IMG/VR virus record: IMGVR_UViG_3300049440_000240
Coordinates: 1 to 37,326 of that record
DNA: 37,326 nucleotides
Origin: a virus
Reading direction: 5' to 3' (one strand)
Notes under the pieces: generated by a model
Database searches by the model: none
The model's input: only the letters and a program-made list of their open reading frames with translations
What the model was told of the DNA's origin: nothing
Made by a program: the position numbers and the translations under genes
Part shown: positions 1-37,326 of the stretch, in pieces
Layout: each line of letters opens with the position of its first letter
Numbering within the stretch: position 1 is the first letter of the stretch

Positions 1-127
1 CCGCCGCGCCGCGCCGAAAGCGCGCGGCATTTCAGGCCCTTCCCACGTGAAGTCAGACAGGCAAAAGCGAGGGCAGATGCCCACGTGGGGGCTGGCCCAC
101 CAGGAGGCGATATGGCTGAGGTCAAAA
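1..127. repeat. Terminal direct overlap, left copy (circularity)
   Basis: Bases 1-127 are identical to 37200-37326 over their whole length. The repeat lies inside a coding gene whose reading frame continues without a stop across the junction when the ends are merged. That shows a circular or circularly permuted genome of 37,199 bp. The length of exactly 127 is what a k=127 de Bruijn assembler leaves on a circular contig, so it is probably not a biological terminal repeat. Confidence 0.95.
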
Positions 128-273
128 AGGGCTACATCGAGTTCGTCCAGCTCCGCGAGCAGGGCCGGATACCGAAGGGCGTGACCTGGGCGATCTGGCA
201 GACGATGACCGAAGGACAGCGAACTGAGGCCGTCGAAAAGGCGACGAACGCCAAGGAGACGAAATGCGCATAG
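1..273 (+). CDS. Replication initiator, C-terminal part (gene begins at 36759)
   Basis: The frame is open from base 1 to the TAG at 271-273 and joins in frame to the gene starting at 36759. The closed gene encodes 237 residues, of which these are the last 90. This part has the basic, Arg/Ala/Pro-rich linker after the origin and then a compact C-terminal domain beginning MAEVKKGYIEFVQL. In lambda O the C-terminal domain recruits the helicase loader; a similar role here is inference, since no loader gene was recognised. A strong internal ribosome site at 102-107 could also produce the last 53 residues alone. Confidence 0.8.
   Translation, partial: PPRRAESARHFRPFPREVRQAKARADAHVGAGPPGGDMAEVKKGYIEFVQLREQGRIPKGVTWAIWQTMTEGQRTEAVEKATNAKETKCA
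102..114 (+). promoter_or_regulatory. Internal Shine-Dalgarno and in-frame ATG inside the replication gene
   Basis: AGGAGG at 102-107 is followed after four bases by ATG at 112-114, in frame with the replication initiator. This is one of the best ribosome sites in the window and lies deep inside a coding gene. It would yield a 53-residue product (112-273) equal to the initiator's C-terminal domain. Confidence 0.55.
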
Positions 274-905
274 CAGCGACGATCTACTTCCTGTTGGCGT
301 TGGCGCTGCCCGCCGGCGCTCAGAGCTGGAAGACCTGCCAGGACACACTGAGCTTCCCGTGCCCAGCCGGTCCAGCGGACACGCTGACCGGGCGCGTCGT
401 CTCCCCGTGGCAGGCGCCCCACTTCTCGGCGAAGCACAACTGGCTCGTCCGGAATGTGGGCGGCGCGATCGTCGAGGTCGGCCGCGGCTACCGCGACGAG
501 TTTAACTTCCACGATCCCACCTACTCACTTCTGGCGCTGATGGAACAGGGGGCGATCGCCGCCGACATGTTCACATCGAGCGCCGCCGTCGCGGGCGGCC
601 ACGCCGGCGAAAGCTATCCGGGGCGCTTGTTCATCGGACAATTCCCGAGGCCACTCACCTACGCCGGCGCGGGCATTGCGCTCTCCTCGGTCGAGCTCGG
701 CTCGATGCACTACCTGCGGTACCGGCGCGTCAAGAGCCATGCCTGGGAGTGGCGGCAGATGTGGTGGCAGCTCGGGACCTGGGTGATCGTCACGCACGCC
801 GGATTCGCAGCCTATAACGCGCAGATTGGCACGGGCGCCACGGCCGCGGGGTGCTTCCACGTCCAGCCCGGCCACAGTCAGCTGGAGCCCAGCTGTGGCA
901 ACTGA
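264..905 (+). CDS. Secreted or periplasmic protein of unknown function
   Basis: 213 residues. The N-terminus is a clear Sec signal peptide: Arg at 2, a hydrophobic core over residues 4-16, and A-G-A then Q at 17-20 as a cleavage site. The mature protein is Trp/His/Tyr-rich with two more hydrophobic stretches (about 125-140 and 175-190), so it may associate with a membrane. The ATG sits 5 nt after AAGGAG and overlaps the end of the replication gene by 10 bases, so the two are probably co-translated. No family was recognised. An exported protein in the replication block could alter the host envelope, for example to block superinfection, but that is inference. Confidence 0.75.
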   Translation: MRIAATIYFLLALALPAGAQSWKTCQDTLSFPCPAGPADTLTGRVVSPWQAPHFSAKHNWLVRNVGGAIVEVGRGYRDEFNFHDPTYSLLALMEQGAIAADMFTSSAAVAGGHAGESYPGRLFIGQFPRPLTYAGAGIALSSVELGSMHYLRYRRVKSHAWEWRQMWWQLGTWVIVTHAGFAAYNAQIGTGATAAGCFHVQPGHSQLEPSCGN

Positions 906-1275
906 GAAGAGCTGGGGCACGCCGGGCACCGAGGAGTACCGCCTGGCGAGGAACGCCTACATGCGCGAGTACCGGAAGCAGGAAAAGGGTAAGCGGATCA
1001 CGCGAGCGGCAAACGAGAAGTGGCGCGCGAACAACCTCGACCGGTATACGGAGACACGCAAGAACTGGGTCGCGAGCCCGCGCGGGCGCGCCTCGACCAG
1101 GACCTCGGCGACGCGCTGGAGCCGCAAGATGAACCGCGAGGGCTGGGCCAGGACAGCTGAACCAGCGCCCTGCGTTGGCTGCGGGAAGCTCACGCGTTGG
1201 CGCGCCCAGCGCTTGGCAATTCTCCTGAACGGGCGCACCGTCACGCGCTGGATGCCGTGCTGCCGAGGCTGCTGA
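895..1275 (+). CDS. Small basic protein with C-terminal zinc-binding cysteines
   Basis: 126 residues from a GTG that overlaps the previous gene by 11 bases; a GGAG lies about 9 nt upstream. An in-frame GTG at 826 would add 23 residues of unnatural composition. The N-terminal half is Arg/Lys-rich and helical (YMREYRKQEKGKR). The C-terminus has C-V-G-C and C-C-R-G-C, which can form a four-Cys zinc site. The pattern recalls small phage DNA-binding or HNH-related proteins, but no catalytic HNH triad is visible. It lies immediately upstream of an HNH nuclease gene. Confidence 0.6.
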   Translation: MATEKSWGTPGTEEYRLARNAYMREYRKQEKGKRITRAANEKWRANNLDRYTETRKNWVASPRGRASTRTSATRWSRKMNREGWARTAEPAPCVGCGKLTRWRAQRLAILLNGRTVTRWMPCCRGC

Positions 1276-1285
1276 GAAAACAACC

Positions 1286-1777
1286 ATGAGCCACCGCGAA
1301 CTATCGATCCCGCCGTCGTCCCACCCCAACCGGCGGAGCCCGCGCGCCACTCGGGCTCCGTTCCTGCCTCTGCCAACGAGCCGCGTGATCCCCGCGGCCC
1401 TTGATCGGGCCATCTGGGAGCGCGATCGCGGTGTCTGCAAGAAGTGCGGCATTGACCTGGATGCAGTCCGGGCCCTGCTCGACGGCTACTATGCCGCAGC
1501 TCTCGTCGAGACGCACCACGACGCCAACCGGGCGATGGCGATCACCAGGTGCTACGCGCAAGCGATGTACCCGGGGAACGCCGATGCCTACCCGCACCGC
1601 CTGTGGCAACGCAACCACGTCATCTCCGTGGCCGAGGGCGGCGAAACAGTCCTCGAAAACATGGAGACCCTCTGCACGATCTGCCATAAGGGCGAAACCA
1701 AAAAGCTCGCAAAGCGCCTGGGGCTGCACCGGAGACGGCACAGCTACCGGCCGCATTTTCCGGAGGAGATCCGATGA
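1286..1777 (+). CDS. HNH endonuclease
   Basis: 163 residues. The HNH core is readable: zinc ligands C51/C54 (CKKCG) and C130/C133 (LCTICH), with the H-N-H series at H111 (QRNHVISVAEGG), N125 (ENMETL) and H134. An insertion of about 55 residues separates the first zinc pair from H111. HNH proteins in phages are either homing nucleases or work with terminase. This one is not beside TerL, so free-standing homing or a role in replication or recombination is possible. The start is the first ATG; its ribosome site is weak. It ends with ATGA overlap into the next gene. Confidence 0.85.
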   Translation: MSHRELSIPPSSHPNRRSPRATRAPFLPLPTSRVIPAALDRAIWERDRGVCKKCGIDLDAVRALLDGYYAAALVETHHDANRAMAITRCYAQAMYPGNADAYPHRLWQRNHVISVAEGGETVLENMETLCTICHKGETKKLAKRLGLHRRRHSYRPHFPEEIR

Positions 1778-2247
1778 ACCCCAGCTCGAGTCAGCTTCGC
1801 AAGGGCGATGCCGTCTTGGTCGTCGAAGGCCCGCACCAGGGCCTACTCGGCAAGATCACCTCGATCTACAAAGCCTGGCGCGACGGATCGAGCCAGCGCG
1901 TCGTGGCGATCGAGGACGTTTCCGGCGCGGTGACGGAGGTGCGCCAGGCCTTCGTGCGGATCGACCGGCCAGCGCCGGGCGCGCCACCGGCCCGGCCGAA
2001 GATGCCGCCCGTCGGCCACACCACGACGGAATCTCCGGAAGGCGCGGCGCGGCGGGAGGCGGTGGCTGCTGCGGCGCCGCCGGCGGTTGCGGACAAGCAC
2101 CTGCTTGAGGTGCTGGCACGCCACAATCCGGCCCTGGATGTCAGCACGGACACAATTAGGCTTGTCTGCTGGTGCGGCGAGTTCGACGACTCCAGCGACA
2201 CCGAGGACTGGCTGGCCCACATCAAGCGCGTCGAAAAACTTCACTGA
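1774..2247 (+). CDS. KOW-motif protein with C-terminal Cys pair
   Basis: 157 residues, starting in an ATGA overlap with the HNH gene. Residues 9-35 read as a KOW motif (GDAVLVVEGPHQGLLGKI), the short beta fold of NusG, Spt5 and some ribosomal proteins that binds RNA or protein. A Pro/Ala-rich linker (about 70-105) leads to a C-terminal piece with CWCGEFDDSSDTEDWLAHI. KOW plus disordered linker would fit an effect on host transcription or translation; this is inference from the motif only. Confidence 0.65.
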   Translation: MNPSSSQLRKGDAVLVVEGPHQGLLGKITSIYKAWRDGSSQRVVAIEDVSGAVTEVRQAFVRIDRPAPGAPPARPKMPPVGHTTTESPEGAARREAVAAAAPPAVADKHLLEVLARHNPALDVSTDTIRLVCWCGEFDDSSDTEDWLAHIKRVEKLH

Positions 2248-2257
2248 GGAGGAACGA

Positions 2258-2953
2258 ATGCCCCTGCTTACGGTACCGGATCGCCAGCTGTCGCTGTTCT
2301 GCCCGAAGGGCACGATCATTTTCAAGCCGAAGAAGAACCTACGGATCGGCGAGGCAGAGCTCTCGATGTTCATGAGCGAGGAGCTCGCCGGGATCTTCCC
2401 GTCGCCGATGCTCGAAGAGTTCCAGCTCATGAACAAGGCCGGAGGGCCGGCGCTGATCGAGATCGGCCAGGTGCACGAGGGGCAGAAGATGCAGTTCCGG
2501 ACCGCGCCCAGCTCGCCCGGCGTCTCGCTGGGCGTCGACTACGGGGCAATCACCGTGGATCGCCTGGAGAAGTTCGAGCGCGTGAAGGTGCCGAAGGTGC
2601 GCCTGACGCTGCTCGCGCGTTTCCCGCTCGATGACAAATCCGCGATCTGGCTCAAGGACACGCTCGGCACGACGGTCTTTCTCCAGACCGAGGACGTGCA
2701 GCTCGAGATTCCAGGCACGCGCCTGACCGAGATCCTGGCCGAGCCCGAGCCGATTGACCGCAAGAGCCGCGCCGCCGGCGAGCGCGACGAGGACCCGCGC
2801 ACGAAGCGGCCCGTGCCCAGCGCCGTCGACGCCGCGCTCTCTCCAGAGGCCGAAGAGCGCGCCCAGCAGCGCGACGCGGAGCGCCTGGCGGCGAACGATC
2901 CGCTGCCGGCATCGCCGCGCACCAAGCGCGTTGGCAAAAAAGGCGGCAAGTGA
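2258..2953 (+). CDS. Conserved-looking hypothetical protein with charged C-terminal tail
   Basis: 231 residues from ATG 2258, preceded by TGAGGAGGAACGA, a near-perfect ribosome site. The reading frame extends upstream without a better start. Residues 1-165 look like a folded alpha/beta domain. Residues 170-231 are highly charged and end in a Lys/Gly run (TKRVGKKGGK), typical of nucleic-acid binding tails. No family was recognised. It sits in the block between the origin and parB, so a replication or regulatory role is more likely than a virion role. Confidence 0.7.
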   Translation: MPLLTVPDRQLSLFCPKGTIIFKPKKNLRIGEAELSMFMSEELAGIFPSPMLEEFQLMNKAGGPALIEIGQVHEGQKMQFRTAPSSPGVSLGVDYGAITVDRLEKFERVKVPKVRLTLLARFPLDDKSAIWLKDTLGTTVFLQTEDVQLEIPGTRLTEILAEPEPIDRKSRAAGERDEDPRTKRPVPSAVDAALSPEAEERAQQRDAERLAANDPLPASPRTKRVGKKGGK

Positions 2954-2956
2954 TCC

Positions 2957-3445
2957 GTGGCCACGCGCAGCTGCCGCTGGTGCTGGAAGAACAAGGGGCG
3001 CGTCACGCCGGCCGTCGAGACGGTCGCCGACGTCCCGATCTGCTCGGAATGTTTTGCAGCTCTAGGAATTGAGGAGGAGCACATGAAGCCAGAGAACCTC
3101 GCGAAGGTCCGCAAGTCGATGGAGCCGGGGATGAGCACGAGCGAAGTCGCCCGGCGCGCCGGCGTGAGCTACTACGTGGCCAACAAGTGCATCGCGGCAA
3201 TTCACGATGAGCAGAAGGCAGGCGCGCCGGAGATGGCGCAGCCGCGCGTGGATCCGCTCCGGAGCGTCACAGTGCTGCGGGAGGACCCCGCGCCCGCGAA
3301 GCGCGATCGCAATTCCGTGGGCGTGGGCACGCGGCCGCCACACGCGGACAACGGCGAGATCCGCGTCGACCTCTTGGCCGAGCTTCGCAAGCGCCGCGAG
3401 GCGCTCGATCAGGCGATCCGCGCCCTCGAAATCTTCGAGCAGTAA
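2957..3445 (+). CDS. Zinc-ribbon plus helix-turn-helix regulator
   Basis: 162 residues from GTG 2957. An N-terminal zinc ribbon has C-R-W-C at residues 6-9 and C-S-E-C at about 29-32. A helix-turn-helix follows (MSTSEVARRAGVSYYVANKC), and the C-terminus is a predicted coiled helix (LLAELRKRREALDQAIRALE). An in-frame ATG at 3083 has a far better ribosome site (GAGGAGGAG), so a 120-residue form lacking the zinc ribbon may also be made. Its position just before parB suggests it may regulate that gene. Confidence 0.65.
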   Translation: MATRSCRWCWKNKGRVTPAVETVADVPICSECFAALGIEEEHMKPENLAKVRKSMEPGMSTSEVARRAGVSYYVANKCIAAIHDEQKAGAPEMAQPRVDPLRSVTVLREDPAPAKRDRNSVGVGTRPPHADNGEIRVDLLAELRKRREALDQAIRALEIFEQ

Positions 3446-3460
3446 ATCGAAAGGAGAACC

Positions 3461-5020
3461 ATGACGACCGAGCCACTGAAAGCGACGGCAGCCGAGCTGC
3501 CGCTGACAGAGCTGTTTGCCTCACCTCTGAACCCGCGAAAGCACTTTGATCCGCGCGGCATGGCCGAGCTCACCGAATCCGTCCGAGAGCACGGCGTGCT
3601 AACCCCGCTGCTGGTGCGCCCAGCAAAGCACGGACCTGGTGCCATCAAGTACGAGATCCTGGCAGGCGAGCGCCGCTACCGCGCGGCCAAGGCTGCAGAG
3701 CTCGCCGCCGTGCCCTGTATCGTGCGGCGGCTGGAGGATAGCGAAGCCCTCGAGCTGATGCTGATCGAGAACCTGCAGCGCGCCGACGTGCACCCGATCG
3801 AGGAGGCGCGGGGCTTTCAGCAGATGATGAACCTCGGCCGCTACACGCCGACGCAGCTCGCGGCCAAGATGGGCAAGGACGAGAGCTACGTCCGCCGGCG
3901 CGTCCACCTGCTCAAGCTCTTCGAGGGGTTCCAGGTCCTGTTCGAGAAGGGCGACATCCAGCTCGCGCACGCCCAGGAGCTCTGCCGGCTGACCGAGGGC
4001 GAACAGCGGCGCGCGATGAAGGCCTTCCGCGGCGGCCGCGGCTGGGATCACTGGGACACGCCGGGCGACCTGCGGCAGTGGATCGAAAACCACGTGCACA
4101 TGCAGCTCAAGAAGGCTGCATTCCCGAAGAACGACGCCGAGCTCGTGCCGGCGGCGGGCAGCTGCCTGGACTGTCCGAAGCGCACCGGATCGAGTCCGAT
4201 GCTGTTCCCGGACATCAAGAGCCCGGACATCTGCACGGATCCCGCGTGCTTCAACGGCAAACTCGATGCCTTCGTGAAAGCGGAAACGATTCGGCTGCGC
4301 GAGAAGGGCGAGCCATTCATCCTGATGACGTCGGTCGACAGCTACGAGCACCGGACGCCGCCGAAGGGCAGCGGGGCAGTTAGCTCGACCGAAATCAACA
4401 GCCGCGAAGAGGAGAAGGCCTGCAAGCACCAGGAGCTCGCGCTGATCGTCACCGGGCCGGACCGCGGCCACAAGCAGCGCATCTGCCGCGACAAAAAGTG
4501 CAGCGTGCATACCTGGTCGTCCAACGAGTCGCACCAAACGAGCAGCAAGAAGGCGCGCACGATCGAGAAGAAGCGGAAGCTCGAAATGAAGCGCCGCGGC
4601 GCGATCCTGGTCGCGATCGCAGCCAAGATCGGAGTAGGCACCTCGATCCCGCATCCCAGCGACGAGCAGCGCACGGACCTGCTGGTCTGGTGCGCCGGTC
4701 ATCTCAGCAGCGATCACGCCAGGATGATCTGCCAGGCGATGTCCTGGGAGACGAAGCAGAGCAGCTACGGCGGCCGCGACTTCTCTGGAACGCTTCAGCG
4801 CGAGATGCGGAAGGTTAACGGCGCCCACTGGGTCGCTTGGCTTGAAATCCTTCGGGCCGGAGAGCTGGACTGCTGGTGGTGGGCCGGAGGCAACTCCAAC
4901 CCGAAAATGCGCGCCCTTGATGCCCTCGCTAAGCGCGCCCACGTGGACGTCTCCAAGATCACAGCCGACTCGGCCGGGAAGCGAGAAAAAGCCCCCAAAG
5001 CCAAAGCCGCCCGAGCCTGA
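3461..5020 (+). CDS. ParB-like CTPase/DNA-binding protein with Cys-rich C-terminal half
   Basis: 519 residues, with AAAGGAG ahead of the ATG. ParB/Spo0J N-terminal motifs are intact: N24-P-R, GERRYRAA (69-76, CTP-binding box) and ENLQR (103-107). A helix-turn-helix follows (about 128-150, YTPTQLAAKMGKDESYVRRR). The C-terminal half is not the short dimerisation domain of chromosomal ParB. It is about 280 residues long with a Cys cluster starting at C235-x2-C238 (CLDCPKRTG, then CTDPACF) and a second Cys/His set (CKHQE, CRDKKC), like ParB-related proteins of mobile elements. No ParA is encoded anywhere. It may act as a partition, origin-control or transcription factor. Confidence 0.9.
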   Translation: MTTEPLKATAAELPLTELFASPLNPRKHFDPRGMAELTESVREHGVLTPLLVRPAKHGPGAIKYEILAGERRYRAAKAAELAAVPCIVRRLEDSEALELMLIENLQRADVHPIEEARGFQQMMNLGRYTPTQLAAKMGKDESYVRRRVHLLKLFEGFQVLFEKGDIQLAHAQELCRLTEGEQRRAMKAFRGGRGWDHWDTPGDLRQWIENHVHMQLKKAAFPKNDAELVPAAGSCLDCPKRTGSSPMLFPDIKSPDICTDPACFNGKLDAFVKAETIRLREKGEPFILMTSVDSYEHRTPPKGSGAVSSTEINSREEEKACKHQELALIVTGPDRGHKQRICRDKKCSVHTWSSNESHQTSSKKARTIEKKRKLEMKRRGAILVAIAAKIGVGTSIPHPSDEQRTDLLVWCAGHLSSDHARMICQAMSWETKQSSYGGRDFSGTLQREMRKVNGAHWVAWLEILRAGELDCWWWAGGNSNPKMRALDALAKRAHVDVSKITADSAGKREKAPKAKAARA

Positions 5021-5062
5021 ATCCGCCGAGGGTTAGTGCTACCTTGTGCGGGCCAACGGTTT

Positions 5063-5124
5063 CCCCGGCAGTGCGACGCGGACGGTGCAAGCCGGGCCGC
5101 GTGAGGGCTGGGCCACTGCCGGGG
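5063..5124 (+). ncRNA. Candidate structured RNA: nested stems with GNRA tetraloop
   Basis: An 11-bp perfect stem pairs 5063-5073 (CCCCGGCAGTG) with 5114-5124. Inside it, ACGCGG (5076-5081) pairs with CCGCGT (5097-5102), and CGGT/GCCG (5083-5086/5091-5094) closes a GCAA tetraloop. Bases 5103-5113 stay single-stranded. The element fills most of the only sizeable gap around parB, and TTTT follows at 5129-5132, so it may be an attenuator or terminator. It could instead be a ParB-binding dyad, since it begins 43 bases after parB. It sits 21 bases before the next start codon. Confidence 0.45.
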
Positions 5125-5145
5125 ATCCTTTTCGAGAGGAGCTCC

Positions 5146-5349
5146 ATGAACGCAACCCGCGTCACCTACATCGTCCAGGCCGCCGGCATCGGCGGGATCG
5201 CCTACGGCGCGATCGCCCTCGCGCATCACTACGGGCCTCTCATCGGCCTGGTAGCTGGCGCCCTGCTGCTCCTGGGAGGAGGCTGGTACCGCGCCAGCAT
5301 CATAGAGAAGAAGCCCGTCTCGGGCATCGGCGGCGCCATCAAGGGCTGA
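5146..5349 (+). CDS. Small two-helix membrane protein
   Basis: 67 residues from ATG 5146 with GAGAGGAGCTCC upstream. A longer frame starting at 5044 would translate the structured RNA element and is less likely. Two hydrophobic segments (about 8-26 and 29-46) are followed by a short basic/Gly tail. Holins have this size and topology, but the lysis cassette is at 30801-32341, so this is better called a membrane protein of unknown role. It ends in a TGATG junction with the next gene. Confidence 0.6.
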   Translation: MNATRVTYIVQAAGIGGIAYGAIALAHHYGPLIGLVAGALLLLGGGWYRASIIEKKPVSGIGGAIKG

Positions 5350-5522
5350 TGCCCCGCTGCACGTCTCCGCACTGCAGCGGCTGCTACGAGATCGAGCCCG
5401 GCGTTTGGATTCACCCTCCGCAAGCCTGCAGAGACCCCAGGTGCCTAGAATGCCACAACGTGGAGACAGTCCCGTACCCGCACGATCGCAAGCGTGACGG
5501 CCTTTTCAAAGGGAAATCATAG
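5349..5522 (+). CDS. Cys-rich miniprotein, probably zinc-binding
   Basis: 57 residues, translated from the ATG of a TGATG stop/start overlap. It has two three-Cys clusters (CTSPHCSGC and C-x4-C-x2-C in CRDPRCLEC) with several His. These can form one or two zinc sites. No known family was recognised. It lies directly ahead of the terminase genes. Confidence 0.55.
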   Translation: MPRCTSPHCSGCYEIEPGVWIHPPQACRDPRCLECHNVETVPYPHDRKRDGLFKGKS

Positions 5523-5524
5523 GG

Positions 5525-5887
5525 ATGACAAAGTCACGCGGAATTGGACGCGGGGGCAAGCGCCCGGGCGCCGGAAAGAAACCGAAAGCAGAGGCGGCCA
5601 GGCTCGACGCTCTCCTGGTCGACGTGCGCGATCGCGCGGCACTCATCCTGCACCACATCGACGAAGCGACGGCCGAGACCGAGCTCACCGGCGAGGAGCG
5701 CGAGTGGAAGAAGCTGCTGCAGAGCAAAGACGAGACGATCGCCCTCCGCGCCCGGGTCGAGCTCTCCTACCTGGCCTATCCGATCCCCAAGCCGGTCGAC
5801 GCCAAGGTCGCCGGCACCGTCGAGATCCACTTCCACGCGATCGATCCGGGCTGGCGCAAGGGGCGAAAAAGTGCCCCGAGCGCGTAG
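5525..5887 (+). CDS. Terminase small subunit-like protein
   Basis: 120 residues. The N-terminus carries GRGGKRPGAGKKPKAEAA, a Gly/Arg/Pro/Lys motif common at the start of phage small terminase subunits and related DNA-binding proteins. A helical middle (residues 25-85) and a basic C-terminus follow. The position immediately upstream of TerL supports the call. Small terminases recognise the packaging site and regulate TerL. No clear HTH is visible, so the assignment rests on motif and context. Confidence 0.65.
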   Translation: MTKSRGIGRGGKRPGAGKKPKAEAARLDALLVDVRDRAALILHHIDEATAETELTGEEREWKKLLQSKDETIALRARVELSYLAYPIPKPVDAKVAGTVEIHFHAIDPGWRKGRKSAPSA

Positions 5888-5903
5888 CCGTTTTATCTAG
5901 TAT

Positions 5904-7433
5904 GTGGCGGCTAATTTGACGTTCAACATTTCCCAGCCACGGGCGCCCGAGGTCTTCACCGGACACCTATACCTGAACGGTCCACAGTGCGAGCTGCTCG
6001 AGGCGACGGAGCGCGAGGTGCTGATCGGGGGCGCCAAGCGCGGCGGCAAAACCGTGGGCAGCGCCGCGAAGGCGATCGCGCTGATGTCCGACTTCCCTGG
6101 CAACAAGGGCGTCGTCATCCGGCAGTCGCTCCCGGATCTCAAGGCCGGCTGGCTCGATGAGTTCCTGGCCATCTGCCCGCCCGGCTTCATCGTCGACCAC
6201 AACAAGCAGGAAAAGCAGATCACCGCGCGCAACGGCAGCCGGCTGCTCTACACCGGCGCCGGCGACGTCGTGGCCAGCAAGGCCGCCGAAAAGAAGAAGG
6301 GCATGAACGTGGGCTTTGCGATCTTCGAGGAGGGATCGGAGATCAAAGAGGAAGTCTATCTCATGGTGACCGGGCAGTTTAGCTGGAAGCTGCCCGACGG
6401 CTCGCGCCCTCTGTACCAGGCCATCGTCACGTCCAATCCAGAGCCCGGCTGGGTCAAGCGGCGATTTGTCGGCGATCTCTCGACCAAGACGCCCCCGATG
6501 GCTGGCACCCGGTTCATACCGGCGCTGCCCCGCGACAACGCCGACAACCTGCCGCCCGGCTGGGAGCAGGAGATGCGGCTCACCCGGCCGTCGGAGTGGA
6601 TCTCGAAGTACCTGGACGGCAACTGGGAGCTGTCCGAGGGCATGGTTTTCGAGGAGTTCGATCGGCGGATCCACCTGATCGAGCCGTTCGACTACCGCAA
6701 CTACAAGCTGTGGGAGGTCCTGGACCACGCCAGCACGGGCGTCACGGCCTACTACCCGGGCGCCGAAGACAGCGATGGCAACCTGTTCGTCCTCAACGAG
6801 TATTGGGGCGTTAACAAGCTGGTCAGCGAGCATTCCGTCCAGATCCACCTGATGCGCAACGAGGTCCTGGCGCAGTGCTTCGGGTCGGATGCGGAGCTCT
6901 ACCGCCGACGCGAGGGCGCGCCCTCGATCGCGCGCTTCTCGGAGTCTCTTATCGACCCTTCCACAGTGGCAAAGAATCAGCAGACCGCGAAGGGCCTCGA
7001 GTCGATCATGCAGATGTACGCCGACAACGGGCTGCGGTTCGCGGCCGCCTACAACTGGATCGCGGCCGGCATCGAGCGCTTCAAGGAATATCTGCACCCG
7101 AACCCGTTCCACCGGCACCCGTTCACGGCGAAGCCGGGCGCCCCGATGCTCTACTTCGTCCGCGACCGCTGCCCGAACCTCGTGCGCGAGATCGTGGAGC
7201 TCCGGAAAGTGGTGACCGACACCGGCAAGGTGGTGTATGTAGGCGAGGATCACGGGCTCGATTGCATCCGGTATAAGCTGAACGCGCAGTCGAGGCCGCC
7301 CAAGCGCACGAGGGGCGACCTGGCCAAATTGCCAGCGCAGGATCGCCGGGCGGTGGAGCAGCACGAGGCCTGGGCCAAGAAGTTTGGCAAAACCACCGGG
7401 AACCGCTGGTTTGCACCGGAAACGAGGCGATGA
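5904..7433 (+). CDS. Terminase large subunit
   Basis: 509 residues, usual length for TerL. The ATPase domain has a Walker A variant GGAKRGGKT (42-50) and a Walker B-like hydrophobic strand ending in acidic residues (FAIFEEGSEI, about 135-144). The RNase H-like nuclease domain shows an acidic residue after a hydrophobic strand (WEVLDHASTG, D274) and the late GEDHGLD motif near residue 447. The enzyme translocates DNA into the prohead and cuts the concatemer. The start is taken as GTG 5904; TTG 5913 is an alternative. No ribosome site is visible, but the upstream 12 bases are AT-rich. Confidence 0.95.
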   Translation: MAANLTFNISQPRAPEVFTGHLYLNGPQCELLEATEREVLIGGAKRGGKTVGSAAKAIALMSDFPGNKGVVIRQSLPDLKAGWLDEFLAICPPGFIVDHNKQEKQITARNGSRLLYTGAGDVVASKAAEKKKGMNVGFAIFEEGSEIKEEVYLMVTGQFSWKLPDGSRPLYQAIVTSNPEPGWVKRRFVGDLSTKTPPMAGTRFIPALPRDNADNLPPGWEQEMRLTRPSEWISKYLDGNWELSEGMVFEEFDRRIHLIEPFDYRNYKLWEVLDHASTGVTAYYPGAEDSDGNLFVLNEYWGVNKLVSEHSVQIHLMRNEVLAQCFGSDAELYRRREGAPSIARFSESLIDPSTVAKNQQTAKGLESIMQMYADNGLRFAAAYNWIAAGIERFKEYLHPNPFHRHPFTAKPGAPMLYFVRDRCPNLVREIVELRKVVTDTGKVVYVGEDHGLDCIRYKLNAQSRPPKRTRGDLAKLPAQDRRAVEQHEAWAKKFGKTTGNRWFAPETRR

Positions 7434-7640
7434 TTGCCAGCAAGTAGCGTCGCACAGCAGCAGGCGATGGCGATCGCCGAGCACCAGCCCGGCAAGCTGT
7501 TCCGCCGCAACCGCAGCCTGCTCAAGATGAGCCACTCGCAGCTCCACGACTTTGCGGCGACGCCGCACCGCGGCCTGCCGCAGCACGCCGGCCAGAAGCG
7601 CCGGAAGTTCGGCGACTCGCCGTTTGGAGGCCCACGATGA
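7434..7640 (+). CDS. Small conserved phage protein with LHDFA and FGDSPF motifs
   Basis: 68 residues from TTG 7434, which overlaps the TerL stop region; ATG 7467 would give 57 residues. The core SHSQLHDFAATPHRGLPQH resembles small phage proteins with LHDFA-x-T-x-x-KGLP encoded near terminase and portal genes. The C-terminus KRRKFGDSPF is one of four related tails in this genome. Function unknown; its place between terminase and portal suggests a head or packaging accessory. Confidence 0.65.
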   Translation: MPASSVAQQQAMAIAEHQPGKLFRRNRSLLKMSHSQLHDFAATPHRGLPQHAGQKRRKFGDSPFGGPR

Positions 7641-7891
7641 CCGACCCCACCGCGCCCGATCCGAACGCGCCACCGGCTCCGCCGCCCGCATCGGCACCGC
7701 CTGCGGCGCCGACCGCGCCGCCCGCGACGCCGCCCGCAGTTACCGACATCTCGCCGAACGTGGTCGCACCACCGGCCGACACGCGCACGGACGGCGAGCG
7801 CCACCAGGATCTTCTCCGCGAGGTGGCCGACCACTCCGCGCCGCCCGTGGGCGCCGAGCAGGTCATGATGAAGGAGGGCGAGAATGCCTAA
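7637..7891 (+). CDS. Pro/Ala-rich disordered small protein
   Basis: 84 residues in an ATGA overlap with the previous gene. Residues 1-48 are almost entirely Pro, Ala, Thr and Asp and should be disordered. The last part (RTDGERHQDLLREVADHS) could form one helix. No family recognised. Tight coupling on both sides supports translation. Confidence 0.55.
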   Translation: MTDPTAPDPNAPPAPPPASAPPAAPTAPPATPPAVTDISPNVVAPPADTRTDGERHQDLLREVADHSAPPVGAEQVMMKEGENA

Positions 7892-8102
7892 CCTCACGCC
7901 CACCATCGCGGACCGCGCCGGCATTACCGTCGATTCGGACGGCGCAGCCATCAACAAGCTCGTGGCCGCCGGCTATTCGCACGACGCGGCGAAGAACATC
8001 GTCTTCCGGTACACGGCCGCGACGGTCCTGGCCGACACGATCACGCCGGAGACCGAGCAGAACCGAGCTGCAGCGCAGCACCTCGCCAACGGACGGCACT
8101 GA
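7884..8102 (+). CDS. Small hypothetical protein
   Basis: 72 residues; a GAAGGAGGG ribosome site lies inside the end of the previous gene. The sequence is mixed alpha/beta, with a short helical C-terminus. No motif recognised. Member of the 7434-10903 run of small co-translated genes. Confidence 0.6.
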   Translation: MPNLTPTIADRAGITVDSDGAAINKLVAAGYSHDAAKNIVFRYTAATVLADTITPETEQNRAAAQHLANGRH

Positions 8103-8290
8103 GCGAGCCGCTTAAAGCCGCCGGCCGGCACGTGCTGTGCCTCGCCGGATCTCCAGAGCAGCTCCGGATCCAGGACGCCGGCGAGAACGTGGCGATCGAC
8201 ATCTGGCTCGATGACGAGGAGCTGCACCAGCTCCGGCTGCTTCTCGAGCGCATGGACCGCGGCTACGCGGTGGGAGCAAAGAGTGGCTGA
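8099..8290 (+). CDS. Small hypothetical protein with no ordinary start codon
   Basis: The frame from CTG 8099 to TGA 8288-8290 encodes 63 residues of convincing composition (IDIWLDDEELHQLRLLLERM). The only ATG in the frame, in ERMDRG, lies far downstream, and no GTG or TTG precedes 8132. Either CTG 8099, which overlaps the previous stop as CTGA, or GTG 8132 (52 residues) must be used. Overlap with the previous stop at one end and the next GTG at the other matches the coupling pattern of neighbouring genes. Confidence 0.5.
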   Translation: MSEPLKAAGRHVLCLAGSPEQLRIQDAGENVAIDIWLDDEELHQLRLLLERMDRGYAVGAKSG

Positions 8291-8585
8291 GCGATCCGTC
8301 GGCGCCGTCTACGCAGCCTTCTCGGCGTACGGAACCGATGTGCACTTCGATCCGGGGAGCTTCGACGATTCCATCCAGGCCCAGCTCGAGCAGTTCAACC
8401 ACGAGCGCATCTCGATGGGCGAGCGGCCCCTGTACTACCACCGCCGCAGTCCCACGGAGGTCTGGTTCACCTACGGAGATCTGCCCGCCGGCGTCACGCC
8501 GCGGCAGCTCAGCCCGAGAGAGCGTCTGGGCGTTGAGGCGCGCCGGATGAACGAGCAGCAGGCGCACGGCTGGCCGAAACCTTGA
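8283..8585 (+). CDS. Hypothetical protein
   Basis: 100 residues from GTG 8283, eight bases after GGGAG, overlapping the previous frame by 8 bases. The middle has a helix (DDSIQAQLEQFNHERISMG) followed by a beta-rich stretch (LYYHRRSPTEVWFTYGDL). No family recognised. Confidence 0.65.
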   Translation: MAERSVGAVYAAFSAYGTDVHFDPGSFDDSIQAQLEQFNHERISMGERPLYYHRRSPTEVWFTYGDLPAGVTPRQLSPRERLGVEARRMNEQQAHGWPKP

Positions 8586-8594
8586 GGAGGTCCG

Positions 8595-8807
8595 ATGGCG
8601 GGTAACTGGATTGCTGGCGCGACGTCCAAGCACAAGGGCCTATTTGCGCGCAAGGCGGCCCGTGCGGGCGAAAGCACTTCGGAGTTCGCACGCGAAAAAG
8701 CAAGCGCACCAGGCGCACTGGGAAAAGAGGCGCGGCTGGCCGCGACCCTGGGGCATCTGCGCCCGAAGCGCAAGCGGTTCGGGGCGTCGCCGTTCAGCCA
8801 CAAGTGA
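8595..8807 (+). CDS. Small basic phage protein of the WIAGA type with FGASPF tail
   Basis: 70 residues with a perfect GAGGAGG site. N-terminal GNWIAGATSKHKGLFARKA and the following G-x-S-x-x-EFA, LGKEARLAATL pattern match a widespread family of tiny basic phage proteins of unknown function. The C-terminus KRKRFGASPF belongs to the shared tail motif of this genome. A role in the head or in DNA condensation is a guess from charge and position. Confidence 0.7.
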   Translation: MAGNWIAGATSKHKGLFARKAARAGESTSEFAREKASAPGALGKEARLAATLGHLRPKRKRFGASPFSHK

Positions 8808-8947
8808 TCGAATGCAGGCACTGCGGTCGCCCGCTGGTGTTCCGGTGGCGCGCCGGCGAGCTTGTCGCGGACGATCGCGTCGGGGGATGCTTCGCGTGCT
8901 GGAGTCCAACCGCCGCTGCACTCCAGGTCGCCGGCCGTGTCCGCTAA
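8804..8947 (+). CDS. 47-residue zinc-ribbon protein
   Basis: GTG 8804 overlaps the previous stop as GTGA. The protein has C-R-H-C-G at residues 4-8 and C-F-A-C at about 29-32, the spacing of a small zinc ribbon. Size is at the lower limit for a single zinc fold. Intact Cys spacing and tight overlap with both neighbours make it a credible gene. Confidence 0.55.
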   Translation: MIECRHCGRPLVFRWRAGELVADDRVGGCFACWSPTAAALQVAGRVR

Positions 8948-9131
8948 GCTGAGCAAAGAGTCCGTCGGCTTCGAGCATCCCGCCAAGGGTCCGCATCACT
9001 GTGGCCAGTGCCGTCACTTCGAAGGCCCGCGCGCCTGCGAGATCGTCGCCGGGCTGATCCGTTCGGAAGACTGGTGCCGCCGCTTCGAAGCCAAGCGCCG
9101 GCGGTTCGGGGATCCGCCGAATGTCCGCTAG
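8937..9131 (+). CDS. HiPIP-like four-Cys miniprotein with FGDPP tail
   Basis: 64 residues from GTG 8937, overlapping the previous gene by 11 bases. The core HHCGQCRHFEGPRAC and, about 13 residues later, EDWC gives C-x2-C-x8-C-x13-C, resembling small phage proteins related to high-potential iron-sulfur proteins. Whether it holds iron-sulfur or zinc cannot be told. The tail KRRRFGDPP is a variant of the shared C-terminal motif. Confidence 0.65.
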   Translation: MSAKLSKESVGFEHPAKGPHHCGQCRHFEGPRACEIVAGLIRSEDWCRRFEAKRRRFGDPPNVR

Positions 9132-9540
9132 GCTCTACCGCCCCGAAGATGCAGCAGGCCTCGACGAGCTGCTCTCCGCACCCCCGCCGCACCTGGTGGA
9201 CCTGACCAGGGACAAGATCTGCGTCGTTGGCGATCCGGTTTCTGGAGTCCTGGTGGGCCGCCCGGCGATGTGGGTGCACGAGCTGCGCCTGGCGCCCGGC
9301 AATCTTCGCGTCAACCGCGCGCATGAGCTCTTCGAGCGTGCGTTCCACTGGGCGCGGGGCGCCGGCTACCGCGACGTCCTGTTTTTTGTGGATGCGGAGA
9401 ACCGCCCGATGTTGCGCACGCTGCCCATGCTCCGCTATAAGCCGTGCGAGCAACCGCCGGCGCGGATCTTCCGCGTGGCGCTACCACCGCTGCCCATCCT
9501 GGGAGGGAACGATGGCGTGGGATCAAGCAGAACCGAGTGA
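9121..9540 (+). CDS. GNAT-family N-acetyltransferase
   Basis: 139 residues; the ATG lies inside the end of the previous gene. GNAT features are visible in order: an N-terminal RPEDAAGLDELL, a beta strand VHELRLAPG, a helix N-R-A-H-E-L-F-E-R-A as the acetyl-CoA pyrophosphate region, and FFVDAENRPMLRTL near the end. The fold transfers acetyl groups from acetyl-CoA to an amine. The substrate is unknown; GNATs within phage structural cassettes may modify virion or host proteins. Confidence 0.7.
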   Translation: MSARLYRPEDAAGLDELLSAPPPHLVDLTRDKICVVGDPVSGVLVGRPAMWVHELRLAPGNLRVNRAHELFERAFHWARGAGYRDVLFFVDAENRPMLRTLPMLRYKPCEQPPARIFRVALPPLPILGGNDGVGSSRTE

Positions 9541-9898
9541 GGCTGGCAAGAAGCGCCTGGCGAGCTCGATCATCGGCAAGGAAGGCGAAACCACCGGCAA
9601 CCGGCCGGCCGAGGCCGAAGAGGACAGCGAGCCGGACAACGACGGCGACGAGGCCCCGCAGCATAAGATCGAGCGGATGGTGCTCGAACGCGCGCACAAC
9701 GGCTACGTGCTAACTCACCACTACCAGCAGCCGGAGCCCGCGGCGACGCCGGAGGCGATGAGCTCTCCGGAGCACAAGCGCGTGCCGCCGAAGACCCACG
9801 TCTTCAAGCACCCTGAGGAGCTCCACAACCATGTGGGGAAAATGCTCAAACACGTCGTCCCGGCGAAGGATGGGCTCAAGGGCGGCCGCGAGTACTGA
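9512..9898 (+). CDS. Acidic protein with conserved phage C-terminal domain
   Basis: 128 residues from ATG 9512 with GGGAGGGAACG upstream, overlapping the GNAT gene by 29 bases. Residues 15-45 are acidic and disordered. The second half (IERMVLERAHNGYVLTHHY, then HVFKHPEELHNHVGKML) resembles a short domain found in many small phage proteins near the portal. Function unknown. Confidence 0.65.
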   Translation: MAWDQAEPSEAGKKRLASSIIGKEGETTGNRPAEAEEDSEPDNDGDEAPQHKIERMVLERAHNGYVLTHHYQQPEPAATPEAMSSPEHKRVPPKTHVFKHPEELHNHVGKMLKHVVPAKDGLKGGREY

Positions 9899-9955
9899 GG
9901 TCGCGCTGCTGCGGTTCAAGCCCAGCGTCACCCAGGACAGACGGAGGAGGCAGTC

Positions 9956-10132
9956 ATGGCGTCACGACTTGCGAGCGCTGCTGGCATCCGCGTGCCGAAG
10001 AGTGGGCCGCAGTCCCAGGTCGGTCCGATTGCAAATACCCAGTTCGGCCGGCTCGGACTTCGGGAGGCGCTGCTTCGAGCTCGAGTTCCGCGATCCCCGC
10101 GGCTGACCGGCCGGTTCCCGCAGCCACGATGA
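9956..10132 (+). CDS. Small basic protein
   Basis: 58 residues. GGAGGAGGCAGTC precedes the ATG and the stop overlaps the next start (ATGA). The protein is Arg-rich with no acidic residue until GLREALLRARVP. Probable nucleic-acid or protein binder; no family recognised. The 57 bases before it (9899-9955) hold only the ribosome site. Confidence 0.55.
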   Translation: MASRLASAAGIRVPKSGPQSQVGPIANTQFGRLGLREALLRARVPRSPRLTGRFPQPR

Positions 10133-10317
10133 AGCTCTTCGTCACGTGCCACTGGTGCGGCCGGGCAGGGAGCTACGGGTGGTGCGGCCGCATCCTCTGC
10201 CAAGACTGCTACGCGACGATGGTCACCTTGCTTACGACTCCCGGGATGCTCAGCGAAGTCTCCTGGCCGCAGCGCGCGGCGCGGTGGCCGATCGTGCCGG
10301 CGGGCGCCGTCCAATGA
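10129..10317 (+). CDS. Small zinc-ribbon protein
   Basis: 62 residues. C-H-W-C-G at about residues 7-11 and C-Q-D-C at about 24-27 form a zinc ribbon; a third C in YGWCG may replace one ligand. The start is in an ATGA overlap, and the stop is in an ATGA overlap with the next gene. Confidence 0.6.
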   Translation: MKLFVTCHWCGRAGSYGWCGRILCQDCYATMVTLLTTPGMLSEVSWPQRAARWPIVPAGAVQ

Positions 10318-10559
10318 TGGCCGCTGCATTCGTGCTGGTGGCGCTGGCCATCCTGGGCGTGGCCGTGCTATACGGCTGGCGCAGCGAGCTCGAGCGCAAG
10401 GACCTGGTGCGGCGCAACGAGGAGCTGACCGACCAGATCCTACGGAACCGCGGTGAGCATCCGGTATTCCATCCGGAGGAGCGGCAGCCGTTGCGGAAAG
10501 TTCCCGGGCACTGGGACGGAACGCTGGCGCCGAGCCAGAGGGGAACGACGACCAAATGA
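10314..10559 (+). CDS. Single-pass membrane protein with coiled coil
   Basis: 81 residues. One membrane segment at residues 4-22 is followed by a charged helix (SELERKDLVRRNEELTDQIL) that can form a coiled coil, then a Pro/His-rich tail. Topology resembles small inner-membrane spanin or holin accessory proteins, but it is far from the lysis genes. Confidence 0.6.
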   Translation: MMAAAFVLVALAILGVAVLYGWRSELERKDLVRRNEELTDQILRNRGEHPVFHPEERQPLRKVPGHWDGTLAPSQRGTTTK

Positions 10560-10903
10560 GCGATTTGAAGAAAGACGCCGCCTACGACGAAATCGGCGGC
10601 GAGATGCGCCCGGGCTGTTTGATTCGCGTGCAGGAGTTCAAGCCAGCCTTCTTCCTGGTGCGCGCCGGCAAGATCGAGCGCACGCCGGACGGCAAGGCCT
10701 TCATGGAGATCTTCGCCGAGCCGATGAAGATCCCGGTCGAGCTGGGCAAGATGCACACAGGCCTCGTGAGGGTCGTGGATCCCGCGAGCGACACTCTGCT
10801 CGAGGGTATGCAGGAGCGCGCCGGAATTCTCGCCGACGAGCTTCACAAGCGCCGCGAGGTGGTCAAGATCGACGAGCACGGGAAACGCATCGAAGCGACT
10901 TAG
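10556..10903 (+). CDS. Hypothetical protein upstream of portal
   Basis: 115 residues starting in an ATGA overlap. Mixed beta strands in the first 75 residues and a charged C-terminal helix (ERAGILADELHKRREVVK). Last of the small-gene run. No family recognised. Confidence 0.65.
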   Translation: MSDLKKDAAYDEIGGEMRPGCLIRVQEFKPAFFLVRAGKIERTPDGKAFMEIFAEPMKIPVELGKMHTGLVRVVDPASDTLLEGMQERAGILADELHKRREVVKIDEHGKRIEAT

Positions 10904-10919
10904 GAAACCCCCAAAAGAG

Positions 10920-10957
10920 AGGCCCCGGGGATCGGCGAAGGGTCGGGCCCGGGGCCT
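10920..10957 (+). terminator. GC-rich hairpin between small-gene run and portal
   Basis: AGGCCCCGGG (10920-10929) pairs perfectly with 10948-10957. GATC/GGTC (10030s region: 10930-10933 and 10941-10944) can extend the fold inside the loop. No U-tract follows, so it is not a typical intrinsic terminator. It may be an RNA processing or stability hairpin that separates portal expression from the upstream genes. Two copies of CCACCGCGA follow before the portal start. Confidence 0.4.
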
Positions 10958-10998
10958 AGAAACCACCGCGAGCCACCGCGAACCAGTGCAGAGGGCCT

Positions 10999-13257
10999 GT
11001 GGCTTCGATGGCGAACGCGGTGACGAGCAGCACTGGATCGCCCCACACCGGCGCGCCGGCGCAGAGCGGTCCAAGTAACTTCGCCACCGTCGTCCCCGTT
11101 CGACCGGGCGATGCCGACTTCGAAGAGCGCGCCAAGCAGCTCACCACCGGGACCTGGGACCGCCTCAAGAACGCCTACATCGTCTACCACCAGAGCGTTT
11201 GGGAAGCGCTGCTCTTCTACGTAAACCAGAGCTGGATCAAGCCGGACAGCGAGCGCAAGCTCTGGCAGCCGCAGATCCCCGACGACGATTTCACCCCGCA
11301 GCCCCGCATCAACCGCTTCGCGCCGTCGGTAGACGCGATCTCCTCCAACTTCCAGGTCCCCGAGGTCGAGTTCACGCCGGCAAAGCCCGACGACAACGTC
11401 TCGAACGCGGTAGCGGACATCGCCTCGATCCTGGCCGACCACTTCATGAAGGACAACGGGCTCAAGCAGGACATGCGCCAGGCCGACGAGGACGCCGTCG
11501 GCGATGCCGCGCAGCTGTTTGTGCTGGCCGGCTGCTGCTTCTCGCGCGTGTATCCGGAGTGGGAGAAGCTGGGCGAGGTCCCGCTCAAGTCCCAGGCGCC
11601 AGGCGTGGCGATGAGCTGCGCGAACTGCGATTTCTACAGCGCCGTGCCGGCGGCCGACGTCGTCATCGGCCCCGACGGGACCGTCAGCTGCCCGACGTGC
11701 GGCCGCGGCCTGCAGCCGGAACAGACGACGGTGATGGTGCCGGCCCAGGACGACGACGGCCAGCCGCTCATGATGCCCATCATGCGCGCCCGGGCAATTT
11801 GCAAGATGGGCAGCCCGCTGTGCGCCTTCCCGCGGCCGGGCTCGAAGACCATGAACAACTCGAACACGTTCCTGTGGGCGGAGCGGTTCACCCTCGACGA
11901 GATTTACCGGCTGTGGCAGTACGACGCCGAGCCCGACAACGTCTGGCCCGACGGCTACTCGATCACCTACGAGAGCGCGCTGAACTACTACTACCTGGGC
12001 TTCGCGCAGAGCGCGGCGCAGATGCGCGATGCCGCGATGGTCCTGCAGATGTTCGTGGAGCCGGGCAAGACCAAAGAGTTCCCCGAGGGCCTGTACTGCG
12101 TGTGCATCAACAGCAAGCTCGTTTGCGCGCACGGGTGGAAAGAGCTCTTCTCGAACGATCACCCCATCACCAAGGCGACCTACCTCGGCATCCCGCACCT
12201 GTTTTTCCCTCGATCGGTGTCCTTCGACCTGGTGGAGATCCAGAAGGAGACCAACAGCTATGAGGCTCTCATCAAGCTGCACGGGATGACCACGGCGGCC
12301 GAGCCCGTCGTCGTCGACGAGAACACCGTGGTCTCGGAAATCACCGGCCGCGGCGACAAGCTGATCTACTGGAAGGCGATCGGCCCGGGCAGCAAAGAGC
12401 CGCACCGTATGCAGCACGGCAGCCTGGACGACGGGGTCTACAAGCAGGTGGCCAGTCTGCGCAGCGACTTCCAGAACATTTCGATGGCGGTCAACGTCTT
12501 CCGCGGCCAGCAGGAGGGCTCGGCGTCGACGGGCGTCGCCATCAACGCGCTACGGGCGCAGGCGGAGCAAATGTTTAGCCGGCCGTCGCTGAACTGGTCG
12601 GCCTTCATCAAGGAAACCGTGCGCAAAGGCGTGAAGTGCATCCAGCGCCACTACACGCTGGCGCAGCTGCAGGAGATCGTCGGGCCGGACCGCGCGACGG
12701 AGATCCAGCAGTTCAAGACGGCCGACCTGGACACGATGACCGAGTGCGTGGCCACGTCGCACGGCCTGCCGAAGACGCGCGACGAGCGCCGCCAGGAGAT
12801 GATGGCGCTATTCGACAAGGGCGCTCTCGACATCCAGGACCCGAACGTCAAGCAGAAGATTTTCCAGCTCTTCGGCGAGACCGGGATGATGAAGACCTTC
12901 AACCTGGACGCCTCGCGCGCGCGCCGCGAAAACAACCTCATGCGCCAGGGCCAGCCCGTGCAGGTGATGCCCGAGTTTGAGGATATGGCGGTACACCTTT
13001 CACAGCACCTCGACAAGATCAAGGGCGCGGACTTCGACAGCTGGCCGCCGGGCCCGAAGCAGCTGCTCATGGAGCACACGCTCGAGACGCGCAACGCGAT
13101 GGCGCAGCAGGCTGCGGCAGCCGCGGCTGCGGCGGGGGGCCCTCCTGCAGGGGCTCCTCCGTCGGGCGCGCACCGCGCCGGCGCGCCACCCTTGCACCCA
13201 AAGGTAGTACACCCGCCCCAGCCGCAGCCCCAGCCACTCCCGGGAGGTGGACAGTGA
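10999..13257 (+). CDS. Portal protein (P22-like) with inserted zinc ribbon
   Basis: 752 residues, the size range of podovirus portals. It forms the dodecameric DNA gate at the head vertex and docks TerL. Supporting features: location after TerL and before scaffold and capsid, the long helical C-terminal half, and an Ala/Pro-rich disordered tail. A four-Cys zinc ribbon (C207, C210, C231, C234) interrupts the N-terminal half. GTG 10999 has AGAGGG close upstream; ATG 11008 is an alternative. The stop overlaps the next start as GTGA. Confidence 0.85.
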   Translation: MASMANAVTSSTGSPHTGAPAQSGPSNFATVVPVRPGDADFEERAKQLTTGTWDRLKNAYIVYHQSVWEALLFYVNQSWIKPDSERKLWQPQIPDDDFTPQPRINRFAPSVDAISSNFQVPEVEFTPAKPDDNVSNAVADIASILADHFMKDNGLKQDMRQADEDAVGDAAQLFVLAGCCFSRVYPEWEKLGEVPLKSQAPGVAMSCANCDFYSAVPAADVVIGPDGTVSCPTCGRGLQPEQTTVMVPAQDDDGQPLMMPIMRARAICKMGSPLCAFPRPGSKTMNNSNTFLWAERFTLDEIYRLWQYDAEPDNVWPDGYSITYESALNYYYLGFAQSAAQMRDAAMVLQMFVEPGKTKEFPEGLYCVCINSKLVCAHGWKELFSNDHPITKATYLGIPHLFFPRSVSFDLVEIQKETNSYEALIKLHGMTTAAEPVVVDENTVVSEITGRGDKLIYWKAIGPGSKEPHRMQHGSLDDGVYKQVASLRSDFQNISMAVNVFRGQQEGSASTGVAINALRAQAEQMFSRPSLNWSAFIKETVRKGVKCIQRHYTLAQLQEIVGPDRATEIQQFKTADLDTMTECVATSHGLPKTRDERRQEMMALFDKGALDIQDPNVKQKIFQLFGETGMMKTFNLDASRARRENNLMRQGQPVQVMPEFEDMAVHLSQHLDKIKGADFDSWPPGPKQLLMEHTLETRNAMAQQAAAAAAAAGGPPAGAPPSGAHRAGAPPLHPKVVHPPQPQPQPLPGGGQ

Positions 13258-14873
13258 AGCGTGCTATTTGGAGCTTGATCGGCGCCCTGTTCCTATTTGC
13301 GGCGCCGGCCTTGGCGCAGAACAACGCCGCCCGTCCACCAGACTGCTCGATCCCATTTTACTTCACCGGCACCGGGCGCGCGCCGAGCGTGGGATACGAT
13401 AACCGGGCGTCGGCCTGCACCACGTGGAGCTTGGTCTACTACGTCGAAGGATTCTCGGTCGTGTCGATCGAGGTGGACTCGGCTCCCAGCGTCGCGGGCG
13501 CCGCCGGGACGTGGGCCAGCTGGGCGGGCAGCATTTCCTCGGGGAGCCTGCCACTCACCTCGACGACGTCGGGGCAGATCACTGTCTACAAGTATTTTCC
13601 GTGGGTGTCCGTCAACCTGACGACGGCCACGGGCACGGGCGCAGTCTCTGGACAGCTCGTCGGATGGCGCCCCTTCGCCAACAGCGACGCGAATGCCTCG
13701 CCGCAGAGTGGGGCAGCCGCTGGCGGGACGTCCTCAAACTTCGGCGCCGCTTTCCCGGCGGCCGGCACCGCGATCGGCGCGAAGAACGGCCTCAACATGG
13801 TCAATCTGGCCGCCGACGGGTCGAACAACCTGGATGTCAACTGCGTCGTGGGCTGCGCCGGCGGATCGACGACGCCCTCCGACGCGTTTGCGAACCCGAC
13901 CACGGCCGGTCTGCAGTTCGCCCTCAACGCAGCCTGGAATGGTGCCTCCTGGGACCGGCTGCAGGATGACGCCAGCAAGAACCTCAAGGTGGTTGTGAAC
14001 GCGGCGCTGCCGGCGGGTGCCGCGACGATCGGCGCCGTGAACCAGGGGACGACACCCTGGGTCGACGCCGGCAACAAGACGAACAACAACGCCGCGCCCG
14101 GGGCGACCAACTTCGGCGATCTCCCGTGCATCGCGAACGCGGCCACGCAGACGTGGACGGAGGGCGACCAGGTTGCCGAGTCGTGTGACCTCTCCGGGCG
14201 CCAGCGGGTGCGTGGCGTCGGCGGCGATAACGACGTTGCTGCGACCACGGACCGCGTACCCGTACTGCCGGCGATCGCCGAGAGCAACATGCCGGCGGCA
14301 GCGACGGCGGGACGGAACACTGCAGCCCGCACGGATCTCCAAGGCGACACGCTCGGCGCCGCGATGCCGGCTACCAGTTTTGCGACCTTCACGGCCAACA
14401 AGCTCGGTCTGGCTTCGGCAGCGGCGGCTACCGACATCTCCTGCCTGCCCGGAAACGCAACGAACACGGTGGTCGTGACGCGCGTCCAGGTGACGGGCAC
14501 GCAGACCACGGCTGGAATTGTCGATCTGCAGCTCGTACAGCGCACCACGGCCGACACGCTGGGCACTTCTGCGGCGATGACGATCGTCAAGTTCGATACC
14601 AACGACGGCGCCGCGGTCAGCGCCCCGCTCACGTACACAGCGAACCCGACCATCAACTCCACGATCGGCAACTACGACAGCGTCAAGCTCGGGGTGCTGG
14701 CGCCGGCCAGCGTCTCGCCCTCCGACATCTACGTCTGGAAGCCGAGTGCGTTCGGGCAGTCGATCGTGCTGCGCGGGACCGCGCAGGAGGCTTGCCTGAA
14801 CCTCAACGGCGTCACCGTGACCGGCGGCAGCTTCGACATCACCTGGTACTGGATGGAGACGACGGGACTGTGA
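13254..14873 (+). CDS. Exported-looking virion-block protein, Ala/Thr-rich beta protein
   Basis: 539 residues. Residues 1-21 form a classic Sec signal peptide: K2-R3, a hydrophobic core and A-L-A before Q22. The rest is rich in Gly, Ala, Ser, Thr and Asn with few charges, typical of extended beta structures such as fibres or decoration proteins. It lies between portal and scaffold and is translationally coupled to the portal (GTGA). Possible roles are head decoration or fibre, or a cell-surface protein of the infected host. No family recognised. Confidence 0.65.
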   Translation: MKRAIWSLIGALFLFAAPALAQNNAARPPDCSIPFYFTGTGRAPSVGYDNRASACTTWSLVYYVEGFSVVSIEVDSAPSVAGAAGTWASWAGSISSGSLPLTSTTSGQITVYKYFPWVSVNLTTATGTGAVSGQLVGWRPFANSDANASPQSGAAAGGTSSNFGAAFPAAGTAIGAKNGLNMVNLAADGSNNLDVNCVVGCAGGSTTPSDAFANPTTAGLQFALNAAWNGASWDRLQDDASKNLKVVVNAALPAGAATIGAVNQGTTPWVDAGNKTNNNAAPGATNFGDLPCIANAATQTWTEGDQVAESCDLSGRQRVRGVGGDNDVAATTDRVPVLPAIAESNMPAAATAGRNTAARTDLQGDTLGAAMPATSFATFTANKLGLASAAAATDISCLPGNATNTVVVTRVQVTGTQTTAGIVDLQLVQRTTADTLGTSAAMTIVKFDTNDGAAVSAPLTYTANPTINSTIGNYDSVKLGVLAPASVSPSDIYVWKPSAFGQSIVLRGTAQEACLNLNGVTVTGGSFDITWYWMETTGL

Positions 14874-16345
14874 AGATTCGTCGGATCGCCCTGCTCGGCC
14901 TCTTGGCCCTGGTGTGCTCGGGGGCTCACGCGCAGACGCCGACGATCCGTCAGTTCACCAACGGGCCTGGTGTCAACAATGCGACGGCGACGACGTACGT
15001 GTGCCGTCTGGACTCGGTTTCGCTGGCCTCGAACTACCTCTTCGCCGTCTTCAATACCGCGACAGGGAATACCGGCGGCTCGGTCGCCGACGACAAAGGC
15101 AACACCTGGACTCGCGTGCTTGGCGCGGCCGGCAACCAGCGGATTGAGGTCTTCCAGTCCCCGGGCGCGGCCGCGGGCACGCAGAGGATTACCTACACGC
15201 CCTCGACTGGTGTGAACAACATCCAGGGCGGCTGCGGCGAGGCCTACAACGTCGCCACATCGAGCCCGGTCGACGGGACTGCTTGCAGCGGCACCAGCGC
15301 CGGCGCCACGGCCGTAGCGTGTAGCGCAGCGATCACCACGACGGTCTCGGGCGACCTGGTCCTGCAGTACGGCGTGCAGGATTCCGGGATCGGGATGACC
15401 TCCTGGACCCACGGCTCCTCGCCGTGGCTCTTCGCCAACGCGGGCGCTGACATCCAGATCGGCCAGGCGCTGCAGGCACAGGTGCAGCCTTCCTCGGGCG
15501 CGATCACGCCCTCGATGACCCAGGCACCATCGCACGCCTTCGACACGATCGGATGGGCCGTGAAGGCTGCGGCGGCCGGCACGGCGCCGACTGGAATGTA
15601 CGTTGAGGGTCTCGAGCACGCGAACATCTCGGGCGCCGCGGCCACGCCGGTCAAGGTTCCGTTCCCGTGCACGAACAGCAACACGATTGTCGTCCGGCCG
15701 ATTTTCATCGACGCGCTGACGATCACCGGCATCACCGACACGGTCGGGAACACGTACACGGCCGCCGCCGCGCAGATCAGCAACACCGGATCCGGCCAGG
15801 TGCGCGTGTGGGTCGCCGCCGGCGCCAGCTGCAGCCAGACAAATGTTCTCTCGCTGGCGTTCACCGGGGCGAATTCCTCCGGGCAGACGGCAATCGTCGA
15901 GGGCGTCGTCGGCGCCGCGAGCTCGCCGGTCGATACCAGCATCACGTGCGGCAGCTCCACGCATACGGGGAATAGCTGCCAGACCACGGGAAGCGACGCC
16001 ACGGCCGGGAGCCACTCCCTCGCCACGGTCACCATTGTCCCATCGACATCTTCGGGCCTGGTCTTCGCCTCGGTCGGTCTGACCAATCCCGAACCCTGTA
16101 ACGCCTCCGCGACCGGCCTATTGACAGCCATGATCTCGACGCCGGAGGCCTCGTCGGCGGACATGGACGAGAACAACTGCTGGAACATCGACTACAACGC
16201 CAGCAATGCCTCGCGCACCTACAACTTCACCATGCCGAACGGCGGGGCGGGCAACTGGGCGGCCTACGCCATCGCCCTGACGGCGCCGGCGAGCGGTAGC
16301 ACCCCCGCGATCAGCAAGCGCACTAAGCTGGAGGCTATCGAATGA
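14870..16345 (+). CDS. Exported-looking protein with two related beta domains
   Basis: 491 residues from GTG 14870 in a GTGA overlap. A Sec signal peptide (K2, R4-R5, core 6-18, A-H-A before Q22) is followed by two domains that look duplicated: each has a D-x-x-GN-T-W/Y segment (DDKGNTWTRV near 80, DTVGNTYTAA near 285) and a later SSPVD segment (about 128 and 350). Such domains are common in surface and fibre proteins. The Cys content is even, which would fit disulfides in an oxidising compartment. Confidence 0.65.
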   Translation: MKIRRIALLGLLALVCSGAHAQTPTIRQFTNGPGVNNATATTYVCRLDSVSLASNYLFAVFNTATGNTGGSVADDKGNTWTRVLGAAGNQRIEVFQSPGAAAGTQRITYTPSTGVNNIQGGCGEAYNVATSSPVDGTACSGTSAGATAVACSAAITTTVSGDLVLQYGVQDSGIGMTSWTHGSSPWLFANAGADIQIGQALQAQVQPSSGAITPSMTQAPSHAFDTIGWAVKAAAAGTAPTGMYVEGLEHANISGAAATPVKVPFPCTNSNTIVVRPIFIDALTITGITDTVGNTYTAAAAQISNTGSGQVRVWVAAGASCSQTNVLSLAFTGANSSGQTAIVEGVVGAASSPVDTSITCGSSTHTGNSCQTTGSDATAGSHSLATVTIVPSTSSGLVFASVGLTNPEPCNASATGLLTAMISTPEASSADMDENNCWNIDYNASNASRTYNFTMPNGGAGNWAAYAIALTAPASGSTPAISKRTKLEAIE

Positions 16346-16884
16346 AGCGCAACTGGTCGCTCTACGCAGTCCTAGCCTGCATGGTCCTGATCTTCGCGGC
16401 AGGCCTGCTCGTACCGCAGAGATGGGCCACGGTCGAAGCTCAGGGTGGCCCGTTCGGCGCACAGGCGATGTGCAACAGCGGGGTGGCCACGGGCAACTTC
16501 TGCAGCTTCTCGGCGGCACAGCTGGGCGTGAACGCCCTGACCGAGCCGGCCACGGGCACGACGGCGCTCTCGAACATTGTCGATACCCGCGGTGTCCGCG
16601 AGCTCACGCTGATTGCGGCCTGCAGCTCGGGCAACTGGACGGTGAACGTCCAGACCTACTTCGAGGACGGGACCACGGCCACGGCGTTCATCACGCCGCT
16701 GTCTGCGATCGCCGCCGGAGCCCCGACGCAGCTCAACATCGGAAGCGAGTCGAATCCATCGAGCAACACGGGAACGATCTCGACGACGGCCCTCGTGCGC
16801 CTCCCGCAGCGCGCGCTGGCCTTTAGCTTCACCAACGCGGGAGGCGCTGGCACGTGCACGGCGAGGATCTTCCTCGCATACTAA
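16342..16884 (+). CDS. Small exported-looking protein of the virion block
   Basis: 180 residues, started in an ATGA overlap. K2-R3, a hydrophobic run at 7-24 and V-E-A before Q34 make a long signal peptide or a signal anchor. The mature part is a compact beta-rich domain with five Cys. Third of three successive genes of this kind between portal and scaffold. Confidence 0.6.
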   Translation: MKRNWSLYAVLACMVLIFAAGLLVPQRWATVEAQGGPFGAQAMCNSGVATGNFCSFSAAQLGVNALTEPATGTTALSNIVDTRGVRELTLIAACSSGNWTVNVQTYFEDGTTATAFITPLSAIAAGAPTQLNIGSESNPSSNTGTISTTALVRLPQRALAFSFTNAGGAGTCTARIFLAY

Positions 16885-16897
16885 AGCGGAGGCACCG

Positions 16898-17950
16898 ATG
16901 AACGATCACTACGAGATCCGAGGCCTGGCGGCGCTGCTGCAGTTCCGCGGGCTGCATTTCTTTCCCGATGAAGGCGGCGACGGCGGAGGCGGAGCCGCCG
17001 GCGCGGGAGGCGGCGATGGAGCTGGGAGTGGAGCTGCTGGCGGGGCTGGCGGCGCGGGTGGCGATGGCGCTGGAGCTGGCGGCGCTGCTGGTGCTGGCGG
17101 CGGTGGCGATGCTGGCGCTGGCGGCGGAGGTGGAGCGGCGGCGGCGAGTGCGGCGGGCGATAACGTCGCCGAGCTGCGGCGCAACTACGAGTCCGCCAAA
17201 ACCAACCTCGAAAAGTGGACCAAGCTCGGGGCCGACCCCGATCAGGTAGCGCAGCACGCGACCGCCGGCCAGAAGCTCTACACGCAGTATGAGGGCATCG
17301 CGACCCGGCTGGGCTACAAGAAAGAAGAGTTCCAGGAGGCCTACAACGCGGATCCGGGCAAGGTCATCGCGTTCCTGGGGCGCAAGGCCGCCGAACGCCA
17401 GGCCGCCGAAGCCGCAAACGGCAACAAACCGCTCACGCGCGACGAGATCAACCGGCTGCTCGAGGACAAGCTCAACGAGAAGACGGCGCCCCTCGAAGAG
17501 CGCGAGAACCTCCGTCTGGCAAATGAAGCCGATTTCAAGGTTTCACAGACCTTCGAAAAGCTCGGGCAGACCACGTTCACGCCCGAGGGCTGGAAGGCAA
17601 TGCCGCAGGGGGAGCGAGACACCCTGCAGCTCGTGATGCAGGAAATGCTTGCATACGACGAGCCCGCGCTGATCGAGATCAAGACCAAGGGCGCGACGGC
17701 GCCGGTCCAGAAATACTTCCAGGAGGCGGTGAAATTCCTGGACACCTACTACAACGCCCGACTTTCGAGAGAGACCGGAGGGGGCGCCGCGCGGGCCGCG
17801 GGAGCAGGCGCTGGCGCGAATGGTGGCGGCGGAAAGGGCAAAGGTGGTGGCGCAGCGACCCCTCCGGGCGTCAACGCGGCCACCGGAAAGCCCTGGACGA
17901 TCAACGAGCTGATCGAGGATCCGAGCCGCATCGGAGCGGCGTACAAGTAG
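16898..17950 (+). CDS. Capsid scaffolding protein with Gly/Ala-rich segments
   Basis: 350 residues. Directly before the major capsid gene, highly charged and helical (residues 90-290), with coiled-coil stretches (ELRRNYESAKTNLEKWTKL; RDEINRLLEDKLNEK), matching phage scaffolds. An unusual Gly/Ala/Asp repeat fills about residues 27-88 and a second Gly-rich segment lies near 293-322. Its C-terminal ITINEL-like helix (WTINELIEDPSRIG) may bind coat protein. The Gly region is encoded by a G-rich top strand. Confidence 0.7.
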   Translation: MNDHYEIRGLAALLQFRGLHFFPDEGGDGGGGAAGAGGGDGAGSGAAGGAGGAGGDGAGAGGAAGAGGGGDAGAGGGGGAAAASAAGDNVAELRRNYESAKTNLEKWTKLGADPDQVAQHATAGQKLYTQYEGIATRLGYKKEEFQEAYNADPGKVIAFLGRKAAERQAAEAANGNKPLTRDEINRLLEDKLNEKTAPLEERENLRLANEADFKVSQTFEKLGQTTFTPEGWKAMPQGERDTLQLVMQEMLAYDEPALIEIKTKGATAPVQKYFQEAVKFLDTYYNARLSRETGGGAARAAGAGAGANGGGGKGKGGGAATPPGVNAATGKPWTINELIEDPSRIGAAYK

Positions 17951-18072
17951 GGCCAAGTTTGGCGTGACACGTCTCCGGGCTCGCCATCCGGGAGGCTGAA
18001 AGGCGCCCCGCCAGCGCACGCTCACCACGCGCACCTCCGCGGACCGACGATAGAACCCACGAGGAGAAAAGT

Positions 18073-19500
18073 GTGCGAAATCAAAATCGGAGCGTAGCGG
18101 TGGCAGCGCTGCGCCTGGCGGCCGGCACGTTCGGCCTCCTGGTGATGCTGCTCGCCGCGGTAGGACACGCCCACGGAGGGACTGCGCCTCTGCTGGCCGT
18201 GGTTTCCACCACGACCTACCTCGCCGACGCCAAGATCGTGTACGGGGCGATCCAGAACCAGGTGTCGACGCAGGCCATCGTGATGAACCTGTTCGGAGAC
18301 GGGTCGAAGTTCGGCAAGCCGGTCAACAACATCGGCGCGCGCGGCTACGTGTTCCTGGCGAGACTCCAGCCGAATTGGAACCTGGGGTACCGCGTGGAAG
18401 GCGTGACCGGCGTAGGGACGTCGGGTAACCAGGGCCTGCAACAGGCCACGGTGACCCTGCGGTACGCCTACGTGCCGATCGCCATCACCGGCCAGGCCGA
18501 AAACCTGACCAAGGGCGAGAGCCGGGCCTTCATGCAGGCCAAGGCACTCGAAGCGAAATACGATATGGAGGACCTGACCAGCCACGTCAACGTGGTGGTG
18601 GCGGGCGCGCAGCCGGGTGGCGCACTCGCGACGGTGACGGGCGCGGGCGTCGGGACCTTCACGGCATCCAACGCCGGCAACCTGCCGGGCGCAATTTTCC
18701 TGCGTATCAACCAGATCGTCGACTCGACGCCGGTCGCCGGCGCCGCGTCGTCCACAGCCGGCGCAACGATCTCGGCCATCAACTACGGCACGCGCGTCGT
18801 GACCCTCGTCGGCGGCTCGGGCGCCAACACGCCGGTCAACGGCGACGTCATCACGCTCACGGGTGAGTATCCGCAGTCGGCCATCACCGGCGACGGGTAC
18901 ATCACCGCGAATGGGCTGAACGTCATCGTCAGCGCCACGGGCCTGATGCAGGGCCTCAATCCGGCCACGGGTGGCCAGCAGAGCTGGGCGGCCTACACGG
19001 CCGACGCCGGCCCGGCGGTCATCAGCTCGCCAGCGCTGCAGCAGATGCGGCAGTTCGTCAAGAATCGCGGCGGGGTAGACCCCGACGTGTTCCTGACGGG
19101 CTCCGCGCAGATCAACCAGCTGGTGAACATCGCCACGCAAACGCTCCGATTCGACGTCAACCTGGCGCGCACCGCGGGCCAGAAGCAGGCGCTCAACCTG
19201 GGCTTCGCGGCCTTCGATTACGCCGGCTTGATGATGATCGAGGACAAGGACATCCAGCCGGACCGGGTGTTCTGCCTCGCGACCGAAATGATGAAGAAGT
19301 TCGAGGCGCTGCCGCTGTCGCTCGCAGAGGACGAGGCGGGCACCTGGACTCGCATCTCCGGCGCCAACGGGATCGCGGACGCTGTCCAGGGTCTGCTCCG
19401 CTGGTACCACAACATCGGCACGCTGCAGCGCAGCTCGACGGGGTTGCTGTTTGACCTGACCGTCCCGGCCGCGTTCGCAACGACGCCGCCGACGCTCTAA
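18073..19500 (+). CDS. Major capsid protein with signal-peptide-like N-terminus
   Basis: 475 residues from GTG 18073, with GAGGAGAAAAGT immediately upstream. Downstream of residue 40 it reads as a coat protein: a helical segment (NLTKGESRAFMQAKALEAKY), a P-loop-like P-domain segment (DPDVFLTGSAQINQLVN), and a late FAAFDYAGLMMIEDKDIQPDR strand pair followed by coat-like closing residues. Residues 1-33 contain R2, R6 and R14, a hydrophobic core at 15-30 and G-H-A before H34, resembling a Sec signal. The next in-frame ATG (18145) lacks a ribosome site. Confidence 0.8.
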   Translation: MRNQNRSVAVAALRLAAGTFGLLVMLLAAVGHAHGGTAPLLAVVSTTTYLADAKIVYGAIQNQVSTQAIVMNLFGDGSKFGKPVNNIGARGYVFLARLQPNWNLGYRVEGVTGVGTSGNQGLQQATVTLRYAYVPIAITGQAENLTKGESRAFMQAKALEAKYDMEDLTSHVNVVVAGAQPGGALATVTGAGVGTFTASNAGNLPGAIFLRINQIVDSTPVAGAASSTAGATISAINYGTRVVTLVGGSGANTPVNGDVITLTGEYPQSAITGDGYITANGLNVIVSATGLMQGLNPATGGQQSWAAYTADAGPAVISSPALQQMRQFVKNRGGVDPDVFLTGSAQINQLVNIATQTLRFDVNLARTAGQKQALNLGFAAFDYAGLMMIEDKDIQPDRVFCLATEMMKKFEALPLSLAEDEAGTWTRISGANGIADAVQGLLRWYHNIGTLQRSSTGLLFDLTVPAAFATTPPTL

Positions 19501-19518
19501 GGCGTCAAGCCCTCAGGA

Positions 19519-19546
19519 GGGGATGCCAACGATCGTTGGCATCCCC
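19519..19546. repeat. 28-bp perfect palindrome after the capsid gene
   Basis: The whole of 19519-19546 is self-complementary, with arms GGGGATGCCAAC and GTTGGCATCCCC around a central GATC. It starts 18 bases after the capsid stop. As RNA it forms a 12-bp stem with a GATC loop. There is no U-tract, so it may protect the 3' end of the abundant capsid mRNA or lower read-through. As DNA it could bind a dimeric protein. Confidence 0.65.
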
Positions 19547-19575
19547 AGCCGGAGACGGGAAGGGAACTGCGCACC

Positions 19576-20328
19576 GTGAACCGACCAGCACACGTCGACA
19601 TCGAGCACCACGGCATGATCGCGCTGCTCCATCACCCGCAGCTGACCGCGGAGATGAAAAGCTCGATCGACCGCGAGATCTTTGTCCGCGCGGAACGCAT
19701 CCGCTCGGGTGCCTTTTGTGGCGCCGGTACCGAATGGGAAAAGCGCTTTCAAAGAATCGATCGCGAGCTTCGCCTACGCTGGGCTTTCCCGGAAGGCCCG
19801 GGCGAGATCGTCTACCACGACCGCGTGGCGCGCGGCGTCCCGCACCCTGCGGCGCATTGGGTGGTGGACCGATGGGTCGAGCAGTGGCAGGCCTGGGCGC
19901 CCGTCCTGTTCATCTGCGACACCAGTGTCGAGCCGCCGGCGCCGCTGCACATCAATTCCGCCTGGTGGCTGATGCTCAAGGCTGCGGATATGCAGGCGGC
20001 CGACAACGCCAAGCGCATCCTCGACGAGAAGCGGGCTGCGGCGGCCGCGCGGCGGGCGGAGATCCGCAAAGAGAACGACGAGAAGGTGCGGGCCGCCGTC
20101 GATTCGCTGTCCTCGCGGCAGATCAAGCAGTTCGTCGAAGTCGAGCAGGCCATCCAGTCGGGCGAGAAGATCGAGGCGCACGGCTCGGATGAGCGGTTCC
20201 TCGATCACGTGTGGAACAACCAGAAGCAGGGCAAGATCGCAAACGTGCCGACCGGGAGGTCGATCAACCCGGGGATGCACCCCCGGCGCTATCAGCGCCA
20301 GAAAGCAGAGGCGGTACCGTGTACCTAA
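19576..20328 (+). CDS. Hypothetical head-associated protein
   Basis: 250 residues from GTG 19576. The first 135 residues are Trp/His-rich and folded. A long charged helix follows (NAKRILDEKRAAAAARRAEI and onward to about 200), then a basic tail (HPRRYQRQK). Located right after the capsid gene, so a virion or head-completion role is plausible. No family recognised. Confidence 0.65.
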   Translation: MNRPAHVDIEHHGMIALLHHPQLTAEMKSSIDREIFVRAERIRSGAFCGAGTEWEKRFQRIDRELRLRWAFPEGPGEIVYHDRVARGVPHPAAHWVVDRWVEQWQAWAPVLFICDTSVEPPAPLHINSAWWLMLKAADMQAADNAKRILDEKRAAAAARRAEIRKENDEKVRAAVDSLSSRQIKQFVEVEQAIQSGEKIEAHGSDERFLDHVWNNQKQGKIANVPTGRSINPGMHPRRYQRQKAEAVPCT

Positions 20329-20960
20329 TCACAGCGATGCGGAAGAAGTGCGAGGACTGCGGCGGCCAGGGCCAGCGGATTGACGAGACGACGCCCTGCC
20401 CCAGCTGCCTCGGCCGCGGCGAGCTCGGCGTGGACGTCGTCATCGAGGGCCGGCTCTATCAGCTCTTTCCGGAGGAAATGCTCGAGGTCGAGGACAAGCA
20501 CCACGCCAAGGCCATCCTGACGCTCAAAGAGTTCCGCGGCGTCGTCGAGGTCAAAGAGCAACGGAAGGGCAACCAGGTGATCGTGGACGCCGACGGCGCG
20601 ATCGCGATCTCGAAGCAGCGGATCCGGCGGACCTACGAGACGCGCCTGGCGCAGTACGTCCAGGAGCAGCGCGAGGGCCCGATGGCTGCCGGCAAGCCGC
20701 CGATCGCGCCGACGGGGATTTATCTCGAGGCGATCGAGGCGCTGGGCGTCGATCTGCCGGCGCTGGGCATCAACCCGCCGGCCTACCAGGTAAGCAAGAT
20801 GCTGGCCGCCGGGCAGTCGATCGCGAATGCGGAAGTGACCGAACTGCGCGCCGAGGTCAAGCGCCTCACCGAGCTCGTGGGCAAGCTGGTCGAAAAGCCG
20901 GCCGCGCCGCGCTCGCACAAGAAGAAGCCGGCGCCGTCTCCGGTGGCTGCGATCAGCTAG
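20319..20960 (+). CDS. DnaJ-type zinc-finger protein
   Basis: 213 residues from GTG 20319 with AGAGG eight bases before it; ATG 20337 is an alternative. The N-terminus has CEDCGGQGQ and CPSCLGRGE, two C-x2-C-x-G-x-G repeats as in the DnaJ central zinc domain. A coiled helix (EVTELRAEVKRLTELVGKLV) and a Lys/Pro-rich tail end the protein. It may act as an assembly chaperone, since it lies between capsid and tail-adaptor genes; that is inference. Confidence 0.65.
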   Translation: MYLITAMRKKCEDCGGQGQRIDETTPCPSCLGRGELGVDVVIEGRLYQLFPEEMLEVEDKHHAKAILTLKEFRGVVEVKEQRKGNQVIVDADGAIAISKQRIRRTYETRLAQYVQEQREGPMAAGKPPIAPTGIYLEAIEALGVDLPALGINPPAYQVSKMLAAGQSIANAEVTELRAEVKRLTELVGKLVEKPAAPRSHKKKPAPSPVAAIS

Positions 20961-20967
20961 GGGGCCG

Positions 20968-22008
20968 ATGTCCACCTACGGCGACATGTTCGGGGCGGTC
21001 ACCCGCTGGCTGAAAGAGCCGGCCACGGACGATCTGCTGTTCGATGCCATCAACGACGCCTGCTCGGATCTGTGGGAAGCCGAGATCCAGGTCATCCTCT
21101 CGAACTTCATCGGCGGTCCAGTCACCGTCCAGATCGGCCAAGGCGTCGAACGGGCGCCGATCGTACTGATTCCGGACCCCGTGGCGCCGCCCACGCTCAA
21201 CGCGGTCCCTGGCGGCGCGCTCGCCGCGCGGAACTACGATTACGGCTTTACTTGGGTCACGGATTCGGGCTCCGAAACCAACTTGAGTCCTCTGGTCAGC
21301 AGCGTCGCCATCGGCAACAACCAGCTGGCGGCCGCCTTCACCCCAACGCTCGCTCCGCCTTCCTACGCGGTTGGTTGGAACATCTACATGAGTCTGCACG
21401 CGAACGGGCGCCTTGCACTGCAGAATCAGGATCCTCTGCCGCTCGCGGACGTCCAGAACACGCTCTACGAATGGATCGAGCCGCAGACCGGCATTGTCCA
21501 GTTCGGGGATCCCGGAAACCCTCCGGCGCCGCCGACGGCGAACACGACAGCTGACTCCATCGCCTACATCACGCACCTCGAGCAGCAGCTGCCCGACACA
21601 ACCTGGCGCCCGTACGACCAGTCAAACATCGACTCGGTGATGATGCGGCGCCTGGCGCGAACGATCGCCAGCGCCACGCCGTACCAGTACTACGCTTACG
21701 ACTTCGTCAACAATTCCCGCATCGAGATCCGGCCGGCCACCGGCGGCGCGATCAACCCACGGTATTTCTTCATCCAGCGGCCGCCGAAGGCCCGCATCAA
21801 GACGGCGACAATCCCGTTCCCCTCGGCCGGCGAGGAGGCCTTCGTGCGGTACCGGTCGCTCTCGCTCCTGCTCCTGGCGGATCACGAGTACAGCGCGGCC
21901 GAGCACTGGGAATCCGAGGCAGGGAAGAAGCTGAGCGGCATCCTGCTCGCTGCCAACAAGCAAAACAGCAAACGCAACACCACGATCAAGCCGTTCCTCT
22001 ACAGCTGA
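20968..22008 (+). CDS. Head-to-tail adaptor, P22 gp4-like, with inserted FN3-like domain
   Basis: 346 residues. The N-terminal helix pair (FDAINDACSDLWEAEI) and the C-terminal RYRSLSLLLLADHEYSAAEH resemble helical tail accessory factors that bind below the portal. Between them, about residues 72-150, is a beta domain beginning ARNYDYGFTWVTDSGSETNL and ending GWNIYMS, which reads as FN3/Ig-like. The stop overlaps the next ATG (TGATG). Confidence 0.65.
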   Translation: MSTYGDMFGAVTRWLKEPATDDLLFDAINDACSDLWEAEIQVILSNFIGGPVTVQIGQGVERAPIVLIPDPVAPPTLNAVPGGALAARNYDYGFTWVTDSGSETNLSPLVSSVAIGNNQLAAAFTPTLAPPSYAVGWNIYMSLHANGRLALQNQDPLPLADVQNTLYEWIEPQTGIVQFGDPGNPPAPPTANTTADSIAYITHLEQQLPDTTWRPYDQSNIDSVMMRRLARTIASATPYQYYAYDFVNNSRIEIRPATGGAINPRYFFIQRPPKARIKTATIPFPSAGEEAFVRYRSLSLLLLADHEYSAAEHWESEAGKKLSGILLAANKQNSKRNTTIKPFLYS

Positions 22009-24437
22009 TGCCGACCCAGCTCACGCCCGTTACGGTTCGGAAGATCCAGCCGGTGGTGATCCAGGCATTCAAGGGCCTCAACAGCTGGCTCACTGCCACA
22101 GCGACGACGCCGGAGACCGCGAGCGACCTGATGAACGTGATCCCCTCGAGCTCCGGAGGCCTCGAGAAGCTCCGGGTGCCGGTGGTGGTCTCGAACATCC
22201 AGCCGGCCGCCTCCGGGCCCGCGGCGATGTTCATGTACCTGGCGCAGACGTCGATCGTGGCGCAGTTCGGCAAGGCTCTTTACAGCTACGCGATCGCCGT
22301 CGGCGGCGCGGCAACCGGAGGCGCGCTCGGAGGGCTGCAGCCGGCCTCACCGAATCTGTTCTCAGCGGTAGAGATGAACAACAACCTCTACCTCGCGAAC
22401 GGGACGGACATGCTGGTCGATGTGGGAAACACTCTGCAGGCCTGGGGCTTTGCCGTGCCGGCGGCGCCCGTCGGGCTCACGACGCCGAGCCTGATTGGCG
22501 GCGTTTCGGACGGCAACTGCAGGGTCATCACTGGGATCAACAGCAACGCCGGCGGCGTCATCAGCATGACGGTGCAGGACGGCCTATTCGTCGCCGTCGG
22601 GGACCTGGTCACGCTCTCTGGAGTGACGACAACGGTCGGGCCGGCCGGCAGCTTTAACTTTAGCTTCCCTGTGGCCACAGTCTCGGCCGACTTCAAGACG
22701 CTCACGCTCAATAACGGTCCGGTCAGCAACACGGGCGCCGGCGGTCAGGCCTTCGCGCCGACTTTTGCGATCAACATCGGCATCACCGCGCTCTCGCGCG
22801 TCGCCGGCGTCGTCGACATCACGCTGGCCTGCAACCCGACCAAGCACCCCTTCCGTCCGGGGGACTGGATCACGATTGCCGGCGCGGCCGATCCCAGCTT
22901 CAACGGGACGTTCCAGGCGGTCACCGGGGTCTATCCGGATCTGTTCTACGCGCAGGCTGGTCTGCCGAACCTGGTCGTCGGCGCCGGTGGCACGCTCACG
23001 ACGCCGATGACGATCACCAAGGGCTACAAATACGCCCAGGCGCAATTTGACCCGACGACGGGACACTTTGGTCCGCTCGGTCCGACCTACTTCGTCGCGC
23101 CGCCCGGCGGCGTCGCTTCTCGCCTGGTGGTCAACGGCTATCCGGTCTTCGACGGCAGCGCGCTTTCGGACGGAGTCGGCGTATTCCGCACGACCGACGG
23201 GGGCGGAGATTTCTATCAGCTGGGCGCGCCGCAGAACGGCGGGGGCGGAGCTGCGGGCGCGTGGACGTACCAGATCCACGACACCAGTGACGACTCCGGT
23301 AACTTCGGAATCAACCTGCAGATCGGCGCGCCGCTCCTGAACTTCGCGCCGCCGGCGGGCAAGTACCTGTCGAAGTTTCAGGGCCGCGTCTACATCTTCA
23401 ACCTGGCCACAGATCCCCAGGGCATCGCCTACACCGGCTATGAGCAGATACTGTTGGGACGGCCGGAGCGAACCTCGCCGCCGAACAACCGGCTGCACCT
23501 CGAGCTCGGCGCTGATCCGATCCGCGGCGGCGGCGTGCTGCAGGCTGGCGTCGTTGCGTTCTCCGAGTCCGACCGCATGTTCATGCAGCGGGGCATCGTG
23601 GAAGACATTACGGTCACGATCCCCGTCAACTTCACCAGCTACCTCGAGGAGCTGCCCTGGCATATCGGGCTTTCCTCGCACGCGACGGTGGCCTCGACGC
23701 CCTACGGACTCGCGTTCCTGGCCGGCGATCACACGGTTCGCGTCTTCGACGGGCAGAACATCCCGATCGACATTTCCGGCGCTGCGTATCCGGTCCTGCG
23801 ATCCATCACGCCGGGCCAGGCGCAGAACGCTTGCGGCTGCTATTTCCGGTGGCTCGAGCGCGACTGGTACGTCATCACGATCGCGATCAACGGCTCTGTG
23901 ATCAACAATCGGCTTGTGTTCTTCGACCTGAACCCGGACGCGGAGAAAAACATCGGCATCTTCCTGGCTAGCATCCAAGCGGACAGCCTCGCCGCCGGCG
24001 AGGATCCGAACGGCACGCGGTTCCTGTTTGCCGGCCAGAACGGCAAGATCGTGCAGCTGGTGGTGCAGTCGGACACGACGAGCGGCATCTCCCTCACGCC
24101 GACGTCGACGGCCGGCCAGCTCGCGGCCTGGTGGGAGGGCAGCTACATCGGCAACGACTCGCCGGAGCTCAAGAAGCACTTCCGCTACTACCGGCTGGTC
24201 TCGGATCCACCGGCGCGTGACGCCGATTGGAAGATGGGATTCAGCCTGGTCGACGACGACACCCGCACGTTCCAGAATCCGCAAGTGGTGCCACTGGCGA
24301 AAGTCTTCGTCGAAAACCGTTTTCCGGTCGACGTCAAGGCCACGCGCTGCGCACCGCTGATCCAGTTCCCGATCGAGGACCGTAGCTGCAACGTTCTGCA
24401 GCTCACGGGGTACTACTGCCCGACGGGGGTGCGCTGA
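22008..24437 (+). CDS. Tail stabilisation / propeller-like protein, P22 gp10-like
   Basis: 809 residues. The opening FKGLNSWLTATATTPETASD and G-G-L-E-K-L-R resemble the N-terminus of packaged-DNA stabilisation proteins. The rest has repeated beta-propeller-like strands (KFQGRVYIFN, GLAFLAGDHTVRVFDG, RFLFAGQNGKIVQL). Residues about 155-330 form an inserted Gly/Thr-rich region. It probably plugs and extends the tail tube below the gp4-like adaptor. Confidence 0.65.
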   Translation: MPTQLTPVTVRKIQPVVIQAFKGLNSWLTATATTPETASDLMNVIPSSSGGLEKLRVPVVVSNIQPAASGPAAMFMYLAQTSIVAQFGKALYSYAIAVGGAATGGALGGLQPASPNLFSAVEMNNNLYLANGTDMLVDVGNTLQAWGFAVPAAPVGLTTPSLIGGVSDGNCRVITGINSNAGGVISMTVQDGLFVAVGDLVTLSGVTTTVGPAGSFNFSFPVATVSADFKTLTLNNGPVSNTGAGGQAFAPTFAINIGITALSRVAGVVDITLACNPTKHPFRPGDWITIAGAADPSFNGTFQAVTGVYPDLFYAQAGLPNLVVGAGGTLTTPMTITKGYKYAQAQFDPTTGHFGPLGPTYFVAPPGGVASRLVVNGYPVFDGSALSDGVGVFRTTDGGGDFYQLGAPQNGGGGAAGAWTYQIHDTSDDSGNFGINLQIGAPLLNFAPPAGKYLSKFQGRVYIFNLATDPQGIAYTGYEQILLGRPERTSPPNNRLHLELGADPIRGGGVLQAGVVAFSESDRMFMQRGIVEDITVTIPVNFTSYLEELPWHIGLSSHATVASTPYGLAFLAGDHTVRVFDGQNIPIDISGAAYPVLRSITPGQAQNACGCYFRWLERDWYVITIAINGSVINNRLVFFDLNPDAEKNIGIFLASIQADSLAAGEDPNGTRFLFAGQNGKIVQLVVQSDTTSGISLTPTSTAGQLAAWWEGSYIGNDSPELKKHFRYYRLVSDPPARDADWKMGFSLVDDDTRTFQNPQVVPLAKVFVENRFPVDVKATRCAPLIQFPIEDRSCNVLQLTGYYCPTGVR

Positions 24438-24438
24438 A

Positions 24439-24951
24439 ATGCCGCCATCGATTCCCAAAACGACGCTTCCCGAGGTTCCGACCGGGATCGATCCCGCGCT
24501 GCGGCGCTTCCTGACGGCCGTGCGGAACAACATGCACTCGATCAACGCCGGGATGGTGCCGCCGCAGCAAGTCACGAACCTATCGGCCAGCCCCATCAAT
24601 GGCGGCAACCGCGTGATGTTCACGCGCGGCGACGCCGACTACTACGTGCTGCGATGGAGCACAACGAATGACCTCTCCGTCGCCCAGTCGATCGACCTGG
24701 GCGTCTCGAATGTGTACGACGACGTCATCGGCGCCGGTGGTGTCACCCGGTTCTACTGGATCGTGTCGAAGAAAAACGGCACGCGCGATTCGGTTCCGGC
24801 CGGCCCGGTTTCATCGACCAGCGCGGCGCCCGGCGCCGGCAGCCCGGTTCCCGCACCGCCGCCGGCGGCGCGCATCGTGACCACCGACCAGGCGACGGGG
24901 ATCCAGTCGGCGGTGCACTATCAGGGCGGAAGGCCCTCGGAGGATCTATGA
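24439..24951 (+). CDS. FN3-like small tail protein
   Basis: 170 residues. Residues about 40-125 have alternating strands ending FYWIVSKKNGTRD, like a fibronectin type III or Ig-like domain. A Pro/Ala-rich linker and a short tail follow. Located among tail genes, so a surface or attachment role is likely. Confidence 0.55.
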   Translation: MPPSIPKTTLPEVPTGIDPALRRFLTAVRNNMHSINAGMVPPQQVTNLSASPINGGNRVMFTRGDADYYVLRWSTTNDLSVAQSIDLGVSNVYDDVIGAGGVTRFYWIVSKKNGTRDSVPAGPVSSTSAAPGAGSPVPAPPPAARIVTTDQATGIQSAVHYQGGRPSEDL

Positions 24952-25493
24952 CGCCAAAGGCATCACCAGCCGAGAATCAGCTCACCAGCGTCGGGACCTC
25001 GGACATCGCGACGCAGCAAAACCTGCTGACCAGGAACAACGCCACCGGCTCGCAGTTCGAGGGCCCGGTCACGGAGAGCCCGTACTACAAGGCGCTCGTC
25101 TCCGCTGGAACGGCGGCAACGACCGGGGCCTACAAGAACGCCCAGGCGGCCGTACGGGCTCGCGCGAACGCGGCCGGCTACAACTACACGCAGCCCGTCG
25201 AGCAGGGCGCGGAGGGCGAGCTCGGGAACGAGGAGGCCTCGGCGCTGTCGAAGGTGCCGACCAACGCCGCGATCGCCGCGGTGCAGCCGGCACTGCAGCA
25301 GGAGGGCATCAACGCCGGCGAGATGACGACGTTCAATCCGAACACGCCGCTGTCGACCTCGGCCGGGCTCTACAACCAGCGGCAACAGATCGGCCGGTCC
25401 TTCCTCGGCTCACTCTTGGGCGCCGGCACGGGGATCGCGGGCAAGCTGGTGCCGGCCGCGAGCTTTAGCTCAAGCGGCTCGTACCAGATCTAG
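24948..25493 (+). CDS. Ala/Gly-rich virion protein, possible ejection component
   Basis: 181 residues in an ATGA overlap, with GGAGGATCT before it. Long Ala-rich helices (TGAYKNAQAAVRARANAAGY) and a C-terminal hydrophobic Gly/Leu stretch (SLLGAGTGIAGKLVPA) resemble internal virion proteins that enter the cell envelope with DNA. The call rests on composition and position. Confidence 0.5.
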   Translation: MTPKASPAENQLTSVGTSDIATQQNLLTRNNATGSQFEGPVTESPYYKALVSAGTAATTGAYKNAQAAVRARANAAGYNYTQPVEQGAEGELGNEEASALSKVPTNAAIAAVQPALQQEGINAGEMTTFNPNTPLSTSAGLYNQRQQIGRSFLGSLLGAGTGIAGKLVPAASFSSSGSYQI

Positions 25494-25502
25494 GAGGAAC
25501 GC

Positions 25503-27350
25503 ATGGGCGGGATGCTATCGACGCTGCCAGTTCCCAGCGACACGCTGGACGACGAGAACGATCAGCTCGATCCGCTTGCGCGCTTGCGCAAGATGGGAAT
25601 TATCCGCGCGGCCCTCTCCGGCGGCGGCGATCTGCCGTACCAGCGCGTCGCGAAACCCGTCACGCCGGCCGCGATGGGAACCGGGCTGTCGGATGATGCC
25701 GCGCCGCCGCCGACCAGGTCTTTGATGGACGACGCTTCGGCCGAAGACGACGGCGAAGAGGAACGCCCGACTCTTCTCAGGCCCGGGGAGGATGAAGCCG
25801 GCCACGCGCCGCGAGATCCCAACGAGCCGAGCTTGCTGCGCGAAGGAGAAATGCCGGGACTGGGTCTGCCACAGAACGAGCCCGCGTATTCGCCGCTGGC
25901 CGAGCAGGCCGATATCGCCGGCGGCCGAGCGCGCCAGCTCGCGGCGCAGCAGCAGGCGCTCGAACACCCGAGTCTCAAGAACAGAATCCTTCGGGCGCTC
26001 GTGGAAGCCGCGCCGATCGCCATCGGCGCGATCGCGGCGCCTGGCAACGCTGGCGCCGGCGTCGGCGGTGAGGCCTCGCTCCAGTATCAGGGCGAACAGG
26101 AGCGCGAGAAGGAGCTCCAGGAGAATCGCCTGCAGCAAGAAATGGAGCAAGCTCTGCAGCAGCAGGGAAGTCTCGCCACCCAAGCAAGCCTGCAGGGCGA
26201 GCGCCAGCGCCGGGACCAGGCCTACATCGACGAGCAGAACGCGCTTGCGCGGATGCACGAGAATGCGCAGCCCCGCGAAGACCCGATGGAGGGCAAGACC
26301 GTCACCCTGGGTGATGAAGTGGAGCAATGGGACCCGCAGACCAAGCGTTTCGATATCCCGGTCGGGAAACCAAAGGCTCCCGCGCGCGGCGGCAAAGGCT
26401 GGACGCTTGAATATGGCAAGGACGGCTCGCCGATCGCACTGCGGGATCCGCAAGGCGATCTGCACCAGCCCGACGACCAGGATATTCCCGCGCCGGTGCA
26501 GACGCTCTGGTCCAACGCGGTCGCGAATGCCCAGCAGTCCGGCGTCAAGCCGGAAATCGCTGCCCAGACAGGCCCGAAGCCGACCTCGAACTCCTACAAC
26601 GGCAAAAAGTACCCGAGCATCAAGGACGCGCAGGCTGCCTGGGGCGCCGACGTGCAAAAGCTCGTCGATGACGAGACCTCGGCGCAGGGAAACGCCCGCG
26701 GCGCAGCGTTCGGGCGTAATCGCCCGATCTCCGTGCTCGATACCTGGAACGGCAACCGGCCGATCACTGTCTCCGCAGGCGAAGCCGAGGACAATCCCGA
26801 TCGCTACGTGACCCAGGGCGGCGGAACTCCGGCGCTGCAGAAAGAAGCGCTCATCCAGGACATTCGCACGACGATCGGCAACGTGGGCGACAGTCTGAAA
26901 GCCATGAAGGCGGGATTCACCGCCCCGCAACGGATGATGCTCGCCGCTTCGCTCGGCGATCCGAACGGAACGGCCGCGCAATTCTTCCAGAGCATCCCGC
27001 GGGGCTCCGCCCTCGACGAGACGCAGCAGAACTACGTGATCGACATCTTCCAGCTGCGGGAGAACGCGATGGCCATGCGCTCGCTCCTCGGGTCCGGGCA
27101 GGGAAGCGACGATTTGCGGCGCGCGATCGTGCAAACGCTGCCTGGTCCGGGCACGCCGAGCAAAGGTTATGCGCAGCAGCAGCTCAAGCGGCTGAATCAG
27201 ACCGTGGACCGCCTCGAACGCGGCGTTCCTGGCGTGCCGCTCTCCGGAGCTGGGCCGCAGAAGCCTGGAGCGCAAGGGAACGGCAGCGCTCAGCCGCGAC
27301 CGACGCACCGATTCAATCCGCAGACCGGGAGGATTGAGGCAATTCAGTGA
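25503..27350 (+). CDS. Candidate internal/ejection virion protein
   Basis: 615 residues with AGGAGGAACGC before the ATG. An acidic disordered N-terminal region (about 75-125) leads to a hydrophobic Ala/Gly segment (ALVEAAPIAIGAIAAPG, about 164-180), then a Gln-rich coiled coil (about 200-265). The second half is globular with helices at 455-590. The pattern matches ejected proteins of short-tailed phages. GTGA overlap links it to the next gene. Confidence 0.55.
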   Translation: MGGMLSTLPVPSDTLDDENDQLDPLARLRKMGIIRAALSGGGDLPYQRVAKPVTPAAMGTGLSDDAAPPPTRSLMDDASAEDDGEEERPTLLRPGEDEAGHAPRDPNEPSLLREGEMPGLGLPQNEPAYSPLAEQADIAGGRARQLAAQQQALEHPSLKNRILRALVEAAPIAIGAIAAPGNAGAGVGGEASLQYQGEQEREKELQENRLQQEMEQALQQQGSLATQASLQGERQRRDQAYIDEQNALARMHENAQPREDPMEGKTVTLGDEVEQWDPQTKRFDIPVGKPKAPARGGKGWTLEYGKDGSPIALRDPQGDLHQPDDQDIPAPVQTLWSNAVANAQQSGVKPEIAAQTGPKPTSNSYNGKKYPSIKDAQAAWGADVQKLVDDETSAQGNARGAAFGRNRPISVLDTWNGNRPITVSAGEAEDNPDRYVTQGGGTPALQKEALIQDIRTTIGNVGDSLKAMKAGFTAPQRMMLAASLGDPNGTAAQFFQSIPRGSALDETQQNYVIDIFQLRENAMAMRSLLGSGQGSDDLRRAIVQTLPGPGTPSKGYAQQQLKRLNQTVDRLERGVPGVPLSGAGPQKPGAQGNGSAQPRPTHRFNPQTGRIEAIQ

Positions 27351-29365
27351 GCACGCAGCCCAACGCACTCGCGAGCCAGGCGGGAATTCCGCCCAAGCCG
27401 CTGCCGGACAAGATTGTCGCGGTCCCTGGACTCGGAACTGTGTCATTTCCGGGAACGATGAGCGATGACGACGTCTCCGGAGCGATCCGCCAGCACCTGG
27501 CGTCCCAACCGGGGGCCTACCAGACAGGACCTGGCGCGCCGATTCAGAATTCGCGGCCGAATGCGCTCGTGAACGATGCGGGGATCCTGGAGGCACCCGC
27601 AGAAGTTGACGACGAGGCACCGGAAGCGCCGTCCCTCTGGGACCGCGTGAAGCGAGCCGGCAGTGCGATCTGGGCCGGAACGCCAGCGGGCATGGCAGGA
27701 AGCCTCGCCAGCGATCTGGCCGATTGGGCCCACGGGAAAGCGCAGAAAAATCGCGAGGAAAATCTGGCCGCTGCGGCGCAAGGGAAGCCAGCCACGCACT
27801 CCGAAATCACAAATACGCTGCTCGGCTCAGGCGGCGATGTTGCATCGGCCGCCGAGGGCGCGGTTTCACCGGAATCCCTTGCGATTGCGGCCGGCCTTCT
27901 GACGGTTCCGGAGTATGCGGGCCCCTACCTGCTCGGGCAGGGCCTCAAAGAAGGGATCGGACATGGCATCAAGGCCGCGAGGAGCACCACGATGGTCGGC
28001 CCGACGCCGATGGTTGACCCCGACGAGCTGCAGGAGTCTCTTTCTGGTCTTTCAGAAGCCGCGGGAGGAGGAGCGTCGATTGCAGATACCCTTGACGGGG
28101 GTCTCGGCAATACGGCGACTGGCCGCGTCGTGAAGCGAGCAGGTAATTCCCTGCAAAGCGCGATGGAAAACGTCGGCCTGAGCGTTCCCGAAGCGCCGAA
28201 GGCCCTCGCGCAAGCAATCCAGCCCGGTGTGAGTATTCCGAATGCCGCTGAATCGATCGACATAGCCGGCCCGCGCCTCCAACAGGTACGCCAGGCGACG
28301 GGAATGGAGTTTAAGAGCCCAGCCGATCTCCTAGAGGGCGTGCAGCACGCGAAGCAGTACGTTTACGACGCGATCGAGCAGAGGTTGGGACCAGTGGACC
28401 AGCTCCAGGCAGATACATCCCCCGTCGCGAATGCGATGGAAAACAGCATCGCGGGGCGCACGGCTCGCCAATATCCCGATCTTGCGCAAGCGATCCGGGA
28501 GCGGGCCGATACCTATCGCCAACCAATGGCTCTGAGGGAGATCGAGGATTCAATCCAGGCCGCGAACAACGATTTGCGCAATCTTTACAAGCGGCCCGGC
28601 ATGACGGATTCCCCTATTTCCGCCGAGACGACGGCCACGGAAGCCGAGGTTCGCTCCTTGCGCAGCCTGCTTGACCAAAAAGTACAGGACCTGAGCGGCG
28701 CGGGCGTGGCTGATCTCAAGCGCGAATACGGAGCGCTTCGGGACGTGGAGCGAGCAGCTGCCAGGCAGAATGCTGTCGCGACACGACAAAAGGGAGCGAC
28801 GCTTTGGGAAGGACTAGCGGGGCTCCGCGCGGCCGGAGATTTTGTGAGCGGCAACGCTTTAGGGGCCGCCAAAGGTGCCGCGACGATAGCGATGGGCCGA
28901 TGGCTCAGCAAGCTGCGTGACCCGAACTATCTGATCGATCAGGCGTTTCAGGGTAGTAAGGCCTTTGAGCCTGCAGCTGCGATTCGATCGGCACCAGGAC
29001 CGAAAATTAGTGGCTTATTGCCCCCAGGGCCGACCGAACTTCCACTCGGCGAGCCAGGAGGCGAGAGTGGCCCGATGCCAGGCCAGGGCCGCGCGCCGTC
29101 GATCATGATGGACATAGCCGATTGGCTTGGCGGCAATGGCCCCAACCAAGAGCCGACAACCAGGGCAGAGCGCCTCGGGTTGCTTCTTCCGGAAAGCACT
29201 TCGCCTACGAGGCTTCCGCTCGGCGAGCCGGGGGGCGAAAGCGGGCCGCTGCCAGGCCAGGGCCGGGCTCCGTCGATCGTGCAACGCGATCCGCGCACCG
29301 GGAAGATGCGTAGGATTTACGTTGGCCAGAGGAATTTCGGTGGGTCGCCGTTCACGAACCAATAG
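27347..29365 (+). CDS. Candidate large ejection protein with C-terminal repeats and FGGSPF tail
   Basis: 672 residues from GTG 27347. The N-terminus has a motif common in phage internal proteins (VSFPGTMSDDDVSGAI) and two copies of P-N-A-L-x-x-x-AGI. A hydrophobic, Gly-rich middle (about 180-215) may insert in membranes. Residues 565-644 hold two copies of LPLGEPGGESGP followed by PGQGRAPSI. The last residues NFGGSPF match the tail seen in three small proteins. Codon GC is somewhat lower than in its neighbours. Confidence 0.6.
   Translation: MSTQPNALASQAGIPPKPLPDKIVAVPGLGTVSFPGTMSDDDVSGAIRQHLASQPGAYQTGPGAPIQNSRPNALVNDAGILEAPAEVDDEAPEAPSLWDRVKRAGSAIWAGTPAGMAGSLASDLADWAHGKAQKNREENLAAAAQGKPATHSEITNTLLGSGGDVASAAEGAVSPESLAIAAGLLTVPEYAGPYLLGQGLKEGIGHGIKAARSTTMVGPTPMVDPDELQESLSGLSEAAGGGASIADTLDGGLGNTATGRVVKRAGNSLQSAMENVGLSVPEAPKALAQAIQPGVSIPNAAESIDIAGPRLQQVRQATGMEFKSPADLLEGVQHAKQYVYDAIEQRLGPVDQLQADTSPVANAMENSIAGRTARQYPDLAQAIRERADTYRQPMALREIEDSIQAANNDLRNLYKRPGMTDSPISAETTATEAEVRSLRSLLDQKVQDLSGAGVADLKREYGALRDVERAAARQNAVATRQKGATLWEGLAGLRAAGDFVSGNALGAAKGAATIAMGRWLSKLRDPNYLIDQAFQGSKAFEPAAAIRSAPGPKISGLLPPGPTELPLGEPGGESGPMPGQGRAPSIMMDIADWLGGNGPNQEPTTRAERLGLLLPESTSPTRLPLGEPGGESGPLPGQGRAPSIVQRDPRTGKMRRIYVGQRNFGGSPFTNQ
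29039..29104 (+). repeat. 66-bp coding repeat, copy 1
   Basis: Encodes LPLGEPGGESGPMPGQGRAP plus S-I. It differs from copy 2 mostly at third codon positions, so the protein sequence seems conserved by selection rather than by recent duplication. Confidence 0.8.
29213..29278 (+). repeat. 66-bp coding repeat, copy 2
   Basis: Second copy, 174 bases (58 codons) after the first. Only one residue (M to L) differs over 22. Confidence 0.8.
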
Positions 29366-29621
29366 CGAAGCGGAGGACGCGGTAAATGAACCAAGTCACC
29401 GTACCGCCGATGGTCCCAGAGAAGGCGAACCAGACGGCAATATCGCCGGCGTCATCCCACTTCTTGAGCAGCGAGAGACTGGCGGCGCCTGCGATTGCAA
29501 AGCAGACCAACCACTCGCGGACTGCGCGCCGCATTCCGAGTTTTGCGCGAACGAGGGGATGGATTTGGTTCGCGTGGTTCACGTTCTCGCGATTCTGCCC
29601 CCAGAGGGCAGGGAAGGTCAA
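29352..29621 (-). CDS. Minus-strand two-helix membrane protein
   Basis: 89 residues from TTG 29621, or 60 from ATG 29534. Two hydrophobic segments (WLVCFAIAGAASLSLL and IAVWFAFSGTIGGTVTWFIY) are separated by a short charged loop. No good ribosome site is visible for either start. It follows the 29904 gene on the same strand and overlaps the end of the large + strand gene by 14 bases. Holin-like or superinfection-exclusion membrane proteins have this shape. Confidence 0.55.
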   Translation of the reverse strand: MTFPALWGQNRENVNHANQIHPLVRAKLGMRRAVREWLVCFAIAGAASLSLLKKWDDAGDIAVWFAFSGTIGGTVTWFIYRVLRFAIGS

Positions 29622-29667
29622 ATGAAAAAGAACGAACTGGGTCGCCGCCCGCTGGGCGTCCGCGCCC

Positions 29668-29904
29668 TCATTGAGAAATGTCTACGTGTATATCCAATTT
29701 GTAGTTTGCGCCCACTCCCTCGTACGTCCGGCGAAGCTCTGCGACGATCGAGTCGCGCTTCGCCTTGTCCTTCCGCGCGAACTCCTCGAACTGAGCGAGA
29801 TCAGAAATCGCGCCGGCGTTCGCCAGGGCGTCGGAAAGCGCGCGGATCTTCACCTCTTGGAGCGCAAACATCGTGAAGATCAGGTTGTGCTCTTGGGGCG
29901 TCAT
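29668..29904 (-). CDS. Minus-strand small helical protein
   Basis: 78 residues, ATG at 29904-29902, with GGAGG about 10 bases upstream. A first helix (EHNLIFTMFALQEVKIRALSD) and a second charged helix (QFEEFARKDKAKRDSIVAEL) suggest a helical dimer. No family recognised. With the 29621 gene it makes a separate minus-strand unit inside the late + strand region, as accessory (moron-like) genes often do. Confidence 0.6.
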   Translation of the reverse strand: MTPQEHNLIFTMFALQEVKIRALSDALANAGAISDLAQFEEFARKDKAKRDSIVAELRRTYEGVGANYKLDIHVDISQ

Positions 29905-30061
29905 GACAGAGGCCTCCGGTTCGGAAGGATGAAAAGCGAGGCGCCGATTATCGCACGGGGAAGGCAGGGCTGGCCCTTAAAACCTTAAGCACCGCAGCGG
30001 GCGCCAGCGGAGGGAGACGCAAATGGACCGAATCCAAGTAAGGAAGGGAGAGAAAACTAAA

Positions 30062-30790
30062 ATGCGGCAAATTGCCTGGAACCGCGTCCTGCAAATTCTG
30101 CAAATTCTGCTTCTGGTGGGGCTGGTCTGTGGATCCGCGAGGGCCTCGACCTCGACGCTGACGGGCACGCTCCTGGACAGCAACGGCAACCCGTTCAATG
30201 GCCGCGTGACGTTCCAGCTGCCGATGTCCGCGATCGACATGACCAACAATGCCGCGATCGCGCCGACGGTGTCGAGCTTCGCGGTGCGCAACGGATCCTT
30301 CCAGCCGAACGCCACCCTCGAGGACGTCAACACGCTCTCGCCGGCGGGCCTGTACTACACGGCCTATCGCTACGATGCGAGCGGGGGACTGATCTCGATC
30401 GACAACTACCTGGTGACCGGCGCGTCGTTCAATTTTGGCTTGGCGCTGCCGGTGGCCGTGACGACGTCGAACGTGACGCTCCTGCAGCCGGCGAGCCTGG
30501 CTGTGGCGCAGACCTGGACGGCGCTGCAGACGTTCAACCTGGGCGTCTCTGTCCTGCGGCACCTGAACGCGGCCGCCGGCGGCGACGTCGCCGGCGCGAG
30601 CTCCTGCAGCACGGGGACCAAGACCATTACGTTTGCGAGCACCTTCGCATCGACGCCGGCAGTGATCGTGTCGGATGAGACCGCGGCCGGCGGCGCCAGG
30701 GTGAGCTCGAAGAGCAACAGCGGATTTACCGTGGCCTGCACGGGGGCCTCGGACGCATTCGATTACCTCGTCGTCGGACAACCGAACTAG
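30062..30790 (+). CDS. Tail fibre / receptor-binding protein
   Basis: 242 residues from ATG 30062, which follows GGAAGGGAGAG; ATG 30023 (255 residues) also has a good site. The 30062 start gives a Sec-like signal peptide (R2, core 9-22, A-R-A before S29). The N-terminal domain (TLTGTLLDSNGNPFNGRVTF) is a beta sandwich. The C-terminal 60 residues (TITFASTFASTPAVIV, then SGFTVACTGASDAFDYLVVG) match the closing domain of many phage fibres and H-type-lectin-like tips. It probably binds the host receptor. Confidence 0.7.
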   Translation: MRQIAWNRVLQILQILLLVGLVCGSARASTSTLTGTLLDSNGNPFNGRVTFQLPMSAIDMTNNAAIAPTVSSFAVRNGSFQPNATLEDVNTLSPAGLYYTAYRYDASGGLISIDNYLVTGASFNFGLALPVAVTTSNVTLLQPASLAVAQTWTALQTFNLGVSVLRHLNAAAGGDVAGASSCSTGTKTITFASTFASTPAVIVSDETAAGGARVSSKSNSGFTVACTGASDAFDYLVVGQPN

Positions 30791-30800
30791 GGGAGGAGTC

Positions 30801-31028
30801 ATGGACTTCTGGAAGGGAGTCTTTAGCGAGGGCGGTCCGGGCAGCGCCAGCCGGGTGCTCAGCGCGCTGTTTGGGGTGACGGTCTGCGCGTGCTTTGCCT
30901 ACGTGACGATCCACAATCACGCGCTGCCGCCTGCCGGCGACGTCCTGGCCGCGGGAACCTTTGCGGCGACGCCCTACGCGATCAACCAGGCCAAGGCGGC
31001 GATCAGTTCGCTCGGAGGGAAGCAGTGA
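30801..31028 (+). CDS. Holin candidate
   Basis: 75 residues with GGGGAGGAG before the ATG. Two hydrophobic segments (VLSALFGVTVCACFAYV and about 46-62), a charged N-terminus and a Lys/Gln C-terminus fit a class II holin. It is the first gene of the cassette that includes the endolysin. Holins open the inner membrane at the time of lysis. Confidence 0.6.
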   Translation: MDFWKGVFSEGGPGSASRVLSALFGVTVCACFAYVTIHNHALPPAGDVLAAGTFAATPYAINQAKAAISSLGGKQ

Positions 31029-31258
31029 ACCCGCACGTCGACAACTTCTGGGCGCACCTCGAGATTGTCGCAGCGGTCCTGATACCGATCGCCCTGGCAT
31101 GGCTGCAGACTCGCAGGGAAAATAAGCGCCAATGGGAAGAGTCGGCCAGGCTCCAGCAGACGCTGCACGTCGAGAACGTGACCCGCCTGACGGCGATCGA
31201 GACGAAGATCGATCCCCTGTGGAGCTGGTGGAACCGATCGAACGGAGGCCAGCCGTGA
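31025..31258 (+). CDS. Membrane/coiled-coil lysis protein (holin or antiholin candidate)
   Basis: 77 residues in a GTGA overlap with the previous gene. One membrane segment (IVAAVLIPIALAWL) is followed by a charged coiled coil (RRENKRQWEESARLQQTLH). It overlaps the endolysin start as GTGA. It could be a second holin, an antiholin or a regulator of lysis time. Confidence 0.55.
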   Translation: MNPHVDNFWAHLEIVAAVLIPIALAWLQTRRENKRQWEESARLQQTLHVENVTRLTAIETKIDPLWSWWNRSNGGQP

Positions 31259-31659
31259 GCTTCAATCTTGGCGCGATCGCGCTGGCCAAGCAGATCGCTA
31301 CCGACCAAGGCCTCGACCCGGCAACCTTCTGCGGCCTGGTCGAGCGCGAGAGCTCTTGGAACAACTGGGCGATCCGCTACGAGCCAGCCTTCTTCCTGCG
31401 CTACATCATCCCGCTCGATCTGCAGGACACGACGGAGGAGCGCGCGCGTGCCTTCTCCTGGGGACCCTGTCAGATCATGGGGCAGCTGGCTCGGGAGCTC
31501 GGGTACAAAGGCGATCTCGCGAATCTGTGTGACTGGCAGGTCGGGCTCGAATGGGGAGCAAAGGCCCTGGCACATCGCGGAAGCCTGCAGGCCTACAACG
31601 GCGGCGGCAATCCGAATTACGCGGCCGAAGTCATGAAGCTGGCGGCATCTTATGCTTGA
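31255..31659 (+). CDS. Endolysin, SLT-type lytic transglycosylase
   Basis: 134 residues from GTG 31255. Catalytic-site motif VERESSWN places the general acid at E32. FSWGPCQIMGQLARELGY is the second SLT motif and AYNGGGNPNYAAEV the third. The enzyme cleaves the glycan strand of peptidoglycan to give 1,6-anhydro ends. No signal peptide is present, so it should need the holin to reach its substrate. Four-base overlaps couple it to the holin-like gene before. Confidence 0.85.
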   Translation: MSFNLGAIALAKQIATDQGLDPATFCGLVERESSWNNWAIRYEPAFFLRYIIPLDLQDTTEERARAFSWGPCQIMGQLARELGYKGDLANLCDWQVGLEWGAKALAHRGSLQAYNGGGNPNYAAEVMKLAASYA

Positions 31660-32341
31660 GCTGCTCTCGATCGCGTGGGTGCGGAAGGGGATCGAGGTCG
31701 CGCTGATCGTCGCTGCGATCGCAGGCGGCCTCTACGCGCTCTATCGCAAAGGCGAAGATGCTGGAAAAGCTACCGAAGCCTCGAGCCAGGTGCAGGCGTC
31801 GAAAGCGGAACTGGAGCGGGTCGAGTCCACGTTTCAGCAGCAGCTGACAGCTCAGGCGGCTACCGTAGATCAGGAGCGGGCGATCGTCGCCAGCCTGCTC
31901 GCACAGTTCGGCAAGCTGGGCAGCCAGGCGCAGGCTGCGGCCGCGGCGGGGGCCGCAGCAAAGCAGCAACTCGCAACTGTTCCGGACAATCAGATCCAGC
32001 AGGACCTCGAGGCCAAGCTGGGGGGGCCGCTTACTTCGCCGGCGATCCTACGCCTCGACGACTCGATTGTCACGGACTACCCGCACGTCAAGGAGCAGCT
32101 CACGGCCGTCGTTGGCCAGGTGACGGCTCTGCAGGGCGCGCAGGAGGCCCAGGCCAAGGAGCTCGTCGCCGTCGAGGCGCAGCGCGACGCTGGCATCACC
32201 GCGTACAACGAGATGCTCCCGCTCTACGCGCAGGCCTACAACGCTGCGGTCCCGCGGCGCCGTCATTTCTGGTGTTTGTGGATCTGCCGATCGAAGCCCC
32301 TCGCGCTCCCAGCGCCAGCGACTCTCAAAGCGATTAAATAG
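31652..32341 (+). CDS. Rz-like i-spanin candidate, C-terminus possibly frameshifted
   Basis: 229 residues. One membrane segment (VALIVAAIAGGLYALY, about 14-30) is followed by long Ala/Gln-rich coiled coil (35-110) and a second helical part (140-200), as in inner-membrane spanins. The start overlaps the endolysin stop. After about residue 200 the sequence becomes R/W/C-rich (RRRHFWCLWIC) and looks out of frame; the -1 frame from about 32250 reads more naturally (SFLVFVDLPIEAPRAP) to a stop at 32337. No nested lipoprotein Rz1 was seen. Confidence 0.55.
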   Translation: MLELLSIAWVRKGIEVALIVAAIAGGLYALYRKGEDAGKATEASSQVQASKAELERVESTFQQQLTAQAATVDQERAIVASLLAQFGKLGSQAQAAAAAGAAAKQQLATVPDNQIQQDLEAKLGGPLTSPAILRLDDSIVTDYPHVKEQLTAVVGQVTALQGAQEAQAKELVAVEAQRDAGITAYNEMLPLYAQAYNAAVPRRRHFWCLWICRSKPLALPAPATLKAIK

Positions 32342-32348
32342 AACGCGG

Positions 32349-32615
32349 TCACTTCGCGGGCGTCACGTCGGCCGGGTCGACGATCTCGGTGCGCGGAGCT
32401 GCGCCGGAGCTCTTGCCGCATGGGGACAGCCCGAACCTCGAGGCCGTGCTGGCGTCGTACGGACTGCAGGCCTGTCCAGTCTTGGTGTCGACCATCACGA
32501 TGTAGCCGCTCGTCGACGACGCCACCACGTAGCGGTGAGCCGGAAACTCCCGGCCGGCCAGGAACCCGATCAACAGGGCAGCGGAGATGGCAACGACAAC
32601 GCCTATGGGCTTCAC
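32349..32615 (-). CDS. Minus-strand membrane-anchored small protein
   Basis: 88 residues, GTG at 32615-32613, six bases after AGGGGG. An N-terminal membrane segment (IGVVVAISAALLIGFLAG) is followed by a periplasmic-looking domain with YIVMVDTKTGQACSPYD and two Cys. It ends eight bases from the convergent spanin-like gene, and it diverges from the XRE repressor. No family recognised. Confidence 0.65.
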   Translation of the reverse strand: MKPIGVVVAISAALLIGFLAGREFPAHRYVVASSTSGYIVMVDTKTGQACSPYDASTASRFGLSPCGKSSGAAPRTEIVDPADVTPAK

Positions 32616-32651
32616 GGGGAACCCCCTTGTCGCATTTGTACGATTATTTGC

Positions 32652-32681
32652 TTGACAGCCAAAACCACTAGGGCGTATCCT
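32652..32681 (+). promoter_or_regulatory. Sigma70-like promoter upstream of XRE gene
   Basis: TTGACA at 32652-32657, an 18-base spacer and TATCCT at 32676-32681. The region 32616-32755 is the most AT-rich non-coding stretch in the window and lies between divergent genes. CATAAT at 32702-32707 could serve as a second -10. Confidence 0.55.
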
Positions 32682-32735
32682 CTGCTTCGGTCATCGGGTC
32701 GCATAATGTATATGCCGACTTGGTAACGTAAGACC

Positions 32736-32756
32736 CGACGACCGACGAGGTCGTCG
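32736..32756 (+). promoter_or_regulatory. Inverted repeat over the XRE ribosome site
   Basis: CGACGACC (32736-32743) and GGTCGTCG (32749-32756) are perfect complements around GACGA. The right arm contains the GAGG-like ribosome site and reaches the first base of the GTG start. It may be the repressor's own operator or an mRNA hairpin that hides the start. A longer-range pair, CGGGTC (32695-32700) with GACCCG (32732-32737), could compete with it. Confidence 0.5.
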
Positions 32757-32968
32757 TGCCCAGCCGGCCCCCTGAAAAGAACGGCAATAATCTAGGCGCG
32801 CAGCTTCGCGCGTTTCGCCTCGAACGGAACCTCACCTACCGGCGCCTGGCCGCGTTGATCGGCGGCATTTCCCTCGACACTCTTCGGCGCGCCGAGCTTG
32901 GGAAGCACCTCAACGAGCGCACTGCCCACAAACTGAAAACTTTCCTGGAGGGCCTCGATGCGCGATAG
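32756..32968 (+). CDS. XRE-family helix-turn-helix repressor
   Basis: 70 residues from GTG 32756. Residues 12-66 read as a complete XRE/Cro HTH: LGAQLRAFRLERNLTYRRLA, then the recognition helix region GGISLDTLRRAELGK, then a closing helix TAHKLKTFLEG. It is only the DNA-binding domain, with no dimerisation or protease-sensitive part, so it is Cro-like in size. Its 3' 177 bases overlap a minus-strand gene. Confidence 0.75.
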   Translation: MPSRPPEKNGNNLGAQLRAFRLERNLTYRRLAALIGGISLDTLRRAELGKHLNERTAHKLKTFLEGLDAR

Positions 32969-33154
32969 CTCGAGGAGCTCCTTGCCGTGTTCGATCATCC
33001 AGCGAGCCTGCGCGGCCTCTGCATTCGCGTTCGTCCACTCCGAGAGCAACGTGGTGATCTGCTTTCTGAGATTTGCCGCGTGCGCCAACCGATTGAGCTC
33101 GAGCTCCCGTAAAGACACCTCGGACAGGGACAGCAGCATCTCGGCTGCGATCAC
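32792..33154 (-). CDS. Antisense-overlapping coiled-coil protein
   Basis: 120 residues, GTG at 33154-33152 with GGAGGAATCC directly upstream and a strong promoter behind it. Residues 1-65 form a long heptad-rich helix (LSEVSLRELELNRLAHAANL, then LLSEWTNANAEAAQARWMI). Residues 63-120 are encoded opposite the XRE gene and look less structured. Because start signals are excellent, the gene is judged real despite the overlap. It could be an antirepressor or a phage early protein. No family recognised. Confidence 0.6.
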   Translation of the reverse strand: MIAAEMLLSLSEVSLRELELNRLAHAANLRKQITTLLSEWTNANAEAAQARWMIEHGKELLELSRIEALQESFQFVGSALVEVLPKLGAPKSVEGNAADQRGQAPVGEVPFEAKRAKLRA

Positions 33155-33190
33155 GGATTCCTCCAGGGGATGGACCTCGGGGACGCCCCG

Positions 33191-33219
33191 TTATTATCCC
33201 GCCCACTACTGTTTGTCAA
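33191..33219 (-). promoter_or_regulatory. Strong sigma70-like promoter, minus strand
   Basis: On the minus strand, TTGACA (33214-33219) precedes GATAATAA: the -10 can be TAATAA (33191-33196, 17-base spacer) or GATAAT (33193-33198, 15-base spacer). It reads into the coiled-coil gene and onward antisense to the XRE repressor. Confidence 0.6.
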
Positions 33220-33238
33220 GTGGTACCGGAGCGCTGCG

Positions 33239-33517
33239 ATGGGAATAGAGAGGCTGCACCGCACGGCACGCGTCGCGCCCGAAGTCGCCGAGTACATCGA
33301 CGACGTGCGGTATTCGCGCTGGCCGCACCTGACGGTTTCCGAGGCCATCAATCTCATCCTGAACGAGCACCGCTTGCTCAACATGGCGGGGATTCTGGGG
33401 TCTTTTTCGCTCGGCAGTCAACGTGGACGTTGTCCACAGATCCCGCTCGAAACGCGTACTGATTCTTCGGGGGTTAGCGGCGCCGATCTCCCGAGGGAAG
33501 TGCAAAAGATTGCATAG
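33239..33517 (+). CDS. Possible ribbon-helix-helix-like DNA-binding protein
   Basis: 92 residues from ATG 33239, nine bases after GGAG. Residues 5-45 (RTARVAPEVAEYIDDVRYSR, then LTVSEAINLILNEH) have a short strand and two helices like RHH regulators. The rest is polar. It diverges from the minus-strand coiled-coil gene, so both may share the 33155-33238 control region. A TTGTCCACA sequence and overlapping short dyads lie within the gene near 33420-33438. Confidence 0.55.
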   Translation: MGIERLHRTARVAPEVAEYIDDVRYSRWPHLTVSEAINLILNEHRLLNMAGILGSFSLGSQRGRCPQIPLETRTDSSGVSGADLPREVQKIA

Positions 33518-33527
33518 GAGGATCTCG

Positions 33528-33722
33528 ATGCCCGGAAAACTGGAGCTCACCCCGAGTCAGCTGAACAGCCACGTCACCCAGATCATCGCGGAGAGCTGCG
33601 ACTGCAGCGCGTCCTGGGCGCAGCACCCGGGACCGATGAGCCAGCGCGAGATCGACGAGATCAAGGTGCGCTTCACCGAGCTGATGATGCGCTGCGTTGC
33701 GCCCGCGGAGGTCTCGCGGTGA
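33528..33722 (+). CDS. Small hypothetical protein
   Basis: 64 residues with a perfect TAGGAGGATCTCG site. Helical, with one C-x-C (ESCDCSASW). The stop overlaps the next start as GTGA. First gene of the rightmost early-looking operon. Confidence 0.65.
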   Translation: MPGKLELTPSQLNSHVTQIIAESCDCSASWAQHPGPMSQREIDEIKVRFTELMMRCVAPAEVSR

Positions 33723-33985
33723 GTGTCAGTTTCGAGCTCCTGGAATCGGTCGAGATCCCTCCGGCGCCGGACTGGCCGAAGTATTACGCGATCGGCAGCC
33801 ACGTGATCGCGCTTCGAAACACCGGGCGCGACGGCGAGTGGTACGTGATCGTCCGGCTCTGCCACGACGGCACGCGGGAGATCCTGCTGCAGTCGGAGAA
33901 GTGGGAGCTGATCTGGCGAAGCATGGTGTCGATCGCAACGAGCGTCACCAGCCACCGCCGGGCGGCGAAGGCCGCGCTGAACTGA
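33719..33985 (+). CDS. Hypothetical protein
   Basis: 88 residues from GTG 33719 in a GTGA overlap. Beta-rich (SHVIALRNTGRDGEWYVIV) with a basic C-terminal helix. No family recognised. Its TGA overlaps the next ATG. Confidence 0.6.
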   Translation: MSVSFELLESVEIPPAPDWPKYYAIGSHVIALRNTGRDGEWYVIVRLCHDGTREILLQSEKWELIWRSMVSIATSVTSHRRAAKAALN

Positions 33986-34251
33986 TGGCGACCTTCCTGG
34001 CTCACAAGTGGCACTGCCTGCACTGCGGCCTTGGCCGCACGTACGGGTCCGGCGAAGGCGAGCCGGAGACAAAGGAGGTGCAGCTCAACTGCGCGGCCTG
34101 CAAGGGCGTCACCCCGCACGCCTTCGAAGGCTTTCGCAGAACGGTTTGGAGGCCCTATCTCAGCAACGTCACGGAGCTACGCGACATTCGCAAAGGAGAA
34201 AAAACCGATGGCACAGCAAGAGCACCAGCAGACGAATCGACCACTGTTTGA
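33985..34251 (+). CDS. Zinc-ribbon protein overlapping the ATPase gene
   Basis: 88 residues from ATG 33985 (TGATG). C-L-H-C-G at 10-14 and C-A-A-C-K at about 36-40 form a zinc ribbon. The last 14 residues are encoded in an overlap with the ATPase gene in a different frame. Confidence 0.65.
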   Translation: MATFLAHKWHCLHCGLGRTYGSGEGEPETKEVQLNCAACKGVTPHAFEGFRRTVWRPYLSNVTELRDIRKGEKTDGTARAPADESTTV

Positions 34252-35452
34252 ACCGATCGCGGTGAACCAGACCAGCGTCAAGATCGGAGCGTTCGGGCCC
34301 CAGGGCAGCGGCAAGACCACCACGCTGTTCCTCCTGGCGCTCGGGCTTTCGCTCACCTACCACGACGGAGCACCGATCGGCTACCACGACACCGAGAACG
34401 GGTCCGACTTCATGAAGCAGATCGCCGACATCGAGGGCGTCCCGGTCCTGGTGCGCAAGAGCCGCAGCTTCACCGATATGTGTCAGGGCCTGGTGGAGCT
34501 CCGGGCGGCGAAGGCCTGCGTCTACCTCGAGGACTCGATCACGCACGACTGGACCGAACTGCTCGAGGCATTCAAGCGCAAGAAGAACATCACGAAGATC
34601 GAGATGAATCACTGGGGCGAGATCAAGCCCGAGTGGGCCAATGGCTGGGTCATTCCCATGCTCAACTCGCCGCTGCACGTGCTGATTGCCGGCCGCGCCG
34701 GCGCCGTCTACGAGGAGATCGAGCAGGAAGACGGGAGCAGCAAGAGCGGCGTCACCGGCACGAAGATGAAGGCCGAGGGCGACTTCGGCTACGAGCCCAA
34801 CCTGCTCTTCGAGATGTACGGCGAGCGGGTGCGGGTCAACGCCGACGGCGCGCCCGTCGCCGGCAGGAAGCGCTCCCCGAAGCGCGGGGGCAGTTTCGTC
34901 CACCACGCCTACATCCTCAAAGACCGCACGCGAGCCATCCAGGGCCAGGAGTTCACCTGGACCAACCTCAACGACTACAAAAAGGGCGACTGGAAGAAGG
35001 TCTTCTCCCGGTTCGAGCCCCACTTCAAATTCTTCAAGATCGGCAAGGGCGGCACGCAGCGCGCTCTGACCGATTCACCCTCGACCGAGGTCTTCGACAC
35101 CAACGGCAACGGCGAGTACTACCGCAACAAACGCCGGCGAGAGGTGGCGCTTGAGGAGATCGAGGGAACGATGTCGCTGCTCTGGCCGGGCAAGGACCAG
35201 AAGAGCATCAAGATCAAGCTGCTAGTGGTCGAGAAGCTCTTCGAGACGCGCTCCTGGACCAAGGTCACCGCGCTTCCCATCGAGAAGATCGAGCACGCGC
35301 TCAACGTGCTGCACATCTTCGAGATGCGCACCAAGTCGGTGCCGCGGGACGACGAGGAGGTCGTGATGCAGGCCTTCGATGAAGTGTTCGCCGGCGCGAA
35401 GGTCGGCCAACCAACAGCGGCCGGGGTTGCAGCCGCGGAGGTGACTCAGTGA
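34208..35452 (+). CDS. P-loop ATPase, RecA/Sak4-like recombination or replication protein
   Basis: 414 residues from ATG 34208 with AAAGGAG upstream. Walker A is GPQGSGKT (30-37) and a Walker B-like strand CVYLEDSITH follows near 104-112, with YHDTENGSDF between them. Such phage ATPases are linked to single-strand annealing and recombination. The C-terminal 200 residues form an extra domain (KDQKSIKIKLLVVEKLFETR near 330). No SSB or exonuclease partner was recognised nearby. Confidence 0.75.
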   Translation: MAQQEHQQTNRPLFEPIAVNQTSVKIGAFGPQGSGKTTTLFLLALGLSLTYHDGAPIGYHDTENGSDFMKQIADIEGVPVLVRKSRSFTDMCQGLVELRAAKACVYLEDSITHDWTELLEAFKRKKNITKIEMNHWGEIKPEWANGWVIPMLNSPLHVLIAGRAGAVYEEIEQEDGSSKSGVTGTKMKAEGDFGYEPNLLFEMYGERVRVNADGAPVAGRKRSPKRGGSFVHHAYILKDRTRAIQGQEFTWTNLNDYKKGDWKKVFSRFEPHFKFFKIGKGGTQRALTDSPSTEVFDTNGNGEYYRNKRRREVALEEIEGTMSLLWPGKDQKSIKIKLLVVEKLFETRSWTKVTALPIEKIEHALNVLHIFEMRTKSVPRDDEEVVMQAFDEVFAGAKVGQPTAAGVAAAEVTQ

Positions 35453-35655
35453 ACGACGGAACGGTCTACCGCATCGCGGTCAGCTACGAGCTCGAGATCG
35501 AGGACGCACAGAGCAACGGGGACGCCCTCTGCCAGGCAACGTATGCGATCCCAGCGGCGGCCAGGGCGGCGCACGTGTCCACCCGGGCCCGCTACAGAAA
35601 GCCACCCAAGACCACTGCGGTCCCAGCAGAGGACGCAGGAAGTCAGGCCACGTGA
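35449..35655 (+). CDS. Small hypothetical protein
   Basis: 68 residues from GTG 35449 in a GTGA overlap. A strand (YRIAVSYELEIED) opens the protein and a basic, Thr/Ala-rich tail closes it. No family recognised. Confidence 0.55.
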   Translation: MNDGTVYRIAVSYELEIEDAQSNGDALCQATYAIPAAARAAHVSTRARYRKPPKTTAVPAEDAGSQAT

Positions 35656-35900
35656 GTCCGTGCTCGATTGTGCGGCTGCCGGGCGGCGACAGGGCAATCG
35701 TGCACCACTCCGGCAGCCGCACGAAGTGCCGGTGGTGCGGGAAGTCTTCCACGAAGCTCTGTGACTTCGTGACCAGCTCCCCGCAGCAGGTCACGCACCG
35801 CAAAACCTGTGACGCTCCGATGTGCGACGCGCACGCGACGAGCAAGGGTCCAAATCTGGACCACTGCCCCGACCACCAGGCAGAGGCAGCCAATGCCTAA
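35652..35900 (+). CDS. Cys/His-rich zinc-binding protein
   Basis: 82 residues from GTG 35652 in a GTGA overlap. CRWCGKSSTKLCD and CDAPMCDAH, with a final HCPDH, give about eight possible ligands, enough for two zinc ions. The arrangement resembles treble-clef or B-box-like folds. Confidence 0.6.
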   Translation: MSPCSIVRLPGGDRAIVHHSGSRTKCRWCGKSSTKLCDFVTSSPQQVTHRKTCDAPMCDAHATSKGPNLDHCPDHQAEAANA

Positions 35901-36138
35901 GGGCAAGCCCTGGCCGCACGATACGCACGCCAAGATGGTCGAGGCGGGCTATCTGCACCAAGGCAATGCTCCGTGCTACGGGTGCGGGACCGAAATCTTG
36001 TGGTACCGCACCCCGAACGATCGGCGGATGCCGATGGAAAGGATGCCCGATGGAAGACTCCAGCCTCACTGGGCCAGTTGCAGAAGAGTCGGTGACTTTC
36101 GTGTGTCCGACGTGCGGGGCAGCAAAGCCGGAGACTGA
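35893..36138 (+). CDS. Small protein with single Cys pair
   Basis: 81 residues from ATG 35893, overlapping the previous stop. CYGCG near residue 28, a WASC near 61 and nearby His could form one zinc site. No family recognised. Confidence 0.55.
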   Translation: MPKGKPWPHDTHAKMVEAGYLHQGNAPCYGCGTEILWYRTPNDRRMPMERMPDGRLQPHWASCRRVGDFRVSDVRGSKAGD

Positions 36139-36262
36139 GCTCTGTCCGAGCTGCGGCCGCTGCATGGCCTGTCGCGCGCCCTGCTTCGGCTGCGGGATGT
36201 GTTTTGTCTGCTGCCCGAACGGGGGCGAGTGCCCGGAGGGCCAGGAATGGATCCCGTACTGA
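36050..36262 (+). CDS. 12-cysteine miniprotein, multiple zinc ribbon
   Basis: 70 residues from ATG 36050, overlapping the previous gene by 89 bases in another frame, with AAGGA before it. Twelve Cys occur between residues 19 and 61, mostly as C-x2-C pairs (CPTCG, CPSCGRCMAC, CFGCGMCFVCC). It can bind two or three metals. Double zinc ribbons or ferredoxin-like folds are possible; the pairs do not match a standard ferredoxin spacing. Confidence 0.6.
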   Translation: MEDSSLTGPVAEESVTFVCPTCGAAKPETELCPSCGRCMACRAPCFGCGMCFVCCPNGGECPEGQEWIPY

Positions 36263-36271
36263 GGAGGAAGC

Positions 36272-36472
36272 GTGAACGCAAGCGAACGCCTGCAGCTCGC
36301 TGAGCTCTTGCTCGAATTTCGCGCCCGCACGAAGCCGGCCGGTGCCGCGCAGCCGATCGAGCACTTCATGGACTACTACACGCGCCGGCGCACGGCGATC
36401 GCCTTCACCTGGGGTCTGCTGGCGGGGCTTTGCCTCGCGGCGCTGGCGCTCGTCGGTTACGCCATCCGTTGA
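36272..36472 (+). CDS. Tail-anchored small membrane protein
   Basis: 66 residues from GTG 36272 with GAGGAGGAAGC before it. A soluble helical half (ERLQLAELLLEFRARTK) precedes one C-terminal membrane segment (AIAFTWGLLAGLCLAALALV). Function unknown. Confidence 0.6.
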   Translation: MNASERLQLAELLLEFRARTKPAGAAQPIEHFMDYYTRRRTAIAFTWGLLAGLCLAALALVGYAIR

Positions 36473-36491
36473 CGCCGTCCGCGCGATTGAT

Positions 36492-36512
36492 ACCCTCCCG
36501 ACTCGGGAGGGT
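36492..36512 (+). promoter_or_regulatory. Hairpin hiding the cold-shock gene ribosome site
   Basis: ACCCTCCCG (36492-36500) and CGGGAGGGT (36504-36512) are perfectly complementary around a 3-base loop. The right arm contains the purine-rich ribosome site GGGAGGG and ends three bases before ATG 36515. Folding would block initiation until the stem opens. Confidence 0.65.
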
Positions 36513-36514
36513 TC

Positions 36515-36730
36515 ATGCCGCGACTGAAAGGAACGGTCAAGTGGTTTGCAGACGACAAGGGCTACGGCTTCATCCGACCCGAGACGGGCGACGATGTCTT
36601 CGTGCACTACTCCGAGATCCGGGGCTCGGGGCACCGGCATCTCGAGGCCGGGCAGACGGTCGCCTTCGATCTCGGGGAAGACATGCGCGGGCGAAGCATG
36701 GCCAAGGGTGTCGAGGTTTTGGACGGATAG
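36515..36730 (+). CDS. Cold-shock (CspA-family) protein
   Basis: 71 residues, full length for the family. RNP1 is KGYGFI (15-20) and RNP2 is DVFVHY (27-32); W10 and F11 complete the aromatic surface (GTVKWF). The protein binds single-stranded nucleic acid and melts RNA structure, and could help host or phage translation or origin opening. It is the last gene before the replication initiator. Confidence 0.93.
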   Translation: MPRLKGTVKWFADDKGYGFIRPETGDDVFVHYSEIRGSGHRHLEAGQTVAFDLGEDMRGRSMAKGVEVLDG

Positions 36731-36758
36731 CACGACCGCGAACCACGAAGAGGGCAGC

Positions 36759-37326
36759 ATGACGACCGGCTACATCCAGCTCCGCCGGGGGATCTTGGAG
36801 CACCTGACGAGCGGGCGTATCACGAGCGACGAGTTCACCGCTTTCGTGACAGTCATGATGGAGGCTGACCACAGGTCCGGCACCTGGAAGGGCAGCGGGG
36901 CCGAGCTCGGGCGCCTGATCTGCTGGCAGGTGCGCAAGGCCCAGCGGGTTCTGGCCTCACTCGCCAAAAAGGGCTACCTCACGCTCAAGCGGATCGGGTC
37001 GCGGGCATTCCACTCCTACCTGGTCCGCATCCCGAAATACTTCCCGAAGCTGGCGTCACCAGTGACGCGAACCCCACGAGCTGGCGTCACCCATGACGTG
37101 AGCCCCCCCGGGCTGGCGTCACCCATGACGCCTCCAGCTTTACAAGAAGTAGATCTACAAGAAGAAAAGAAACAAGAAGCGGAGCGCCCTGCGGGCGCTC
37201 CGCCGCGCCGCGCCGAAAGCGCGCGGCATTTCAGGCCCTTCCCACGTGAAGTCAGACAGGCAAAAGCGAGGGCAGATGCCCACGTGGGGGCTGGCCCACC
37301 AGGAGGCGATATGGCTGAGGTCAAAA
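36759..37326 (+). CDS. Replication initiator, lambda O-like (continues at base 1)
   Basis: ATG 36759 follows GAAGAGGGCAGC. On the closed circle the gene runs to base 273 and encodes 237 residues. Residues 10-85 read as a winged helix: a helix SDEFTAFVTVMMEA, the segment AELGRLICWQVRKAQRVLAS as recognition region, and a wing GYLTLKRIGSRAFHSYLVRI. The rest is a linker whose DNA carries the putative origin. The arrangement (initiator gene containing its own iterons and AT-rich segment) is that of lambda O and relatives. It binds the origin and should load host replication enzymes. Confidence 0.8.
   Translation, partial: MTTGYIQLRRGILEHLTSGRITSDEFTAFVTVMMEADHRSGTWKGSGAELGRLICWQVRKAQRVLASLAKKGYLTLKRIGSRAFHSYLVRIPKYFPKLASPVTRTPRAGVTHDVSPPGLASPMTPPALQEVDLQEEKKQEAERPAGAPPRRAESARHFRPFPREVRQAKARADAHVGAGPPGGDMAEVK
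37049..37131. repeat. Three iterons with dyad symmetry (putative replication origin)
   Basis: Units at 37049-37068, 37080-37098 and 37112-37131 share GCTGGCGTCACC and end in TGACG. Each contains an inverted repeat GCGTCA/TGACG(C); the first is a perfect 16-bp palindrome (37053-37068). Starts are 31 and 32 bases apart, about three helical turns, so all dyads face the same side. Confidence 0.8.
37138..37180. other. AT-rich unwinding element with three ACAAGAAG repeats
   Basis: Follows the iterons at once. The stretch is purine-rich on the top strand and the most AT-rich in this part of the genome. ACAAGAAG occurs at 37142-37149, 37157-37164 and 37172-37179, exactly 15 bases apart. In lambda the region after the iterons melts first; the same role is inferred. 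Confidence 0.65.
37181..37201. repeat. 9-bp hairpin closing the origin region
   Basis: GGAGCGCCC (37181-37189) pairs with GGGCGCTCC (37193-37201) around TGC. It lies directly after the AT-rich element, inside the coding frame, and marks the contig junction. It could halt DNA breathing or form a single-strand initiation hairpin. Confidence 0.6.
37200..37326. repeat. Terminal direct overlap, right copy (circularity)
   Basis: Second copy of the 127-base end repeat. It should be removed when the genome is closed. Features in 1-127 and here are the same DNA. Confidence 0.95.

Follow-up and report, generated by a model that had tools for sequence, protein, structure and literature searches.

A hydrophobic N-terminal module ahead of the coat fold in the major capsid protein of an uncultured tailed phage

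The head gene region and the extended coat gene

The window analysed here is the whole of IMG/VR virus record IMGVR_UViG_3300049440_000240, a stretch of 37.3 kb (37,326 nucleotides) with a G+C content of 65.6%, and stems from a little-known, soil-type group of uncultured tailed phages. Its head genes are arranged in the order terminase large subunit (5904–7433), portal protein (10999–13257, plus strand, as are all head features given below), three signal-peptide genes, a scaffold-like gene and the major capsid protein gene. The context of a head module is set by the portal protein, which matches phrog_156. The three genes behind it encode proteins with Sec-type signal peptides (cleavage site marked by a slash): a 539-aa protein (13254–14873; MKRAIWSLIGALFLFAAPALA/QNN, ending in APALA/QNN), a 491-aa protein (14870–16345; MKIRRIALLGLLALVCSGAHA/QTP, ending in SGAHA/QTP), for which the start at 14870 is favoured over a TTG at 14792, and a 180-aa protein (16342–16884; ending in WATVEA/QGG). 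Outside this region, a protein with a ParB-like N-terminal domain (3461–5020; phrog_4715, E 3e-41) is encoded shortly before the terminase gene, and a signal-peptide-like protein (30062–30790; ending in CGSARA/STS) has a weak match to H-type lectins (E 0.005, below the Pfam cut-off).

The gene directly upstream of the coat gene (16898–17950) is probably the scaffold gene, judging from its position and composition. Its product consists of a Gly/Ala-rich N-terminal linker and a charged, probably helical body, and gave no family match above noise. It is separated from the coat gene by the leader of the coat mRNA (17951–18072), which contains two hairpins (17975–17991 and 18003–18017) and, at 18061–18066, the Shine-Dalgarno (SD) sequence GAGGAG of the extended coat protein (AGGAG, spacing 6).

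The coat ORF starts with GTG at 18073, ends at 19500 and encodes 475 aa; the N-terminus of the protein reads MRNQNRSVAVAALRLAAGTFGLLVMLLAAVGHAHGGTAPLLAV followed by VSTTTYL. The match to phrog_14242 (major head protein, E=1.1e-20) covers residues 46–463 only, and 12 aligned relatives begin at the equivalent of residue 42–43. Consequently, the extension comprises 43 residues (18073–18201) rather than the roughly 33 added residues proposed in the initial annotation, and the coat core runs from V44 (VSTTTYLADAK) to the stop codon (18202–19500). Nor is GTG 18073 unique in having a ribosome site, as had been stated, since GTG 18100 has a GGAG at a spacing of 7; its product would keep the hydrophobic helix. 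In contrast, the main observation of that annotation, that the coat fold is preceded by an unusual membrane-type N-terminus, is confirmed: the extension has an SD of its own, is used like coding sequence in its frame and has homologues in three relatives. In frame, the extension reaches a codon-usage score of +5.7 bits (5th percentile of in-frame sequence 2.1; 95th percentile out of frame −11.7), whereas the leader upstream of the start scores −19 to −27. We conclude that the 43-residue extension is a genuine coding N-terminal module of the coat protein.

Hydrophobicity was judged by hydropathy (KD19), helical moment and a simple signal-peptide rule. The KD19 mean of the extension is 2.07, a value matched by about 1e-4 of base-shuffled open versions. 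R2 and R6 form a basic n-region, which is followed by hydrophobic residues 8–31. AlphaFold2 predicts a helix for residues 8–33 (18094–18171; pLDDT mostly 73–79), whose core is transmembrane-like in hydropathy when compared to shuffles, and by-eye sequence comparison places a HAHGG motif (18166–18180) after the helix. The model of the whole coat protein is poor (mean pLDDT 46), too much so to locate the N-terminus; its best Foldseek matches are phage capsid chains including HK97-fold ones (E about 0.01), and the best hit of a PDB profile search was a capsid protein as well (E 0.034). The extension alone found no match in PHROGs and phage records.

Extension types among related coat genes

Viral contigs were scanned with the window coat and with profiles; as later scans yielded hardly any new loci, this set is near saturation. 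After merging identical copies, 23 distinct coat genes were obtained, i.e., the window and 22 contigs with a readable coat N-terminus (gene calls in relatives are based on the longest ORF). Thirteen of these start at the core with M[A/G/S/P]-VDTTTYL or an equivalent, and a ribosome site is recognisable in all but one of the twelve extension-less genes scanned. The thirteenth (L009) is interrupted after KIV: 679 nt (4412–5090) are inserted exactly between KIV and YGA. By eye, the insert has a 3′ end like that of group I introns and, in antisense, an ORF resembling HNH endonucleases; it gave no match in Rfam. A further contig, L035, encodes a coat C-terminus (3908–4321) and no coat N-terminal half was found upstream; it is probably chimeric or rearranged.

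The remaining ten genes (window and nine others) bear an extension. Relatives starting at residue 35–40 with ribosome sites of their own had been named in the initial annotation as evidence against the extension. Twelve such relatives exist, but they stand beside ten extended genes including the window, and the extension is therefore facultative rather than spurious.

The extensions fall into five mutually unrelated types, all of which are hydrophobic (combined p about 4e-7, using one member per type; types C, D and E each rest on one distinct sequence). Type A (window, L001, L030 and L013, the latter identical to L014) has a basic start, followed by a long helix of hydrophobic character that includes G-x-x-[GA]-L. 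Its members are homologous in pairwise comparisons (z up to 7.4, with 0 of 500 shuffles as high), and an HG-rich stretch follows the helix in three of the four. By eye, HG/GH motifs were seen at the place of HAHGG in L001 (HGLGH), L030 (HGIAHG) and also L021 (GHGH). Type B (L006, L010, L016) has only 20 residues of the form M[LF][KR][FW]F…P[SR]A directly ahead of VDTTTY, and is amphipathic, its helical moment exceeding that of about 95–99% of shuffles (p 0.007–0.045). Type C (L015, identical to L019) contains two hydrophobic stretches and type D (L023) a single long one. Type E (L021) lies in a different frame, which joins the coat frame only through a +1 shift at GTT TGA C: the hydrophobic leader ORF (4886–5015) ends with GGCGGGGTT TGA C, and a +1 frameshift would fuse it to the coat core. 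The site resembles the frameshift site of prfB, but the frame break may be an assembly error.

These start regions bear on two alternative readings of the gene. If translation began near residue 43, the extension would be an untranslated leader, a reading which we consider highly improbable. It could draw on the twelve relatives that begin there, on the presence of GTG 18199 and on a CTG at 18190 with GGAGG upstream. However, the extension has coding-like codon usage, homologous extensions are present in three other phages, and the three type B genes have a conserved SD at the start of the extension and no ribosome site at internal starts near the core, for which reason type B is most likely translated. 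In the window coat gene, too, no ATG, GTG or TTG near the core has a ribosome site. Alternatively, two products may be made through an internal start or a frameshift, a long membrane-bound minor one and a short shell-forming major one. We regard this as unlikely, since the window, L001, L006, L010 and L016 have no internal start near the core that is backed by a ribosome site, and the break in L021 may be erroneous. In its favour, L023 has retained an internal ATG with GGAG at the border to the core and L013 an ATG-GGT-GTC that lacks a ribosome site, and the leader ORF of L021 could meet the coat frame by a prfB-like shift.

The extension types are scattered over the tree of the coat core. Type A sequences do not group, and well-supported branches force at least three changes. 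Thus, the start codon is a place where the module is acquired, lost or swapped. Type B loci keep the start codon and SD of their extension-less sisters (CAACGGAGA), with the module located between start codon and core. Type B cores are about 95% identical, in contrast to 37–47% for the extensions; dN is 0.034–0.045 in the core and 0.44–0.77 in the extension, which means that the extension evolves about 10–20 times faster at the amino-acid level. Since thirteen relatives lack the module, some of them very close to extended ones, it is not required by the coat fold.

A second feature of these loci is found in the capsid mRNA leaders of the window, L001–L008, L010, L016, L017, L020 and L021, which contain one to four (mostly two to three) short hairpins spaced about 25 nt apart. 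Their stem sequences differ, and the loops are built around YYCGYCM. This motif comes from the leaders themselves, unlike the stem test: YYCGYCM with a stem of at least 4 bp applies to 28 of 38 leader copies and to 13 of 518 copies elsewhere (Fisher p 5e-29). No Rfam match was found in the window. The hairpins may serve the coat gene as a translational operator. A dependence of the extension on them was rejected, because hairpins occur with and without extensions. Likewise, no separate small upstream ORF encoding the module was seen by eye in the leaders of extension-less phages; only L021 has it in a separate frame.

A proposed membrane-interacting helix and its alternatives

HK97-fold coat proteins are treated as soluble and cytoplasmic, and an export signal on one would be unusual. 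Signal peptides as such are common in these operons: applying a fixed rule, a Sec-like signal peptide was found in 26 of 85 genes within 5 kb upstream of the coat gene compared to 1 of 55 downstream. Many of them have sites of the type A-x-A followed by Q. Such genes are concentrated between portal and scaffold, where they encode varied proteins without family match; they were not found upstream in L019, L022, L023, L024 and L030. The extension itself resembles Sec signal peptides and signal-anchors in its basic start, its long hydrophobic helix and its fast sequence change with the property kept. It differs from them in having no consensus cleavage site, and several extension types are not signal-like. 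The possible cleavage sites in the coat extension of the window, G-H-A among them, are all weak (rule score 2), in contrast to the A/Q sites of the three upstream signal peptides. Only weak sites were detected in the coat extensions generally, and types B and C fail the rule; type B, e.g., MLKWFSFFLRMWLKMLWPSA, is too short and too charged for a signal peptide or a transmembrane span. Judged by these sequence properties, the extension is not a convincing cleavable export signal. Since its sites are weak and two types fail the rule, a membrane-interacting helix instead of a processed signal or a fixed sequence is the best explanation of what the module shares across the family. Of the signal-peptide-like N-terminus initially proposed, the hydrophobic helix is hence supported, whereas the export function is not.

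True export of the coat by the Sec pathway, with removal of the extension by signal peptidase I, appears improbable to us. The basic n-region, the hydrophobic h-region, G-H-A before H34 and the real signal peptides in the same operon would agree with it. However, the coat lacks the A-x-A/Q site of the other signal peptides of the same phage, type B cannot be a signal peptide, the coats of extension-less relatives have no export signal, and packaging needs a cytoplasmic terminase, portal and ATP. Assembly outside the cytoplasm, also considered initially, is very unlikely in a phage with terminase and portal.

We tentatively propose, with somewhat less than even confidence, that the extension directs the coat protein to the inner membrane during procapsid assembly. 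New coat protein would be brought to the cytoplasmic face of the inner membrane, the long types by signal-anchor-like targeting and the amphipathic type by peripheral insertion. Procapsids would form at the membrane, and on closure of the shell the module would be buried inside or lost. We infer membrane contact, place of assembly and fate of the module. The proposal is supported by the module's own SD and in-frame codon usage, by the homology of type A sequences despite their not grouping on the core tree, and by the hydrophobic nature of all five unrelated types together with the amphipathicity of type B. The high dN of an extension that stays hydrophobic is what one would expect from a helix with a targeting or anchoring role. 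The many membrane- or export-directed N-termini in the head operons and the similar hydrophobic start of several scaffold-like proteins point in the same direction, as do the membrane-attached proheads of T4 and SPN3US, which establish the inner membrane as a known place of prohead assembly (PMC9958956, PMC9026906). An anchoring of prohead assembly to the inner membrane, suggested in the initial annotation, is the best current reading; as a whole, the interpretation given there is partly supported.

Several points argue against it. In procapsids of the HK97 type, an N-terminal extension faces the interior (PMC12749128), and it is difficult to see how every subunit could then sit in a membrane. 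By charge bias, with Arg residues before the helix, a signal-anchor would place the coat core at the wrong side, a problem that would not arise if the protein were bound to the membrane surface only. Moreover, the extension is missing from thirteen relatives, among them very close ones, and its removal would need a protease, for which no candidate was recognised: about 30 window proteins gave no prohead protease match to PHROGs at useful E-values, although a divergent one could escape.

The main rival is a lumenal assembly element, i.e., a helix packing on the scaffold or on itself inside the procapsid, like a small HK97 delta-domain without membrane contact. It is the main rival because the HK97 and D3 extensions face the interior and are digested, while no protease was recognised here. 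The N-terminal scaffold (delta) domains of HK97 and D3 are coiled coils of 102–113 residues, which point inwards and are cleaved by a protease (PMC12749128). Both they and the present module are additions before the coat fold that are possibly removed. The extensions described here are different, being 20–44 residues long, hydrophobic and accompanied by a separate scaffold-like gene; being 43 residues long and hydrophobic, the window extension is not a coiled coil of about 100 residues. Conservation of G-x-x-[GA]-L in the helix of the four homologous type A extensions would suit a packing role. The scaffold-like proteins of L004, L005, L006, L008, L010, L016 and L020 (at 3451, 3851, 3831, 3895, 3838, 3726 and 3917, respectively) have hydrophobic N-termini of about 20 residues, which end in a FAAGAPA-like sequence followed by a long Gly-rich linker. 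These N-termini fit the membrane and the lumenal reading alike. Three points count against the lumenal reading: by eye, the presence of an extension is uncorrelated with the type of scaffold N-terminus; similarity between the latter and type B is weak (z up to 3.6, mostly < 2), too weak for type B to have been copied from there; and the long types approach transmembrane-grade hydrophobicity. Taken together, we consider a lumenal role possible yet doubtful.

Relation to known phages and implications

The window coat gave no match to cultured phages. Distant Jasminevirus-like coats were reached only via sister proteins, e.g., L002 and Brad with 95% coverage and 24% identity. The coats of Jasminevirus (Arthrobacter phages Brad and Jasmine) and of phrog_14242 are homologous to the window family in the core. 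Unlike the window coat, those of Jasminevirus, Cellulosimicrobium phage DS1 and ctEqG8 lack an extension and start with the core. The T4 and SPN3US proheads share with our proposal the building of proheads at the inner membrane, here proposed from sequence. The T4 prohead, however, is tethered through its portal (PMC9958956) and attaches via portal and core, not via a hydrophobic coat N-terminus. The coat core accordingly belongs to a known family, and for the hydrophobic N-terminal module we found no described precedent: in the literature searched, with subscription papers outside its scope, no HK97-fold phage coat is described with such a module. Relatives were absent from the 84,980 bacterial and archaeal species genomes scanned, and therefore no host is shown; the style of the signal peptides allows the guess of a soil Gram-negative.

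The module marks an uncultured phage group with an unusual wealth of membrane-directed and secreted proteins in its head operon. Close coats differing mainly in the presence, absence or type of the module represent a natural experiment on the place of head assembly, and matched pairs such as L016 and L004 allow a direct test of its effect. In a bolder and rather unlikely version of the membrane proposal, the coat would be a membrane protein before assembly. Each subunit of the shell would join the procapsid with a helix that interacts with lipid, and unrelated helices would be swapped at the start codon as a cassette for targeting, which may be suited to the envelope of the host. If true, a coat that is a membrane protein prior to assembly would amount to a novel mode of head formation in tailed phages.
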